Shown here: positions 1 to 34,929 of the stretch, in pieces
Numbering within the stretch: the stretch's first letter is position 1
How the letters are laid out: the number at the start of each line of letters is the position of its first letter
From: a virus
Strand: one strand, 5' to 3'
DNA: 34,929 nt
IMG/VR virus record: IMGVR_UViG_3300028025_000008
Span: 1-34,929 of that record
The notes under the pieces: model-generated
Database searches by the model: none
Told to the model about the DNA's origin: nothing
What the model saw: only the letters and a program-made list of their open reading frames with translations
Translations under genes and position numbers: made by a program

Positions 1-127
1 TTTTGGAGTATTAAATTATGGCTACCTATCAAACATATACCGCAATCGGTATGAGAGAAGACCTTTCGGATGTTATCTACTCGATTTCACCAACAGATGT
101 TCCATTTATGTCTTCCATTGGCAAGAC
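1..127. repeat. Terminal direct repeat, left copy
   Basis: The first 127 bases, holding the ribosome site and the first 36 codons or so of the capsid gene, recur without mismatch at 34803-34929. The scaffold gene at the right end flows into the capsid gene in the normal head-gene order, so the ends join into a circle of 34,802 bp. An overlap of exactly 127 equals a common maximum assembler k-mer, so it is more likely an assembly overlap than a biological terminal repeat. Confidence 0.95.
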
Positions 128-968
128 TAAAGCAACTGCTGTTCTACATGAGTGGCAAGTCGATTCGCTTGCCGCCCCAGTTTTAGACAATTATGCAGTC
201 GAAGGTGCAACGGCATCTGACGCTACTATGTCTCCAACTACACGAGTTGGTAATCGTTGCCAGATTGCACAGAAGACTGTAAAGATTTCTGGCACTTTGC
301 AAGCTGTCGATAAGGCGGGCCGCAAATCCGAAAAAGCCTACCAACTGGCCAAAGCTAGTTCGGAAATTAAGCGTGACATGGAGACTTCCCTGTTGAGCAA
401 CCAAGTTGCTGCTAACGGCAATTCTTCTACTGCTCGTAAATTGGGTGGTCTGCAAGCATGGTTGAACTCCAACTATGATGGTGGCACTTCTGGCGTTGCT
501 GGTGACTTGGGAACTACTGCTCGTACTGATGGCACAAATCGTACTTTCACAGAAGACATTTTGAAGACTGTCGTTAAAGAAGTTTACGCTTCTGGTGGCA
601 ATCCTAAAGTGTTGATGGTGAACCCTGCTCACAAGCAGTTGGTTTCTGCCTTTACTGGTATTGCTGCACAGCGTTTCATGGCCCCTGCCAATACCCCTAC
701 CACTATCGTCAGCGCAGCAGATGTTTACCTGTCAGATTTCGGTGCAATCTCAATTGTTCCCAACAGGTTCATGACATCTACCAATAGCTGTAACGAGACA
801 GCGTTCATCCTTGACCCTGACATGGCTGCTATCGCTTATCTGCGTCCTTTCCAGACCAACGAGTTGGCTGTTACTGGCGACAATGAATCCACACAGTTGC
901 TGTGTGAGTACACATTGGAAGTTAAGAACCAAGCTGCTCATGGCATCTTGGCTGACTTGACACCTTAA
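18..968 (+). CDS. Major capsid protein, DUF5309/SU10-like HK97 fold
   Basis: Main building block of the icosahedral head, 316 aa. The N-terminus (ATYQTYTAIGMREDLSDVIY, then the SPTDVPFMSSIGK stretch) and the central PKVLMVNPAHKQLVSAF region are what I know from DUF5309/SU10-type capsid proteins of short-tailed phages, and the length is usual for them. The start has a GGAG site about nine bases upstream. It lies 16 bases after the scaffold gene once the genome is closed (34801 to 34820, equal to 18), and is followed directly by a strong terminator, as expected for the most abundant virion protein. No truncation is seen. Confidence 0.93.
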   Translation: MATYQTYTAIGMREDLSDVIYSISPTDVPFMSSIGKTKATAVLHEWQVDSLAAPVLDNYAVEGATASDATMSPTTRVGNRCQIAQKTVKISGTLQAVDKAGRKSEKAYQLAKASSEIKRDMETSLLSNQVAANGNSSTARKLGGLQAWLNSNYDGGTSGVAGDLGTTARTDGTNRTFTEDILKTVVKEVYASGGNPKVLMVNPAHKQLVSAFTGIAAQRFMAPANTPTTIVSAADVYLSDFGAISIVPNRFMTSTNSCNETAFILDPDMAAIAYLRPFQTNELAVTGDNESTQLLCEYTLEVKNQAAHGILADLTP

Positions 969-983
969 TCTGGTGTAACTCAA

Positions 984-1022
984 AAAATGCCTCAGACTAA
1001 TCCTCTGGGGCATTTTCTTTTC
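984..1022 (+). terminator. Rho-independent terminator after capsid gene
   Basis: A 12-bp stem (984-995 with 1005-1016, one G-T pair) with a 9-base loop is followed by a T-rich tail to 1022. The A-run on the 5' arm means it could also act on the other strand. It closes the head transcript after the capsid gene. Confidence 0.88.
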
Positions 1023-1031
1023 TACTCAAAC

Positions 1032-1040
1032 TGATAGAAT
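1032..1040 (+). promoter_or_regulatory. Probable extended -10 promoter for tail genes
   Basis: TGATAGAAT matches the extended -10 form TGnTATAAT with one mismatch, and sits ten bases after the terminator tail. No good -35 is visible. A start point about seven bases downstream would fall on or next to the ATG at 1047. Confidence 0.45.
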
Positions 1041-1046
1041 TGATGT

Positions 1047-1352
1047 ATGGAAAACTTTAGACAAACTGCTGTTCATGCCGATGGCGAAGGTGGCATCGTT
1101 ATTCAAACTCGTCAGGATGTTTCTGACATTGTTGAGCAGAATAAAAAAGAATATAACTCCTTTGATGAACGAGCAAGATGGTCTGACCAATTGTTTGGTA
1201 ACAAGGTTGCATCTATTCCAATGACAGTCATTGATGACTTGAACAAAGCTGGAATCATGCGTGGCTTTGCTGTTCTTGATGACAAGCGTTTTGCTGCTTG
1301 GTTAAATGACCCAATGAATCGTGCATGGCGCACTAGAACTGGAGTGGTATGA
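1047..1352 (+). CDS. Conserved phage protein downstream of capsid
   Basis: A 101-aa soluble protein with mixed charge and no membrane segment or metal motif. I do not recognise a named family. Proteins of this type and size often sit between the capsid and adaptor genes of podoviruses, so a head-completion or virion-associated role is possible but unproven. No Shine-Dalgarno site precedes the ATG, unusual for this genome, and a probable promoter lies right next to it, so a leaderless start is possible. Its TGA overlaps the next ATG by four bases (ATGA). Confidence 0.75.
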   Translation: MENFRQTAVHADGEGGIVIQTRQDVSDIVEQNKKEYNSFDERARWSDQLFGNKVASIPMTVIDDLNKAGIMRGFAVLDDKRFAAWLNDPMNRAWRTRTGVV

Positions 1353-1969
1353 GCCTCTCAACATATTCTGACTTGCAGACTTCAATAGCCAACTATTTGG
1401 CTAGGTCTGACTTGACTTCTCAGATTCCAGACTTTATTACGCTTGCTGAAAACCGACTCCGTAGAGAGTTGCGTATTCGCCAGATGCTCAAATCTGTAAC
1501 GACTAGCACAGTCTCTGGTGACGCAACTGTAGAGATACCTAGTGACTTCTTAGAGATTCGTGATTTTGTCGTAATGACTAACCCAATTCAACCATTGAGT
1601 TACTCTAGTCCCTCAACGCTATCTAATGACCCAAGAACATCAGAAGTTGGTGTTCCTAAGTCTTACACTATCCTTGCTTCTGAGTTTCAGTTAGCACCTG
1701 CACCTGATGGCGTATATACGTTAAAGATGCTTTATTACTCTGCGCCTCCGTACTTGACTAGTAACAATCCATCTAACGTATTTCTAACTACTGCCCCTGA
1801 TGGTTTGCTGTATGGTGCATTGGTTGAAGCAGAGCCTTACTTAATGAATGATGCTCGTATAAATACATGGGGTTCTATGTATGACCGAGCAATTTCTTCT
1901 CTCACTAGGTCTGATGAAAACACTCAGTATTCTGGTGTACCCCTGTCAATCAAATTAACTGCAAGGTGA
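1349..1969 (+). CDS. Head-tail adaptor protein (gp4-like connector)
   Basis: A 206-aa protein whose N-terminal half has the pattern of short-tailed phage adaptors: SLSTYSDLQTSIANYLARSD, then an IPDFITLAENRLRRELRI helix. Such proteins form a ring below the portal and join head to tail (P22 gp4-like family). This assignment rests on sequence pattern and on the position between capsid and nozzle genes. The start is preceded by GGAG and overlaps the previous stop, so the two are translationally coupled. The C-terminal half (residues 100-190) is richer in hydrophobic and proline residues, and its fold is not evident. Confidence 0.75.
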   Translation: MSLSTYSDLQTSIANYLARSDLTSQIPDFITLAENRLRRELRIRQMLKSVTTSTVSGDATVEIPSDFLEIRDFVVMTNPIQPLSYSSPSTLSNDPRTSEVGVPKSYTILASEFQLAPAPDGVYTLKMLYYSAPPYLTSNNPSNVFLTTAPDGLLYGALVEAEPYLMNDARINTWGSMYDRAISSLTRSDENTQYSGVPLSIKLTAR

Positions 1970-1973
1970 AATC

Positions 1974-2360
1974 ATGGCTGAAATGTCTAACTACTTGGAA
2001 AATGCTCTTATCAATGTGACGTTGAGAGCAACAAGCTACACAACACCAACAACTGTTTATGTGGCTTTGTACACAACTGACCCAACAGATGCTGATACTG
2101 GAACAGAGTGTTCTGGTACTAGCTATGCTCGTCAATCTGTGACATTTGGTGCGCCTAGCAATGGTGCATCTACAAACTCTGCTGCTGTGGAATTTCCTCA
2201 AGCTGGTGGCTCATGGGGAACAATCACACACATTGGAATCCGTGATGCTTTGACAACAGGTAATTTGTTGTATCACACAGCACTAGATGCTTCTAAGACG
2301 ATTGCAACTGGCGATGTGTTCCGTATTGCTACAGGTTCTTTGTCTGTAACATTGGCATAA
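1974..2360 (+). CDS. Tail/virion protein, small beta-rich
   Basis: 128 aa, rich in Thr, Ser, Gly and Ala, with no membrane segment or charged core, as for a beta-sandwich virion protein. The opening (SNYLENALINVTLRATSYTT, then TVYVALYTTDPTDADTGTE) and the GGSWGTITHIGIRDA stretch resemble small tail-associated proteins often annotated as tail-fibre or Gp80-like proteins. AAGG precedes the ATG. It lies five bases after the adaptor gene and two before the repeat protein, in the same transcript. The exact position in the particle cannot be read from sequence. Confidence 0.7.
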   Translation: MAEMSNYLENALINVTLRATSYTTPTTVYVALYTTDPTDADTGTECSGTSYARQSVTFGAPSNGASTNSAAVEFPQAGGSWGTITHIGIRDALTTGNLLYHTALDASKTIATGDVFRIATGSLSVTLA

Positions 2361-2361
2361 C

Positions 2362-3348
2362 ATGATGACAGTCAATCTTACGCTTGAGCAACTTGACCAA
2401 TTTGGGTCATTGGATAGCCTCACGCTAAGTTTAGACTCGTCTGATTGGAACTCGACTACACAGAAGAATGTGACAGGCCCTTGGGTGCTAGAGGGCTTAG
2501 ATGCTTTCAGTTCTAGCATTGATGAACTAGCAATTAGCCTAGATTCAGAACTATGGGCTACCGCATATTTGTGGGATGGTGTCGCAGATATAACTGCTAA
2601 TGCTACTGTTATCGCTAATGCCGATAAAATATTTGGTGGCATAGCTTCTGTAACTTGTGAGGCTACAGTAACTGCTGATGCTTCCATTGTTTACTACGGC
2701 AATGCTTCTATCACAGGAAACGCAGATGTTACGGCATCTGGTCAGCGTGTTCAGTTTGGTAGTGGCGACATACAGGCTACAGCAAGCGTAACTGCTGATG
2801 GGCAGAGAATAGCAAATGGCGTTGCTAGTATTACTGGTAACGCTGATGTAACTGCTCTTGGCACTAAGGTTAACTTTGCTAGTGCAAGTATTACTGGAAA
2901 TGCTGATGTAAGCGCATCTGGTCAAATTGTCCAAGCCGCTAGTGCAAGTATTACTGCTAATGGTGTCTGTGAAGCTAACGCAGAGAGAATCCAGTTAGGC
3001 GTTGCGTCTATTACTGGTGATACAACAGTAACTGCTAATGGTGGATTGACTGTAGGTGCTGTAGCAAGCGTAGAGGCTAATGCTAATGTTGTCGCTAGTG
3101 CGTCTGCAATTTATGCAGGGGCAGCCTCGGTGTCAGGTCTAGCAACAATTATAGCTAAAGGCGTTATCCTTGGTGACAATTGGACTCCAGTAGCAGGTGA
3201 CACTAATACTTGGACACCAGTTAGTGCTGATTCAAACACTTGGACACTTGTTATTAGAGACACAAACACATGGACTCCAGTATCTGCTAATGACAATACA
3301 TGGACGACACAGATTCAAGGAAGTAATACATGGCTCAGACAAGGATAA
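2362..3348 (+). CDS. Repetitive virion protein with two repeat blocks
   Basis: 328 aa. Residues 6-29 and 42-65 are two copies of a leucine/aspartate motif (LEQLD or LEGLD, then S-D-x-L, then SLDS, ending in W). Residues about 75-265 are degenerate repeats of roughly 20 residues around ASITGNADVTASG, an alternating pattern typical of beta-solenoid or beta-prism fibres. The last 55 residues repeat an 11-residue unit of the type DTNTWTPVSA. A structural role at the tail or connector is inferred from this and from position. The gene overlaps the nozzle gene by 19 bases. ATG at 2362 and ATG at 2365 are both possible starts. Confidence 0.72.
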   Translation: MMTVNLTLEQLDQFGSLDSLTLSLDSSDWNSTTQKNVTGPWVLEGLDAFSSSIDELAISLDSELWATAYLWDGVADITANATVIANADKIFGGIASVTCEATVTADASIVYYGNASITGNADVTASGQRVQFGSGDIQATASVTADGQRIANGVASITGNADVTALGTKVNFASASITGNADVSASGQIVQAASASITANGVCEANAERIQLGVASITGDTTVTANGGLTVGAVASVEANANVVASASAIYAGAASVSGLATIIAKGVILGDNWTPVAGDTNTWTPVSADSNTWTLVIRDTNTWTPVSANDNTWTTQIQGSNTWLRQG

Positions 3349-4766
3349 CATTTGGTGAGTGGATGCCTGACCAATCAGGTATTTCTGGCTCGTTGACAGA
3401 CGCTAAAAACGTAGTGTCTCAAGCCATTGGGTATGGCCCATTCCCTACGCCAGTATCTTTATCAAGCGCAGCAGCAGAGAACTTAACTTCTTTGTATGCA
3501 GCTAAAGCCCCTGATGGCAATACAGTATTGTTTACGGCTGGCTTGTCAAAGATTTATACAGTTGGCGGTTCTGGAACACTTACGCAAGTAAATACAGGAT
3601 TGACAACAAACGCAAACGAAAGAATAAGATTTACTCAGTTTGGCAAGAGCGTCATTATTTGTAATAACGCTGATAAGCTAAAGTCTTGGGTGCTTGGTAC
3701 TTCTAGCACATTTACTGAAGTGGCAGCTACTGCGCCTATTGCTAAATACATTACTGTAGTGCGTGATTTTGTCGTGGTTGCAAATACGCTAGAAACGACA
3801 CAGCAACCATATAGAGTTCGTTGGTCAGCTATCAATGATGAGACTGATTGGGTAGAAAATGTAAACACTCAGTCTGACTATCAGGATATTCCTGATGGCG
3901 GTCAGATTGTAGGAATCCGTGGTGGTGAGTTTGGTCTAGTTTTGCTAGAGCGTTCTATTCACAGGATGACTTATGTGGGTACACCTTTTATATTCCAGTT
4001 TGACAACATCTCTAGGAATAAAGGTTGCGCTGTAGCTGGTTCTATTACTCAGTACCAAGGCATTACATTCTTCTTGTCAGACGATGGTTTCTATATGTGT
4101 GACGGACAGCAAGTTATTCCGATTGGGGCAGAGAAGGTTGATAGGTTCTTTTTAAGTGACGCAAGCGAGACAGACTATTCAACTATGTCTGCCGCTATTG
4201 ACCCTGTTCGCAAACTTGTAATCTGGAATTACAAAAGTGTAGATGCTGTTCGTAAACTGATGATTTACAACTTCCAGACTAAAAAATGGACTTATGGCGA
4301 TGCTAATACTGATTACTTGGGTGAAGCATCATCAGGCGCATTGACGCTTGAGGAACTAGATGCTATATCTGGTTCTATTGACGCTTTAACAACAAGTTTA
4401 GATTCTTTGTTATATATCGGTGGTAAGTATTTCTTAGGTGGAACTTACGGAACGAGGGTTTACTCCTTTACTGGCGCAAACCTTACAGGAAGCATTGCAA
4501 CTGGCGACATAGATTTAGGCGCAAACTCAGTAGTAACCCTAGCTAGACCTATTGTTGACAATGGCTCTGGCTCACTATCCATTGCTTCACGCACATTGCT
4601 AAACCAAAGTGTTACTTATGGTGGCTCAACTGCTGCTGACTCTGAGAACAGGGTTTCCTTGCGTAGTGCAGGTAGGTATCACAGATTAAAGTTAACACCT
4701 ACTGGTGCAGCTTGGAAGACTGCTGTGGCTGTGGATGTAGATGTAACTCCACAAGGGGTTCGCTGA
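3330..4766 (+). CDS. Tail nozzle / DNA stabilisation protein (P22 gp10-like)
   Basis: 478 aa. The sequence has repeated blade-like stretches ending in YKSVDAVRKLMIYNFQTKKW and the pattern RVRWSAINDETDW, which I associate with beta-propeller nozzle or stabilisation proteins (P22 gp10, T7 gp12-like) that plug the short tail and hold packaged DNA. AAGGAAG lies about eight bases before the ATG. An odd insertion at residues 338-362 (nt 4341-4415) carries the same leucine/aspartate motif found twice in the preceding gene, suggesting contact or shared ancestry. The stop shares its last base with the next ATG. Confidence 0.78.
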   Translation: MAQTRITFGEWMPDQSGISGSLTDAKNVVSQAIGYGPFPTPVSLSSAAAENLTSLYAAKAPDGNTVLFTAGLSKIYTVGGSGTLTQVNTGLTTNANERIRFTQFGKSVIICNNADKLKSWVLGTSSTFTEVAATAPIAKYITVVRDFVVVANTLETTQQPYRVRWSAINDETDWVENVNTQSDYQDIPDGGQIVGIRGGEFGLVLLERSIHRMTYVGTPFIFQFDNISRNKGCAVAGSITQYQGITFFLSDDGFYMCDGQQVIPIGAEKVDRFFLSDASETDYSTMSAAIDPVRKLVIWNYKSVDAVRKLMIYNFQTKKWTYGDANTDYLGEASSGALTLEELDAISGSIDALTTSLDSLLYIGGKYFLGGTYGTRVYSFTGANLTGSIATGDIDLGANSVVTLARPIVDNGSGSLSIASRTLLNQSVTYGGSTAADSENRVSLRSAGRYHRLKLTPTGAAWKTAVAVDVDVTPQGVR

Positions 4767-5539
4767 TGTTTAGAAGCCTACCTGCTTTTGGTGGTGACCA
4801 GAGGGCTGTAGCCGAGGTAGTCCGTGGCATCATGGACGGAAAGACCAATAACACAGGGACTTTGACTCTGGCAACTGGTGGTGCTACTACAACCACTTTG
4901 ACAGACCGAAGGATAGGCCCAGACAGCGTTATCTTGTTTGCCCCTGCTTCTGCTGCGGCTAACGTGGACTATATGCCTTATGGGGCGTTTCAGAGCCTTG
5001 TTGACCAAACTGTTGCATCTGCAAATACTGCCTATGCAATGACATTAGACACAACTGATTACTCTAATGGCATAACTCTATCCAATAGTTCTAGGATGAA
5101 CGTCAAAAATACAGGAATTTATAACTTCCAATGGTCTGGTCAGTTTGAGAATACTGACTCGCAAGACCATGACGCTAGGGCTTGGATAAAAATCAACGGA
5201 ACGAATCTTACTGGTTCAACAGGCTTTTTTGCTATTCCTAGCAAGCATGGCTCAGTTAATGGACATGGTTTAACTGGATGGAATTACTATTTAAGTTTAA
5301 ATGCAAATGATTATGTCGAGTTATGGTGGGAGACTGATAGCACTGCTGTGAGCCTCCAAGCCTATGCTGCTGGAACAAATTACCCCTCTACAGCGTCTTT
5401 GATTACTACAATGAACTACATCTCTCCGTCTGCTTTGACGAACATCTACGCTAGTTCCCAAGGACAGGGTACGGCTACGATTACCCACTTTGCCAATTCG
5501 ACTGCAAATAAGACATATCGGTATGCAATTATTGGTTGA
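4766..5539 (+). CDS. Virion protein with C1q/TNF-like beta-sandwich C-terminus
   Basis: 257 aa from the ATG that overlaps the previous TGA (TGATG). A longer in-frame start at 4712 would add a cysteine-rich 18-residue stretch lying inside the nozzle gene and is less likely. Residues 1-70 are probably an anchor. From about residue 80 the pattern TTDYSNGITLSNSSRMNVKN, then GIYNFQWSGQFEN and NDYVELWWETDS, resembles the jelly-roll of phage C1q/TNF-like spike proteins. A tail spike or nozzle-tip role is inferred. It closes the tail cluster before a new promoter. Confidence 0.72.
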   Translation: MFRSLPAFGGDQRAVAEVVRGIMDGKTNNTGTLTLATGGATTTTLTDRRIGPDSVILFAPASAAANVDYMPYGAFQSLVDQTVASANTAYAMTLDTTDYSNGITLSNSSRMNVKNTGIYNFQWSGQFENTDSQDHDARAWIKINGTNLTGSTGFFAIPSKHGSVNGHGLTGWNYYLSLNANDYVELWWETDSTAVSLQAYAAGTNYPSTASLITTMNYISPSALTNIYASSQGQGTATITHFANSTANKTYRYAIIG

Positions 5540-5560
5540 TTTTAATTATTTATGTATAAT
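5532..5560 (+). promoter_or_regulatory. Promoter for ejection-protein operon
   Basis: A perfect TATAAT (5555-5560) stands 17 bases after TTGGTT (5532-5537), a weak -35. It is the only sizeable gap in the tail cluster and comes 50 bases before the next gene. Confidence 0.6.
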
Positions 5561-5590
5561 GGATTCCGTGGATGACCCATCTTGGAATCC
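5561..5590 (+). repeat. Inverted repeat overlapping the start point
   Basis: GGATTCC (5561-5567) and GGAATCC (5584-5590) are exact inverted copies. Inside them GATG and CATC can pair around a 3-base loop. The left arm begins directly after the -10 box, so the element may be a protein-binding operator or, if transcription starts a little earlier, a 5' hairpin of the mRNA. Confidence 0.6.
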
Positions 5591-5609
5591 GAAACTCTAG
5601 GAGTAAAAG

Positions 5610-6530
5610 ATGGTAACTGAAACCAGAACTTTAGTTGACCCAACAATAGCACCATATCTAACGTATGGTTTAGAGCAGGGTGCGGGTCTGTATCAGGGCG
5701 GTGGCCCTAAATACTACACAGGCGAGACATTTGTTTCTCCCTCCCAGACCACACAAGCAGGTCTTCAAGCCTTAGAAACTCGTGCTTTAGCAGGTAATCC
5801 TTTAACTGGACTTGCTCAACAACAGTTACAGGGTACTTTGGGTGGTGCTTATCTAGGTGGTAATCCATTCTTTCAAGGTGCATTTGCCCCTGCTGCTCAA
5901 GCTGCTCAGTCTCAGTTTCAGCAGACTATGGGCGACATTAGTTCTAAAGCAAGCCTAGCAGGGCGTTATGGCTCTGGTGCTATGGGTAACCTACAAGACA
6001 GAGCGTCTGGTCAATATGCACAAGCATTGACTAACACAGCAGGTCAACTGGCTTATCAGAACTACGAACAAGAGCGAGCAAGACAACAAGCTGCTATCGG
6101 TGCTGCGCCTCAGTTGGCTGCTACTGATTACCAAGATATTCAGCAGTTGTTGCAAGCAGGTCAAGTTCGTGAAGGTTATCAAGGTCAACAGTTGGGTGCA
6201 GATATTCAGCGTTTCAACTTCTTGCAAAACCAACCACAACAGAACTTGCAGAACTATATGTCATTGGTATATGGCAGCCCACTAGGACGAGTAGGCTCTA
6301 CTACAGCGTCTGGTTCTGCTGATACATCTACCTTACAGAAGGTATTAGGAACTGCTGCAACTGCGGCTGGTGTTTATAAGAATCTAGGTTCACCTAATCT
6401 AAGTTACATAAATCCATTTAGTTCAAGTTTCCTTGGTGGTGCTTTTAATTCTGCGCCTAACATGGGATATATAGATACTAATATGCAACCATTTGGTCAA
6501 CAATCCTTTAACGGAATCGTTTACGATTGA
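5610..6530 (+). CDS. Probable ejection (internal virion) protein I
   Basis: 306 aa. The middle (residues 60-220) is a long alanine- and glutamine-rich helical region with short Gln-Gln runs, and both ends are Gly/Tyr-rich. The features SLAGRYGSGAMGNLQDR and YQNYEQERARQQAAIGAAPQ recur in proteins from short-tailed phages that I take to be DNA-ejection proteins of the P22 gp7/gp16/gp20 type. This is inference from composition and from position after the nozzle, first in a run of three. GGAG lies eight bases before the ATG. No membrane segment is evident. Confidence 0.65.
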   Translation: MVTETRTLVDPTIAPYLTYGLEQGAGLYQGGGPKYYTGETFVSPSQTTQAGLQALETRALAGNPLTGLAQQQLQGTLGGAYLGGNPFFQGAFAPAAQAAQSQFQQTMGDISSKASLAGRYGSGAMGNLQDRASGQYAQALTNTAGQLAYQNYEQERARQQAAIGAAPQLAATDYQDIQQLLQAGQVREGYQGQQLGADIQRFNFLQNQPQQNLQNYMSLVYGSPLGRVGSTTASGSADTSTLQKVLGTAATAAGVYKNLGSPNLSYINPFSSSFLGGAFNSAPNMGYIDTNMQPFGQQSFNGIVYD

Positions 6531-6536
6531 TAAATT

Positions 6537-7802
6537 ATGGCTGGACTATTAGACATTTTTGGAACTAGCGGTGCAGACACAATGGGTCTGCTTGGTATGT
6601 CACCTGCTGACATTGCTCGTAATCGTGAAGACGCACAAGCACAAGCCTTGTATGCCCTAGCAGGGCGTTTATTCCAAGGTGGGAATACTGGTCAATCTAT
6701 TGTTGAGGGCTTGCAGCGTGGTCAGCAAGCCTATAAAGGCGGTATGCAAGACACATTGCAAAGCCAGTTACAGAATGTTCAGTTGGCTGACATGATTCGT
6801 AAGCGTAAGTTAGAGCAACAACAATTAGCTGAACAACAACGTATTCAAGGTGTTATCCAAGGTGCTGTAACCAAGCCTCAAGAGATGTATGGTGAGGACA
6901 TGATGGGTCAGCAAGTAGGTCAAGGCATGACTGCTGGTGGCTTTGATTTGCAACGAGCAATTCCTCAATTGATGGGTTCTGCTGAAGGTCGCAAAGCATT
7001 AAGTGAGTTGGTCGCATCTCAGAAAGCAATGCAACCAGAGTACAAAGAAGTTAATGGTGCGCTTTATGAGATTTCTGCTGGTATGCCTCCTAAATTGGTT
7101 GCTGGTTCTAAAAAGCGTGATACTGTAACAGTTGGAAATGTTGTTCTTGATAAAGACGATATGCGTGTTCTTTATACCGCACCTGATGCACCTGCTGGCT
7201 CAATTAAAGAGTTTCAAGACTTTATGAAATTGCCTAAAAATGAACAGGCAGCATACATTCAATTACAAGAACAAAAGCGTCCAAGCACAACAATCAATAT
7301 GCCATCAGAAGGTGAGCGTAAGTCAGCCGTTCTTGCAAGCAGATTGAACTTCAGCGTTGGTCAAATGAATCAAGCTATTGGCGCAGACCCTAAAGCAGCT
7401 ATGCCAAATACTGCGGCAGAGATTGCTCGTTTTGTTTCTCAAACAGATTTCTTGCCAAACAAACTAAATACAGAGCAACGTCAAATTGTTGAGGCGGCTC
7501 AAGAGGATATTCTTGATGCAGCATTAACATTAGGAACTGGTGCAGCTTATAGCCGTGAGCAGTTGGCGGGATATAAGAAATCTTATTTCCCACAAATGGG
7601 GGATAGCGCAGCAGCAGTTAAAACAAAACAAGAGCGTTTAAATAATTTGCTTAAATCTGCTGAAGTTGCCTCTGGTCGTGCTGCAAAAGAAATTACTGCA
7701 CCAATACCTAAATTGCCAACTACACCTGCTGCAAGTGGTGGATTGCCAAGTCCAGATGCTATTCAAGCAGAAATTGAAAGACGCAAAAAAGGCGGTGGAT
7801 AA
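6537..7802 (+). CDS. Probable ejection (internal virion) protein II
   Basis: 421 aa. The N-terminus holds the helix DIARNREDAQAQALYALAGR, followed by Gln-rich amphipathic helices (residues 60-130) and a helical C-terminus with SAVLASRLNFSVGQMNQAIG and AALTLGTGAAYSREQLAGY. The last feature resembles the C-terminal segment of ejection proteins in other podoviruses, from memory. No enzymatic motif is seen. The ribosome site is weak. Its TAA shares one base with the ATG of the next gene, so the pair is coupled. Confidence 0.65.
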   Translation: MAGLLDIFGTSGADTMGLLGMSPADIARNREDAQAQALYALAGRLFQGGNTGQSIVEGLQRGQQAYKGGMQDTLQSQLQNVQLADMIRKRKLEQQQLAEQQRIQGVIQGAVTKPQEMYGEDMMGQQVGQGMTAGGFDLQRAIPQLMGSAEGRKALSELVASQKAMQPEYKEVNGALYEISAGMPPKLVAGSKKRDTVTVGNVVLDKDDMRVLYTAPDAPAGSIKEFQDFMKLPKNEQAAYIQLQEQKRPSTTINMPSEGERKSAVLASRLNFSVGQMNQAIGADPKAAMPNTAAEIARFVSQTDFLPNKLNTEQRQIVEAAQEDILDAALTLGTGAAYSREQLAGYKKSYFPQMGDSAAAVKTKQERLNNLLKSAEVASGRAAKEITAPIPKLPTTPAASGGLPSPDAIQAEIERRKKGGG

Positions 7803-9364
7803 TGGATTTAACTCAATTATCTGATAGTGACCTGTTGGCTTTGCAATCAGGAGACTTAACTAAAGTCTCTGATGCTGGTTTAGCCATTCTTAATCAAGGT
7901 CAACCTAAGTCTCCAACACTCAGAGAATCATTTGAGCGTGGTGCTGGTCTAACTTATCGTGCTGTTGCCCCTACATTAGCTGGCGCACAGATTGGCTCGT
8001 ATGGTGGCCCATTAGGTGCGCTTGTAGGCTCAATGGCTGTTCCTGCTGCTGATGCAGTCAATGCGTTATTAAATGTAATTGCTTCACCATTTACTGAAAA
8101 GCGATTGATGCCAGCATCTCAAGCTATTCAAAACTTGATGACTCGTTCTGGTGTACCTGCTGCGCCAGAAACACAAACACCAACTGAGCGTGTTGTTGGT
8201 GGTGGATTAGAAGCAATGACAGGTGTGGCTAGAACTATCCCTGCTTTGATTAAAGCATCTACTACTGCTACTTCCCCTGTTACTCGTGCAGTTACAGAGC
8301 AATTAGCTGTAGCACCTAAGACACAAGCGATTGTGACTCCTACGGCTGTTATGTCTGGTCAAACAGTTACAGAGGCTACTGGTAATCCTTTGTATGGCGC
8401 AGCTACTACATTGGCTACAGGTACTGCTGGTAGTGTTAAGCGTCCTCAAAAACAAGAGGCTTTATCTACACAAGCATTAGACAGAATTGCAACAGACAGA
8501 TATGACCAACTTCAAAGGTCTGGTGTTCAGTTAAAAACTGATGAGTTTGTTAATGCAATGGATGATATTGCAAAAGGTTTGAGACAAGAAGGCTATACGC
8601 CTAAAGCGTTTCCAAAAGTTGCTGGTGCTATTGAAGAACTTACTTCTACTGCTCAACCTAAAGATTGGACTGAACTTCAAGCCTTGCGTAAAATGATTCG
8701 TAGTGGTCAAAAGAGTATTGAGCCAGAAGAAAGACGAATGGCATCTATTCTTTTGGATGACTACGATAACTACCTGATGACTGTCCCTAAAGAATCAATT
8801 GCTTCTGGGGATATGAAAAACGCAGGTCAATTGTGGTCTGAGGCTCGTAACGCTTATTCAAAGATGAAGAAGTCTGAAGTCTTTGAAGATATGCTTAACG
8901 AAGCAAAGCTAGACAGAAGTAAATTTACTCAGTCTGGTGAAGAAAACTCACTTGCTAAACAATTGCGTCAACTTGCTAAGAATGACAAGAAAATGCGATT
9001 GTTTACCAAGGATGAACAAGATGCTATTGAGCAAGCTGCCAAGGGTGGTAATGTTCAGAATATGTTGAAGTTCTTTGGTCGCTTTGCACCTACTGGTGTC
9101 GTGCCAGTTGGTCTTAGTGTTGGAACTACAGCACTAGCACCTATGATTGGAATTCCTTTAACTATTGGTGCTGCTGGCTCTCGTGGGTTAGCTACTAATA
9201 TGCGTAGAGGTAGCGTAGAAGACTTGACTAACATGATGCGTACTGGTGGCATCCCACAAACAGTTGGTAGTCCATTTAGGGCTATAACACCAGTAACTGC
9301 TAGAGGTCTTTTGTCTATGGAAGACTTAGACCAAGAACAGCGTAATCTCTTAGGTATCCAATAA
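7802..9364 (+). CDS. Probable ejection (internal virion) protein III
   Basis: 520 aa, the largest of the three. An Ala/Gly-rich hydrophobic stretch at about residues 55-85 and another at about 420-455 could enter membranes, as expected of proteins that form a channel through the cell envelope. The central part (residues 220-400) is a charged helical region. No lytic transglycosylase motif is visible. Order, size and composition support an ejection role, not direct family recognition. It ends eight bases before the fibre-anchor gene. Confidence 0.62.
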   Translation: MDLTQLSDSDLLALQSGDLTKVSDAGLAILNQGQPKSPTLRESFERGAGLTYRAVAPTLAGAQIGSYGGPLGALVGSMAVPAADAVNALLNVIASPFTEKRLMPASQAIQNLMTRSGVPAAPETQTPTERVVGGGLEAMTGVARTIPALIKASTTATSPVTRAVTEQLAVAPKTQAIVTPTAVMSGQTVTEATGNPLYGAATTLATGTAGSVKRPQKQEALSTQALDRIATDRYDQLQRSGVQLKTDEFVNAMDDIAKGLRQEGYTPKAFPKVAGAIEELTSTAQPKDWTELQALRKMIRSGQKSIEPEERRMASILLDDYDNYLMTVPKESIASGDMKNAGQLWSEARNAYSKMKKSEVFEDMLNEAKLDRSKFTQSGEENSLAKQLRQLAKNDKKMRLFTKDEQDAIEQAAKGGNVQNMLKFFGRFAPTGVVPVGLSVGTTALAPMIGIPLTIGAAGSRGLATNMRRGSVEDLTNMMRTGGIPQTVGSPFRAITPVTARGLLSMEDLDQEQRNLLGIQ

Positions 9365-9372
9365 GGACTAAC

Positions 9373-9651
9373 ATGGCAAAGACTAAAATTAGTGAGTTCA
9401 GCAGTAATCCTGCTAACAACACAGATATTGACGGAATTAACATTGCAGAGGGCTGTGCGCCATCTGGAATTAACGATGCTATTCGAGAGTTAATGGCTCA
9501 GTTAAAGGATTTACAAGCAGGTACTAGTGGAGATACAATCCCCATTACTGCTGGTGGTACAGGCGCAAGTACAGCAGGTGCAGCATTAACGGCACTTGGT
9601 GGCGCAACAACAGGCAAGGCTATCGCTATGAGCATGGTTTTCGGAGGTTAG
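9373..9651 (+). CDS. Tail fibre N-terminal anchor protein
   Basis: 92 aa. KISEFSSNPANNTDIDGINI, then GCAPSGINDAIRELMAQLKD and PITAGGTGASTAGAALTALG, is the N-terminal module that normally starts long phage tail-fibre proteins. Here it ends after the GGTGAST region with no fibre shaft, followed at once by an endonuclease gene. It may be a free anchor for the adhesins downstream, or the remnant of a fibre cut by endonuclease insertion. AAGG precedes the start. Confidence 0.82.
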   Translation: MAKTKISEFSSNPANNTDIDGINIAEGCAPSGINDAIRELMAQLKDLQAGTSGDTIPITAGGTGASTAGAALTALGGATTGKAIAMSMVFGG

Positions 9652-9653
9652 TG

Positions 9654-10145
9654 ATGTGGTCTGAAGAACAGCGTCAATTAGCTAGAGAGCGTTCGCTTCA
9701 AAGATGGACTGACCCTGTTTATCGTGAAAAAGTTATATCTGCATCTAAAAAGCCTCCTTTTTGTCCTGATTGCGGTGAGGTAAAAATAGAAAACTTTTAT
9801 GTTTCTAAACAAGGAAGAAGAACAAATGCTTACTGCAAATCTTGTCACAAAACAAGAACTAATAAAAATTGGCACTCTAAAACTATTGTTGAAAAACAAG
9901 CATCTCGTGTAAAAACAATGTATGGTATTACACCAGAAGAATATACAATGATGTATGAAAAACAAGATGGTAAGTGTGCTATTTGTGGCAAAGCACCTAC
10001 AACTTTAAGAGGATTACATACTGACCATAATCATGTAACTAATAAAGTTAGAGGATTATTATGTCATGGATGTAATACTGGCATCGGTGCTTTGAAAGAA
10101 GATACCGAAATTCTTTCAAACGCAATTAAATATCTCAGGAGTTAA
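9654..10145 (+). CDS. HNH endonuclease, recombination endonuclease VII type
   Basis: 163 aa. An N-terminal zinc-finger pair (CPDCGE, then CKSCHK) is followed by YGITPEEYTMMYEKQDGKCA, CAICGK, the DHNH catalytic motif and GLLCHGCN, the standard endonuclease VII (PF02945) layout. Free-standing members of this group are usually homing endonucleases, although the T4 enzyme resolves branched DNA. I prefer the ATG at 9654, six bases after GGAGG inside the previous gene, over the GTG at 9651. Its A/T-rich codons differ from the fibre genes on both sides, which supports insertion. Confidence 0.9.
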   Translation: MWSEEQRQLARERSLQRWTDPVYREKVISASKKPPFCPDCGEVKIENFYVSKQGRRTNAYCKSCHKTRTNKNWHSKTIVEKQASRVKTMYGITPEEYTMMYEKQDGKCAICGKAPTTLRGLHTDHNHVTNKVRGLLCHGCNTGIGALKEDTEILSNAIKYLRS

Positions 10146-10146
10146 T

Positions 10147-10521
10147 ATGGCTGCACCAAATATTGTCGCTGTCGCAACTATCACGGCAAAGACTGCATAC
10201 GCAACACCCTCAAACACATCAGCAAACGTATTGCTTGCAAACGCTGCCTCATCTGGCAAGGTTTTCAAGGTCAATATGGTCATTGCTGCCAACGTGGATG
10301 GCACAAGTGCTTATGACACAACTGTAGCGGTGAATACTGCTGCTGATGGCTCTGGCACTTCATACCCATTGGCTTCAACTGTCTCTGTTCCTCCAGATGC
10401 TTCTTTGATTGTCTCTGACAAATCAACAGCTTTCTATCTGGAAGAAAACAAATCAGTTGTTGTTACCAGTAGCACAGCGTCAAAAATAGCCTACACGATT
10501 TCATACGAAGAACTCTCATAA
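10147..10521 (+). CDS. Small virion protein, immunoglobulin-like or beta-sandwich
   Basis: 124 aa, almost free of charged residues in its first half, with alternating hydrophobic/Thr/Ser strands and the segment DASLIVSDKSTAFYLEENKS. This looks like a small beta-sandwich decoration or fibre-associated protein. I cannot name a family. AGGAG lies inside the end of the endonuclease gene, so the gene may once have followed the anchor gene directly. It stands first in front of the glycine-rich adhesins. Confidence 0.65.
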   Translation: MAAPNIVAVATITAKTAYATPSNTSANVLLANAASSGKVFKVNMVIAANVDGTSAYDTTVAVNTAADGSGTSYPLASTVSVPPDASLIVSDKSTAFYLEENKSVVVTSSTASKIAYTISYEELS

Positions 10522-10531
10522 GGACTGAATC

Positions 10532-11401
10532 ATGTCCAAAAGAGTAGGTGGAATTCTAAGTGCTGGAAGAAACGGCATTAACTACCCTGTCACAGCGGTG
10601 GAATACTTATGTGTGGCTGGCGGTGGTGGGGGTGGTGCTTCTTTTGGTGGAGGTGGCGGTGCTGGTGGATTATTAACCGCTACTGGCTACGCTGTAACTA
10701 TTGGCTCAAGCATTACAGTTACTGTAGGTGCTGGTGGTGCGGGGTCAACATCTGCAAGCAATTTAGGTACTGCTGGAGTTAACTCAACTATTGTTGGTGG
10801 CACAACCATAACTAGTAATGGTGGTGGTGGTGGTCAGTCAAATACAAATCAGACTGTTGTTCAAGGCGGTAGTGGTGGCGGTAACTCAGGAACTGGCGGT
10901 GGTGGTACTACCGCTGGCACAGGCACATCGGGTCAAGGCAACAATGGTGGAGTGCATAGCACTTCCGCACCAGCATATGGTTCTGGTGGTGGTGGCGGTG
11001 CTGGCTCTGTTGGAGTCAATGGTACTTCAGCATATGGTGGTAGTGGTGGAACTGGATTAGCGTCTAGTATTTCTGGCGCACAAGTTTTTTATGCTGGCGG
11101 CGGTGGCGGTAATACTTATACAGCTACTGGGGTATTGGGTATTGGTGGCGCAGGAGGTGGTGGTGGAGCCGCTACATGGACAGGATTGACAGGTATTGCA
11201 AATACTGGCGGTGGTGGCGGTGGCGGTGGTGGAACTGATGCAAATATAGCGGCAGGTGGTGCTGGCGGCTCTGGCATCGTAGTCATCCGCTACCCATCTT
11301 ACTTAGCCCCTGCTACATCAACAACTGGCTCACCAGAAACTTATGTCACAGGCTTTTGGCGTGTGTACAGATTCGTTGCTTCTGGCACGATTACTTTCTA
11401 A
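10532..11401 (+). CDS. Glycine-rich tail adhesin, type A copy 1
   Basis: 289 aa. A short N-terminal tag (SKRVGGILSAGRNG) leads to VEYLCVAGG, then glycine runs separated by strands (SITVTVGAGGAG), closing with GSGIVVIRYPS and a tail ending in SGTITF. Such polyglycine domains are known from receptor-binding adhesins, for example gp38 of T-even and S16-like phages, where polyglycine II helices form the body and variable loops bind the host surface. Receptor recognition is inferred from this. Three paralogues follow. AAGG precedes the ATG. Confidence 0.82.
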   Translation: MSKRVGGILSAGRNGINYPVTAVEYLCVAGGGGGGASFGGGGGAGGLLTATGYAVTIGSSITVTVGAGGAGSTSASNLGTAGVNSTIVGGTTITSNGGGGGQSNTNQTVVQGGSGGGNSGTGGGGTTAGTGTSGQGNNGGVHSTSAPAYGSGGGGGAGSVGVNGTSAYGGSGGTGLASSISGAQVFYAGGGGGNTYTATGVLGIGGAGGGGGAATWTGLTGIANTGGGGGGGGGTDANIAAGGAGGSGIVVIRYPSYLAPATSTTGSPETYVTGFWRVYRFVASGTITF

Positions 11402-11409
11402 GGGTAGAT

Positions 11410-12255
11410 ATGGCTACAGGTTTATTTACTCTTAAACAAGTTAACCAAGCACTTGCACAAAAGGCATGGACAGGCCCACAGAAAACTGGTTGGGTTGAGT
11501 ACCTTGTTGTTGCGGGTGGTGGTGGTGGTGGCGGTGCGGCTGGTGGTGGAGGTGCTGGTGGTTTATTAACTGGCATATTGCCTGTAGTTACTGGTTCATC
11601 TATTACTGCTACTGTAGGCGGTGGTGGTGTGGGAGATGCTAACGGGGTTAATTCAGTATTTAGTTCTATTTCTTCCACAGGTGGTGGAAAAGGCTCACGA
11701 TACGACACAAATACTGCGGGTAGTGGCGGTTCTGGCGGGGGCGGTGCAGGAATGGGCGGTTCTTCGGGAGGACAAGGTACAGCCAATCAAGGTAATGCAG
11801 GCGGTACTGGTTTTATAAGTGGAAGTGTTTTTTCTTCTGCTGGCGGTGGTGGAGCTGGAACTATTGGTTTCACTGCATTTTCTGGCGTTTGCGGAAATGG
11901 CGGTGCTGGTATAGCAAGTGCTATAACAGGAACTGTTACTACTTATGCTGGCGGTGGCGGTGGCGGTGGAAGTTCTGGATTTGCTGGGGGTGTTGGTGGT
12001 GTAGGGGGAGGCGGTTCTGGTGGGTTTGGTGGAACAAGTAATGGCACAGCAGGAACTGCAAACACAGGTGGTGGTGGTGGCGGTGGAGGTGCTGGTGGAG
12101 GCGTAGGCACAGGTGGCACAGGCGGCTCTGGCATTGTCATCATTCGCTACCCAAGCACATTTGCTGATGCTGCAAGCGTAACTAACGGCACAAAGACAAC
12201 TGCTAACGGCTACACAATTTACACATTCTTGACTAGCGGAAGTATCACATTTTGA
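11410..12255 (+). CDS. Glycine-rich tail adhesin, type B copy 1
   Basis: 281 aa from the ATG with AAGGG upstream. A start at 11356 would run back into the previous gene. Its N-terminus (LFTLKQVNQALAQKAWTG) differs from type A and matches the gene at 14621. The polyglycine body, the GSGIVIIRYPS signature and the SGSITF end are shared by all four copies. It is the last rightward gene before the leftward endonuclease, with only two bases between the stops. Confidence 0.82.
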   Translation: MATGLFTLKQVNQALAQKAWTGPQKTGWVEYLVVAGGGGGGGAAGGGGAGGLLTGILPVVTGSSITATVGGGGVGDANGVNSVFSSISSTGGGKGSRYDTNTAGSGGSGGGGAGMGGSSGGQGTANQGNAGGTGFISGSVFSSAGGGGAGTIGFTAFSGVCGNGGAGIASAITGTVTTYAGGGGGGGSSGFAGGVGGVGGGGSGGFGGTSNGTAGTANTGGGGGGGGAGGGVGTGGTGGSGIVIIRYPSTFADAASVTNGTKTTANGYTIYTFLTSGSITF

Positions 12256-12257
12256 TG

Positions 12258-12764
12258 TTAATCTCTCAAAACAGGGTTGAATGTATGCAGTTTTGCTTTG
12301 GCGGCACAGTAAGCGGCATGAGCAAGTTCGGGCGTACAAAATCTACCAAGCCTAATGTTTTTGCGATTAACAACAATTTGAGCGCACCATTTATTGCGAT
12401 GACCATCCCAAGAAACGCCAACAAACCCATGTTTGTTTCTTTTTGTGGACGAAAGGTTTTGAGCGTTTTGAGAAGCATTAGCCTCTCTCAAATTGTCAAA
12501 CCTATCGTTGCTTGGGTTGCCATCAATGTGGTCAATGTTTTTGTCAGGCCAACGCCCATGAACATAAAGCCATGCCAATCGGTAAGCCAAATAGCGTGTG
12601 GAATTGATGGTAATCGTCAATCGTCCATCAGCGGCTCTGTATCCAGCAACATCACCAATTTTGATGTTTCCTTTTCTACATACACGCCATGTAAACAATC
12701 CAGTTTCGGAATCGTAATGCAACAACTCACGCACAAATTCTGGGGTAAGATTAGATTTAGCCAT
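12258..12764 (-). CDS. HNH homing endonuclease with AP2 DNA-binding domain
   Basis: 168 aa, the only leftward gene in the structural half. It has a small N-terminal domain (DSETGLFTWR), an HNH_3-type motif (NIDHIDGNPSNDRFDNLREA) at about residues 75-100, and a C-terminal AP2-like domain (GVSWDGHRNKWCAQI, then LGRFCTPELAHAAY). AP2-HNH enzymes are typical mobile homing nucleases. The start was chosen at the ATG with a perfect AAGGAG four bases upstream. A longer frame to 12830 lacks this. Orientation and position between two adhesin genes mark it as an inserted element. Confidence 0.92.
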   Translation of the reverse strand: MAKSNLTPEFVRELLHYDSETGLFTWRVCRKGNIKIGDVAGYRAADGRLTITINSTRYLAYRLAWLYVHGRWPDKNIDHIDGNPSNDRFDNLREANASQNAQNLSSTKRNKHGFVGVSWDGHRNKWCAQIVVNRKNIRLGRFCTPELAHAAYCAAKAKLHTFNPVLRD

Positions 12765-12852
12765 GATGCTCCTTATAAGCGGATTGGTCAGAGGCTCGGC
12801 AGTGTTAGCGCACTTGTCGGGCTTCGTCATTTTAACACCAGTGAGGTAAAAA

Positions 12853-13716
12853 ATGTCTAATTTATTAGGTGGATATTTGTCGGCAACATTTAACCCTTTA
12901 TCTGGTGCGCCTACTGCTGTTGAATATCTAGTGGTCGCTGGTGGGGGTGGGGGTGGTGGTCAGGCCAATAATAATCAAATGGGTGGTGGTGGAGGTGCTG
13001 GTGGATTACAACAAGCAGCGGCCTTTGCTGTTTCTACAGGCTCGGCTATAACAGTAACTGTTGGTGCGGGTGGTGCGGGTGGCTCTAATGCAGCTGGCAC
13101 AGTAGGAGTAAATTCTGTATTTGGCGGTGTTACTGCAAGTAGCGGTGGCGGTGCTGGTGGTAGAGGTAGTGTTGGTGGAAATGGTGGCTCTGGTGGCGGT
13201 GGTAGTACAGGGTCATTTGCTGGTGGCTCTGGAACGTCTGCACAAGGCTTTGATGGTGGCTCTGGAAACGCTGCGGCAACTACTACTTCCGCTTCTGGTG
13301 GCGGTGGTGGAAGTGGCTCTATTGGCTTAAATGCGTCAAGTGCTGGAATAGGTGGTTCTGGTGGTGCTGGTACTGTGTCTACTATTACAGGCGCAAGAGT
13401 TTTTTACGCTGGCGGTGGTGGCGGTGCTGGCTACGCTGGTCAAGGATTAGGCGTAGCTGGTGGTGGGTCTGGGTCGGTTGCTGGTGGAGTAGCGGGAGCA
13501 GCAACAGCCAATAGTGGTTCTGGTGGTGGTGCTGGCGGGTATTCAAGTGCCATAAACATTGCTACTGATGGTGGTAATGGAGGCTCTGGCATCGTGATTA
13601 TTCGTTACCCTGCATCACAATCAGCACCAACTGCAACAACTGGTTCACCACAAATCAACTACGCTGATGGCTACCAAATCTACACTTGGACATCATCTGG
13701 AACTGTGACATTCTGA
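12853..13716 (+). CDS. Glycine-rich tail adhesin, type A copy 2
   Basis: 287 aa. The N-terminus (SNLLGGYLSATFNPLSG, then TAVEYLVVAGG) parallels the gene at 10532, and the polyglycine body, GSGIVIIRYPA and SGTVTF end are the shared adhesin frame. The glycine-run lengths and loop residues differ from copy 1, as expected of diverging receptor-binding loops. GAGG lies eight bases before the start. Its TGA overlaps the ATG of the next endonuclease. Confidence 0.82.
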   Translation: MSNLLGGYLSATFNPLSGAPTAVEYLVVAGGGGGGGQANNNQMGGGGGAGGLQQAAAFAVSTGSAITVTVGAGGAGGSNAAGTVGVNSVFGGVTASSGGGAGGRGSVGGNGGSGGGGSTGSFAGGSGTSAQGFDGGSGNAAATTTSASGGGGGSGSIGLNASSAGIGGSGGAGTVSTITGARVFYAGGGGGAGYAGQGLGVAGGGSGSVAGGVAGAATANSGSGGGAGGYSSAINIATDGGNGGSGIVIIRYPASQSAPTATTGSPQINYADGYQIYTWTSSGTVTF

Positions 13717-14294
13717 TGGAAACAAAGTTTTGTCCTAAATGTGAAACCGAAAGGTCGGTTCTTGACTATCACAAAGATAAATCAAGAAAAGACGGATTGT
13801 TTTCGTACTGCAAAACTTGTAACAAAGCCCATGTAAAAAAATGGCAACAAGCTAACCCAGAAAAAGTTAATGAAGCTAGTAGAAATTTGTACGCAAAGAA
13901 TCTTGAACACTCAAGGTCTATGCGTAGAAATCGGGTAAATAACTGGTATTTGAGGCATCAAGATAAAGCCCGTCTAAGGTCAGCTCAATATCGTGCAGAC
14001 CATCCAGAAGTTAAACGATTTGCTCAAGCCAAGCGCAGGGCACAAAAACAAGGCAATGGAATTTTTGAAATCAGTAAATTAGAATTATTTAAATTACTGA
14101 ATCAGCCGTGTATGGGGTGTGGTTCGTTGACAAATCAAACCATAGACCATGTAATACCAATATCTAAGGGTGGTACTCACTCAATTGGTAATCTTCAAAC
14201 TTTGTGTGTAAGTTGCAATAGCAGTAAACACACAAAAACTATGTATCAATGGAAAATTGAAAGGACTCAAAATGCCGCACTTTGCCAAGGTTGA
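13716..14294 (+). CDS. HNH endonuclease with N-terminal zinc finger
   Basis: 192 aa from the ATG overlapping the previous stop. An N-terminal CPKC/CKTC pair (residues 5-8 and about 31-34) leads into a basic helical linker. The C-terminal HNH domain has CMGCG, DHVIPISKGGTHSIGNLQTL and CVSCN, including the catalytic His-Asn pair. It is A/T-rich and runs 23 bases into the next gene. A homing role is likely from its place inside the adhesin array. No intron boundary is visible around it. Confidence 0.9.
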   Translation: METKFCPKCETERSVLDYHKDKSRKDGLFSYCKTCNKAHVKKWQQANPEKVNEASRNLYAKNLEHSRSMRRNRVNNWYLRHQDKARLRSAQYRADHPEVKRFAQAKRRAQKQGNGIFEISKLELFKLLNQPCMGCGSLTNQTIDHVIPISKGGTHSIGNLQTLCVSCNSSKHTKTMYQWKIERTQNAALCQG

Positions 14295-14619
14295 AAACGG
14301 AATTGTCACGCAAGTTATTGTGATTGACCAAGAAACATTAAATTTGGGACATTGGGGTGACCCCTCACTTTGGTTCCAAACGAGCTACAACACTCACGGC
14401 AACCAACACCCAGAAGGTCGCCCATTGCATAAGAACTATGCTGGCATTGGCTACACATGGGATGGAACAGGCTTTGCCCCTCCACAACCATTTGCATCTT
14501 GGACTAAAAGTGCTGAGACATATCTGTGGGATGCACCTACACCTATGCCTACTGATGGCAAGATGTATCGCTGGGATGAGCCAACATTGTCATGGGTTGA
14601 AGTAACTCAAGGAGTCTAA
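14272..14619 (+). CDS. Tail fibre-associated / adhesin accessory protein
   Basis: 115 aa. The opening PHFAKVENGIVTQVIVIDQE and the later GYTWDGTGFAPPQPFASW stretch are seen in small proteins encoded beside tail fibres in many phages, often annotated as virion or fibre-assembly proteins. The internal ATG at 14272 was chosen because AAAGGACT lies directly upstream. Repeated short Trp-Asp units (YTWDG, YLWDA, YRWDE) form the C-terminal half. A chaperone or capping role for the adhesins is possible. Confidence 0.72.
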   Translation: MPHFAKVENGIVTQVIVIDQETLNLGHWGDPSLWFQTSYNTHGNQHPEGRPLHKNYAGIGYTWDGTGFAPPQPFASWTKSAETYLWDAPTPMPTDGKMYRWDEPTLSWVEVTQGV

Positions 14620-14620
14620 C

Positions 14621-15499
14621 GTGGCTCAATATAGCGGCATATTTACGCTGTCTCAGGCAAGCCAAGCCATTAAGGACAACAACTGGACAGGACTGTTTCC
14701 ACAGAATGTTGAATTCTTGGTGGTAGCTGGTGGTGCGGGTGGTGGAAACAATCTGGCTGGTGGTGGCGGTGCTGGCGGTTTGCTTGCAGGATTTTCTGGC
14801 ATAACAACAGGCTCTCAACTTTGGGTGACTGTTGGCGGTGGCGGTGCTGGTTCTACAAGTTCATCTTCTGCTGGAACAAGCGGTGGTGCTTCAGTTTTAC
14901 TGGCTACATCATCAGCTGCAACAACTGGAAACTTTGTTGCTAGTGGAGGTGGTGGAGGTGGAAGTAATAACTCAACTTCTGGTGTTTCTGGCGGCTCTGG
15001 TGGCGGTGCTTCACAATCTACAGTTGTTGGTTCTGGAACATCGGGACAAGGTAATGCTGGCGGTAGTGGTGCAACTGGAGTTGCTTATGGCGGTGGTGGT
15101 GGTGGTGGTGCAGGAACTATTGGTCTAAATGGCGTAACAGGCTCTAGTGCTGGCAATGGCGGTGCAGGGATTGCTTCTTCTATTTCTGGCTCTGTTGTTA
15201 CTTATGCTGGTGGCGGTGGTGGAGGGATACTTTCTGGAACTTCTGGCACAGGTGGTGTAGGTGGTGGTGGTGCGGGTGGTTCTGTTGCAGTAGGCGCAAA
15301 CGGCACAGCTAATACAGGCGGTGGTGGCGGTGGTGGTGCTTCTGGTTTTAATGGCGGCACAGGCGGTAGCGGTATCGTCATCCTCCGCTATCCAGACACA
15401 TTCATAGCCGCTACAAGCACAACAGGTTCACCAACAATCACTGTGGCTGGTGGGTTTAGAGTTTATAAATTCACGGCATCTGGCTCAATAACTTTCTGA
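14621..15499 (+). CDS. Glycine-rich tail adhesin, type B copy 2
   Basis: 292 aa from a GTG start with AAGGAG upstream. Its N-terminus (GIFTLSQASQAIKDNNWTG) matches the type B gene at 11410: both carry TL-x-Q-x-x-Q-A and an N/A-W-T-G end. The polyglycine core with GSGIVILRYPD and the SGSITF end is shared by all copies. It is the last receptor-region gene before lysis. Confidence 0.82.
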   Translation: MAQYSGIFTLSQASQAIKDNNWTGLFPQNVEFLVVAGGAGGGNNLAGGGGAGGLLAGFSGITTGSQLWVTVGGGGAGSTSSSSAGTSGGASVLLATSSAATTGNFVASGGGGGGSNNSTSGVSGGSGGGASQSTVVGSGTSGQGNAGGSGATGVAYGGGGGGGAGTIGLNGVTGSSAGNGGAGIASSISGSVVTYAGGGGGGILSGTSGTGGVGGGGAGGSVAVGANGTANTGGGGGGGASGFNGGTGGSGIVILRYPDTFIAATSTTGSPTITVAGGFRVYKFTASGSITF

Positions 15500-15508
15500 G
15501 AATGAATC

Positions 15509-15736
15509 ATGGAAGACCAAGTAACCCACTCGCAAATCTACGAAAGACTGCTTGCAGTTGAAAGTAAGGTAGATGAGATAGACAAGAACACAAAAGGTCT
15601 TGTAGAGGCTATAAAGGCTCTTGATGGGGCTTTTAAAGTCTTCGGATGGATTGCTTCTGCTGCCAAGCCTATTCTATGGGTGGGTGGTTTAATCATGGCG
15701 GCTGGTGCTGTCTGGCAGACATGGATTAAAAAATGA
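15509..15736 (+). CDS. Holin-like membrane protein with coiled coil
   Basis: 75 aa. Residues 5-45 are a charged coiled coil (LLAVESKVDEIDKNTKGLVE), and residues about 52-70 are one hydrophobic span (AAKPILWVGGLIMAAGAVWQ) with a short basic end. This matches the layout of XhlA/haemolysin-type holin partners. It opens the lysis block, and its TGA overlaps the next gene's ATG. A second, better holin candidate lies downstream, so this may be an accessory or anti-holin. Confidence 0.65.
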   Translation: MEDQVTHSQIYERLLAVESKVDEIDKNTKGLVEAIKALDGAFKVFGWIASAAKPILWVGGLIMAAGAVWQTWIKK

Positions 15737-15825
15737 TGGATTGGCTAGAAGCTATTGTGGCTCTAGCCTTTCTTTTTTGTTTTGTCATGTTCTGTGGTCA
15801 TGTCATTCTTTGGGCTATGCCGTGA
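15733..15825 (+). CDS. Small membrane protein, 30 aa
   Basis: The ATG at 15733 overlaps the preceding TGA, and the TGA at 15823-15825 overlaps the next start. After WLEA, residues 7-28 are one hydrophobic span (IVALAFLFCFVMFCGHVILW). No ribosome site is visible, so translation is probably by coupling. A role in lysis is suggested only by neighbours. Confidence 0.5.
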   Translation: MMDWLEAIVALAFLFCFVMFCGHVILWAMP

Positions 15826-15974
15826 GATGGCTAATAATGCTTTCAATTCTTTTTACATTGGTAGCATCTAGCAAAGATAAAACTGAATATCGTTGTGTCA
15901 GATGGGCATGGACAGGTGATGTTTACAACCGAAAAGTTGTGTGTCTTGAATGGCAAAAGGTAGATAAGAGATGA
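15822..15974 (+). CDS. Small secreted or membrane-anchored protein, 50 aa
   Basis: A GTG start inside a GTGA overlap gives a short hydrophobic leader (LIMLSILFTLVASS) and a positively charged domain with two cysteines (YRCVRWAW and KVVCLEW). No lipobox is present, so a standard o-spanin is not supported. A disulphide-bonded periplasmic protein is possible. Its end overlaps the next ATG by four bases. Confidence 0.55.
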   Translation: MRWLIMLSILFTLVASSKDKTEYRCVRWAWTGDVYNRKVVCLEWQKVDKR

Positions 15975-16462
15975 TAGACCCTCTAACAGCCCTAGCAGGG
16001 ATACAGTCAGCAATTAGTTTGGTCAAGAAGGCAGCAGGTGTTGCCCAAGACCTAAGTTCTCTTGCGCCCATGATTGGCAAACTCTTTGATGCCAAGTCTG
16101 TGGCAACCAAAGCGTTGATTGAGACAAAGAAGGGCAAAGGCTCAAACATGGGGACTGCTCTCCAGATTGAGATGGCCTTGGAACAAGCCAGAGCATTTGA
16201 GGAGGAGTTAAAAATGCTTTTTATGCAATCTGGAAAGATTGACGTATGGCAGAAAATAAAGGCTCGTCAAGCACAAATGGACTTAGATGATGCCAGAGAA
16301 CTTAGTGCTTTAAAAAGAGCAGAAAAAGCCGCTAAAGAGAAAGAACAAGAACAACTAGAAATTGGCTTGGCAATAGGCGCATTATTCTTTCTTGGTTTCT
16401 TAGTCTTTGTTGGCATCTACGAATTGATGGAGTTCTGCAAAACAAGCAGATGCGGTAGGTGA
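15971..16462 (+). CDS. Coiled-coil protein with C-terminal membrane span
   Basis: 163 aa. Residues 1-60 are Ala/Leu-rich amphipathic helices, residues 60-125 a charged coiled coil (LKRAEKAAKEKEQEQLEIGL), and residues about 128-150 a membrane span (AIGALFFLGFLVFVGIYELM) with a short Cys-containing tail. The layout fits a tail-anchored lysis accessory protein, perhaps spanin-like in topology, but I recognise no family. It is coupled on both sides by four-base overlaps. Confidence 0.65.
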   Translation: MIDPLTALAGIQSAISLVKKAAGVAQDLSSLAPMIGKLFDAKSVATKALIETKKGKGSNMGTALQIEMALEQARAFEEELKMLFMQSGKIDVWQKIKARQAQMDLDDARELSALKRAEKAAKEKEQEQLEIGLAIGALFFLGFLVFVGIYELMEFCKTSRCGR

Positions 16463-16608
16463 ATGAGTACCAAAAGACCTTTGACCTCTGCCTCAAGATA
16501 TTCGTTTACGGATGTGTGGCTTTATACGCCCTTGGTTTTCTGAAGTTTTTGCCTGACGATTTGTCAGACAAGATTGTTAATCTCTTACTTGGAAAGATTG
16601 GACTGTAA
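16459..16608 (+). CDS. Small membrane protein, 49 aa
   Basis: A GTG start in a GTGA overlap reads NEYQKTFDLCLKIFVYGCVA followed by LYALGFLKFLP, then a short charged end. Residues about 9-31 form one membrane span. The TAA shares its last base with the ATG of the holin gene, so the gene exactly fills the 146-base gap. A competing frame from ATG 16463 ends after 26 codons and is unconvincing. Confidence 0.65.
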   Translation: MNEYQKTFDLCLKIFVYGCVALYALGFLKFLPDDLSDKIVNLLLGKIGL

Positions 16609-17111
16609 TGCTATCTCTATTTTCTACCCTTGGTGGTTTGCTAATCTCAGGCTTACCTAAACTCTTAGACTTCTTTCAAAACAAAGATGACCAAAAGCAT
16701 GAACTTGCTTTAGCTAGGGTTCAAGTAGAACTACAGTTACAAATGATGGCTCAAGGCTTTAAGGCTCAAGAGCGAATGGAGGAGATTCGCACAGACCAGA
16801 TTGCCATGCAGACAGATGCCCAGATGACAGAAGCAGCACTCAAGCATGATGAGAAAATCATGGAAAGAGCAAGCACTTGGGTGGTTAACTTTGTCGGTAC
16901 TGTAAGACCTATTGTGACTTACATCTTTATTTTTGAGTTATGTGCAATCAACGCATGGATTGCCTATTACGTTTACTCTCGTCCTAGTTTGGTCAACAAC
17001 ATGGATGACTTAATTCGAGTTACTGACGTTATTTTCTCTAGCGATGAGATGGCAATGCTTGGAGGAATTATCGGGTTTTGGTTTGGCTCACGTTCATGGG
17101 CTAAGAAATGA
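16608..17111 (+). CDS. Holin, 3-TM gene-transfer-release type
   Basis: 167 aa. An N-terminal hydrophobic segment (residues 5-22), a long charged helix (25-90), then two spans (about 95-125 and 145-160) ending in GGIIGFWFGSRSW, the signature of the GTA_holin_3TM family (PF11351). Such proteins make holes in the inner membrane that let the lysozyme out. It lies directly before the lysozyme and overlaps it by four bases. No ribosome site is seen, consistent with coupling. Confidence 0.8.
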   Translation: MLSLFSTLGGLLISGLPKLLDFFQNKDDQKHELALARVQVELQLQMMAQGFKAQERMEEIRTDQIAMQTDAQMTEAALKHDEKIMERASTWVVNFVGTVRPIVTYIFIFELCAINAWIAYYVYSRPSLVNNMDDLIRVTDVIFSSDEMAMLGGIIGFWFGSRSWAKK

Positions 17112-17611
17112 AAGTCAGCAAAGCTGGTGAGGACTTGATGCACTTCTTTGAAGGCTACAGAAACAAGCCTTATCGGTGTTCTGCTGCGATTTGGACTGTT
17201 GGGTGGGGTCACGCTATGTATGCTGACCAATTAAGCCTACCAAACGTCCGTAAAGAGGGTTATACAGGGCTTATCAGGTCTGATTACCAACTTAAAGGGG
17301 AAGACAATCGTGTCTGGTCTAAAGATGAACTGGTCAACTTGTTCAAGATGGATATCGATAATTTTGAACGTGGTGTTCTTCGACTTTCTCCTACTCTTGC
17401 TAATCATCAAAGCAAATTCGACGCTGTTGTCTCTTTTGCGTACAACGCAGGTCTAGGTAACTACCAGAGGTCAACCATTCGCATGAAGGTTAACAGGGGT
17501 GATTGGGAGGGTGCTGCCGAGGCTTTTATGTCATGGACTAAAGCAGGTGGTAAGGAAGTAGCAGGGCTTGTCAAAAGACGTAAAGCTGAAGTGGCTTTGT
17601 TTTTAAACTAA
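17108..17611 (+). CDS. Endolysin, GH24 lysozyme
   Basis: 167 aa muramidase that cuts the glycan strands of peptidoglycan. The catalytic pattern is E15, eight residues, C24, five residues, T30 (in FFEGYRNKPYRCSAAIWTVG), with Cys in place of the T4 Asp as in P1-Lyz-like members of GH24. FAYNAGLGNYQRST and GLVKRRKAEVALF are further family marks. The length is typical. There is no signal or SAR segment, so export through the holin is expected. Confidence 0.92.
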   Translation: MKVSKAGEDLMHFFEGYRNKPYRCSAAIWTVGWGHAMYADQLSLPNVRKEGYTGLIRSDYQLKGEDNRVWSKDELVNLFKMDIDNFERGVLRLSPTLANHQSKFDAVVSFAYNAGLGNYQRSTIRMKVNRGDWEGAAEAFMSWTKAGGKEVAGLVKRRKAEVALFLN

Positions 17612-17623
17612 ATTGTAACAATT
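17611..17623. repeat. Small palindrome after endolysin
   Basis: AATTGT, one base, ACAATT forms a perfect 13-bp palindrome starting at the last base of the endolysin stop. TGCTATAAG follows at 17625 and resembles an extended -10, but it overlaps the AAGG ribosome site of the next gene. Function is unclear. Confidence 0.35.
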
Positions 17624-17641
17624 CTGCTATAAGGTGTTGAA

Positions 17642-18016
17642 ATGTCTAACATACCTACACCAGAAGACGCACAACTCTTTGCACAAAGTGTCAGAAAATG
17701 GCAGCAAATTTTGAGTTTGTGCGATTGGCGAATTGAGAAGGGTAGCAAGCCAGCTAAAGAAGCTATGGCTTCTGTGGAGTTTAACCAGACAGCTAGATTG
17801 GCTACCTATCGACTTGGTGACTTTGGTGCTGAAAAGATAACACCAGATTCGCTAGATAGAACTGCACTACATGAGTTACTTCATATATTTCTATATGACT
17901 TACTGTGTGTGGCTACAGACCCTAAGTCTTCAGATGAGGAGATAGAGATGCAAGAGCATAGAGTTATCAATCTGCTAGAGCAACTATTGTCTAAGGATTC
18001 CAATGGGCAGTCATAA
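17642..18016 (+). CDS. HELLH zincin-like protein
   Basis: 124 aa. LHELLHIF at residues 76-83 is a clear HExxH zinc-protease motif, with an acidic stretch at 96-105 (SSDEEIEMQE) that could give a third ligand (E102 or E105). The N-terminal half is a compact basic/beta domain (KWQQILSLCDWRIEKGS). I recognise it only as a small phage protein of SprT/zincin appearance. Whether it cuts anything is unknown. It is coupled to the phosphoesterase, whose start lies inside it. Confidence 0.7.
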   Translation: MSNIPTPEDAQLFAQSVRKWQQILSLCDWRIEKGSKPAKEAMASVEFNQTARLATYRLGDFGAEKITPDSLDRTALHELLHIFLYDLLCVATDPKSSDEEIEMQEHRVINLLEQLLSKDSNGQS

Positions 18017-18989
18017 TGAAACCTGTACGGACATGGAGTTTATCCAGTTATGGGGTCAACTTCAATCTGCCACAAAAATATCTGAACATCTTGGGATACA
18101 CAACAGGGCGGTTCATTTACGCAGAAGGTACATTGAAAAAACGTACAACATGACCCTGAGTGCTAAAGACCATCGGGGTGATATGTATAACAAAAACAAA
18201 CCCAAGTCTTTCTCTCCTTTAAAACAAGTAGAACTTGGCATACTGGACGGAACAGTTATTGTGTTCTCAGATGCCCACTTCATTCCTAGTCAGCGTACAA
18301 CAGCGTTTAAAGGGCTTCTATGGGCTATCCAAGAGTTCAAGCCCAAAGCGGTGATATGCAATGGCGATGCGTTTGATGGTGCTTCTATATCACGACATGA
18401 CGTAACTGACCAGCCCCAGACTTCTGTTATCCAAGAACTAAAAGCCTGTCAGGGTGCGCTAGGTGAAATTGAAGAAGTAGCCAAAGCTGCTAGGCACAAT
18501 GTAAAGCTAGTGTTTACATGGGGCAATCACGATATTAGATTTGGGAACAGGTTAGCCCAACACGCACCACAGTTTAAAGATGTTGTCGGGTTTAAGCTGA
18601 CAGACCATATCCCAGATTGGGAGTTTTGTTGGGCAGTCTGGCCTACCGAGGATGTGATTATCAAGCACCGATATAAAGGTGGTGTTCACGCTACCCACAA
18701 CAATACTGTTAACGCTGGTGTGTCAATCGTTACTGGACACTTACACTCACTTAAAGTTACTCCATTTAGCGACTATAACGGATGTAGATACGGAGTAGAT
18801 ACAGGAACGCTTGCTGAGACTGATGGCCCACAATTTACCTATGCTGAGATAAACCCTAGCAACCACAGGTCAGGCTTTGCAGTGCTGAACTTCTTTAACG
18901 GAGAGTTGTTGCTTCCAGAGTTAGTTCAGAAGTTTGACGAAGACCAGATTCAATTTAGGGGCGAAGTCATTGATGTAGGTGCATTTTGA
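18003..18989 (+). CDS. Calcineurin-like metallophosphoesterase with N-terminal HTH
   Basis: 328 aa. Residues 24-46 form a helix-turn-helix-like segment (SATKISEHLGIHNRAVHLRR). The phosphoesterase core has all metal motifs in order: D90-A-H92, GDAFDG (121-126), GNHD (174-177), an H at 229 and GHLHS (245-249). Such phage enzymes hydrolyse nucleic-acid or nucleotide phosphoesters, and the substrate here is unknown. AAGGA lies before the ATG at 18003, within the HELLH gene. It sits after lysis, at the end of the rightward transcript. Confidence 0.85.
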   Translation: MGSHNETCTDMEFIQLWGQLQSATKISEHLGIHNRAVHLRRRYIEKTYNMTLSAKDHRGDMYNKNKPKSFSPLKQVELGILDGTVIVFSDAHFIPSQRTTAFKGLLWAIQEFKPKAVICNGDAFDGASISRHDVTDQPQTSVIQELKACQGALGEIEEVAKAARHNVKLVFTWGNHDIRFGNRLAQHAPQFKDVVGFKLTDHIPDWEFCWAVWPTEDVIIKHRYKGGVHATHNNTVNAGVSIVTGHLHSLKVTPFSDYNGCRYGVDTGTLAETDGPQFTYAEINPSNHRSGFAVLNFFNGELLLPELVQKFDEDQIQFRGEVIDVGAF

Positions 18990-19129
18990 GTGCTTGGCTC
19001 ATTATTCTTACAGGGGCTATCTACGCCTATATCGCTGCTGAACAACTGTTCAAAGGCAACCCAAGCATGGCTGTCGTTTACGCAGGTTACGCCTTTAGCA
19101 ACGTGGGTCTTTACTTGTTGGCAAAGTAA
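18986..19129 (+). CDS. Small two-span membrane protein, 47 aa
   Basis: A TTG start inside a TTGA overlap with the phosphoesterase stop reads SAWLIILTGAIYAYIAAEQL, a short polar link FKGNPS, then MAVVYAGYAFSNVGLYLLAK. Two membrane helices with a loop are evident. I have the impression that this pattern recurs in freshwater phages but cannot name it. It ends one base from the convergent leftward operon. Confidence 0.6.
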   Translation: MSAWLIILTGAIYAYIAAEQLFKGNPSMAVVYAGYAFSNVGLYLLAK

Positions 19130-19130
19130 G

Positions 19131-19331
19131 TTACAGAGGTTCTTTAGAATCTAAAGAGAAATCTACTTCTTCATCTTCTTCTGGCGGAATAGCCTCGTAC
19201 TCTACTGCCCATCCATAAGCCTCTTGGAACATAATAAACTCTTGGAATATTTTTATAATGTCAAAGTCACTTGTTTCAATAATTAGCTTGTCATTGAAAG
19301 CACCAAATTCCATTTCAAATTTCATGGTCAT
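19131..19331 (-). CDS. Small acidic protein of unknown function
   Basis: 66 aa (64 if the second ATG at 19325 is used). Acidic, with MKFEMEFGAFNDKLIIETSD, a central helix with FQEFIMFQEAYGW, and an Asp/Glu-rich end. No family is recognised. It is the last gene of the leftward early operon, its ATG overlapping the stop of the MazG-like gene, with AAGGA upstream. Acidic early proteins of this size can be DNA mimics or host-protein binders, but nothing shows that directly. Confidence 0.6.
   Translation of the reverse strand: MTMKFEMEFGAFNDKLIIETSDFDIIKIFQEFIMFQEAYGWAVEYEAIPPEEDEEVDFSLDSKEPL
19141..19157. repeat. Palindrome at convergence of two operons
   Basis: TCTTTAGA, one base, TCTAAAGA is a perfect 17-bp palindrome lying 12 bases into the leftward gene and just past the end of the rightward block. 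As RNA it would form a 6-bp hairpin, but no T-run follows on either strand. Confidence 0.35.
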
Positions 19332-19633
19332 ATTTCCTTTTGGAAGACTCCGTTAGGCAATAGTATGCCCTTGCGATTCTTAATCTGGTCATACGCAACT
19401 TCCATGCAGTTTACTAGATTTATGTCTTGCAGCACACAGTAATTGATGAGACAAACCATAACATCCCCTACTGCATCTATTACGGCTTCCTTATCGTGTT
19501 TAATAGTTGCATCAGCTAGTTCTCCCATCTCTGATACTGCTTTGAGTAGCTGAGACTCTGGGTTGCTATTAGGAATAATCTTTCTGGATTCTGACCATTG
19601 AATTATCTTCATCTCTATATTTGCATAAGACAT
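19328..19633 (-). CDS. MazG-like nucleotide pyrophosphohydrolase
   Basis: 101 aa from the ATG with AAGGA seven bases upstream. A longer frame to 19666 lacks a site. The all-alpha NTP-PPase motif is present: E35-x-x-E38 in KAVSEMGELAD, then E49 and the DAVGDV pair D53 and D57, which hold magnesium in the MazG/dUTPase-like superfamily. These enzymes turn (d)NTPs into NMPs plus pyrophosphate, and phages use them to clean the nucleotide pool or to lower alarmone levels. The substrate cannot be told here. Confidence 0.78.
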   Translation of the reverse strand: MSYANIEMKIIQWSESRKIIPNSNPESQLLKAVSEMGELADATIKHDKEAVIDAVGDVMVCLINYCVLQDINLVNCMEVAYDQIKNRKGILLPNGVFQKEI

Positions 19634-19635
19634 AA

Positions 19636-20016
19636 CTATCCTTTTGAGTTTGCAAATTCGTACCACATAACGTAGAAGTCTTTGAGGAAATCAAGACCCT
19701 CACCTATCTTTACACATCTACCTAGAACAACTTGAAACACATCTCCGACTTCAGTTTGTTCGTTGTCTGTGTTACCAATAATGACTAACACAGTAAATTT
19801 AGGAACTTGAGCAAAAGCCTTGAGTAGCAATTGCTGACCAGTAGCCATGTTTTCGTTAGGTTTCTTCCACTCTCCGATTAGGAAATGACCTTTCCTCTCG
19901 CAAATCATGTCTATGTTGCTAGGCAGGAAATGCGTATTAGTAGGAATCAACCCTTGGAAATCACGGAAGTCAGTATGGGTTGCATACTGATTTCTCATAG
20001 TGGTGATGGTACTCAT
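19636..20016 (-). CDS. PD-(D/E)XK nuclease-like protein
   Basis: 126 aa from the ATG that overlaps a small upstream stop (ATGA). A TTG at 20034 is the longer option. The fold signature is D36 in LPSNIDMICERKGHF and E49-W-K51 in LIGEWKKPNENM, separated by 12 residues as in VRR-NUC/Holliday-resolvase-like nucleases. It follows the annealing and SSB-like genes, so a recombination or end-processing role is inferred. Its stop lies two bases before the MazG start. Confidence 0.68.
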   Translation of the reverse strand: MSTITTMRNQYATHTDFRDFQGLIPTNTHFLPSNIDMICERKGHFLIGEWKKPNENMATGQQLLLKAFAQVPKFTVLVIIGNTDNEQTEVGDVFQVVLGRCVKIGEGLDFLKDFYVMWYEFANSKG

Positions 20017-20090
20017 TGCTCGTCTGCAAGCCAAAAGACTCTTTGCACAACTTTCCCATCGTAATCAGAACGGCACGTCTGAATCGTCAA
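20013..20090 (-). CDS. Possible 25-aa overlapping gene
   Basis: A TTG start (20090) with AAGAAAG upstream opens a frame across the SSB-like stop and reads TIQTCRSDYDGKVVQRVFWL followed by ADEQ. Its TGA overlaps the nuclease ATG as ATGA, the spacing used by most genes here. It is very short with a weak start, so it may be chance. Confidence 0.3.
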   Translation of the reverse strand: MTIQTCRSDYDGKVVQRVFWLADEQ

Positions 20091-20307
20091 ACGATGCTTT
20101 CTTAGGCTTATTTAAAGAAGCGTCAGCGTTCTTATTCTTGATAGACAGGGACATAAACTTCTGTCCGTCTTTGCTTACTTTAAGCCAAGCAGATAGCCAG
20201 AATTCTACCCCATCTACATTTAACGAGCCTTTGTAATCGGGAAACTTGGCATCGTCTTTCCTGTCGTTCTTGAATAAACTTCCTCGGTTTGTATTGTCGT
20301 ATTCCAT
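20065..20307 (-). CDS. SSB-like single-strand DNA-binding protein
   Basis: 80 aa. A short OB-fold-like body (KGSLNVDGVEFWLSAWLKVS, then KFMSLSIKNK) ends in an acidic tip FDDSDVPF, the form used by bacterial SSB to contact replication and repair partners. It is smaller than cellular SSB and resembles short phage proteins of DUF736-like type. It lies two bases after the annealing protein, with AAAGG before the ATG. Together they look like a recombination pair. Confidence 0.68.
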   Translation of the reverse strand: MEYDNTNRGSLFKNDRKDDAKFPDYKGSLNVDGVEFWLSAWLKVSKDGQKFMSLSIKNKNADASLNKPKKASFDDSDVPF

Positions 20308-20309
20308 GA

Positions 20310-20918
20310 TTAACCTTTCGCATTTTTCAATGCACTTCTTACTTTACTAGGAAGTAAAGTCCATAGAGCAACTTTCTGTTCGCTGTCTAAGTTCTCTGCT
20401 TCCAACTTCACCCAAGCACTCTTAGGTTCTTCTTTCTCACAGAGAGCAATTAACTCCATTGCTAACTCTCTGAGATAATTCTGTTCATCCTCTGGGATGG
20501 TATCCATTGCGCCTTGTGTGGGCGTGATGATTATCTTTTCTTCCTTGATGGGCGCAGAGGAATCCAGAGCGTCATGCTCAACGATTTCCATTGCTGTCAT
20601 CCAGAGATACCTGCGCTGATATGTTTCTACAGCACCAAGATTTTGAATAGCGTGTGCGCCTTTTAAATTAGCTTCTACCATTGGTGAAGTAATCACAATG
20701 TTAGTGCCATCATCTACGTCTGTGATTGTAAGACTTGCATATTCAGAGTCGTAGGAAATAACTCCACACAATCCTTGACCATGAAAAATCTCGTTAATCT
20801 GAGGCAAAAAGTCACCCAACTCAAAATACTGGTAGCCAGCAAACTTGTTGTGACCTGACTTCTTGAGTGCCATTTGTTGCAAAAACATTCTTGCTTGCAT
20901 TAACTTCTTGTGTACCAT
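20310..20918 (-). CDS. erf: Erf-type single-strand annealing protein
   Basis: 202 aa. The N-terminal domain (residues 1-120) has KKSGHNKFAGYQYFELGDFL and GAVETYQRRYLWMTAMEI, hallmarks of the ERF superfamily (P22 Erf, PF04404), which forms rings, coats single strands and anneals them. The C-terminal third is acidic and helical, as expected for a partner-binding tail. AAGGAG precedes the ATG. It stands in the middle of the leftward early operon, ahead of the SSB-like and nuclease genes, so the phage carries its own recombination system. Confidence 0.85.
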   Translation of the reverse strand: MVHKKLMQARMFLQQMALKKSGHNKFAGYQYFELGDFLPQINEIFHGQGLCGVISYDSEYASLTITDVDDGTNIVITSPMVEANLKGAHAIQNLGAVETYQRRYLWMTAMEIVEHDALDSSAPIKEEKIIITPTQGAMDTIPEDEQNYLRELAMELIALCEKEEPKSAWVKLEAENLDSEQKVALWTLLPSKVRSALKNAKG

Positions 20919-20919
20919 T

Positions 20920-21093
20920 TCATTCTCCTTTACTTAAATATTCTTCAATCATTGCTTCTTTGTCATCATCGTATAAATCCTCGAAAGGTACGAAGTGGTT
21001 TTCTCCACAGCATGAGCCAGATGTTTTAGGCTCAGTACAGTAGCAACAGTAGTCACCATGCGACAAGTCTTTGATAGCGTCTTGTCTGGTCAT
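20920..21093 (-). CDS. Small cysteine-rich zinc-ribbon protein
   Basis: 57 aa from the ATG overlapping the upstream stop as ATGA. A GTG at 21126 would extend it into the neighbour. It carries five cysteines, C17-C18-Y-C20 and C28-C29 in GDYCCYCTEPKTSGSCCGEN, consistent with one metal site, followed by an acidic helix (DDDKEAMIEEYL). No family is recognised. The stop lies in the ribosome site region of erf, so the two are probably coupled. Confidence 0.62.
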   Translation of the reverse strand: MTRQDAIKDLSHGDYCCYCTEPKTSGSCCGENHFVPFEDLYDDDKEAMIEEYLSKGE

Positions 21094-21245
21094 TGGATTC
21101 TTTCGATAGGCTTTGCTACAAGCCACTTGTCACCCAACTGGCGTACTGACTTCACCCATTGCTTTTGATAGCTTCTAATGACCTGTGGAGGGGCATCGTA
21201 GGTGCTAAATATCTTACGGACATGGATTAGGTAGTGTGTGTTCAT
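21090..21245 (-). CDS. Small basic protein, 51 aa
   Basis: Reads NTHYLIHVRKIFSTYDAPPQ, then VIRSYQKQWVKSVRQLGDKW, with LVAKPIERIQ at the end. GGAG lies six bases before the ATG, which shares one base with the preceding TAA. Its TGA overlaps the next ATG. Basic and soluble; no function is evident. The coupling on both sides makes it a credible gene in the leftward operon. Confidence 0.62.
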   Translation of the reverse strand: MNTHYLIHVRKIFSTYDAPPQVIRSYQKQWVKSVRQLGDKWLVAKPIERIQ

Positions 21246-21337
21246 TAGCCTCTCCAAGCCAGTAGTACACCGATACCGCCAAAGATAACAATGGCTAACA
21301 CATACTCAACTAGCGTCTGAATAATCTTACTTTTCAT
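21245..21337 (-). CDS. Small membrane protein, 30 aa, first gene of leftward operon
   Basis: Reads KSKIIQTLVEYVLAIVIFGG then IGVLLAWRG: a basic N-terminus, one membrane span and a short basic end. AAGGA lies seven bases before the ATG in a leader shared with the gene at 24327. First product of the leftward early promoter. The role is unknown; small early membrane proteins often act in exclusion or host takeover. Confidence 0.6.
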   Translation of the reverse strand: MKSKIIQTLVEYVLAIVIFGGIGVLLAWRG

Positions 21338-21386
21338 CTTGATTTCCTTAAAAATACCCACTTACGTTTTGTTGTGGGCTGACGTG

Positions 21387-21417
21387 AGTATATCAAACTA
21401 AACAGACTATTTGTCTA
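21387..21417 (-). promoter_or_regulatory. Leftward early promoter
   Basis: On the minus strand TGATATACT (plus 21387-21395) is an extended -10. TAGACA (plus 21412-21417) is a possible -35 at a long 19-base spacing, so the extended -10 probably carries most of the strength. The 15 bases just upstream (plus 21394-21408) also occur at 24259-24273. The short inverted repeat AGAC-N5-GTCT (21404-21416) overlaps the -35 region and could be an operator. Confidence 0.65.
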
Positions 21418-21432
21418 GGTGCTTTCCCTAAG

Positions 21433-21447
21433 TCAACATTTTGTTGA
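21433..21447. promoter_or_regulatory. Candidate Cro operator, 15-bp perfect palindrome
   Basis: TCAACA-TTT-TGTTGA, with 6-bp arms and a 3-base centre, lies in the divergent control region and covers the place of the rightward -35. The dyad form, the size and the position 19 bases before the gene for a Cro-like protein make it the natural binding site for that protein. No second identical copy was noticed by eye. Confidence 0.55.
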
Positions 21448-21450
21448 TTT

Positions 21451-21459
21451 TGCTATACT
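21451..21459 (+). promoter_or_regulatory. Rightward early promoter
   Basis: TGCTATACT is an extended -10, identical in core to the promoter at 24272-24280. The palindrome at 21433-21447 covers the -35 zone, and no consensus -35 is seen. Transcription would begin at about 21466, at or next to the ATG of the Cro-like gene, so little or no leader is expected. Confidence 0.6.
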
Positions 21460-21465
21460 TCTTGG

Positions 21466-21618
21466 ATGGACAAACAAACCGCTATCACACTTGCTGGCTC
21501 ACAGAGTGAGCTTGCTAGAATCCTTGGCATAACTAGGGCGGCTGTATTTCTCTGGAAAAACATCCCTAAACTACGCATTTATCAACTAAAAGAACTTAGA
21601 CCAGAGTGGTTCAAATGA
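21466..21618 (+). CDS. cro: Cro-like transcriptional repressor
   Basis: 50 aa. It matches the layout of P22-type Cro/YdaS proteins: a short leader with DKQTAITLAGS, a helix-turn-helix at residues 13-31 (QSELARILGITRAAVFLWK), then IPKLRIYQLKELRPEWF. It should bind the palindrome just upstream and balance the two divergent early promoters. No CI-type repressor gene faces it, unlike in lambdoid phages. The TGA overlaps the next ATG. No Shine-Dalgarno site is seen, and the promoter position suggests a near-leaderless message. Confidence 0.82.
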   Translation: MDKQTAITLAGSQSELARILGITRAAVFLWKNIPKLRIYQLKELRPEWFK

Positions 21619-21983
21619 CACAAGAAGCAGTTATCAGAGCATTACAGAACGGCCCACTTACATCCTACCAACTAGAGGATTTAACAGGCATACCAAGATT
21701 GTCCATTGCAGCTTGTTGCACCAAGATGAGTTACAAGAAGAAATTAACAATTGGAAAAATTAAAATGGGGCGGTCATGGGTTTCTCAGTACACCCTTGCA
21801 CCACACATGATTGAGGCTCAAAAGGCTGCCAATGATGAGCCTTACGACAAGCTAAACCCTTTTGACATTCGCAATGCCAGAGGTATCTTTTCTAAGGCTG
21901 AATATGCGGTAATGAACGCACAGGCTAAAAGACTGCTTGGTAAATCATTTTCAGAAGATATTACAAACAACCAGTTTATTTGA
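21615..21983 (+). CDS. Winged-helix protein of unknown function
   Basis: 122 aa from the ATG overlapping the Cro stop. Residues 1-60 read as a winged helix (TQEAVIRALQNGPLTSYQLE, then PRLSIAACCTKM as recognition helix and IKMGRSWVSQYTL as wing). The C-terminal half has a helical region with YDKLNPFDIRNARGIF. Position between cro and the initiator suggests a CII-like or replication-regulatory role, but it is not homologous by eye to CII. Confidence 0.7.
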   Translation: MTQEAVIRALQNGPLTSYQLEDLTGIPRLSIAACCTKMSYKKKLTIGKIKMGRSWVSQYTLAPHMIEAQKAANDEPYDKLNPFDIRNARGIFSKAEYAVMNAQAKRLLGKSFSEDITNNQFI

Positions 21984-21989
21984 TACAAT
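21981..21989 (+). promoter_or_regulatory. Promoter for leader RNA / initiator
   Basis: TGATACAAT matches the extended -10 form with one mismatch, overlapping the end of the previous gene. Transcription from about 21996 would produce the structured RNA described next. Confidence 0.5.
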
Positions 21990-21995
21990 GTTTTG

Positions 21996-22073
21996 AAACA
22001 CGGCTAGGTGCGAAGTCATGAGCGCACCGAAAAGAGAAGTCTCCCCTCCTGCCGCAGTTTCTTTTTTGGGAGA
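21996..22073 (+). ncRNA. C4-like structured/antisense RNA candidate
   Basis: About 78 bases. The first hairpin has arms GGTGCG (22007-22012) and CGCACC (22023-22028), perfect, with a 10-base loop. It is followed by an unpaired CTCCCCTCCTGCCGCAG stretch, a run of six T (22062-22067), and GGGAGA (22068-22073), which pairs with TCTCCC (22040-22045). A hairpin followed by a C/T-rich region complementary to ribosome sites, then a T-run, is what I recall of phage C4 antisense RNAs (P1/P7, Rfam C4). It may act in trans on a GGAGG-type site or in cis as a leader for the initiator. Bounds are approximate. Confidence 0.5.
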
Positions 22074-22092
22074 ATTGGAACAAGAGACAACT

Positions 22093-22857
22093 ATGCCTAC
22101 ACGCTATTTAAAGTCTGGTATTCGTGACAGCGAATCCATCGAAAACTTATCCCCAATTGCTGAAAATCTTTACTATCGTTTGCTGGTAACAGTTGACGAT
22201 TTTGGCAGGTATGACGCTAGACCAGCCATGATTAAAGCTGCTTGCTTCCCAATTAAAGACAGCATAAACGCAACTAAAACAGAAGCGTTACTTAAAGAAC
22301 TTGCACAACATGGATTGATAGAAATTTATGTTGAACAAGATAAGCCATTTTTGCAAATGACAAAGTGGGACAACGTCCCTCGTGCAAAAGAAAGCAAATA
22401 TCCTGCAAACCCACACGATGCTACACAAGTGTATGCAGATGTATGCAACTCACATACAGATGTACCTTTAACTAAAACAGAAACAGAAACTAAAACAGAA
22501 ACTAAAACAGCACCAGATGGTGTGTCACCAGAAGTTTGGGATTCTTTTGTTAAACAAAGAAAAGCAAGTCGTGCGGTAATCACAGATTCTGTTATCAAGA
22601 CGATTAGGGCTGAAGCTGTTAAAGCTGGATGGACACTTGAGCAAGCATTGTCTGAGTGTGCTGCTCGTGGCTGGCGTGGTTTTAAAGCTGAGTGGGTTAT
22701 GCCTAAGCCAAACCCTGCCGACAGAGTAAGGCTCACAGTTGCGCCATCAAATGAGCCTGACCCTGCACTTGAAAAGATTAAGGCTGATGCTTTAAAAGCT
22801 GCACCTATTCCGCTTGAAGTTTTAGCAAAAATGGCTGAGTTAAGGAGAAAAGCATGA
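22093..22857 (+). CDS. Replication initiator, lambda O-like winged-helix protein
   Basis: 254 aa. The N-terminal domain (PTRYLKSGIRDSESIENLSP, then ENLYYRLLVTVDDFGRYDAR) is the winged-helix form of phage replication organisers. A Thr/Lys/Glu linker of about 15 residues follows, then a C-terminal helical domain (SVIKTIRAEAVKAGWTLEQA, ARGWRGFKAEW). Such proteins bind the phage origin and recruit the host helicase. No phage helicase or polymerase is present. An ATG at 22018 would add 25 residues but lies inside the hairpin loop of the RNA candidate, so 22093 is preferred. The stop overlaps the next ATG. Confidence 0.78.
   Translation: MPTRYLKSGIRDSESIENLSPIAENLYYRLLVTVDDFGRYDARPAMIKAACFPIKDSINATKTEALLKELAQHGLIEIYVEQDKPFLQMTKWDNVPRAKESKYPANPHDATQVYADVCNSHTDVPLTKTETETKTETKTAPDGVSPEVWDSFVKQRKASRAVITDSVIKTIRAEAVKAGWTLEQALSECAARGWRGFKAEWVMPKPNPADRVRLTVAPSNEPDPALEKIKADALKAAPIPLEVLAKMAELRRKA
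22430..22510. other. Candidate replication origin with iterons
   Basis: Two TGTATGCA units at 22430 and 22440 are spaced ten bases (one helical turn), with an inverted partial copy (CATACA) at 22453. Then comes an A-rich block in which ACTAAAACAGAA occurs at 22471 and 22489, with a 10-base copy at 22501. The site lies in the linker-coding part of the initiator gene, as in lambda, where O iterons lie within O next to an AT-rich region. Confidence 0.5.
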
Positions 22858-23060
22858 ACTTTTTAGATTCTTACCCAACAGAGTTTTATATTTCTGATGT
22901 TGGTTATTTGGTACTCAAACAAGAATGTTTTGGTTGTGGTCACGAGACTCAATTTTTGATTACACCCGAACAAACAAAGATACTTTTAAATTTATTGCCA
23001 GAAATGATTAAGCAGCAAACTGAACGATGGACAGGAATTTACTCTCCTGCTGAAGAATGA
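22854..23060 (+). CDS. Small conserved phage protein
   Basis: 68 aa. The first half is beta-like with a CFGCGH pair (residues 24-29) that could bind metal, and the second half is a helix with LLNLLPEMIKQQTERW. No family is recognised. Its start overlaps the initiator stop by four bases, so it is co-translated with it. A helper role in replication is only a guess from context. Confidence 0.65.
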   Translation: MNFLDSYPTEFYISDVGYLVLKQECFGCGHETQFLITPEQTKILLNLLPEMIKQQTERWTGIYSPAEE

Positions 23061-23078
23061 ATTTTGAATGGCCTACAA

Positions 23079-23294
23079 ATGACTCCAGCAGAATTGGAAC
23101 ACTTCAAAAATTGCGAAGCCCAAGAGTGGATACGCAGGTACAACCAAAAGAAATTGACGATTGGCTCAAGCAAAGCGTTGCTCTGGTGGCAGGGAGTGTG
23201 CGTGGACTTGGAACGAATCAGAGGAAAGTCAGATACTTTGCTTTTGAGGGACAGAATGACGAGGTTGCGAAATGAGGAGAGCAGCAAGAGTTGA
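23079..23294 (+). CDS. Small helical phage protein
   Basis: 71 aa from the ATG, or 76 from a TTG at 23064. Reads TPAELEHFKNCEAQEWIRRY, then ALLWWQGVCVDLERIRGKSD, a charged amphipathic helix pattern. The frame was preferred over an overlapping one starting at 23057 because its residue use is protein-like. Neither start has a strong ribosome site. It overlaps the next gene by 23 bases. Confidence 0.62.
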   Translation: MTPAELEHFKNCEAQEWIRRYNQKKLTIGSSKALLWWQGVCVDLERIRGKSDTLLLRDRMTRLRNEESSKS

Positions 23295-23901
23295 TGCAGA
23301 AAAAGCTACAAGAAAACCTAGAGAAAAACTTGGTTACAACCTTGTTTGTATTGTTTGCAATGATAGTTTTCGAGCATTTAGCAAATCAAAATATTGTTTA
23401 AATCATAAAAAAGAAGCTGCAATTAACAAAGTAGCAAAAATAAAATTAGGCCGTCCAATTGATGAAACTAAAAAAGTAACAAAAATTTGTTTTCATTGTA
23501 AAAAAGAATTTGAACATTACAAATCTAGACTAAAGCAATATTGTTCTTATCAATGTCATCTTGATAGTGGTGGGGCTTGGAGAGCTGGTTTAGCTTCTAA
23601 GGAGTCTATTTTGAAATATGGCGCAAAAAAAGATGCAAATCATCACGAAATTGTTGATGCTATGCAAAAGGCTGGTGCATATGTAATTGATATGTCCCAT
23701 GTTGGTAAAGGTTTCCCAGATTTAATTGTTGGATTTCAATCTAAAACAATACTTATGGAAATTAAGAATCCTAAAACTTCTTATGGGAAAAAAGGATTAA
23801 ACAAAAATCAATTGAAATGGAAAGAGCAATGGACTGGTGGTGCTTACTGTGTTGTTGACTCCATAGAAGCAGCACTAAGAATGATTGGAGTAGTCAAGTG
23901 A
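23272..23901 (+). CDS. VRR-NUC nuclease with zinc-finger N-terminus
   Basis: 209 aa. Residues 20-100 hold two cysteine clusters (C26, C29 and C42; C73, C76, C91 and C95) in a very basic context. Residues 120-200 form a VRR-NUC domain with VGKGFPDLIVGF (D150) and LMEIKNPK (E163, K165), the PD-(D/E)XK catalytic set. VRR-NUC enzymes cut branched or flapped DNA. GAGG precedes the ATG. The gene is clearly richer in A/T and AAA codons than its neighbours, which suggests recent entry. It may be homing-like or take part in recombination. Confidence 0.85.
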   Translation: MRRAARVDAEKATRKPREKLGYNLVCIVCNDSFRAFSKSKYCLNHKKEAAINKVAKIKLGRPIDETKKVTKICFHCKKEFEHYKSRLKQYCSYQCHLDSGGAWRAGLASKESILKYGAKKDANHHEIVDAMQKAGAYVIDMSHVGKGFPDLIVGFQSKTILMEIKNPKTSYGKKGLNKNQLKWKEQWTGGAYCVVDSIEAALRMIGVVK

Positions 23902-24230
23902 AAGCACCTTACAAAGCCATTGAATACATCATTGAAAATTCATGCAAATATGCGGAAGCTAAAGCACAAAGAATCTACCTTGAGGAGTTCCGAAAGACTA
24001 AGAAGGCTCTGCTGATGAAGGATGCGTTAGCCAGAGGGATAGATTCTGCGGTTGCCCAAGAGCGTGAAGCCTATGCTCACATTGAGTATGCTGATTTGCT
24101 CAAGGGGCTAATGATTGCCATCGAAAAAGAGGAAACCTTAAAGTGGATGCTGACTGCTGCCCAGATGAAAGCAGATATATGGCGGTCTGAGCAAGCAAGT
24201 GAGCGTCTTGGCGTAAAAACTACGGAGTAG
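23898..24230 (+). CDS. Conserved helical phage protein
   Basis: 110 aa from a GTG in a GTGA overlap. Almost wholly alpha-helical and charged (KAIEYIIENSCKYAEAKAQR, then ETLKWMLTAAQMKADIWRSE). Proteins of this kind often sit in phage early operons, but I cannot name a family. It is the last gene of the rightward early unit; the next promoter follows within 25 bases. Confidence 0.68.
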   Translation: MKAPYKAIEYIIENSCKYAEAKAQRIYLEEFRKTKKALLMKDALARGIDSAVAQEREAYAHIEYADLLKGLMIAIEKEETLKWMLTAAQMKADIWRSEQASERLGVKTTE

Positions 24231-24251
24231 GGAAAGTACCTAGTAAATAAA

Positions 24252-24280
24252 TTGCACAAGTCTGTTTAGTTTGCTATACT
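24252..24280 (+). promoter_or_regulatory. Rightward early/middle promoter, copy of leftward cassette
   Basis: TTGCAC (24252-24257), 17 bases, TATACT (24275-24280) with TG at 24272-24273 (extended -10). The 15 bases 24259-24273 are identical to the minus strand at 21394-21408. Downstream, the leader block 24311-24325 with the ribosome site is identical to the minus strand at 21339-21353. Confidence 0.72.
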
Positions 24281-24326
24281 TCACTCAGCCCAAGAAATTC
24301 TCAAGGGTACTTTTAAGGAAATCAAA

Positions 24327-24500
24327 ATGACACTCACAATTACTCGCTCAGTAGTTAAGACTTCAACAGGTTACGTTGTTAATGGTGCTTTCAGTTGCAT
24401 GATGCGCTTAGACGAAAACGGCAAAGTGGTTTACAGCAACATGAATCCTGACGCTAAAGAATACAAAGTAATGTATCGTCTTTTCAAAAAATCAATCTAA
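24327..24500 (+). CDS. Small early protein, 57 aa
   Basis: Reads TLTITRSVVKTSTGYVVNGA, FSCMMRLDENGKVVYSNMNP, then a basic end (EYKVMYRLFKKSI). The alternating pattern suggests a small beta sheet. AAGGA lies seven bases before the ATG in the duplicated leader, so expression should be strong and early. No family is known to me. Confidence 0.68.
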   Translation: MTLTITRSVVKTSTGYVVNGAFSCMMRLDENGKVVYSNMNPDAKEYKVMYRLFKKSI

Positions 24501-24541
24501 TTTAACATGGGGCTTAGTCCCCAACTTTTAAGGACTACAAA

Positions 24542-24793
24542 ATGAAATACGAATTTGACACAACAACTGGTGAAGGCTCTGTAATCGTTACTGTCGTTAT
24601 GGAATACGAGCGTGACGAAGAAGGCACTTACAACGAGAACATTGATGAAGTCTGGTTTGAGGGGCGCAATGTCATGGGCATCTTTACTGACCAGCAGTTT
24701 AAAGAATTAGAGATTGAGGGCTGTATGCGTCTTTCTAAGCACATCTTGGAGGAAGCTGACCATGCAAAAATCATGGCTTACGAGGCTGAGTAA
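24542..24793 (+). CDS. Small acidic protein of unknown function
   Basis: 83 aa, strongly acidic, starting KYEFDTTTGEGSVIVTVVME, with a beta N-terminal half and helical C-terminal half (QFKELEIEGCMRLSKHILEE). AAGGA lies eight bases before the ATG. Acidity and early expression would fit a DNA mimic or host-enzyme inhibitor, but there is no direct evidence. The next gene starts inside it. Confidence 0.68.
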   Translation: MKYEFDTTTGEGSVIVTVVMEYERDEEGTYNENIDEVWFEGRNVMGIFTDQQFKELEIEGCMRLSKHILEEADHAKIMAYEAE

Positions 24794-24878
24794 ACAGGCG
24801 GTTTGGCGACTAATTCTTATTTCACTAGCTGCCTTTTGGTGGCTGGTGGTTTATTTCATAGGGGCTTTGTATGACTGA
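24762..24878 (+). CDS. Small membrane protein, 38 aa, nested between neighbours
   Basis: Begins at an ATG eight bases after GGAGGA inside the preceding gene and ends four codons into the next. Reads QKSWLTRLSKQAVWRLILIS then LAAFWWLVVYFIGALYD: a basic head, one membrane span, inside-positive. It accounts for the apparent 77-base gap. Confidence 0.6.
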   Translation: MQKSWLTRLSKQAVWRLILISLAAFWWLVVYFIGALYD

Positions 24879-25110
24879 TTGGACTAAGGAAGAAGACGAA
24901 GCATTTAATGCTGTTGAGCAACAAAGCAACCTTGGTAAGCAAATCATAAAAGATATGGGGCAACCCTATCATTTTGATACTTACGTTTCACCATCTCAAA
25001 GAAACCATGTTCTTGAGGAGGTAGCCAAAGAGTTTGACAAGATGAAAGCATTTGGTGACACAGCACAGAGTTTTGCTACTTATGTCCGAGATATGAAGCA
25101 TGAACAATAG
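24871..25110 (+). CDS. Small hydrophilic early protein
   Basis: 79 aa, charged and helical, with TDWTKEEDEAFNAVEQQSNL and VLEEVAKEFDKMKAFGD. No family recognised. GGGG lies 9-12 bases upstream of the ATG. Its end overlaps the start of the Ref-like nuclease gene by 11 bases. Confidence 0.68.
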   Translation: MTDWTKEEDEAFNAVEQQSNLGKQIIKDMGQPYHFDTYVSPSQRNHVLEEVAKEFDKMKAFGDTAQSFATYVRDMKHEQ

Positions 25111-25357
25111 ACCCAACAATAGGGAACGACTCCACTTGGCAAAGATTAAAGAAATGCCTTGTGGGGTCTGCAATGCTTCTGGGCCTAGCGATGCACACCA
25201 TATTGTTCAGCATAACCAATACTTATGTATTCCTTTGTGCAAAGACTGCCATCAGGGTAGCTTTAACGGCATACATGGACAGGCTAGGATATGGAAGGTT
25301 ATGAAGCTAGATGAGATGGATGTTTTAAATCTAACGCTTGCAAATCTTTTCAGATAG
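25100..25357 (+). CDS. Ref-like / HNH RecA-dependent nuclease
   Basis: 85 aa. C21-G-V-C24, D31-A-H-H34 in GPSDAHHIVQHNQYL, then C47-K-D-C50-H51 and G-S-F-N-G-I-H59 form the zinc and HNH-type catalytic set of the P1 Ref family (recombination enhancement; cuts RecA-bound displaced strands). It is shorter than P1 Ref and lacks its disordered N-terminus. It ends the unit, with a terminator 37 bases on. Confidence 0.75.
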   Translation: MNNRPNNRERLHLAKIKEMPCGVCNASGPSDAHHIVQHNQYLCIPLCKDCHQGSFNGIHGQARIWKVMKLDEMDVLNLTLANLFR

Positions 25358-25393
25358 CGCACAATGGACGCACTCAGTTGCCATTGAGACTTT

Positions 25394-25420
25394 AGAGGGA
25401 CTTGTTCCCTCTTTTTTTTT
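25394..25420 (+). terminator. Rho-independent terminator ending early unit
   Basis: AGAGGGA (25394-25400) and TCCCTCT (25406-25412) form a perfect 7-bp stem with loop CTTGT, followed by an unbroken T-run to 25420. Confidence 0.92.
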
Positions 25421-25421
25421 A

Positions 25422-25430
25422 TGAGATAAT
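25422..25430 (+). promoter_or_regulatory. Probable late promoter for packaging and head genes
   Basis: TGAGATAAT fits the extended -10 form (one mismatch), starting right after the terminator T-run and 24 bases before the first late gene. No -35 is seen. Confidence 0.45.
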
Positions 25431-25453
25431 AAATAAACTCCATAGGGATAACC

Positions 25454-25957
25454 ATGTCTGGTTTACTTGAGCCATCCGTAAAAATTGAGATTGAGATACA
25501 AAGCCAAGAGAAAAAGGGCGAAGCGTGTCCAGTTGCCACAGGTGACGTAGAAGTCAATCTTGAGTGCCGACAGAAAGCCATTGATAAGGCGAACTATGGC
25601 CCGATGAATCCCAATGAGCCAAACATGGATTACTGGCGTGACATTTCTAAGGCTTGGAGAATCTCACCTGCACAGGCTAAAAAGTCTCGTTGTGGTAACT
25701 GCGCTGCTTTCATTCAGACACCTAAGATGCTTGCTTGCATTGAATCAGGTTTGGAAACGGACAGCGATATGGACGCATGGGAAGTCATTGATGCTGGTGA
25801 CTTAGGCTATTGCGAAGTATTTGACTTTAAGTGTGCTTCCAAGAGGACTTGTGAGGCATGGATTAGTGGTGGGCCTATAACCGAGGAAGAAAATCATGGG
25901 AACAACGAACAGTCAGGCTCTGGAGATGATGCAGAAACTTATGCAGAAGAAGACTAA
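25454..25957 (+). CDS. Cysteine-rich conserved phage protein
   Basis: 167 aa. Residues 55-140 carry six cysteines (C80, C83, C95, C120, C127, C133) within SRCGNCAAF, GYCEVFDFKC and RTCEAW, a likely Fe-S or zinc fold. The lead-in NMDYWRDISKAWRISPAQAK is a stretch I have seen in conserved phage proteins of unknown role. The acidic C-terminus overlaps the next small gene. It is first in the packaging unit, with AGGGA upstream of the ATG. Confidence 0.75.
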   Translation: MSGLLEPSVKIEIEIQSQEKKGEACPVATGDVEVNLECRQKAIDKANYGPMNPNEPNMDYWRDISKAWRISPAQAKKSRCGNCAAFIQTPKMLACIESGLETDSDMDAWEVIDAGDLGYCEVFDFKCASKRTCEAWISGGPITEEENHGNNEQSGSGDDAETYAEED

Positions 25958-26018
25958 GCCCATGCCCGAGCGTGGTGAGCGTACTGCAAAGAACAAAGCA
26001 AAGAAGCCTAAAAAATGA
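25896..26018 (+). CDS. Small basic protein, 40 aa
   Basis: GAGGAAG lies about eight bases before the ATG. Reads GTTNSQALEMMQKLMQKKTK, then PMPERGERTAKNKAKKPKK: a short helix with a lysine-rich tail that could bind nucleic acid or package with DNA. It overlaps the previous gene by 62 bases in another frame, and its TGA overlaps the next ATG. Confidence 0.55.
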   Translation: MGTTNSQALEMMQKLMQKKTKPMPERGERTAKNKAKKPKK

Positions 26019-26266
26019 TTAAGCGAGGCTCAGAGCAGTTTTCTGGCTATAACAAGCCTAAGAAGACTCCTGACCATCCTACAAAGTCTCACGCTGTATT
26101 AGCTAAGTCTGGTGAGGATGTAAAGCTAATCCGTTTTGGTCAACAAGGGGCTAAAGGTTCACCTGATGGCACGAAGCGTAACGAAGCGTTTAAGGCTCGT
26201 CATGCTGAGAATATTGCCAAGGGTAAGATGAGTGCAGCGTATTGGGCTAACAAGGTTAAATGGTGA
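26015..26266 (+). CDS. Conserved basic phage protein
   Basis: 83 aa. SHAVLAKSGEDVKLIRFGQQ, then KARHAENIAKGKMSAAYWAN, is a very conserved pattern that I recognise from many cyanophage and podovirus genomes, always near terminase or portal, with no known function (probably the DUF5872 type, from memory). Basic and soluble. It is coupled at both ends by four-base overlaps. Confidence 0.8.
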   Translation: MIKRGSEQFSGYNKPKKTPDHPTKSHAVLAKSGEDVKLIRFGQQGAKGSPDGTKRNEAFKARHAENIAKGKMSAAYWANKVKW

Positions 26267-26436
26267 ACAACATGAAAATGACAAAAGCTGGTCAGAAAAA
26301 GGTTGGCAAAGTGATGGGTGAGTACAAAAAAGGTACTCTGCACTCTGGCAAAGGTGGCAAGGTTGTAAAGAGCCGTGACCAAGCAATTGCCATTGCTATG
26401 GCTGAAGCTGCTAAGAAAATGGGCAGGATGAAGTAA
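26263..26436 (+). CDS. DUF6496-like small basic protein
   Basis: 57 aa from a GTG in a GTGA overlap with AAGG seven bases before it, or 54 aa from the ATG at 26272, which lacks a good site. KKVGKVMGEYKKGTLHSGKG, then KSRDQAIAIAMAEAAKKMG, is the pattern of the DUF6496 family seen beside phage packaging genes. Lysine-rich; perhaps DNA-associated. Its TAA shares a base with the next ATG. Confidence 0.75.
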   Translation: MNNMKMTKAGQKKVGKVMGEYKKGTLHSGKGGKVVKSRDQAIAIAMAEAAKKMGRMK

Positions 26437-27686
26437 TGCCTAGCTTGCTTGATAGCGCATTAGGATGGATGCAAGACCCAAGACGCACTCAGCAATTGCA
26501 GGGTACAGGCAGGGCAATCCAACAAGGACTGTTAAACATTCAGCAGTCTGATAAGCGTTTTCAAGACTTATTTGACAAGTCATTTGGTGACCCAAAACAA
26601 CCATTTAAAGTTACTGACAAAAAGGCTTTGTCTCAATTAGCCGAAATGACCCAAAGTGGTCTGCTTGGTATGGCTGAAGTTGGTATGTTTGTCGGTGCTG
26701 GCTCTAAGGCATTTGACAAAGCAATGGCTTTTACTGCTACCAAGCTAGAGAAAAAAGGCGTGTCTCCACAGGAAATCTGGAAAGAAACAGGAACTGTCCG
26801 TGGGCCTGATGGTCAATGGAGACAAGAAATTAACGATGCGGAAGCTAAGTTTGTTACCGCACCAGAGATGCTTGATAAGGCAGTATTGCTAAAACAAGGC
26901 ATTGCTGAAAACAAGCAAAAGATTAAAGAATCTAAAGAATATCCTGACTTATTTCCCAAAGAGTTAACTAAGGCTCAGAAGGCATTAAGAGAAGAAAACA
27001 AAGCCAACAAAGAGTTGGTAGATACTTACACATATAACCAAGCATTTACTGGCTCACCTGCAAAACTGGCTATTGAGCATCCAGAACTTTATAGGGCATA
27101 TCCAGAACTTGAAGACGTAAGAGTTATGCAAGGAACAGTAAAGCCTGACTTTCTTGGTGCTTTTATTCCTAAATACAATGCTTTGGAAGTAACTACTGAA
27201 GGCTTAAAGAAAGACCCAAGGTCAACTGCATTGCATGAGATGCAACATGCTATTCAAGAAAAAGAAGGCTTTGCGGTAGGTGGTAATCTTGACACAATGG
27301 CTAGATTGAAATCAACAATCTATGACAAGATTGGAGAATTAAACTCCCAAATGGGGGCATATGTAAAAGCAATGGATGCTTCATCAGACCCTGTTGAAAA
27401 AGCATTGTTAAAACAACAATACGATGCTGCAATGGAAGAAAGAATGAAGTTAGTTCCATTTGCACAACTTGAGCCATATGATGCTTATCGTGCTTTAATG
27501 GGTGAGGCAGAAGCAAGGCTTACTCAAACTCGTAAAGACTTAACTCCAGAAGAACGTAGAAAGTATTTCCCATTTGAGTTTCAAGATAAAAATCTTAATC
27601 CTTATGGTTTAGATGTTCCTGTCAATAGCCTGATAAACTTGAATGAAAGAGGAAACTTAGTTCAAAGTGGATTACTAGGTCAGTAA
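26436..27686 (+). CDS. Polyvalent-type protein with HEMQH zincin domain
   Basis: 416 aa. Residues about 115-135 carry the TGTVRGPDGQWRQEINDAEA motif and residues 210-285 carry HPELYRAYPELEDV and STALHEMQHAIQEKEGFAVG, with HExxH at 267-271. These are marks of large polyvalent protein-associated metallopeptidase domains (LPD group), which travel in proteins injected with phage or plasmid DNA. A helical linker (145-200) and a helical C-terminus follow. The place before terminase suggests a virion-carried effector. Protease activity is inferred only from HExxH. Confidence 0.75.
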   Translation: MPSLLDSALGWMQDPRRTQQLQGTGRAIQQGLLNIQQSDKRFQDLFDKSFGDPKQPFKVTDKKALSQLAEMTQSGLLGMAEVGMFVGAGSKAFDKAMAFTATKLEKKGVSPQEIWKETGTVRGPDGQWRQEINDAEAKFVTAPEMLDKAVLLKQGIAENKQKIKESKEYPDLFPKELTKAQKALREENKANKELVDTYTYNQAFTGSPAKLAIEHPELYRAYPELEDVRVMQGTVKPDFLGAFIPKYNALEVTTEGLKKDPRSTALHEMQHAIQEKEGFAVGGNLDTMARLKSTIYDKIGELNSQMGAYVKAMDASSDPVEKALLKQQYDAAMEERMKLVPFAQLEPYDAYRALMGEAEARLTQTRKDLTPEERRKYFPFEFQDKNLNPYGLDVPVNSLINLNERGNLVQSGLLGQ

Positions 27687-27728
27687 TTACTAACTTAACC
27701 TTGACCAACCCTAGAGGAGTCAAACAAA

Positions 27729-27971
27729 ATGGCATCAGTCGGAAGACCAATAAACAAGTTACATCAGGAAGATGTACGCAAAAAAATTCAAGTAAGTCAA
27801 TTACTAAATGTTTTGCAAAATCATGCACTTGGTGAAACTGAGGAGTTAAGTCCTACAAGGATGAAGGCTATTGAGATACTATTGCGTAAATCAATGCCTG
27901 ATATGGCTTCAGTAACCATAAGCGGAGACGCTGACCAACCACTTCAGCACATCGTTACATGGGCGAAGTAA
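27729..27971 (+). CDS. terS: Terminase small subunit
   Basis: 80 aa. A basic N-terminus (ASVGRPINKLHQEDVRKKIQ) and SPTRMKAIEILLRKSMPDMA, the helical oligomer motif common in short terminase small subunits upstream of terL. It would recognise the packaging site and start packaging. AGGAG precedes the ATG. It overlaps terL by 13 bases, which ties the two together. The family assignment is by pattern and position. Confidence 0.8.
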   Translation: MASVGRPINKLHQEDVRKKIQVSQLLNVLQNHALGETEELSPTRMKAIEILLRKSMPDMASVTISGDADQPLQHIVTWAK

Positions 27972-29221
27972 TCGAAATTCCCTATAAGCCAAGGGAACAC
28001 CAACTAAGAGTTCACGAGTTACTGGATGGCAAACGCTTTGCAGTTGTAGTGGCACATCGTAGATTCGGTAAGACTGTAGCTGCGCTTAACCACTTAATCC
28101 GTGAGGCGGTGCTAAACGAAAAAGAAACTCCTCGTTACGCTTATATTGCGCCTACTTATGGACAGGCTAAGAGGGTAGCTTGGGACTATCTCGTTAAATA
28201 CACTACTCCGCTAGGCGGTACTAACAACATCTCAGAGTTACGAGTTGACTTCTGGGGTAGGCGTATTCAACTGTATGGCTCAGACAATCCTGATTCCCTG
28301 CGAGGTCAATTCTTTGATGGGGTAATCATTGATGAGGTGGGTGACCAGAATCCTAAGATATGGACTGACATTGTTAGACCTGCTTTGACTGACAGAAAGG
28401 GCTGGTGCTTGTTCATTGGTACACCCAAAGGACACAACCACTTCAAAGAACTGAGAGACAGGGCAGAGAAAGAGGATGGATGGGGTCTGCTAGAGTTCAA
28501 AGCCTCTGAGACAGGGGTAGTAGATGAGACAGAACTAAAGGCAGCTAAGAATGAAATGGGCGAGGATAAATACCGCCAAGAGTTTGAGTGTAGCTTTGAT
28601 GCTGCCGTAGAAGGTTCTTACTATGGGCAAATGCTTAATGAGTTAGAAGAAAAGAAGCACATGCAAGAGATTCCCAGAGAGGAACTTAGCCGTACGTTTA
28701 CTGCTTGGGACTTAGGTATGGGTGACTCTACATCTATCTGGGTGGCTCAACTGGTAGGTACTGAGGTGCGCCTAATTGATTACTATGAGAATCATGGCGT
28801 AGGACTTGACCACTACGTTAAGTGGATTAAAGATAACGACTACTCAAAAGCAGAGCATATTCTGCCCCATGACGTAAGAGTTAGGGAGTTAGGCACAGGT
28901 AAAAGCAGGTTAGAGATGCTTGAGGACTCAGGGTTAGAAGTCAAGATTGCACCCAGAATGGGACTAGACGATGGCATCCAAGCGGTGAGGCGACTGCTTC
29001 CAAGGTGCTGGTTTAATGTTCCTAAAGTGCAGAATGGCTTGAACTGCCTAAGAAACTACCGCAGAGACTACGATGAGAAGCGTAAGATATTCTATGAAAG
29101 ACCACTACACGATTGGTCTAGTCATGGCTCTGATTCTTTCCGTTACTTAGCCCTTGGATTGGATGAAGGACATTCAACGTGGTCTAAGCCTATTAACCAA
29201 ACTCCGAAGTGGATTGTGTAA
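27959..29221 (+). CDS. terL: Terminase large subunit
   Basis: 420 aa. The packaging ATPase has Walker A AHRRFGKT (32-39), Walker B GVIIDE (121-126) and coupling motif GTP (155-157 region). The RNase-H-like nuclease has D251 in AWDLGMGDSTSIW, a central HD pair (LPHD) and a final acid in HGSDSFRYLAL. All parts are present, so it should be functional: it cuts and pumps DNA into the prohead through the portal. The stop overlaps the next ATG. The packaging mode (headful or cos) cannot be told from this. Confidence 0.95.
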   Translation: MGEVIEIPYKPREHQLRVHELLDGKRFAVVVAHRRFGKTVAALNHLIREAVLNEKETPRYAYIAPTYGQAKRVAWDYLVKYTTPLGGTNNISELRVDFWGRRIQLYGSDNPDSLRGQFFDGVIIDEVGDQNPKIWTDIVRPALTDRKGWCLFIGTPKGHNHFKELRDRAEKEDGWGLLEFKASETGVVDETELKAAKNEMGEDKYRQEFECSFDAAVEGSYYGQMLNELEEKKHMQEIPREELSRTFTAWDLGMGDSTSIWVAQLVGTEVRLIDYYENHGVGLDHYVKWIKDNDYSKAEHILPHDVRVRELGTGKSRLEMLEDSGLEVKIAPRMGLDDGIQAVRRLLPRCWFNVPKVQNGLNCLRNYRRDYDEKRKIFYERPLHDWSSHGSDSFRYLALGLDEGHSTWSKPINQTPKWIV

Positions 29222-29400
29222 TGTATGTATCTATGCAGGGTGTAAATTTAGCACCTAAAGTAAAAGAACTTGAAAAGCGTATCGAAATGCTTGAAAATAT
29301 GGTAAAAGAGTTACAATTGGATAAACCCCGAATGGGACGCCCTCCAAAGGACAAGCATGGCACAGAACGAGTTAATGTCGATAATCCAAGCAGAGATTGA
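29221..29400 (+). CDS. Small coiled-coil protein between terminase and portal
   Basis: 59 aa from the ATG overlapping the terL stop. Residues 10-38 are a heptad coiled coil (KVKELEKRIEMLENMVKELQ) and the end is basic (KPRMGRPPKDKHG). It runs 44 bases into the portal gene in another frame. It might link motor parts, but no family is known to me. Confidence 0.62.
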   Translation: MYVSMQGVNLAPKVKELEKRIEMLENMVKELQLDKPRMGRPPKDKHGTERVNVDNPSRD

Positions 29401-31489
29401 CGATGCAATTGGATTTATTGAAAGCGAAACTGTTGAACAACGCAAACAGGCTCTGGAGGCTTATCTACGACAGCCATATGGTAATGAGGTTGAGGGTAAG
29501 TCTCAAATCGTTACTGGAGAAGTGGCAGAAGCGATAGATGGTGCGCTACCTAGCTTAGTTCGTATCTTTACAGGCTCAGACAATATCGTAGTCTTTGAGC
29601 CACAAGGCCCGAAAGATGAAGCCTCCGCAAAACAGGCCACAGACTACTGCAATTGGGTATTCAATCGTGATAACGCTGGTGTAGCTATTCTGCATGATTG
29701 GTTCAAAGATGCCTTGCTACAGAAGAATGGCATTGTTAAGGCGTATTGGGAAGACAAAGAAGACATTACAAAAGAGCGTTACTTTGACTTGTCTAACGAT
29801 GAGTTAGCAATGCTGATGAGTGATGAGACTATGGAGATTGTCGAGCAAGATACGACAGAGTTCCCAATATTTGACCCAATGGGTCAGCCAGTTATAGACC
29901 CTATGGGTATGCCTGTGATGGGTGCTACTCATAACGTAGTTGTCCAGCAGAAGAAGAAATCAGGCAAAGTCACAATTGAGAACGTTCCTCCAGAGGAGTT
30001 CCTAATTAGCAAGAAGGCTAGAACTATTGCTGATTCACCTTTCGTAGCCCACAGGCAGATGTTGACTCGTAGCACCTTGGTTGCTATGGGATTTAACAAG
30101 AAGCAGATTGAAGGCTTGCAGATGGGTGATGCTTTGGCATACACACCAGAGCGTGTGGCTCGTTACTCTGCTGGTGAGCAGCCTTACCAAGTTCAGACAG
30201 ATGACCCATCAATGCAAGAGATTGAAGTCTTTGAGTGCTATATCAAAACTGACCTTGATGGCAAAGGCATTGCTACCTTGGTTCAAGTGTTCTACGCTTC
30301 TAATGAAATTCTTGAGGATGAGAAGGGTAAGGAAATGGTTGAGGAAGTGGACTATGTTCCTTTCCATTCAATCTGTCCTATACCTATTCCGCATAAGTTC
30401 TTTGGTAACTCGTTAGCTGACAGAACAGTTGACCTACAGTTAATCAAGACCACTATCACTCGTCAGATGTTGGATAACTTATATCTGACAAACAATGCTC
30501 GTGTGGTTGCGGTTGAGGGTCAAGTAAACCTTGATGACTTGCTGACTTCTACTGCTGGTGGTGTTATTCGTGCCAAGTCACAAGGTGCTGTTCAACAGTT
30601 GGTTGTTCAGAACGTGGCTAATCAGGCTTTCCCAATGCTTCAATATCTGGACACAATTCAGTCTAAGCGTACAGGCGTGTCTGATGCCTCACAAGGGCTA
30701 GACCCATCTGTATTGCAGAACGTGACTGCTGCTGCGGTAGCTTCAATGCAACAAGCTGGCGCAGGTAAGATTGAACTAATGGCTCGAATCTTTGCTGAGA
30801 CAGGCGTTAAGTCTTTGTTCCAAGGCATCTTGCACTTGCTCTGTAAGTATCAGGACAAAGCACGAATGGTTCGCATGCGTGGCGAATTCGTAGAGTTTGA
30901 CCCTAGAACATGGGCTAACCAATACGATGTTTCTATCAATGTGGGTCTGGGTGCAGGTAACAGACAAGAGCAGATGGCTATGTTGTCGATGGTTCTTGCT
31001 AAACAAGAGCAGTTGATTGGTCAGTACGGCCCTGCTAATCCTTACGTTTCACCTGCTCAGTATCGTGGTACTTTAGGACGTATGGTTGAGATTGCAGGGT
31101 TTAAAGATAGTGCTGAGTTCTACAAAGCGATTACGCCAGAGCAAGACCAGATGCTCTCGAATCCTCCTCCGCAACAACAGCAGATGCCTCCAGAGATACA
31201 GGCATTGATGGCTAAGACTCAAGCTGAGATACAAGCCAACCAAGCTAAAGCACAAGCTGACTTGCAGATGCAACAACAGCAGATGCAGATTGATATGCAG
31301 ATGGCTGAGCAGAAGGCTGCTCTCGAAATGCAATTGATGCGTGAGAAAGAGATGGCTAAGTTGCAACTTGAGCGTGAGAAACAACAGGCTTACTTTGCAT
31401 TGAAGCAACAAGAGTTTGAAGCAGAAGCACAATTGAAAGCAATGAAGATTGGTGCTGGCATTACATCCAACGTAGAGATTAGAGGTTAA
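29357..31489 (+). CDS. Portal protein (P22 gp1-like)
   Basis: 710 aa. The N-terminal half (IIQAEIDDAIGFIESETVEQ, then VAEAIDGALPSLVRIFTGSD) and the clip/stem region (DRTVDLQLIKTTITRQMLDN) match portals of P22-like podoviruses. Residues about 605-700 are a Gln/Ala/Met-rich helix (QAQADLQMQQQQMQIDMQMA), the long barrel helix of this portal class. It forms the 12-mer ring for DNA entry and exit. Overlap with the previous small gene is long, but the ATG at 29357 is the best start for the conserved N-terminus. Confidence 0.9.
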   Translation: MAQNELMSIIQAEIDDAIGFIESETVEQRKQALEAYLRQPYGNEVEGKSQIVTGEVAEAIDGALPSLVRIFTGSDNIVVFEPQGPKDEASAKQATDYCNWVFNRDNAGVAILHDWFKDALLQKNGIVKAYWEDKEDITKERYFDLSNDELAMLMSDETMEIVEQDTTEFPIFDPMGQPVIDPMGMPVMGATHNVVVQQKKKSGKVTIENVPPEEFLISKKARTIADSPFVAHRQMLTRSTLVAMGFNKKQIEGLQMGDALAYTPERVARYSAGEQPYQVQTDDPSMQEIEVFECYIKTDLDGKGIATLVQVFYASNEILEDEKGKEMVEEVDYVPFHSICPIPIPHKFFGNSLADRTVDLQLIKTTITRQMLDNLYLTNNARVVAVEGQVNLDDLLTSTAGGVIRAKSQGAVQQLVVQNVANQAFPMLQYLDTIQSKRTGVSDASQGLDPSVLQNVTAAAVASMQQAGAGKIELMARIFAETGVKSLFQGILHLLCKYQDKARMVRMRGEFVEFDPRTWANQYDVSINVGLGAGNRQEQMAMLSMVLAKQEQLIGQYGPANPYVSPAQYRGTLGRMVEIAGFKDSAEFYKAITPEQDQMLSNPPPQQQQMPPEIQALMAKTQAEIQANQAKAQADLQMQQQQMQIDMQMAEQKAALEMQLMREKEMAKLQLEREKQQAYFALKQQEFEAEAQLKAMKIGAGITSNVEIRG

Positions 31490-31491
31490 TC

Positions 31492-32478
31492 ATGGCTTAT
31501 ACACAAGCACAACTTACTGATGCGTTAGTTAATTTACTAGCAACTGACCCTAACGCTGCTTATAGCGATATTGTCAAAGCAGCATCTACCTATGGCATTA
31601 CGCCACAACAAGTACAAGCCACATTTGGTACTTTGCCAGCAGGTAACGATAGGACTTACGTTCCTGACTACACACCAGCGCAGACAACTACGATTAACAA
31701 TGCTATTGCTTCAACTGACCCTATTGCAAAGGCTTATGGTCTTGCAGAGCAAACAGGTGATTATGGTCAGATTGCTGCTTTAATTAAAGACATTCCTGCG
31801 CCTACATTGTTGTCTAAATATGGTCTGACAAACAAAGACATTAGTTATATCTACTCTCGTCCAACAGTAAAAGACCCATTGTCAACGGCATATATCAATG
31901 CTGAAAAAACTGGTGATTACACGACTGTTGCTAATTTACTTAAAGGCATAAGTGCTGACCAACTAAAAGCTACTTATAACCTTAATCAAAATGATATTAA
32001 CTACATTGCTTCTCGTAAGGGAATAGCAGGTACATTGCCAGCTAATTGGGCTGGTATGCCTATTAAGCAAGTTGGTACTGATACAACTGCTATTACTGGT
32101 ACACCTGCAACACAAGCAGCACCAGTAGGACAATTCCGTGAGTTGTTCCCATCCTTTGCAGAATCCAAGCGTCTAGCAACTCAAGCTATTGCAAGCAGAC
32201 CAACTACTCAAAGCATTGTTAACATGATTTCTAACCCACAGAATCCTGCGTTGACTTCTGCTTGGCAGAACGCTGAGAAGACAGGTCAGTATGGCGATGT
32301 AGCGGGTATGCTTCAGAATATGCCACTAGGTAAAGTTCAGTCTGCTTACGGACTATCTAATGCAGATATGCAATACATTATGAGCAGACCAGAGATAGCC
32401 ACAGCGTTGTCTAAGTCTGGAATGGTTGCTACACCTGCACCTACTCTGACTAATGTTCTTGGCATGATTTCTAAGTGA
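31492..32478 (+). CDS. Virion protein with three ~48-residue helical repeats
   Basis: 328 aa. Residues 77-124, 129-176 and 253-300 are copies of one unit: A-Y/W, AE-x-TG-x-Y, four-helix-turn region, YGLSNADMQYIMSRP-like end. A degenerate copy is visible at 9-45. The repeats look like a small helical array, as in tetratricopeptide-style scaffolds, though not of a family I can name. GAGG precedes the ATG. Position after portal suggests a virion or head-assembly role. Confidence 0.68.
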   Translation: MAYTQAQLTDALVNLLATDPNAAYSDIVKAASTYGITPQQVQATFGTLPAGNDRTYVPDYTPAQTTTINNAIASTDPIAKAYGLAEQTGDYGQIAALIKDIPAPTLLSKYGLTNKDISYIYSRPTVKDPLSTAYINAEKTGDYTTVANLLKGISADQLKATYNLNQNDINYIASRKGIAGTLPANWAGMPIKQVGTDTTAITGTPATQAAPVGQFRELFPSFAESKRLATQAIASRPTTQSIVNMISNPQNPALTSAWQNAEKTGQYGDVAGMLQNMPLGKVQSAYGLSNADMQYIMSRPEIATALSKSGMVATPAPTLTNVLGMISK

Positions 32479-32485
32479 GAACAGC

Positions 32486-33580
32486 ATGAGTTACGAACAA
32501 CTGCGTAGTTTGGTAGGTGGAGATAACCCACAAGCCGTATCTTATGGTGACATTATTTCTGGTATTCAAAGCCAGTACACACCACAGTCTCAGTTTGCAA
32601 CTCCCAAGTCATTGCTAGACATGATTGGTACGCAGTTGCCAGAACAACGTGGAATTGCTTATGGCTCGTTGCTACAAGCACAGCCAACGACACCTATCAA
32701 GATGTTTGGTTCTACTGCACCTTATAAAAATCCAGACGCTATGGCTAGTCTTGATTCTGGTGTTATAAATCTAGGAACAGAAACAGCTAACACAGGTTTG
32801 GGTGGTGGTAGAGATTTGTCGGGTACGCTTGTTTATAACAATGACTTTACTCAAGATGTTTATGGCACTTCTGGCTTAAATACTGGTGTCGATAGAGGTT
32901 TGTTTGGAACTAATGTAACTGGTACAGATGTAGCCAATGTCGCAGGAACAATAGCACCGATAGCTGCTCTAGCGGGTAACTCAGACCTAGTTAAAACAGC
33001 TATTGCATTGAATCTGATTGGCTCTGCTGCGGATATTCGTACAGAAGCAGATGTTATTAACTTAGGTTCAAAGATAGCAATGTTGGCAGCAGGGCCAGCA
33101 GGTAATGTTGTAGCAGCAGGTCTTGGTTTGGCTACTGGTAACACACCAATGACAGTTAACGCATTACTAGGTGCTGTCAATCCAACATTAGGACTTGTAA
33201 ACACTATCTCAGGAAACCTAACTGGTTATAACTTGGGTGATGTAGTCAATGGCTTATTAAACGCACCAGAAGGCTCTATTTCTGAGTATGGCTTGATAGG
33301 TGCAGCCAACATTGGTAATTCACTTGTAGCTAGTAGAAAAGCCGCAGGTGCTGCTTACGATAGCATGGGTGCAAATACATTGAGAGTATTGGCTGAACTT
33401 GGTGACCCAGAAGCCATTGAAACAATAAGAGCGCAGTCAGCAGGTTCTACTGGCTCTACCTACAACCCAATTAAAGACTTAGGAACAGCTAGAGGCGCAA
33501 GTTACTTTAATCTGTTTACTCCTATTGGTGGGGCATCAAAGCCTAAAGATGAAGAAACATCAGGAATTACCCTTATATGA
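32486..33580 (+). CDS. Probable virion structural protein
   Basis: 364 aa. The N-terminal part is polar (SYEQLRSLVGGDNPQAVSYG). Residues about 150-250 are a long Ala/Gly/Val-rich hydrophobic region (IAPIAALAGNSDLVKTAIAL, then GPAGNVVAAGLGLATGN) typical of ejection or internal head proteins that touch membranes. No motif is recognised. The stop overlaps the next ATG by four bases. It may add a further ejected protein to the three encoded at 5610-9364. Confidence 0.65.
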   Translation: MSYEQLRSLVGGDNPQAVSYGDIISGIQSQYTPQSQFATPKSLLDMIGTQLPEQRGIAYGSLLQAQPTTPIKMFGSTAPYKNPDAMASLDSGVINLGTETANTGLGGGRDLSGTLVYNNDFTQDVYGTSGLNTGVDRGLFGTNVTGTDVANVAGTIAPIAALAGNSDLVKTAIALNLIGSAADIRTEADVINLGSKIAMLAAGPAGNVVAAGLGLATGNTPMTVNALLGAVNPTLGLVNTISGNLTGYNLGDVVNGLLNAPEGSISEYGLIGAANIGNSLVASRKAAGAAYDSMGANTLRVLAELGDPEAIETIRAQSAGSTGSTYNPIKDLGTARGASYFNLFTPIGGASKPKDEETSGITLI

Positions 33581-33819
33581 CGGACAAAGCAATCTTGGCT
33601 CAATGGGCTAAGAACTTACTAAATGATGACTTTTTCAAAGAAGTTATAGATAACTTGAAAAATCAGCAGATTAGTGTGATAATTAACACAAGTGCAGAAG
33701 AATGTGATAGGCGTGAAGACGCTTATAGGCACATTAAGACTATTGAACTAATTACAGGACACCTAGAAGGTTTAGCCTCGGAAACTGTGATTAAAGAGAA
33801 GAAGTGGAAGATTTTATAG
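33577..33819 (+). CDS. Small conserved head-region protein
   Basis: 80 aa, helical and charged (DKAILAQWAKNLLNDDFFKE, then AYRHIKTIELITGHLEGLAS). Proteins of this kind often sit directly before scaffold genes in podoviruses. The role is unknown. It is coupled to the previous gene by an ATGA overlap, and its stop lies within the first of two hairpins. Confidence 0.68.
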   Translation: MTDKAILAQWAKNLLNDDFFKEVIDNLKNQQISVIINTSAEECDRREDAYRHIKTIELITGHLEGLASETVIKEKKWKIL

Positions 33820-33853
33820 GGTTTACCCTATCCTCCGTCCAGAAGGTGTCTGG
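33816..33853 (+). promoter_or_regulatory. Two tandem hairpins before scaffold gene
   Basis: ATAGGG-TTTA-CCCTAT (33816-33831) and CCAGA-AGGTG-TCTGG (33839-33853) are two perfect small stems in the 52-base gap. No T-run follows, so neither is a classic terminator. They may tune mRNA stability or processing ahead of the highly expressed scaffold and capsid genes. Confidence 0.5.
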
Positions 33854-33871
33854 CGATTATTGAGATGACAA

Positions 33872-34801
33872 ATGGAAAACACCAACCCTAATGGGAGTGA
33901 AAGCCTAGATGTAAACCAAGCTGCTTCAGCGTTTGAAGGCATGATGGGTGATTCTGAGGAAGCTGACAACAGCCAAGCCGAAGGTCAACCAGAGTACCAA
34001 CAAGAGACTGATGAAGTTGAGTATTCTGAGGAGGAATCCGAGGAACAACCAAAGCCAAGATATAAAGTCAAGGCATCTGGTGAGGAAGTTGAGGTAGAAC
34101 TTGACGAACTTATCAAGGGTTATCAACAAGGTACGGACTACACTAAAAAGTCTCAGGCTCTAGCTGAACAACGTAAAGCGATTGAAGCTGAACGTAGTCA
34201 TTTAGAGTATGTAAAACAAGAGCGACAGGCATACGCCCAGAAGTTGCAAGCGTTGGATAGCTTCCTTACGCAGCAACATCAGGGTGTGGACTTAGAAGTT
34301 TTAAAGGAAACAGACCCTATCGGTTATGCGGTAGCGGTAGCTGAACAGAGCCAGCGTGAGAAGCAATTAGCAGTAGTCAGGAATGAACAGCAACGCATTG
34401 CCCAACAGCAACAAGCAGAGCAACAATCCCAACTGCAAGCGCACTTACGAACAGAATCTGAGAAGCTAGTTAGTCTGATTCCTGAGTTAGCTACACCACA
34501 GGGTGATGCGGTACGGAAACAAATCCGTGACTATGCGAAGTCTGTAGGTTGGTCTGACCAAGAACTCAGTTCCGTGTATGACTCTCGTGCTGTGATGACC
34601 TTGTATAAGGCAATGAAGTATGAGCAACTTCAAAAGAGCAAACCAGAGTTGAATAAAAAACTTCAGTCTGCCCCTAAGATGATGCGTTCTGGTACTTCAG
34701 TTCCTCAAGCTAGGTCTTCACAAGATAAACAGGCTATGCAAAGGTTGCGTGAAACTGGAAAAGTCCAAGACGCTGCTAGAGCATTTGAACGATTTTTATA
34801 A
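33872..34801 (+). CDS. Capsid scaffolding protein
   Basis: 309 aa, very rich in Glu, Gln and Ala. An acidic disordered N-terminus (residues 1-58) is followed by KPRYKVKASGEEVEVELDEL with KGYQQGTDYTKKSQAL, a signature of podovirus scaffold/head-assembly proteins. A long coiled coil (95-200) and a basic helical C-terminus (265-309) follow, the part that usually binds capsid protein. The gene lies directly before the capsid gene across the circular join. The ribosome site (GAGATGAC) is weak. Confidence 0.85.
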   Translation: MENTNPNGSESLDVNQAASAFEGMMGDSEEADNSQAEGQPEYQQETDEVEYSEEESEEQPKPRYKVKASGEEVEVELDELIKGYQQGTDYTKKSQALAEQRKAIEAERSHLEYVKQERQAYAQKLQALDSFLTQQHQGVDLEVLKETDPIGYAVAVAEQSQREKQLAVVRNEQQRIAQQQQAEQQSQLQAHLRTESEKLVSLIPELATPQGDAVRKQIRDYAKSVGWSDQELSSVYDSRAVMTLYKAMKYEQLQKSKPELNKKLQSAPKMMRSGTSVPQARSSQDKQAMQRLRETGKVQDAARAFERFL

Positions 34802-34802
34802 A

Positions 34803-34929
34803 TTTTGGAGTATTAAATTATGGCTACCTATCAAACATATACCGCAATCGGTATGAGAGAAGACCTTTCGGATGTTATCTACTCGATTTCACCAACAGAT
34901 GTTCCATTTATGTCTTCCATTGGCAAGAC
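34803..34929. repeat. Terminal direct repeat, right copy (start of capsid gene again)
   Basis: Identical to bases 1-127. It contains the ribosome site and ATG (34820) of the capsid gene and stops in codon 37, so the second capsid start is not a separate gene. Confidence 0.95.

Follow-up and report, generated by a model that had tools for sequence, protein, structure and literature searches.

The four glycine-rich adhesin genes of a small freshwater phage probably form the fixed slots of a conserved receptor-binding module, the bodies of which are replaced by recombination between phages. The window that we analyzed is the entire 34,929-nucleotide stretch of IMG/VR record IMGVR_UViG_3300028025_000008, a record with matching ends that appears complete. 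The genes lie on the plus strand and alternate A-B-A-B, interspersed with nuclease genes: A1 (slot 1, 10532..11401), B1 (slot 2, 11410..12255), A2 (slot 3, 12853..13716), and B2 (slot 4, 14621..15499). A preliminary description of this DNA had placed four glycine-rich genes at these positions. All four frames are indeed open and match the Pfam family Gly_rich_2 (PF21722) with 86.4, 69.1, 71.9, and 73.8 bits, respectively, compared to a curated cut-off of 24.3. Glycine accounts for about 32–33% of the residues. The shared end described earlier holds as a pattern, RYP and SG(T/S)(I/V)TF, but not to the letter: exact SGTITF occurs only in A1, while A2 ends with SGTVTF and both B1 and B2 with SGSITF.

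Upstream of the array lies gene T (9373..9651, plus strand), coding for a 92-residue tail-fibre-like N-terminal protein with PHROG tail fibre matches; in many relatives, this protein comprises 220–1354 residues. The 124-residue protein S (10147..10521, plus strand) heads the module in relatives. It was found at 76 loci and stands before A1 in ordered arrays. Between A2 and B2, gene P (14272..14619, plus strand) codes for a 115-residue member of phrog_7759 (E = 1.3e-24), a family with unassigned function. Pfam yields no hit for P at E ≤ 0.1, and PDB searches with P and S returned nothing useful and no convincing relative of P; this protein is possibly an accessory protein or chaperone. A genome scan with P for the host returned scattered metagenome bins, the best two of which are labelled beta proteobacterium. 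This signal is too weak to name a host.

The order S-A1-B1-A2-P-B2 was found in 45 non-identical arrays on contigs ranging from about 4 to 335 kb, and the four slots never occur in a different order. Because so many non-identical arrays share the same order, the array is neither a product of chance nor a local oddity. Nor is it peculiar to the podovirus of the preliminary description. Two module-bearing contigs contain a contractile-tail sheath gene, and the module is carried by phages both with and without contractile tails; the podophage isolate CRP-143 also has three glycine-rich genes around P. Frequent changes in copy number, likewise expected earlier, are not supported. Among close relatives the copy number is not labile: all four slots are usually present together and their order is invariant. 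The proposed duplication of an A-B pair fared better, since two-gene arrays (S-A-P-B and S-A-B-P) also exist. The history of the module is compatible with such a duplication, although the tree that addresses it (FastTree) does not place the root of the A/B duplication or fix the direction, gain or loss.

Within a slot, DNA identity amounts to 0.73–0.80 for the N ends and 0.70–0.85 for the C ends, but to only 0.59–0.62 for the bodies; between slots the bodies are 0.56–0.59 identical, hardly less than within. In slot alignments, glycine-rich motifs alternate with hypervariable segments. The variation is spread over all loops of the bodies. Trees of the gene ends separate A1 and A2 from B1 and B2 without a misplaced tip (72 tips, support 0.994; 275 tips, support 0.999), a clean result that is partly due to selection because the tree sets required agreement of N and C type. 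The pairing of the N-termini encoded at 10532 and 12853, and of those at 11410 and 14621, is visible in the sequences and came out of both trees as initially claimed. Slot changes in the N-end and C-end trees do not exceed the minimum of 3. The slot HMMs, too, go back to sequences that had initially been assigned by their N-end pattern; array order, the body tree, and the first comparison of C ends are free of such selection. Across the 275 tips of the body tree, the slot label switches 27 times against a minimum of 3, and the A/B class only 6 times against a minimum of 1, both counts being inflated by weak nodes.

Comparison with relatives shows that the bodies move. A sister phage (L074/G001) shares the core genes terL, portal, and scaffold with 94.9, 94.8, and 97.4% DNA identity, but all four bodies are only 62–64% identical; its module is without a nuclease. 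The B2 body of the window is 83% identical to B2 of L156, whereas the A2 body is 60% identical. Conversely, the A2 body is 80% identical to A2 of L169, with B1 and B2 bodies at 66 and 62%. The bodies are exchanged independently of one another. We also found four strong body matches across slots, with 80–83% DNA identity over 440–678 nt and with ends of the proper slot. All four stay within class (A1–A2 or B1–B2; p = 0.02 by simple count, with two of the four pairs involving L309), so that transfer is class-limited in these strong cases. Since only four such pairs were found, it is chiefly the body tree that underpins the class rule. In cross-slot alignments, the loops are nearly identical and the framework strands that carry them are in part slot-specific; these strands could reflect later selection on a transferred body instead of several recombination tracts. 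Some bodies are more alike than their own ends, both within slot A2 (L005/L196: N 63, body 76, C 65; L162/L175: N 66, body 85, C 66) and across slots (L101 B2/L164 B1: N 56, body 79, C 58). Together with long identical loop stretches across slots, such pairs require transfer. The anticipated mosaic set with chimaeric genes is supported by this body exchange within and across slots.

The nucleases contribute less to this exchange than had been supposed. HNH genes directly after B1 and A2, as noted before, are both present. The first codes for an HNH_3 + AP2 endonuclease (12258..12830, minus strand; profile match) between B1 and A2, two genes with a 4-nt overlap in many insert-free relatives. 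The second (13719..14294, plus strand; PF01844, E = 7.8e-14) lies between A2 and P, which are spaced by 8–13 nt in most relatives without insert. A third nuclease gene, endonuclease VII-like and of the HNH type (9651..10145, plus strand; PF02945, E = 1.3e-25), is absent from the preliminary description and occupies the T/S junction upstream of the array; the same junction holds an 88% protein relative in L084 and is empty in the sister L074. These genes look like free-standing homing endonucleases, inserted where relatives are empty. Only 20 of 212 junctions contain an insert, and shuffled modules without any nuclease insert are common (for example L101 and L164). Between L005/L089 and L150, a GIY-YIG gene (so labelled from its sequence, with no profile) is 99% identical, as are the adjoining B1 body (96%) and the start of A2 (97–98%), but identity drops to 57–61% in the bodies of A1 and A2. 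This tract is consistent with a nuclease copied in with its flanks. Shared homing endonucleases as general drivers were rejected: in pairs whose nucleases are 37–83% alike, the neighbouring bodies remain at background level. Recombination driven by HNH breaks is weakly favoured by only one recently shared nuclease with its neighbouring body, and disfavoured by the rarity of inserts and by common insert-free shuffling. Shuffling does not depend on the nucleases.

To the known adhesins, the array is linked by the fold of A1. The AlphaFold model of this protein (pLDDT 76, pTM 0.75) finds its best match in the tail-tip protein of Mycobacterium phage Bxb1 (9d93, chain Q; Z 13.1 over 165 residues) and also matches the tip of gp24, the tail fibre of cyanophage Pam3 (7ypx; Z 12.5, rmsd 2.7, 165 residues, 36% identity); the next family scores Z 5.2. 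For B1, the predicted structure is too weak (pLDDT 62) to support a fold search. Like A1, Pam3 gp24 (7ypx, 7yfw) pairs a TNF-like domain with a glycine-rich one that has glycine motifs and a variable tip; its glycine-rich domain is a conserved stem, and the hypervariable tip has been proposed to bind receptors (PMC9608196). In Pam3 there is a single protein of this kind, which has a helical trimer domain at its N-terminus and comes with a Tfa-type chaperone, whereas the window codes for four paralogues with ends of about 20–35 residues. The match to 7ypx begins at residue 97 of gp24, and the N end of modelled A1 has only about 19 helix-free residues before the first strand, at pLDDT under 50. 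The N-terminal alpha-helical trimerisation/docking domain thus appears to be missing, which sets the predicted A1 apart from Pam3-type fibres.

T-even gp38 adhesins (T2, PP01, S16) share the alternation of glycine motifs with hypervariable segments, and these loops set receptor specificity (PMC12892980). Unlike the four paralogues of the window, gp38 sits alone at the tip of gp37 and has a beta-helix domain. It has no entry among the listed sequence and Foldseek matches, an absence that proves nothing. Phages CRP-143 (Roseobacter), Bellamy (Synechococcus), Melnitz (Methylophilales), and HTVC025P (Pelagibacter) have one to three glycine-rich genes beside a P homologue, but none has an A1-B1-A2-P-B2 set bearing these ends. 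By tblastn against isolated phages, with sensitivity limited by low-complexity filtering, A1 found no match and B2 matched only by its C end. Host-recognition modules common to distantly related Alteromonas phages (PMC10579305) and receptor-binding domains that move between unrelated phages by protein-fragment shuffling (PMC10684548) have been described. The present system differs by a fixed row of four paralogues that swaps bodies, also across slots within a class. The adhesins are a variant of known gp38/Pam3-like modular adhesins.

These observations suggest the following model. The S-A1-B1-A2-P-B2 module would travel among unrelated freshwater tailed phages. The short slot-specific N and C ends probably mediate docking and assembly, and in the TNF-like and glycine-rich body, polyglycine motifs would support hypervariable loops, the parts that probably contact the host. 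Recombination with other phages carrying the same module would replace bodies or loops, drawing mostly on the corresponding slot and at times on its class partner (A1 with A2, B1 with B2), with conserved ends and glycine motifs supplying the homology. The ERF-family single-strand annealing protein of the phage (20310..20918, minus strand; PF04404, E = 4.5e-10) is a likely agent of relaxed recombination between bodies, and a likelier one than the nucleases. Relaxed homologous recombination by Rad52-like phage recombinases has been reported (PMC3945230, PMC2327257). The HNH and GIY-YIG genes would use the conserved junctions, presumably by homing, and may sometimes drag a neighbouring body without being required. 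The outcome would be a stable rack of four adhesins, all probably present in the virion and binding receptors, with tips that change independently.

An alternative scenario is a recent A-B duplication in this phage, with homing-endonuclease breaks recombining the repeats and so switching the set within one genome. The real A/B pairing, the two-gene arrays, the nucleases at junctions, and the B1 body shared along with the GIY-YIG gene of L005/L089 and L150 all fit this scenario. Yet it is unlikely, because the four slots are old and common to 45 arrays, 192 of 212 junctions are insert-free, and exchanged bodies occur in insert-free modules (L101, L164). Furthermore, no pair of bodies from different slots within any one record reaches 75% over 150 nt, and the record of the window contains no match to resolvase/invertase or tyrosine recombinase profiles (PF00239, PF00589). 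There is no reverse transcriptase (PF00078) match in the whole record either, and the earlier suggestion of a set switchable within one genome is not supported. Hypervariable receptor-binding genes are typical targets of diversity-generating retroelements and DNA inversion, but given the lack of these enzymes, a single weak inverted repeat around the array, and variation over all loops, targeted diversification of this kind is extremely improbable.

Rapid mutation under selection, with little recombination, would reduce the apparent exchange to constrained glycine-rich composition. Low-complexity glycine DNA does raise the background, so that the bodies of any two genes are about 60% identical; still, the explanation is contradicted for the pairs in which bodies exceed their own ends (L005/L196, L162/L175, L101/L164) and by the long identical loops across slots, and we regard it as highly improbable. 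The module might also be structural, used for decoration or for adhering to mucus, particles, or polysaccharide, with variability arising from phage–phage or environmental pressures. Adhesin function is a prediction here, and the Gly-rich fold of A1 also occurs in the receptor kinases ALK/LTK. We consider this role very unlikely, as the location of the array between the fibre-like gene T and the lysis side, the exchange between phages, and the resemblance to tail proteins of Pam3 and Bxb1 speak for host recognition.

Returning to the exchangeable four-slot module, some phages (L384, L418, DSL-LC04, and others) contain a single glycine-rich protein with an A-type RYxGGxxSA followed by a B-type GxWTLxQQxQA...W before VEYL. 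A and B ends might therefore be two halves of one docking element. The A-B pair would then be a split heteromer whose partners assemble together, and the module would comprise two of these, an idea that we offer tentatively and hold to be rather doubtful. If it were true, each virion would present several loop sets on slot-locked frames, each set exchangeable independently of the others, somewhat like antibody diversification run by recombination between phage populations.

The host range of uncultured freshwater phages is largely unpredictable. If the module is a receptor-binding set, its slot-locked ends would provide a simple handle for host-recognition genes in metagenomes, and its bodies would constitute a large natural catalogue of loop sets that have already been used at more than one slot and by unrelated phages. 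The rule that A bodies keep to A slots and B bodies to B slots translates into a direct structural prediction on how these proteins assemble.

The preliminary description had placed four glycine-rich adhesin genes in an A-B-A-B order with endonuclease genes between them. All four (A1, 10532-11401; B1, 11410-12255; A2, 12853-13716; B2, 14621-15499) are indeed open and match Gly_rich_2. A minus-strand HNH_3+AP2 gene lies between B1 and A2, and an HNH gene between A2 and P, which encodes a 115-aa phrog_7759 protein. With an endonuclease VII-like gene before S (the gene of a 124-aa protein heading the module), three nuclease genes lie within or adjoin the array. Scans with S, P, A1, B1, B2 and the 520-aa protein encoded upstream gathered several hundred loci and 471 different glycine-rich genes, which we assigned to slots by their N ends. 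The order A1-B1-A2-B2 recurs in 45 non-identical arrays, and no other order of the four genes occurred among the arrays typed in this way. Including the two small genes, it reads S-A1-B1-A2-P-B2.

The ends of these genes are slot-specific. Average DNA identity within a slot is 0.73-0.80 for N ends and 0.70-0.85 for C ends, and drops to 0.50-0.64 between slots. The bodies, in which a frame of glycine motifs alternates with hypervariable stretches, average 0.59-0.62 within and 0.56-0.59 between slots. In the N- and C-end trees the slot label changes three times, the minimum, partly by construction because the initial slot calls used N-end patterns and only genes whose N and C ends agreed entered the tree sets; gene order, body trees and the first C-end comparison are unaffected by this selection. 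In the tree of 275 bodies, where support is weak in places, the slot label changes 27 times and the class label (A or B) only 6 times.

Some bodies are more alike than the ends of their own genes, as in the A2 genes of loci L162 and L175 (N end 66%, body 85%, C end 66%). The window shares an 83% identical B2 body with L156 and an 80% identical A2 body with L169. Since the remaining bodies compared in these two pairs are only 60-66% identical, the slots change independently of each other. Four body pairs even match across slots, with 80-83% DNA identity over 440-678 nt: L330 B2 (same contig family as L101) with L164 B1, L389 B1 with L300 B2, L309 A1 with L186 A2, and L309 A2 with L270 A1. The ends of these genes are of the proper slot type. 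Loops are common to both genes, and slot-typical sequence persists in certain stretches, for instance the strand that follows the first glycine motif; the two B pairs show this best. All four pairs stay within class (chance 0.02 by simple count).

Could nuclease breaks drive this exchange, as initially proposed for the HNH genes? Inserts occupy 20 of 212 different junctions (A1/B1, 2/65; B1/A2, 6/66; A2/B2, 12/81), lie between genes, mostly leave the adjoining genes undamaged, and include both HNH and, by sequence reading, GIY-YIG nucleases. One pair of phages, L005/L089 and L150, shares a 99% identical GIY-YIG gene, a 96% identical B1 body and a 97-98% identical start of A2, while their A1 and A2 bodies differ. 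This single case is consistent with homing and co-transfer, but exchanged bodies also occur in modules without inserts. The phage also encodes an ERF protein, which may be the better general candidate agent because relaxed recombination by Rad52-like phage recombinases is described in a published account (PMC3945230).

The proposed duplication of an A-B pair is compatible with two-gene arrays (S-A-P-B and S-A-B-P) whose ends are A2-like and B2-like. Given these arrays, either such a duplication or loss from four genes is likely. In other phages, single glycine-rich proteins carry an A-type followed by a B-type N motif (L384:5546-6487; L418:5188-6144; L231:3347-5032; also L140, L142, L417, L136 and L138), which suggests that the two end types are parts of a single docking element.

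The window is a 34.9-kb phage genome, probably complete because its last 127 bases (34803-34929) appear identical to bases 1-127; the last 50 bases are found again at 77-126. The portal belongs to the SU10 family. For the terminase, identity is 60-64% with Methylophilales phage Venkman and a Manatee Spring phage, versus about 47% with Pelagibacter phage HTVC010P and its kin. The closest relative, the sister phage L074/G001, has 95-97% identical terL, portal and scaffold. Its module is without nuclease, and all four bodies match those of the window at 62-64%, near the body background.

The array-bearing contigs are about 4 to 335 kb long. Of 20 records tested, most have no relative of the window's terminase or portal, and two contain a contractile-tail sheath. 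In some phages the upstream 520-aa protein is 97-98% identical, but a long fibre gene replaces the array. The module thus moves as one unit between unrelated phages.

Several further features were observed. The 335,035-base viral contig L367 carries an S-A1-A2-P-B2 form in which two of the genes lie about 2 kb apart; B1 may be absent there or have escaped recognition. Within 6537-9364, the 3' part of a 421-aa gene and the entire 520-aa gene lack a DNA counterpart in the sister phage, and this stretch directly upstream of the module appears to be a second exchange region; the 520-aa protein is kept at 98% in other contigs. The tail-fibre-like gene T (9373-9651) is here only a 92-aa stub. Where the upstream protein is 97-98% identical, phages have T genes of 220-1354 aa and often lack the array; L005 combines a 546-aa T with the array. 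At 26436-27686 this 35-kb phage encodes a 416-aa protein that contains LPD23, a large polyvalent protein associated domain; the sister phage has no DNA counterpart of this gene either. Between tail genes, 2362-3348 encodes a 328-aa protein with repeated ASITGNADVTASG-like units.

A model of A1, built with 24 aligned sequences (pLDDT 76, pTM 0.75), has a predicted fold that aligns with two phage tail proteins: Z is 12.5 for Pam3 gp24 and 13.1 for the Bxb1 tail tip, well above the value of about 5 for ALK/LTK glycine-rich domains. The glycine-rich domain of Pam3 gp24 is described as a conserved stem and a hypervariable distal tip, and the tip is the proposed receptor binder (PMC9608196). Since many uncultured phage proteins have the same fold, the protein type is already known; what is new is the ordered set and its pattern of exchange.

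Follow-up and report, generated by a model that had tools for sequence, protein, structure and literature searches.

One described system that resembles the locus presented here is the C4 antisense RNA of P1-like phages, which RNase P releases from a longer transcript and which acts on its target mRNAs after processing; its b' loop occludes ribosome sites and its a' loop gives specificity (PMC5320573). The database record of P1 annotates C4 binding sites in the icd-ant mRNA, the P3 loop of P1 C4, TCACTAAC, is complementary to the annotated site b2 before icd, and the Rfam covariance model of C4 (RF01695) scores the copies of P1, P4 and N15 at 68.8-78.8 bits. Plasmids offer a second point of reference in CopA and Inc RNA, antisense RNAs controlling replication initiators, which limit initiator synthesis through its leader. 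A third is the Rfam family int-alpA (RF02996), whose name implies a place between the integrase and alpA genes. The literature searched yielded no paper on the function of int-alpA and does not include the family's presumed source paper; an antisense function may have been proposed for these RNAs earlier. In a review of the small RNAs of phages from 2025 (PMC12197685), neither 'replication initiat' nor 'int-alpA' occurs in any passage.

The element considered here lies in a freshwater phage contig of 34,929 nt (IMG/VR record IMGVR_UViG_3300028025_000008), the whole of which is called the window below, and it is quite likely, judging from its sequence and that of its relatives, a short RNA gene that limits translation of the next gene, here a replication initiator. 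Because the contig carries an exact direct terminal repeat of 127 nt (1-127 and 34803-34929), this terminally redundant sequence is probably a complete genome; its portal and head genes are podovirus-like. The window has no match to PF00589 or PF00239, and a search for tyrosine integrase and resolvase domains found none in it or in 13 related contigs, which may be fragments, so a role of the RNA module in lysogeny is not indicated, though lysogeny of a non-integrating or other kind is conceivable. Elsewhere in the window, four ORFs match phrog_2295 (10532-11401, 11356-12255, 12853-13716 and 14621-15499); they are rich in Gly-coding repeats and are apparently tandem paralogues in the tail-fibre region. 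The features of the locus are as follows.

21606-21983, plus strand: upstream ORF of 125 aa, whose stop codon TGA overlaps the extended -10
21981-21989, plus strand: extended -10 promoter, TG-A-TACAAT, seen in the sequence, with a predicted start at about 21994-21996
21995-22067, plus strand: RNA element, between the 125-aa ORF and the replication initiator gene
21995-22004, plus strand: 5' strand of the closing helix P1, GAAAC.CGGC, pairing with 22051-22061
22007-22028, plus strand: hairpin P2, GGTGCG/CGCACC plus a closing G-C, with the apical loop AAGTCATGAG containing the palindrome TCATGA
22029-22034, plus strand: joining segment GAAAAG, (nearly) invariant in alignment A1, its last G being the first base of P3
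22034-22048, plus strand: hairpin P3, with a GAG/CTC stem and the C/T-rich loop AAGTCTCCC (22037-22045), the proposed antisense sequence
22051-22061, plus strand: 3' strand of P1, GCCG..GTTTC, its pairing supported by alignments A1 and A2
22062-22067, plus strand: T-run directly after P1, likely a weak intrinsic terminator of a predicted RNA of about 73 nt
22068-22073, plus strand: target site a, GGGAGA, able to form 6 bp with the P3 loop
22084-22088, plus strand: target site b, GAGAC, able to form 5 bp with the P3 loop; it lies in the Shine-Dalgarno region and ends 4 nt ahead of the start codon
22093-22857, plus strand: replication initiator of 254 aa, its start codon being ATG 22093 and not that at 22018

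The initiator matches phrog_5810 (E 1.4e-19) and the O-like phrog_678 (E 8.1e-15) in a profile scan that used the translation from 22018. For the 125-aa ORF, profile scans gave no confident family, the weak best hint being a Ren-like match (E 0.011). The fold of 21995-22067 is a three-way junction in which P1 encloses the hairpins P2 and P3, the extended -10 ending 5 nt 5' of P1. Every element described in the original prediction is present, namely the extended -10, a perfect hairpin (GGTGCG...CGCACC, within P2), a C/T-rich loop, a T-run and a further stem; the last exists, but we take it for the 3' half of P1 rather than for a separate second stem.

An Rfam scan at the gathering threshold returned nothing for the element. 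The original prediction had also called the element C4-like and proposed running the C4 model: its junction topology and the match between P3 loop and ribosome site bear this out, but membership of Rfam C4 does not hold, as the model gives no match at E values up to 10. Against int-alpA, cmscan gives 29 bits (E 2.8e-4), below the gathering threshold of 35.8, in a full-length match (model 1-71) in which two P3 pairs and two others are non-standard in Rfam's alignment. The two share the blocks CUAG, GAAAA and CUG in that order and the P1/P2/P3 junction, and their families share overlapping P2 loop motifs (TGATC, GTAGCT). They differ in that the family of the window element has an outer GAAAC/GTTTC stem and a P3 of 3 bp and usually precedes phage replication initiators; the window element itself precedes an initiator, with no integrase match, rather than lying where the name int-alpA implies. 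In 250 Burkholderiales genomes our model R1 finds four places, whereas RF02996 finds 58 genomes, and the two models therefore overlap little. On these sequence comparisons the element belongs with int-alpA by descent, as a divergent relative below the curated threshold, and the best reading is that it would work like P1 C4 without being a member of Rfam C4, standing closer to int-alpA.

The folding of a single sequence is uninformative here: the folding energy of the 106-nt sequence is not unusual (z 0.41), and for the 74-nt element z is -1.32, with 21 of 200 shuffles equally stable. The comparative evidence for the structure, by contrast, is far beyond chance. At least 120 IMG/VR stretches match a pattern of the three conserved blocks, and the element is present beside many relatives of the initiator. 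In A1, an alignment of 42 sequences, pairs are standard in 95.3% of cells; in A2, which comprises 101 copies fitted to R1 and hence biased towards that model, 97.2% are standard, both sides have changed in 251 cells against 60.6 in shuffles, and covariation is 0.443 against at most 0.078 with slid partners. Within A2, the two helices of P1 (helices 1 and 2) are paired in 92.7% and 99.7% of cells with both-side changes in 8 of 9 pairs, P2 (helix 3) in 97.8% with such changes in all 6 pairs, and P3 (helix 4) in 100%. The covarying pairs that the original prediction had proposed to look for in relatives thus exist, and the choice it had set beforehand, with absent covariation or protein-level conservation on the opposing side, came out for RNA.

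The same comparison bears on the suggestion that the stretch encodes the N-terminus of the initiator from 22018. In the window and its closest relatives the frame indeed runs open between ATG 22018 and ATG 22093; among copies whose protein starts with MPTRYLK, however, L002 and L007 have it closed shortly before the protein start, while L006, L008 and L092 have it open but lack an ATG in the listed stretch. With sequence changes that preserve base pairs, this reading is hardly credible, and a start of the initiator at 22018 was rejected, the conserved protein starting at ATG 22093. G-U cells are present in several pairs of A2, which speaks against a structure formed in single-stranded DNA, for example as part of a replication origin. 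Such an element would fit a place adjoining the initiator gene, but the structure also stands before HNH and GIY-YIG genes and varied bacterial genes, and the -10 box and the complementarity to ribosome sites point to RNA, leaving the DNA reading extremely unlikely.

The promoter box is likewise established by comparison. Among 98 distinct upstream sequences, a TAnAAT box precedes the element (T conserved in 81%, A in 85% and T in 86%) and most often ends 5 nt before GAAAC, a -35 match upstream of the element being no better than chance. T occupies the first three positions after P1 in 86-91% of copies. Since the P3 stem has only 3 bp and the T-run only 3-6 nt, termination at P1 and the T-run may be weak. 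The module is dispensable, as 12 database phages with related initiators have no match to R1; a DNA-level search of database phages for the element gave no match.

What ties the RNA to the following gene is the co-variation of loop and target. Between the T-run and the next gene's start codon lie two tandem sites to which the P3 loop is complementary, and across 60 loop types the loop and this leader are both strongly variable and change together. For the 60 distinct loops, which are related by descent and so not fully independent, the mean duplex energy with the native leader is -10.00 kcal/mol, against -6.29 +/- 0.24 with re-dealt leaders (0 of 5000 permutations as low) and -6.19 +/- 0.24 kcal/mol for shuffled loops; a few loops had been mis-parsed by the pattern, and these tests covered loops of up to 13 nt. 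Two non-overlapping sites of at least 4 bp are found for 53 of the 60 loops (null 20 +/- 3.5, at most 29 in 200 permutations). The commonest spacing between the two is 4-7 nt, and the downstream site lies close to the start codon. There is no excess complementarity of P3 loops to the coding region or to three upstream stretches to -200.

Control of the initiator itself, one of the possibilities first raised, is supported by this co-variation at its leader. The other was that the RNA silences a GGAGG-led gene, such as that at 24762 or 9654; on this reading it would regulate genes with such sites in trans, and its match to the initiator leader would be fortuitous. A C-rich loop could pair with many Shine-Dalgarno sequences, and by duplex energy the initiator ranks 18th among 899 candidate start sites in the window, several sites being better; since this ranking does not single out the initiator, the choice of target rests on co-variation. 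Neither 24762 nor 9654 is at the top of the ranking, and native pairs are about 15 standard deviations better than re-dealt leaders, although these bear Shine-Dalgarno sequences too. A match to the phage's own leader is also seen for loops without anti-Shine-Dalgarno character: the loop TATCTGGTACA of L134 matches GTACCA and ACCAGA, and the loop ACTCATCATT of the second copy in L116 matches TGATGA (read by eye). In L002, whose initiator is 88% identical to that of the window, the loop is TTCCCACTTTCT and the sites AAGTGG..AAAGTGG, loop and sites having switched together. Targets confined to other genes are accordingly a very unlikely alternative.

Co-variation reads alike for pairing in trans and for a cis pseudoknot, and for repression and activation. 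A leader acting only in cis, in which the P3 loop and sites a and b form a pseudoknot on the same messenger that sets initiator translation, would suit the arrangement of element and sites on one strand within about 50 nt in the copies analysed, and the short T-run makes read-through likely. We nevertheless hold it to be rather unlikely: a pseudoknot needs fewer than two near-redundant sites, and P1 C4, with the same layout, acts on target mRNAs after processing (PMC5320573). A discrete RNA is favoured by the layout, which is that of an RNA gene: the spacing between the -10 box and the first base of P1 is fixed, and P1 is directly followed by a T-run.

Set beside C4 of P1 and P7, this putative RNA gene has in common a P1 helix around two hairpins, a P3 loop matching the ribosome-binding region of the next gene, and target sites that follow closely on the strand of the RNA itself. 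The differences are several. The window element uses one loop for both sites, whereas C4 has separate a' and b' segments; an a'-type segment between P3 and P1 is absent in the window's family, where the joint between them (CCTGCC) is nearly invariant in A1 and therefore cannot carry variable specificity. P1 has the upstream sites a1 and b1, without counterpart in the excess complementarity of the window's family as far as -200; C4 is matured by RNase P, whereas here the -10 box abuts the RNA; and C4 represses antirepressor synthesis, whereas the gene after the window element is an initiator. CopA and Inc RNA share the limit on initiator synthesis, but they are transcribed from the opposite strand, while the window RNA and its target lie on the same strand with short matches only.

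In most of the compared stretches, too, a replication initiator comes after the RNA, either lambda-O-like or DUF1376, and the PHROG matches of others are to replication initiation or primosomal families. HNH or GIY-YIG nuclease genes follow the RNA in L083, L094, L135 and L108, and copies in bacterial genomes precede varied genes. L116 has two copies whose loops differ, and inspection by eye shows a match of each loop to the leader beside it; the second, short copy (3609-3678, plus strand; 37.3 bits with R1) is followed by a gene that, again by eye, looks like an HNH-type endonuclease.

The proposed sequence of events is as follows. Transcription from the -10 box at 21984 would begin where the 5' strand of P1 does and end, at least in part, at P1 and the T-run; the resulting RNA would have about 73 nt. 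The junction would present the P3 loop for pairing with sites a (22068-22073) and b (22084-22088) in the initiator leader, where pairing at b would cover the Shine-Dalgarno region and pairing at a would add specificity. We infer repression because of the position of site b and the analogy with C4; action in trans is possible, as described for C4, as is action in cis on a read-through messenger. The consequence would be a delay or a ceiling in initiator synthesis, and mutual repression between genomes of one loop and site type. Since loop and sites have changed together, the RNA is in all probability a brake that the phage has built into its own DNA replication.

The design extends to int-alpA, whose chromosomal copies have the loop and two sites before a gene. 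An independent set of 27 distinct loops was drawn from Burkholderiales copies and copies from the order of L280's genome. Once the latter copies were added, the leader stretch shortened and the P3 search made stricter, the native mean duplex energy became clearly lower, at -8.79 kcal/mol against -7.65 +/- 0.30 with re-dealt leaders (3 of 10000) and -5.89 +/- 0.35 with shuffled loops, whereas for the Burkholderiales loops alone the permutation is weak (301 of 5000) because the loops are alike. Two sites are found for 25 of the 27 loops; shuffled loops average 7.5, and re-dealt leaders reach 21.5 since these loops resemble one another. It would follow that antisense regulation of the next gene is what int-alpA RNAs generally do, which gives them a concrete proposed function.

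It is possible, if doubtful, that the types of loop and sites define replication-compatibility groups among phages without a recognised integrase and that int-alpA forms a second C4-like family with exchangeable targets. If so, the RNA would block initiator translation of its own genome and of an entering genome of the same type, a sequence-coded control of superinfection or copy number like plasmid incompatibility. The main reading, for its part, would carry the C4 principle over from antirepressors to the initiators of replication, and this in contigs without an integrase match; the variable pairs of loop and sites are natural compensatory mutants for antisense specificity.

The P2 loop gives no signal of complementarity to the leader. 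P2 loops fall into few types, although the P2 stem has 89 distinct versions. A T-N-R sequence (U-turn-like UNR) occurs in 25 of 25 distinct P2 loops, a figure given without a null comparison, and 12 of the 25 contain a palindrome of at least 6 nt (shuffled mean 2.5, maximum 8 in 500 shuffles), which could permit loop-loop dimers.
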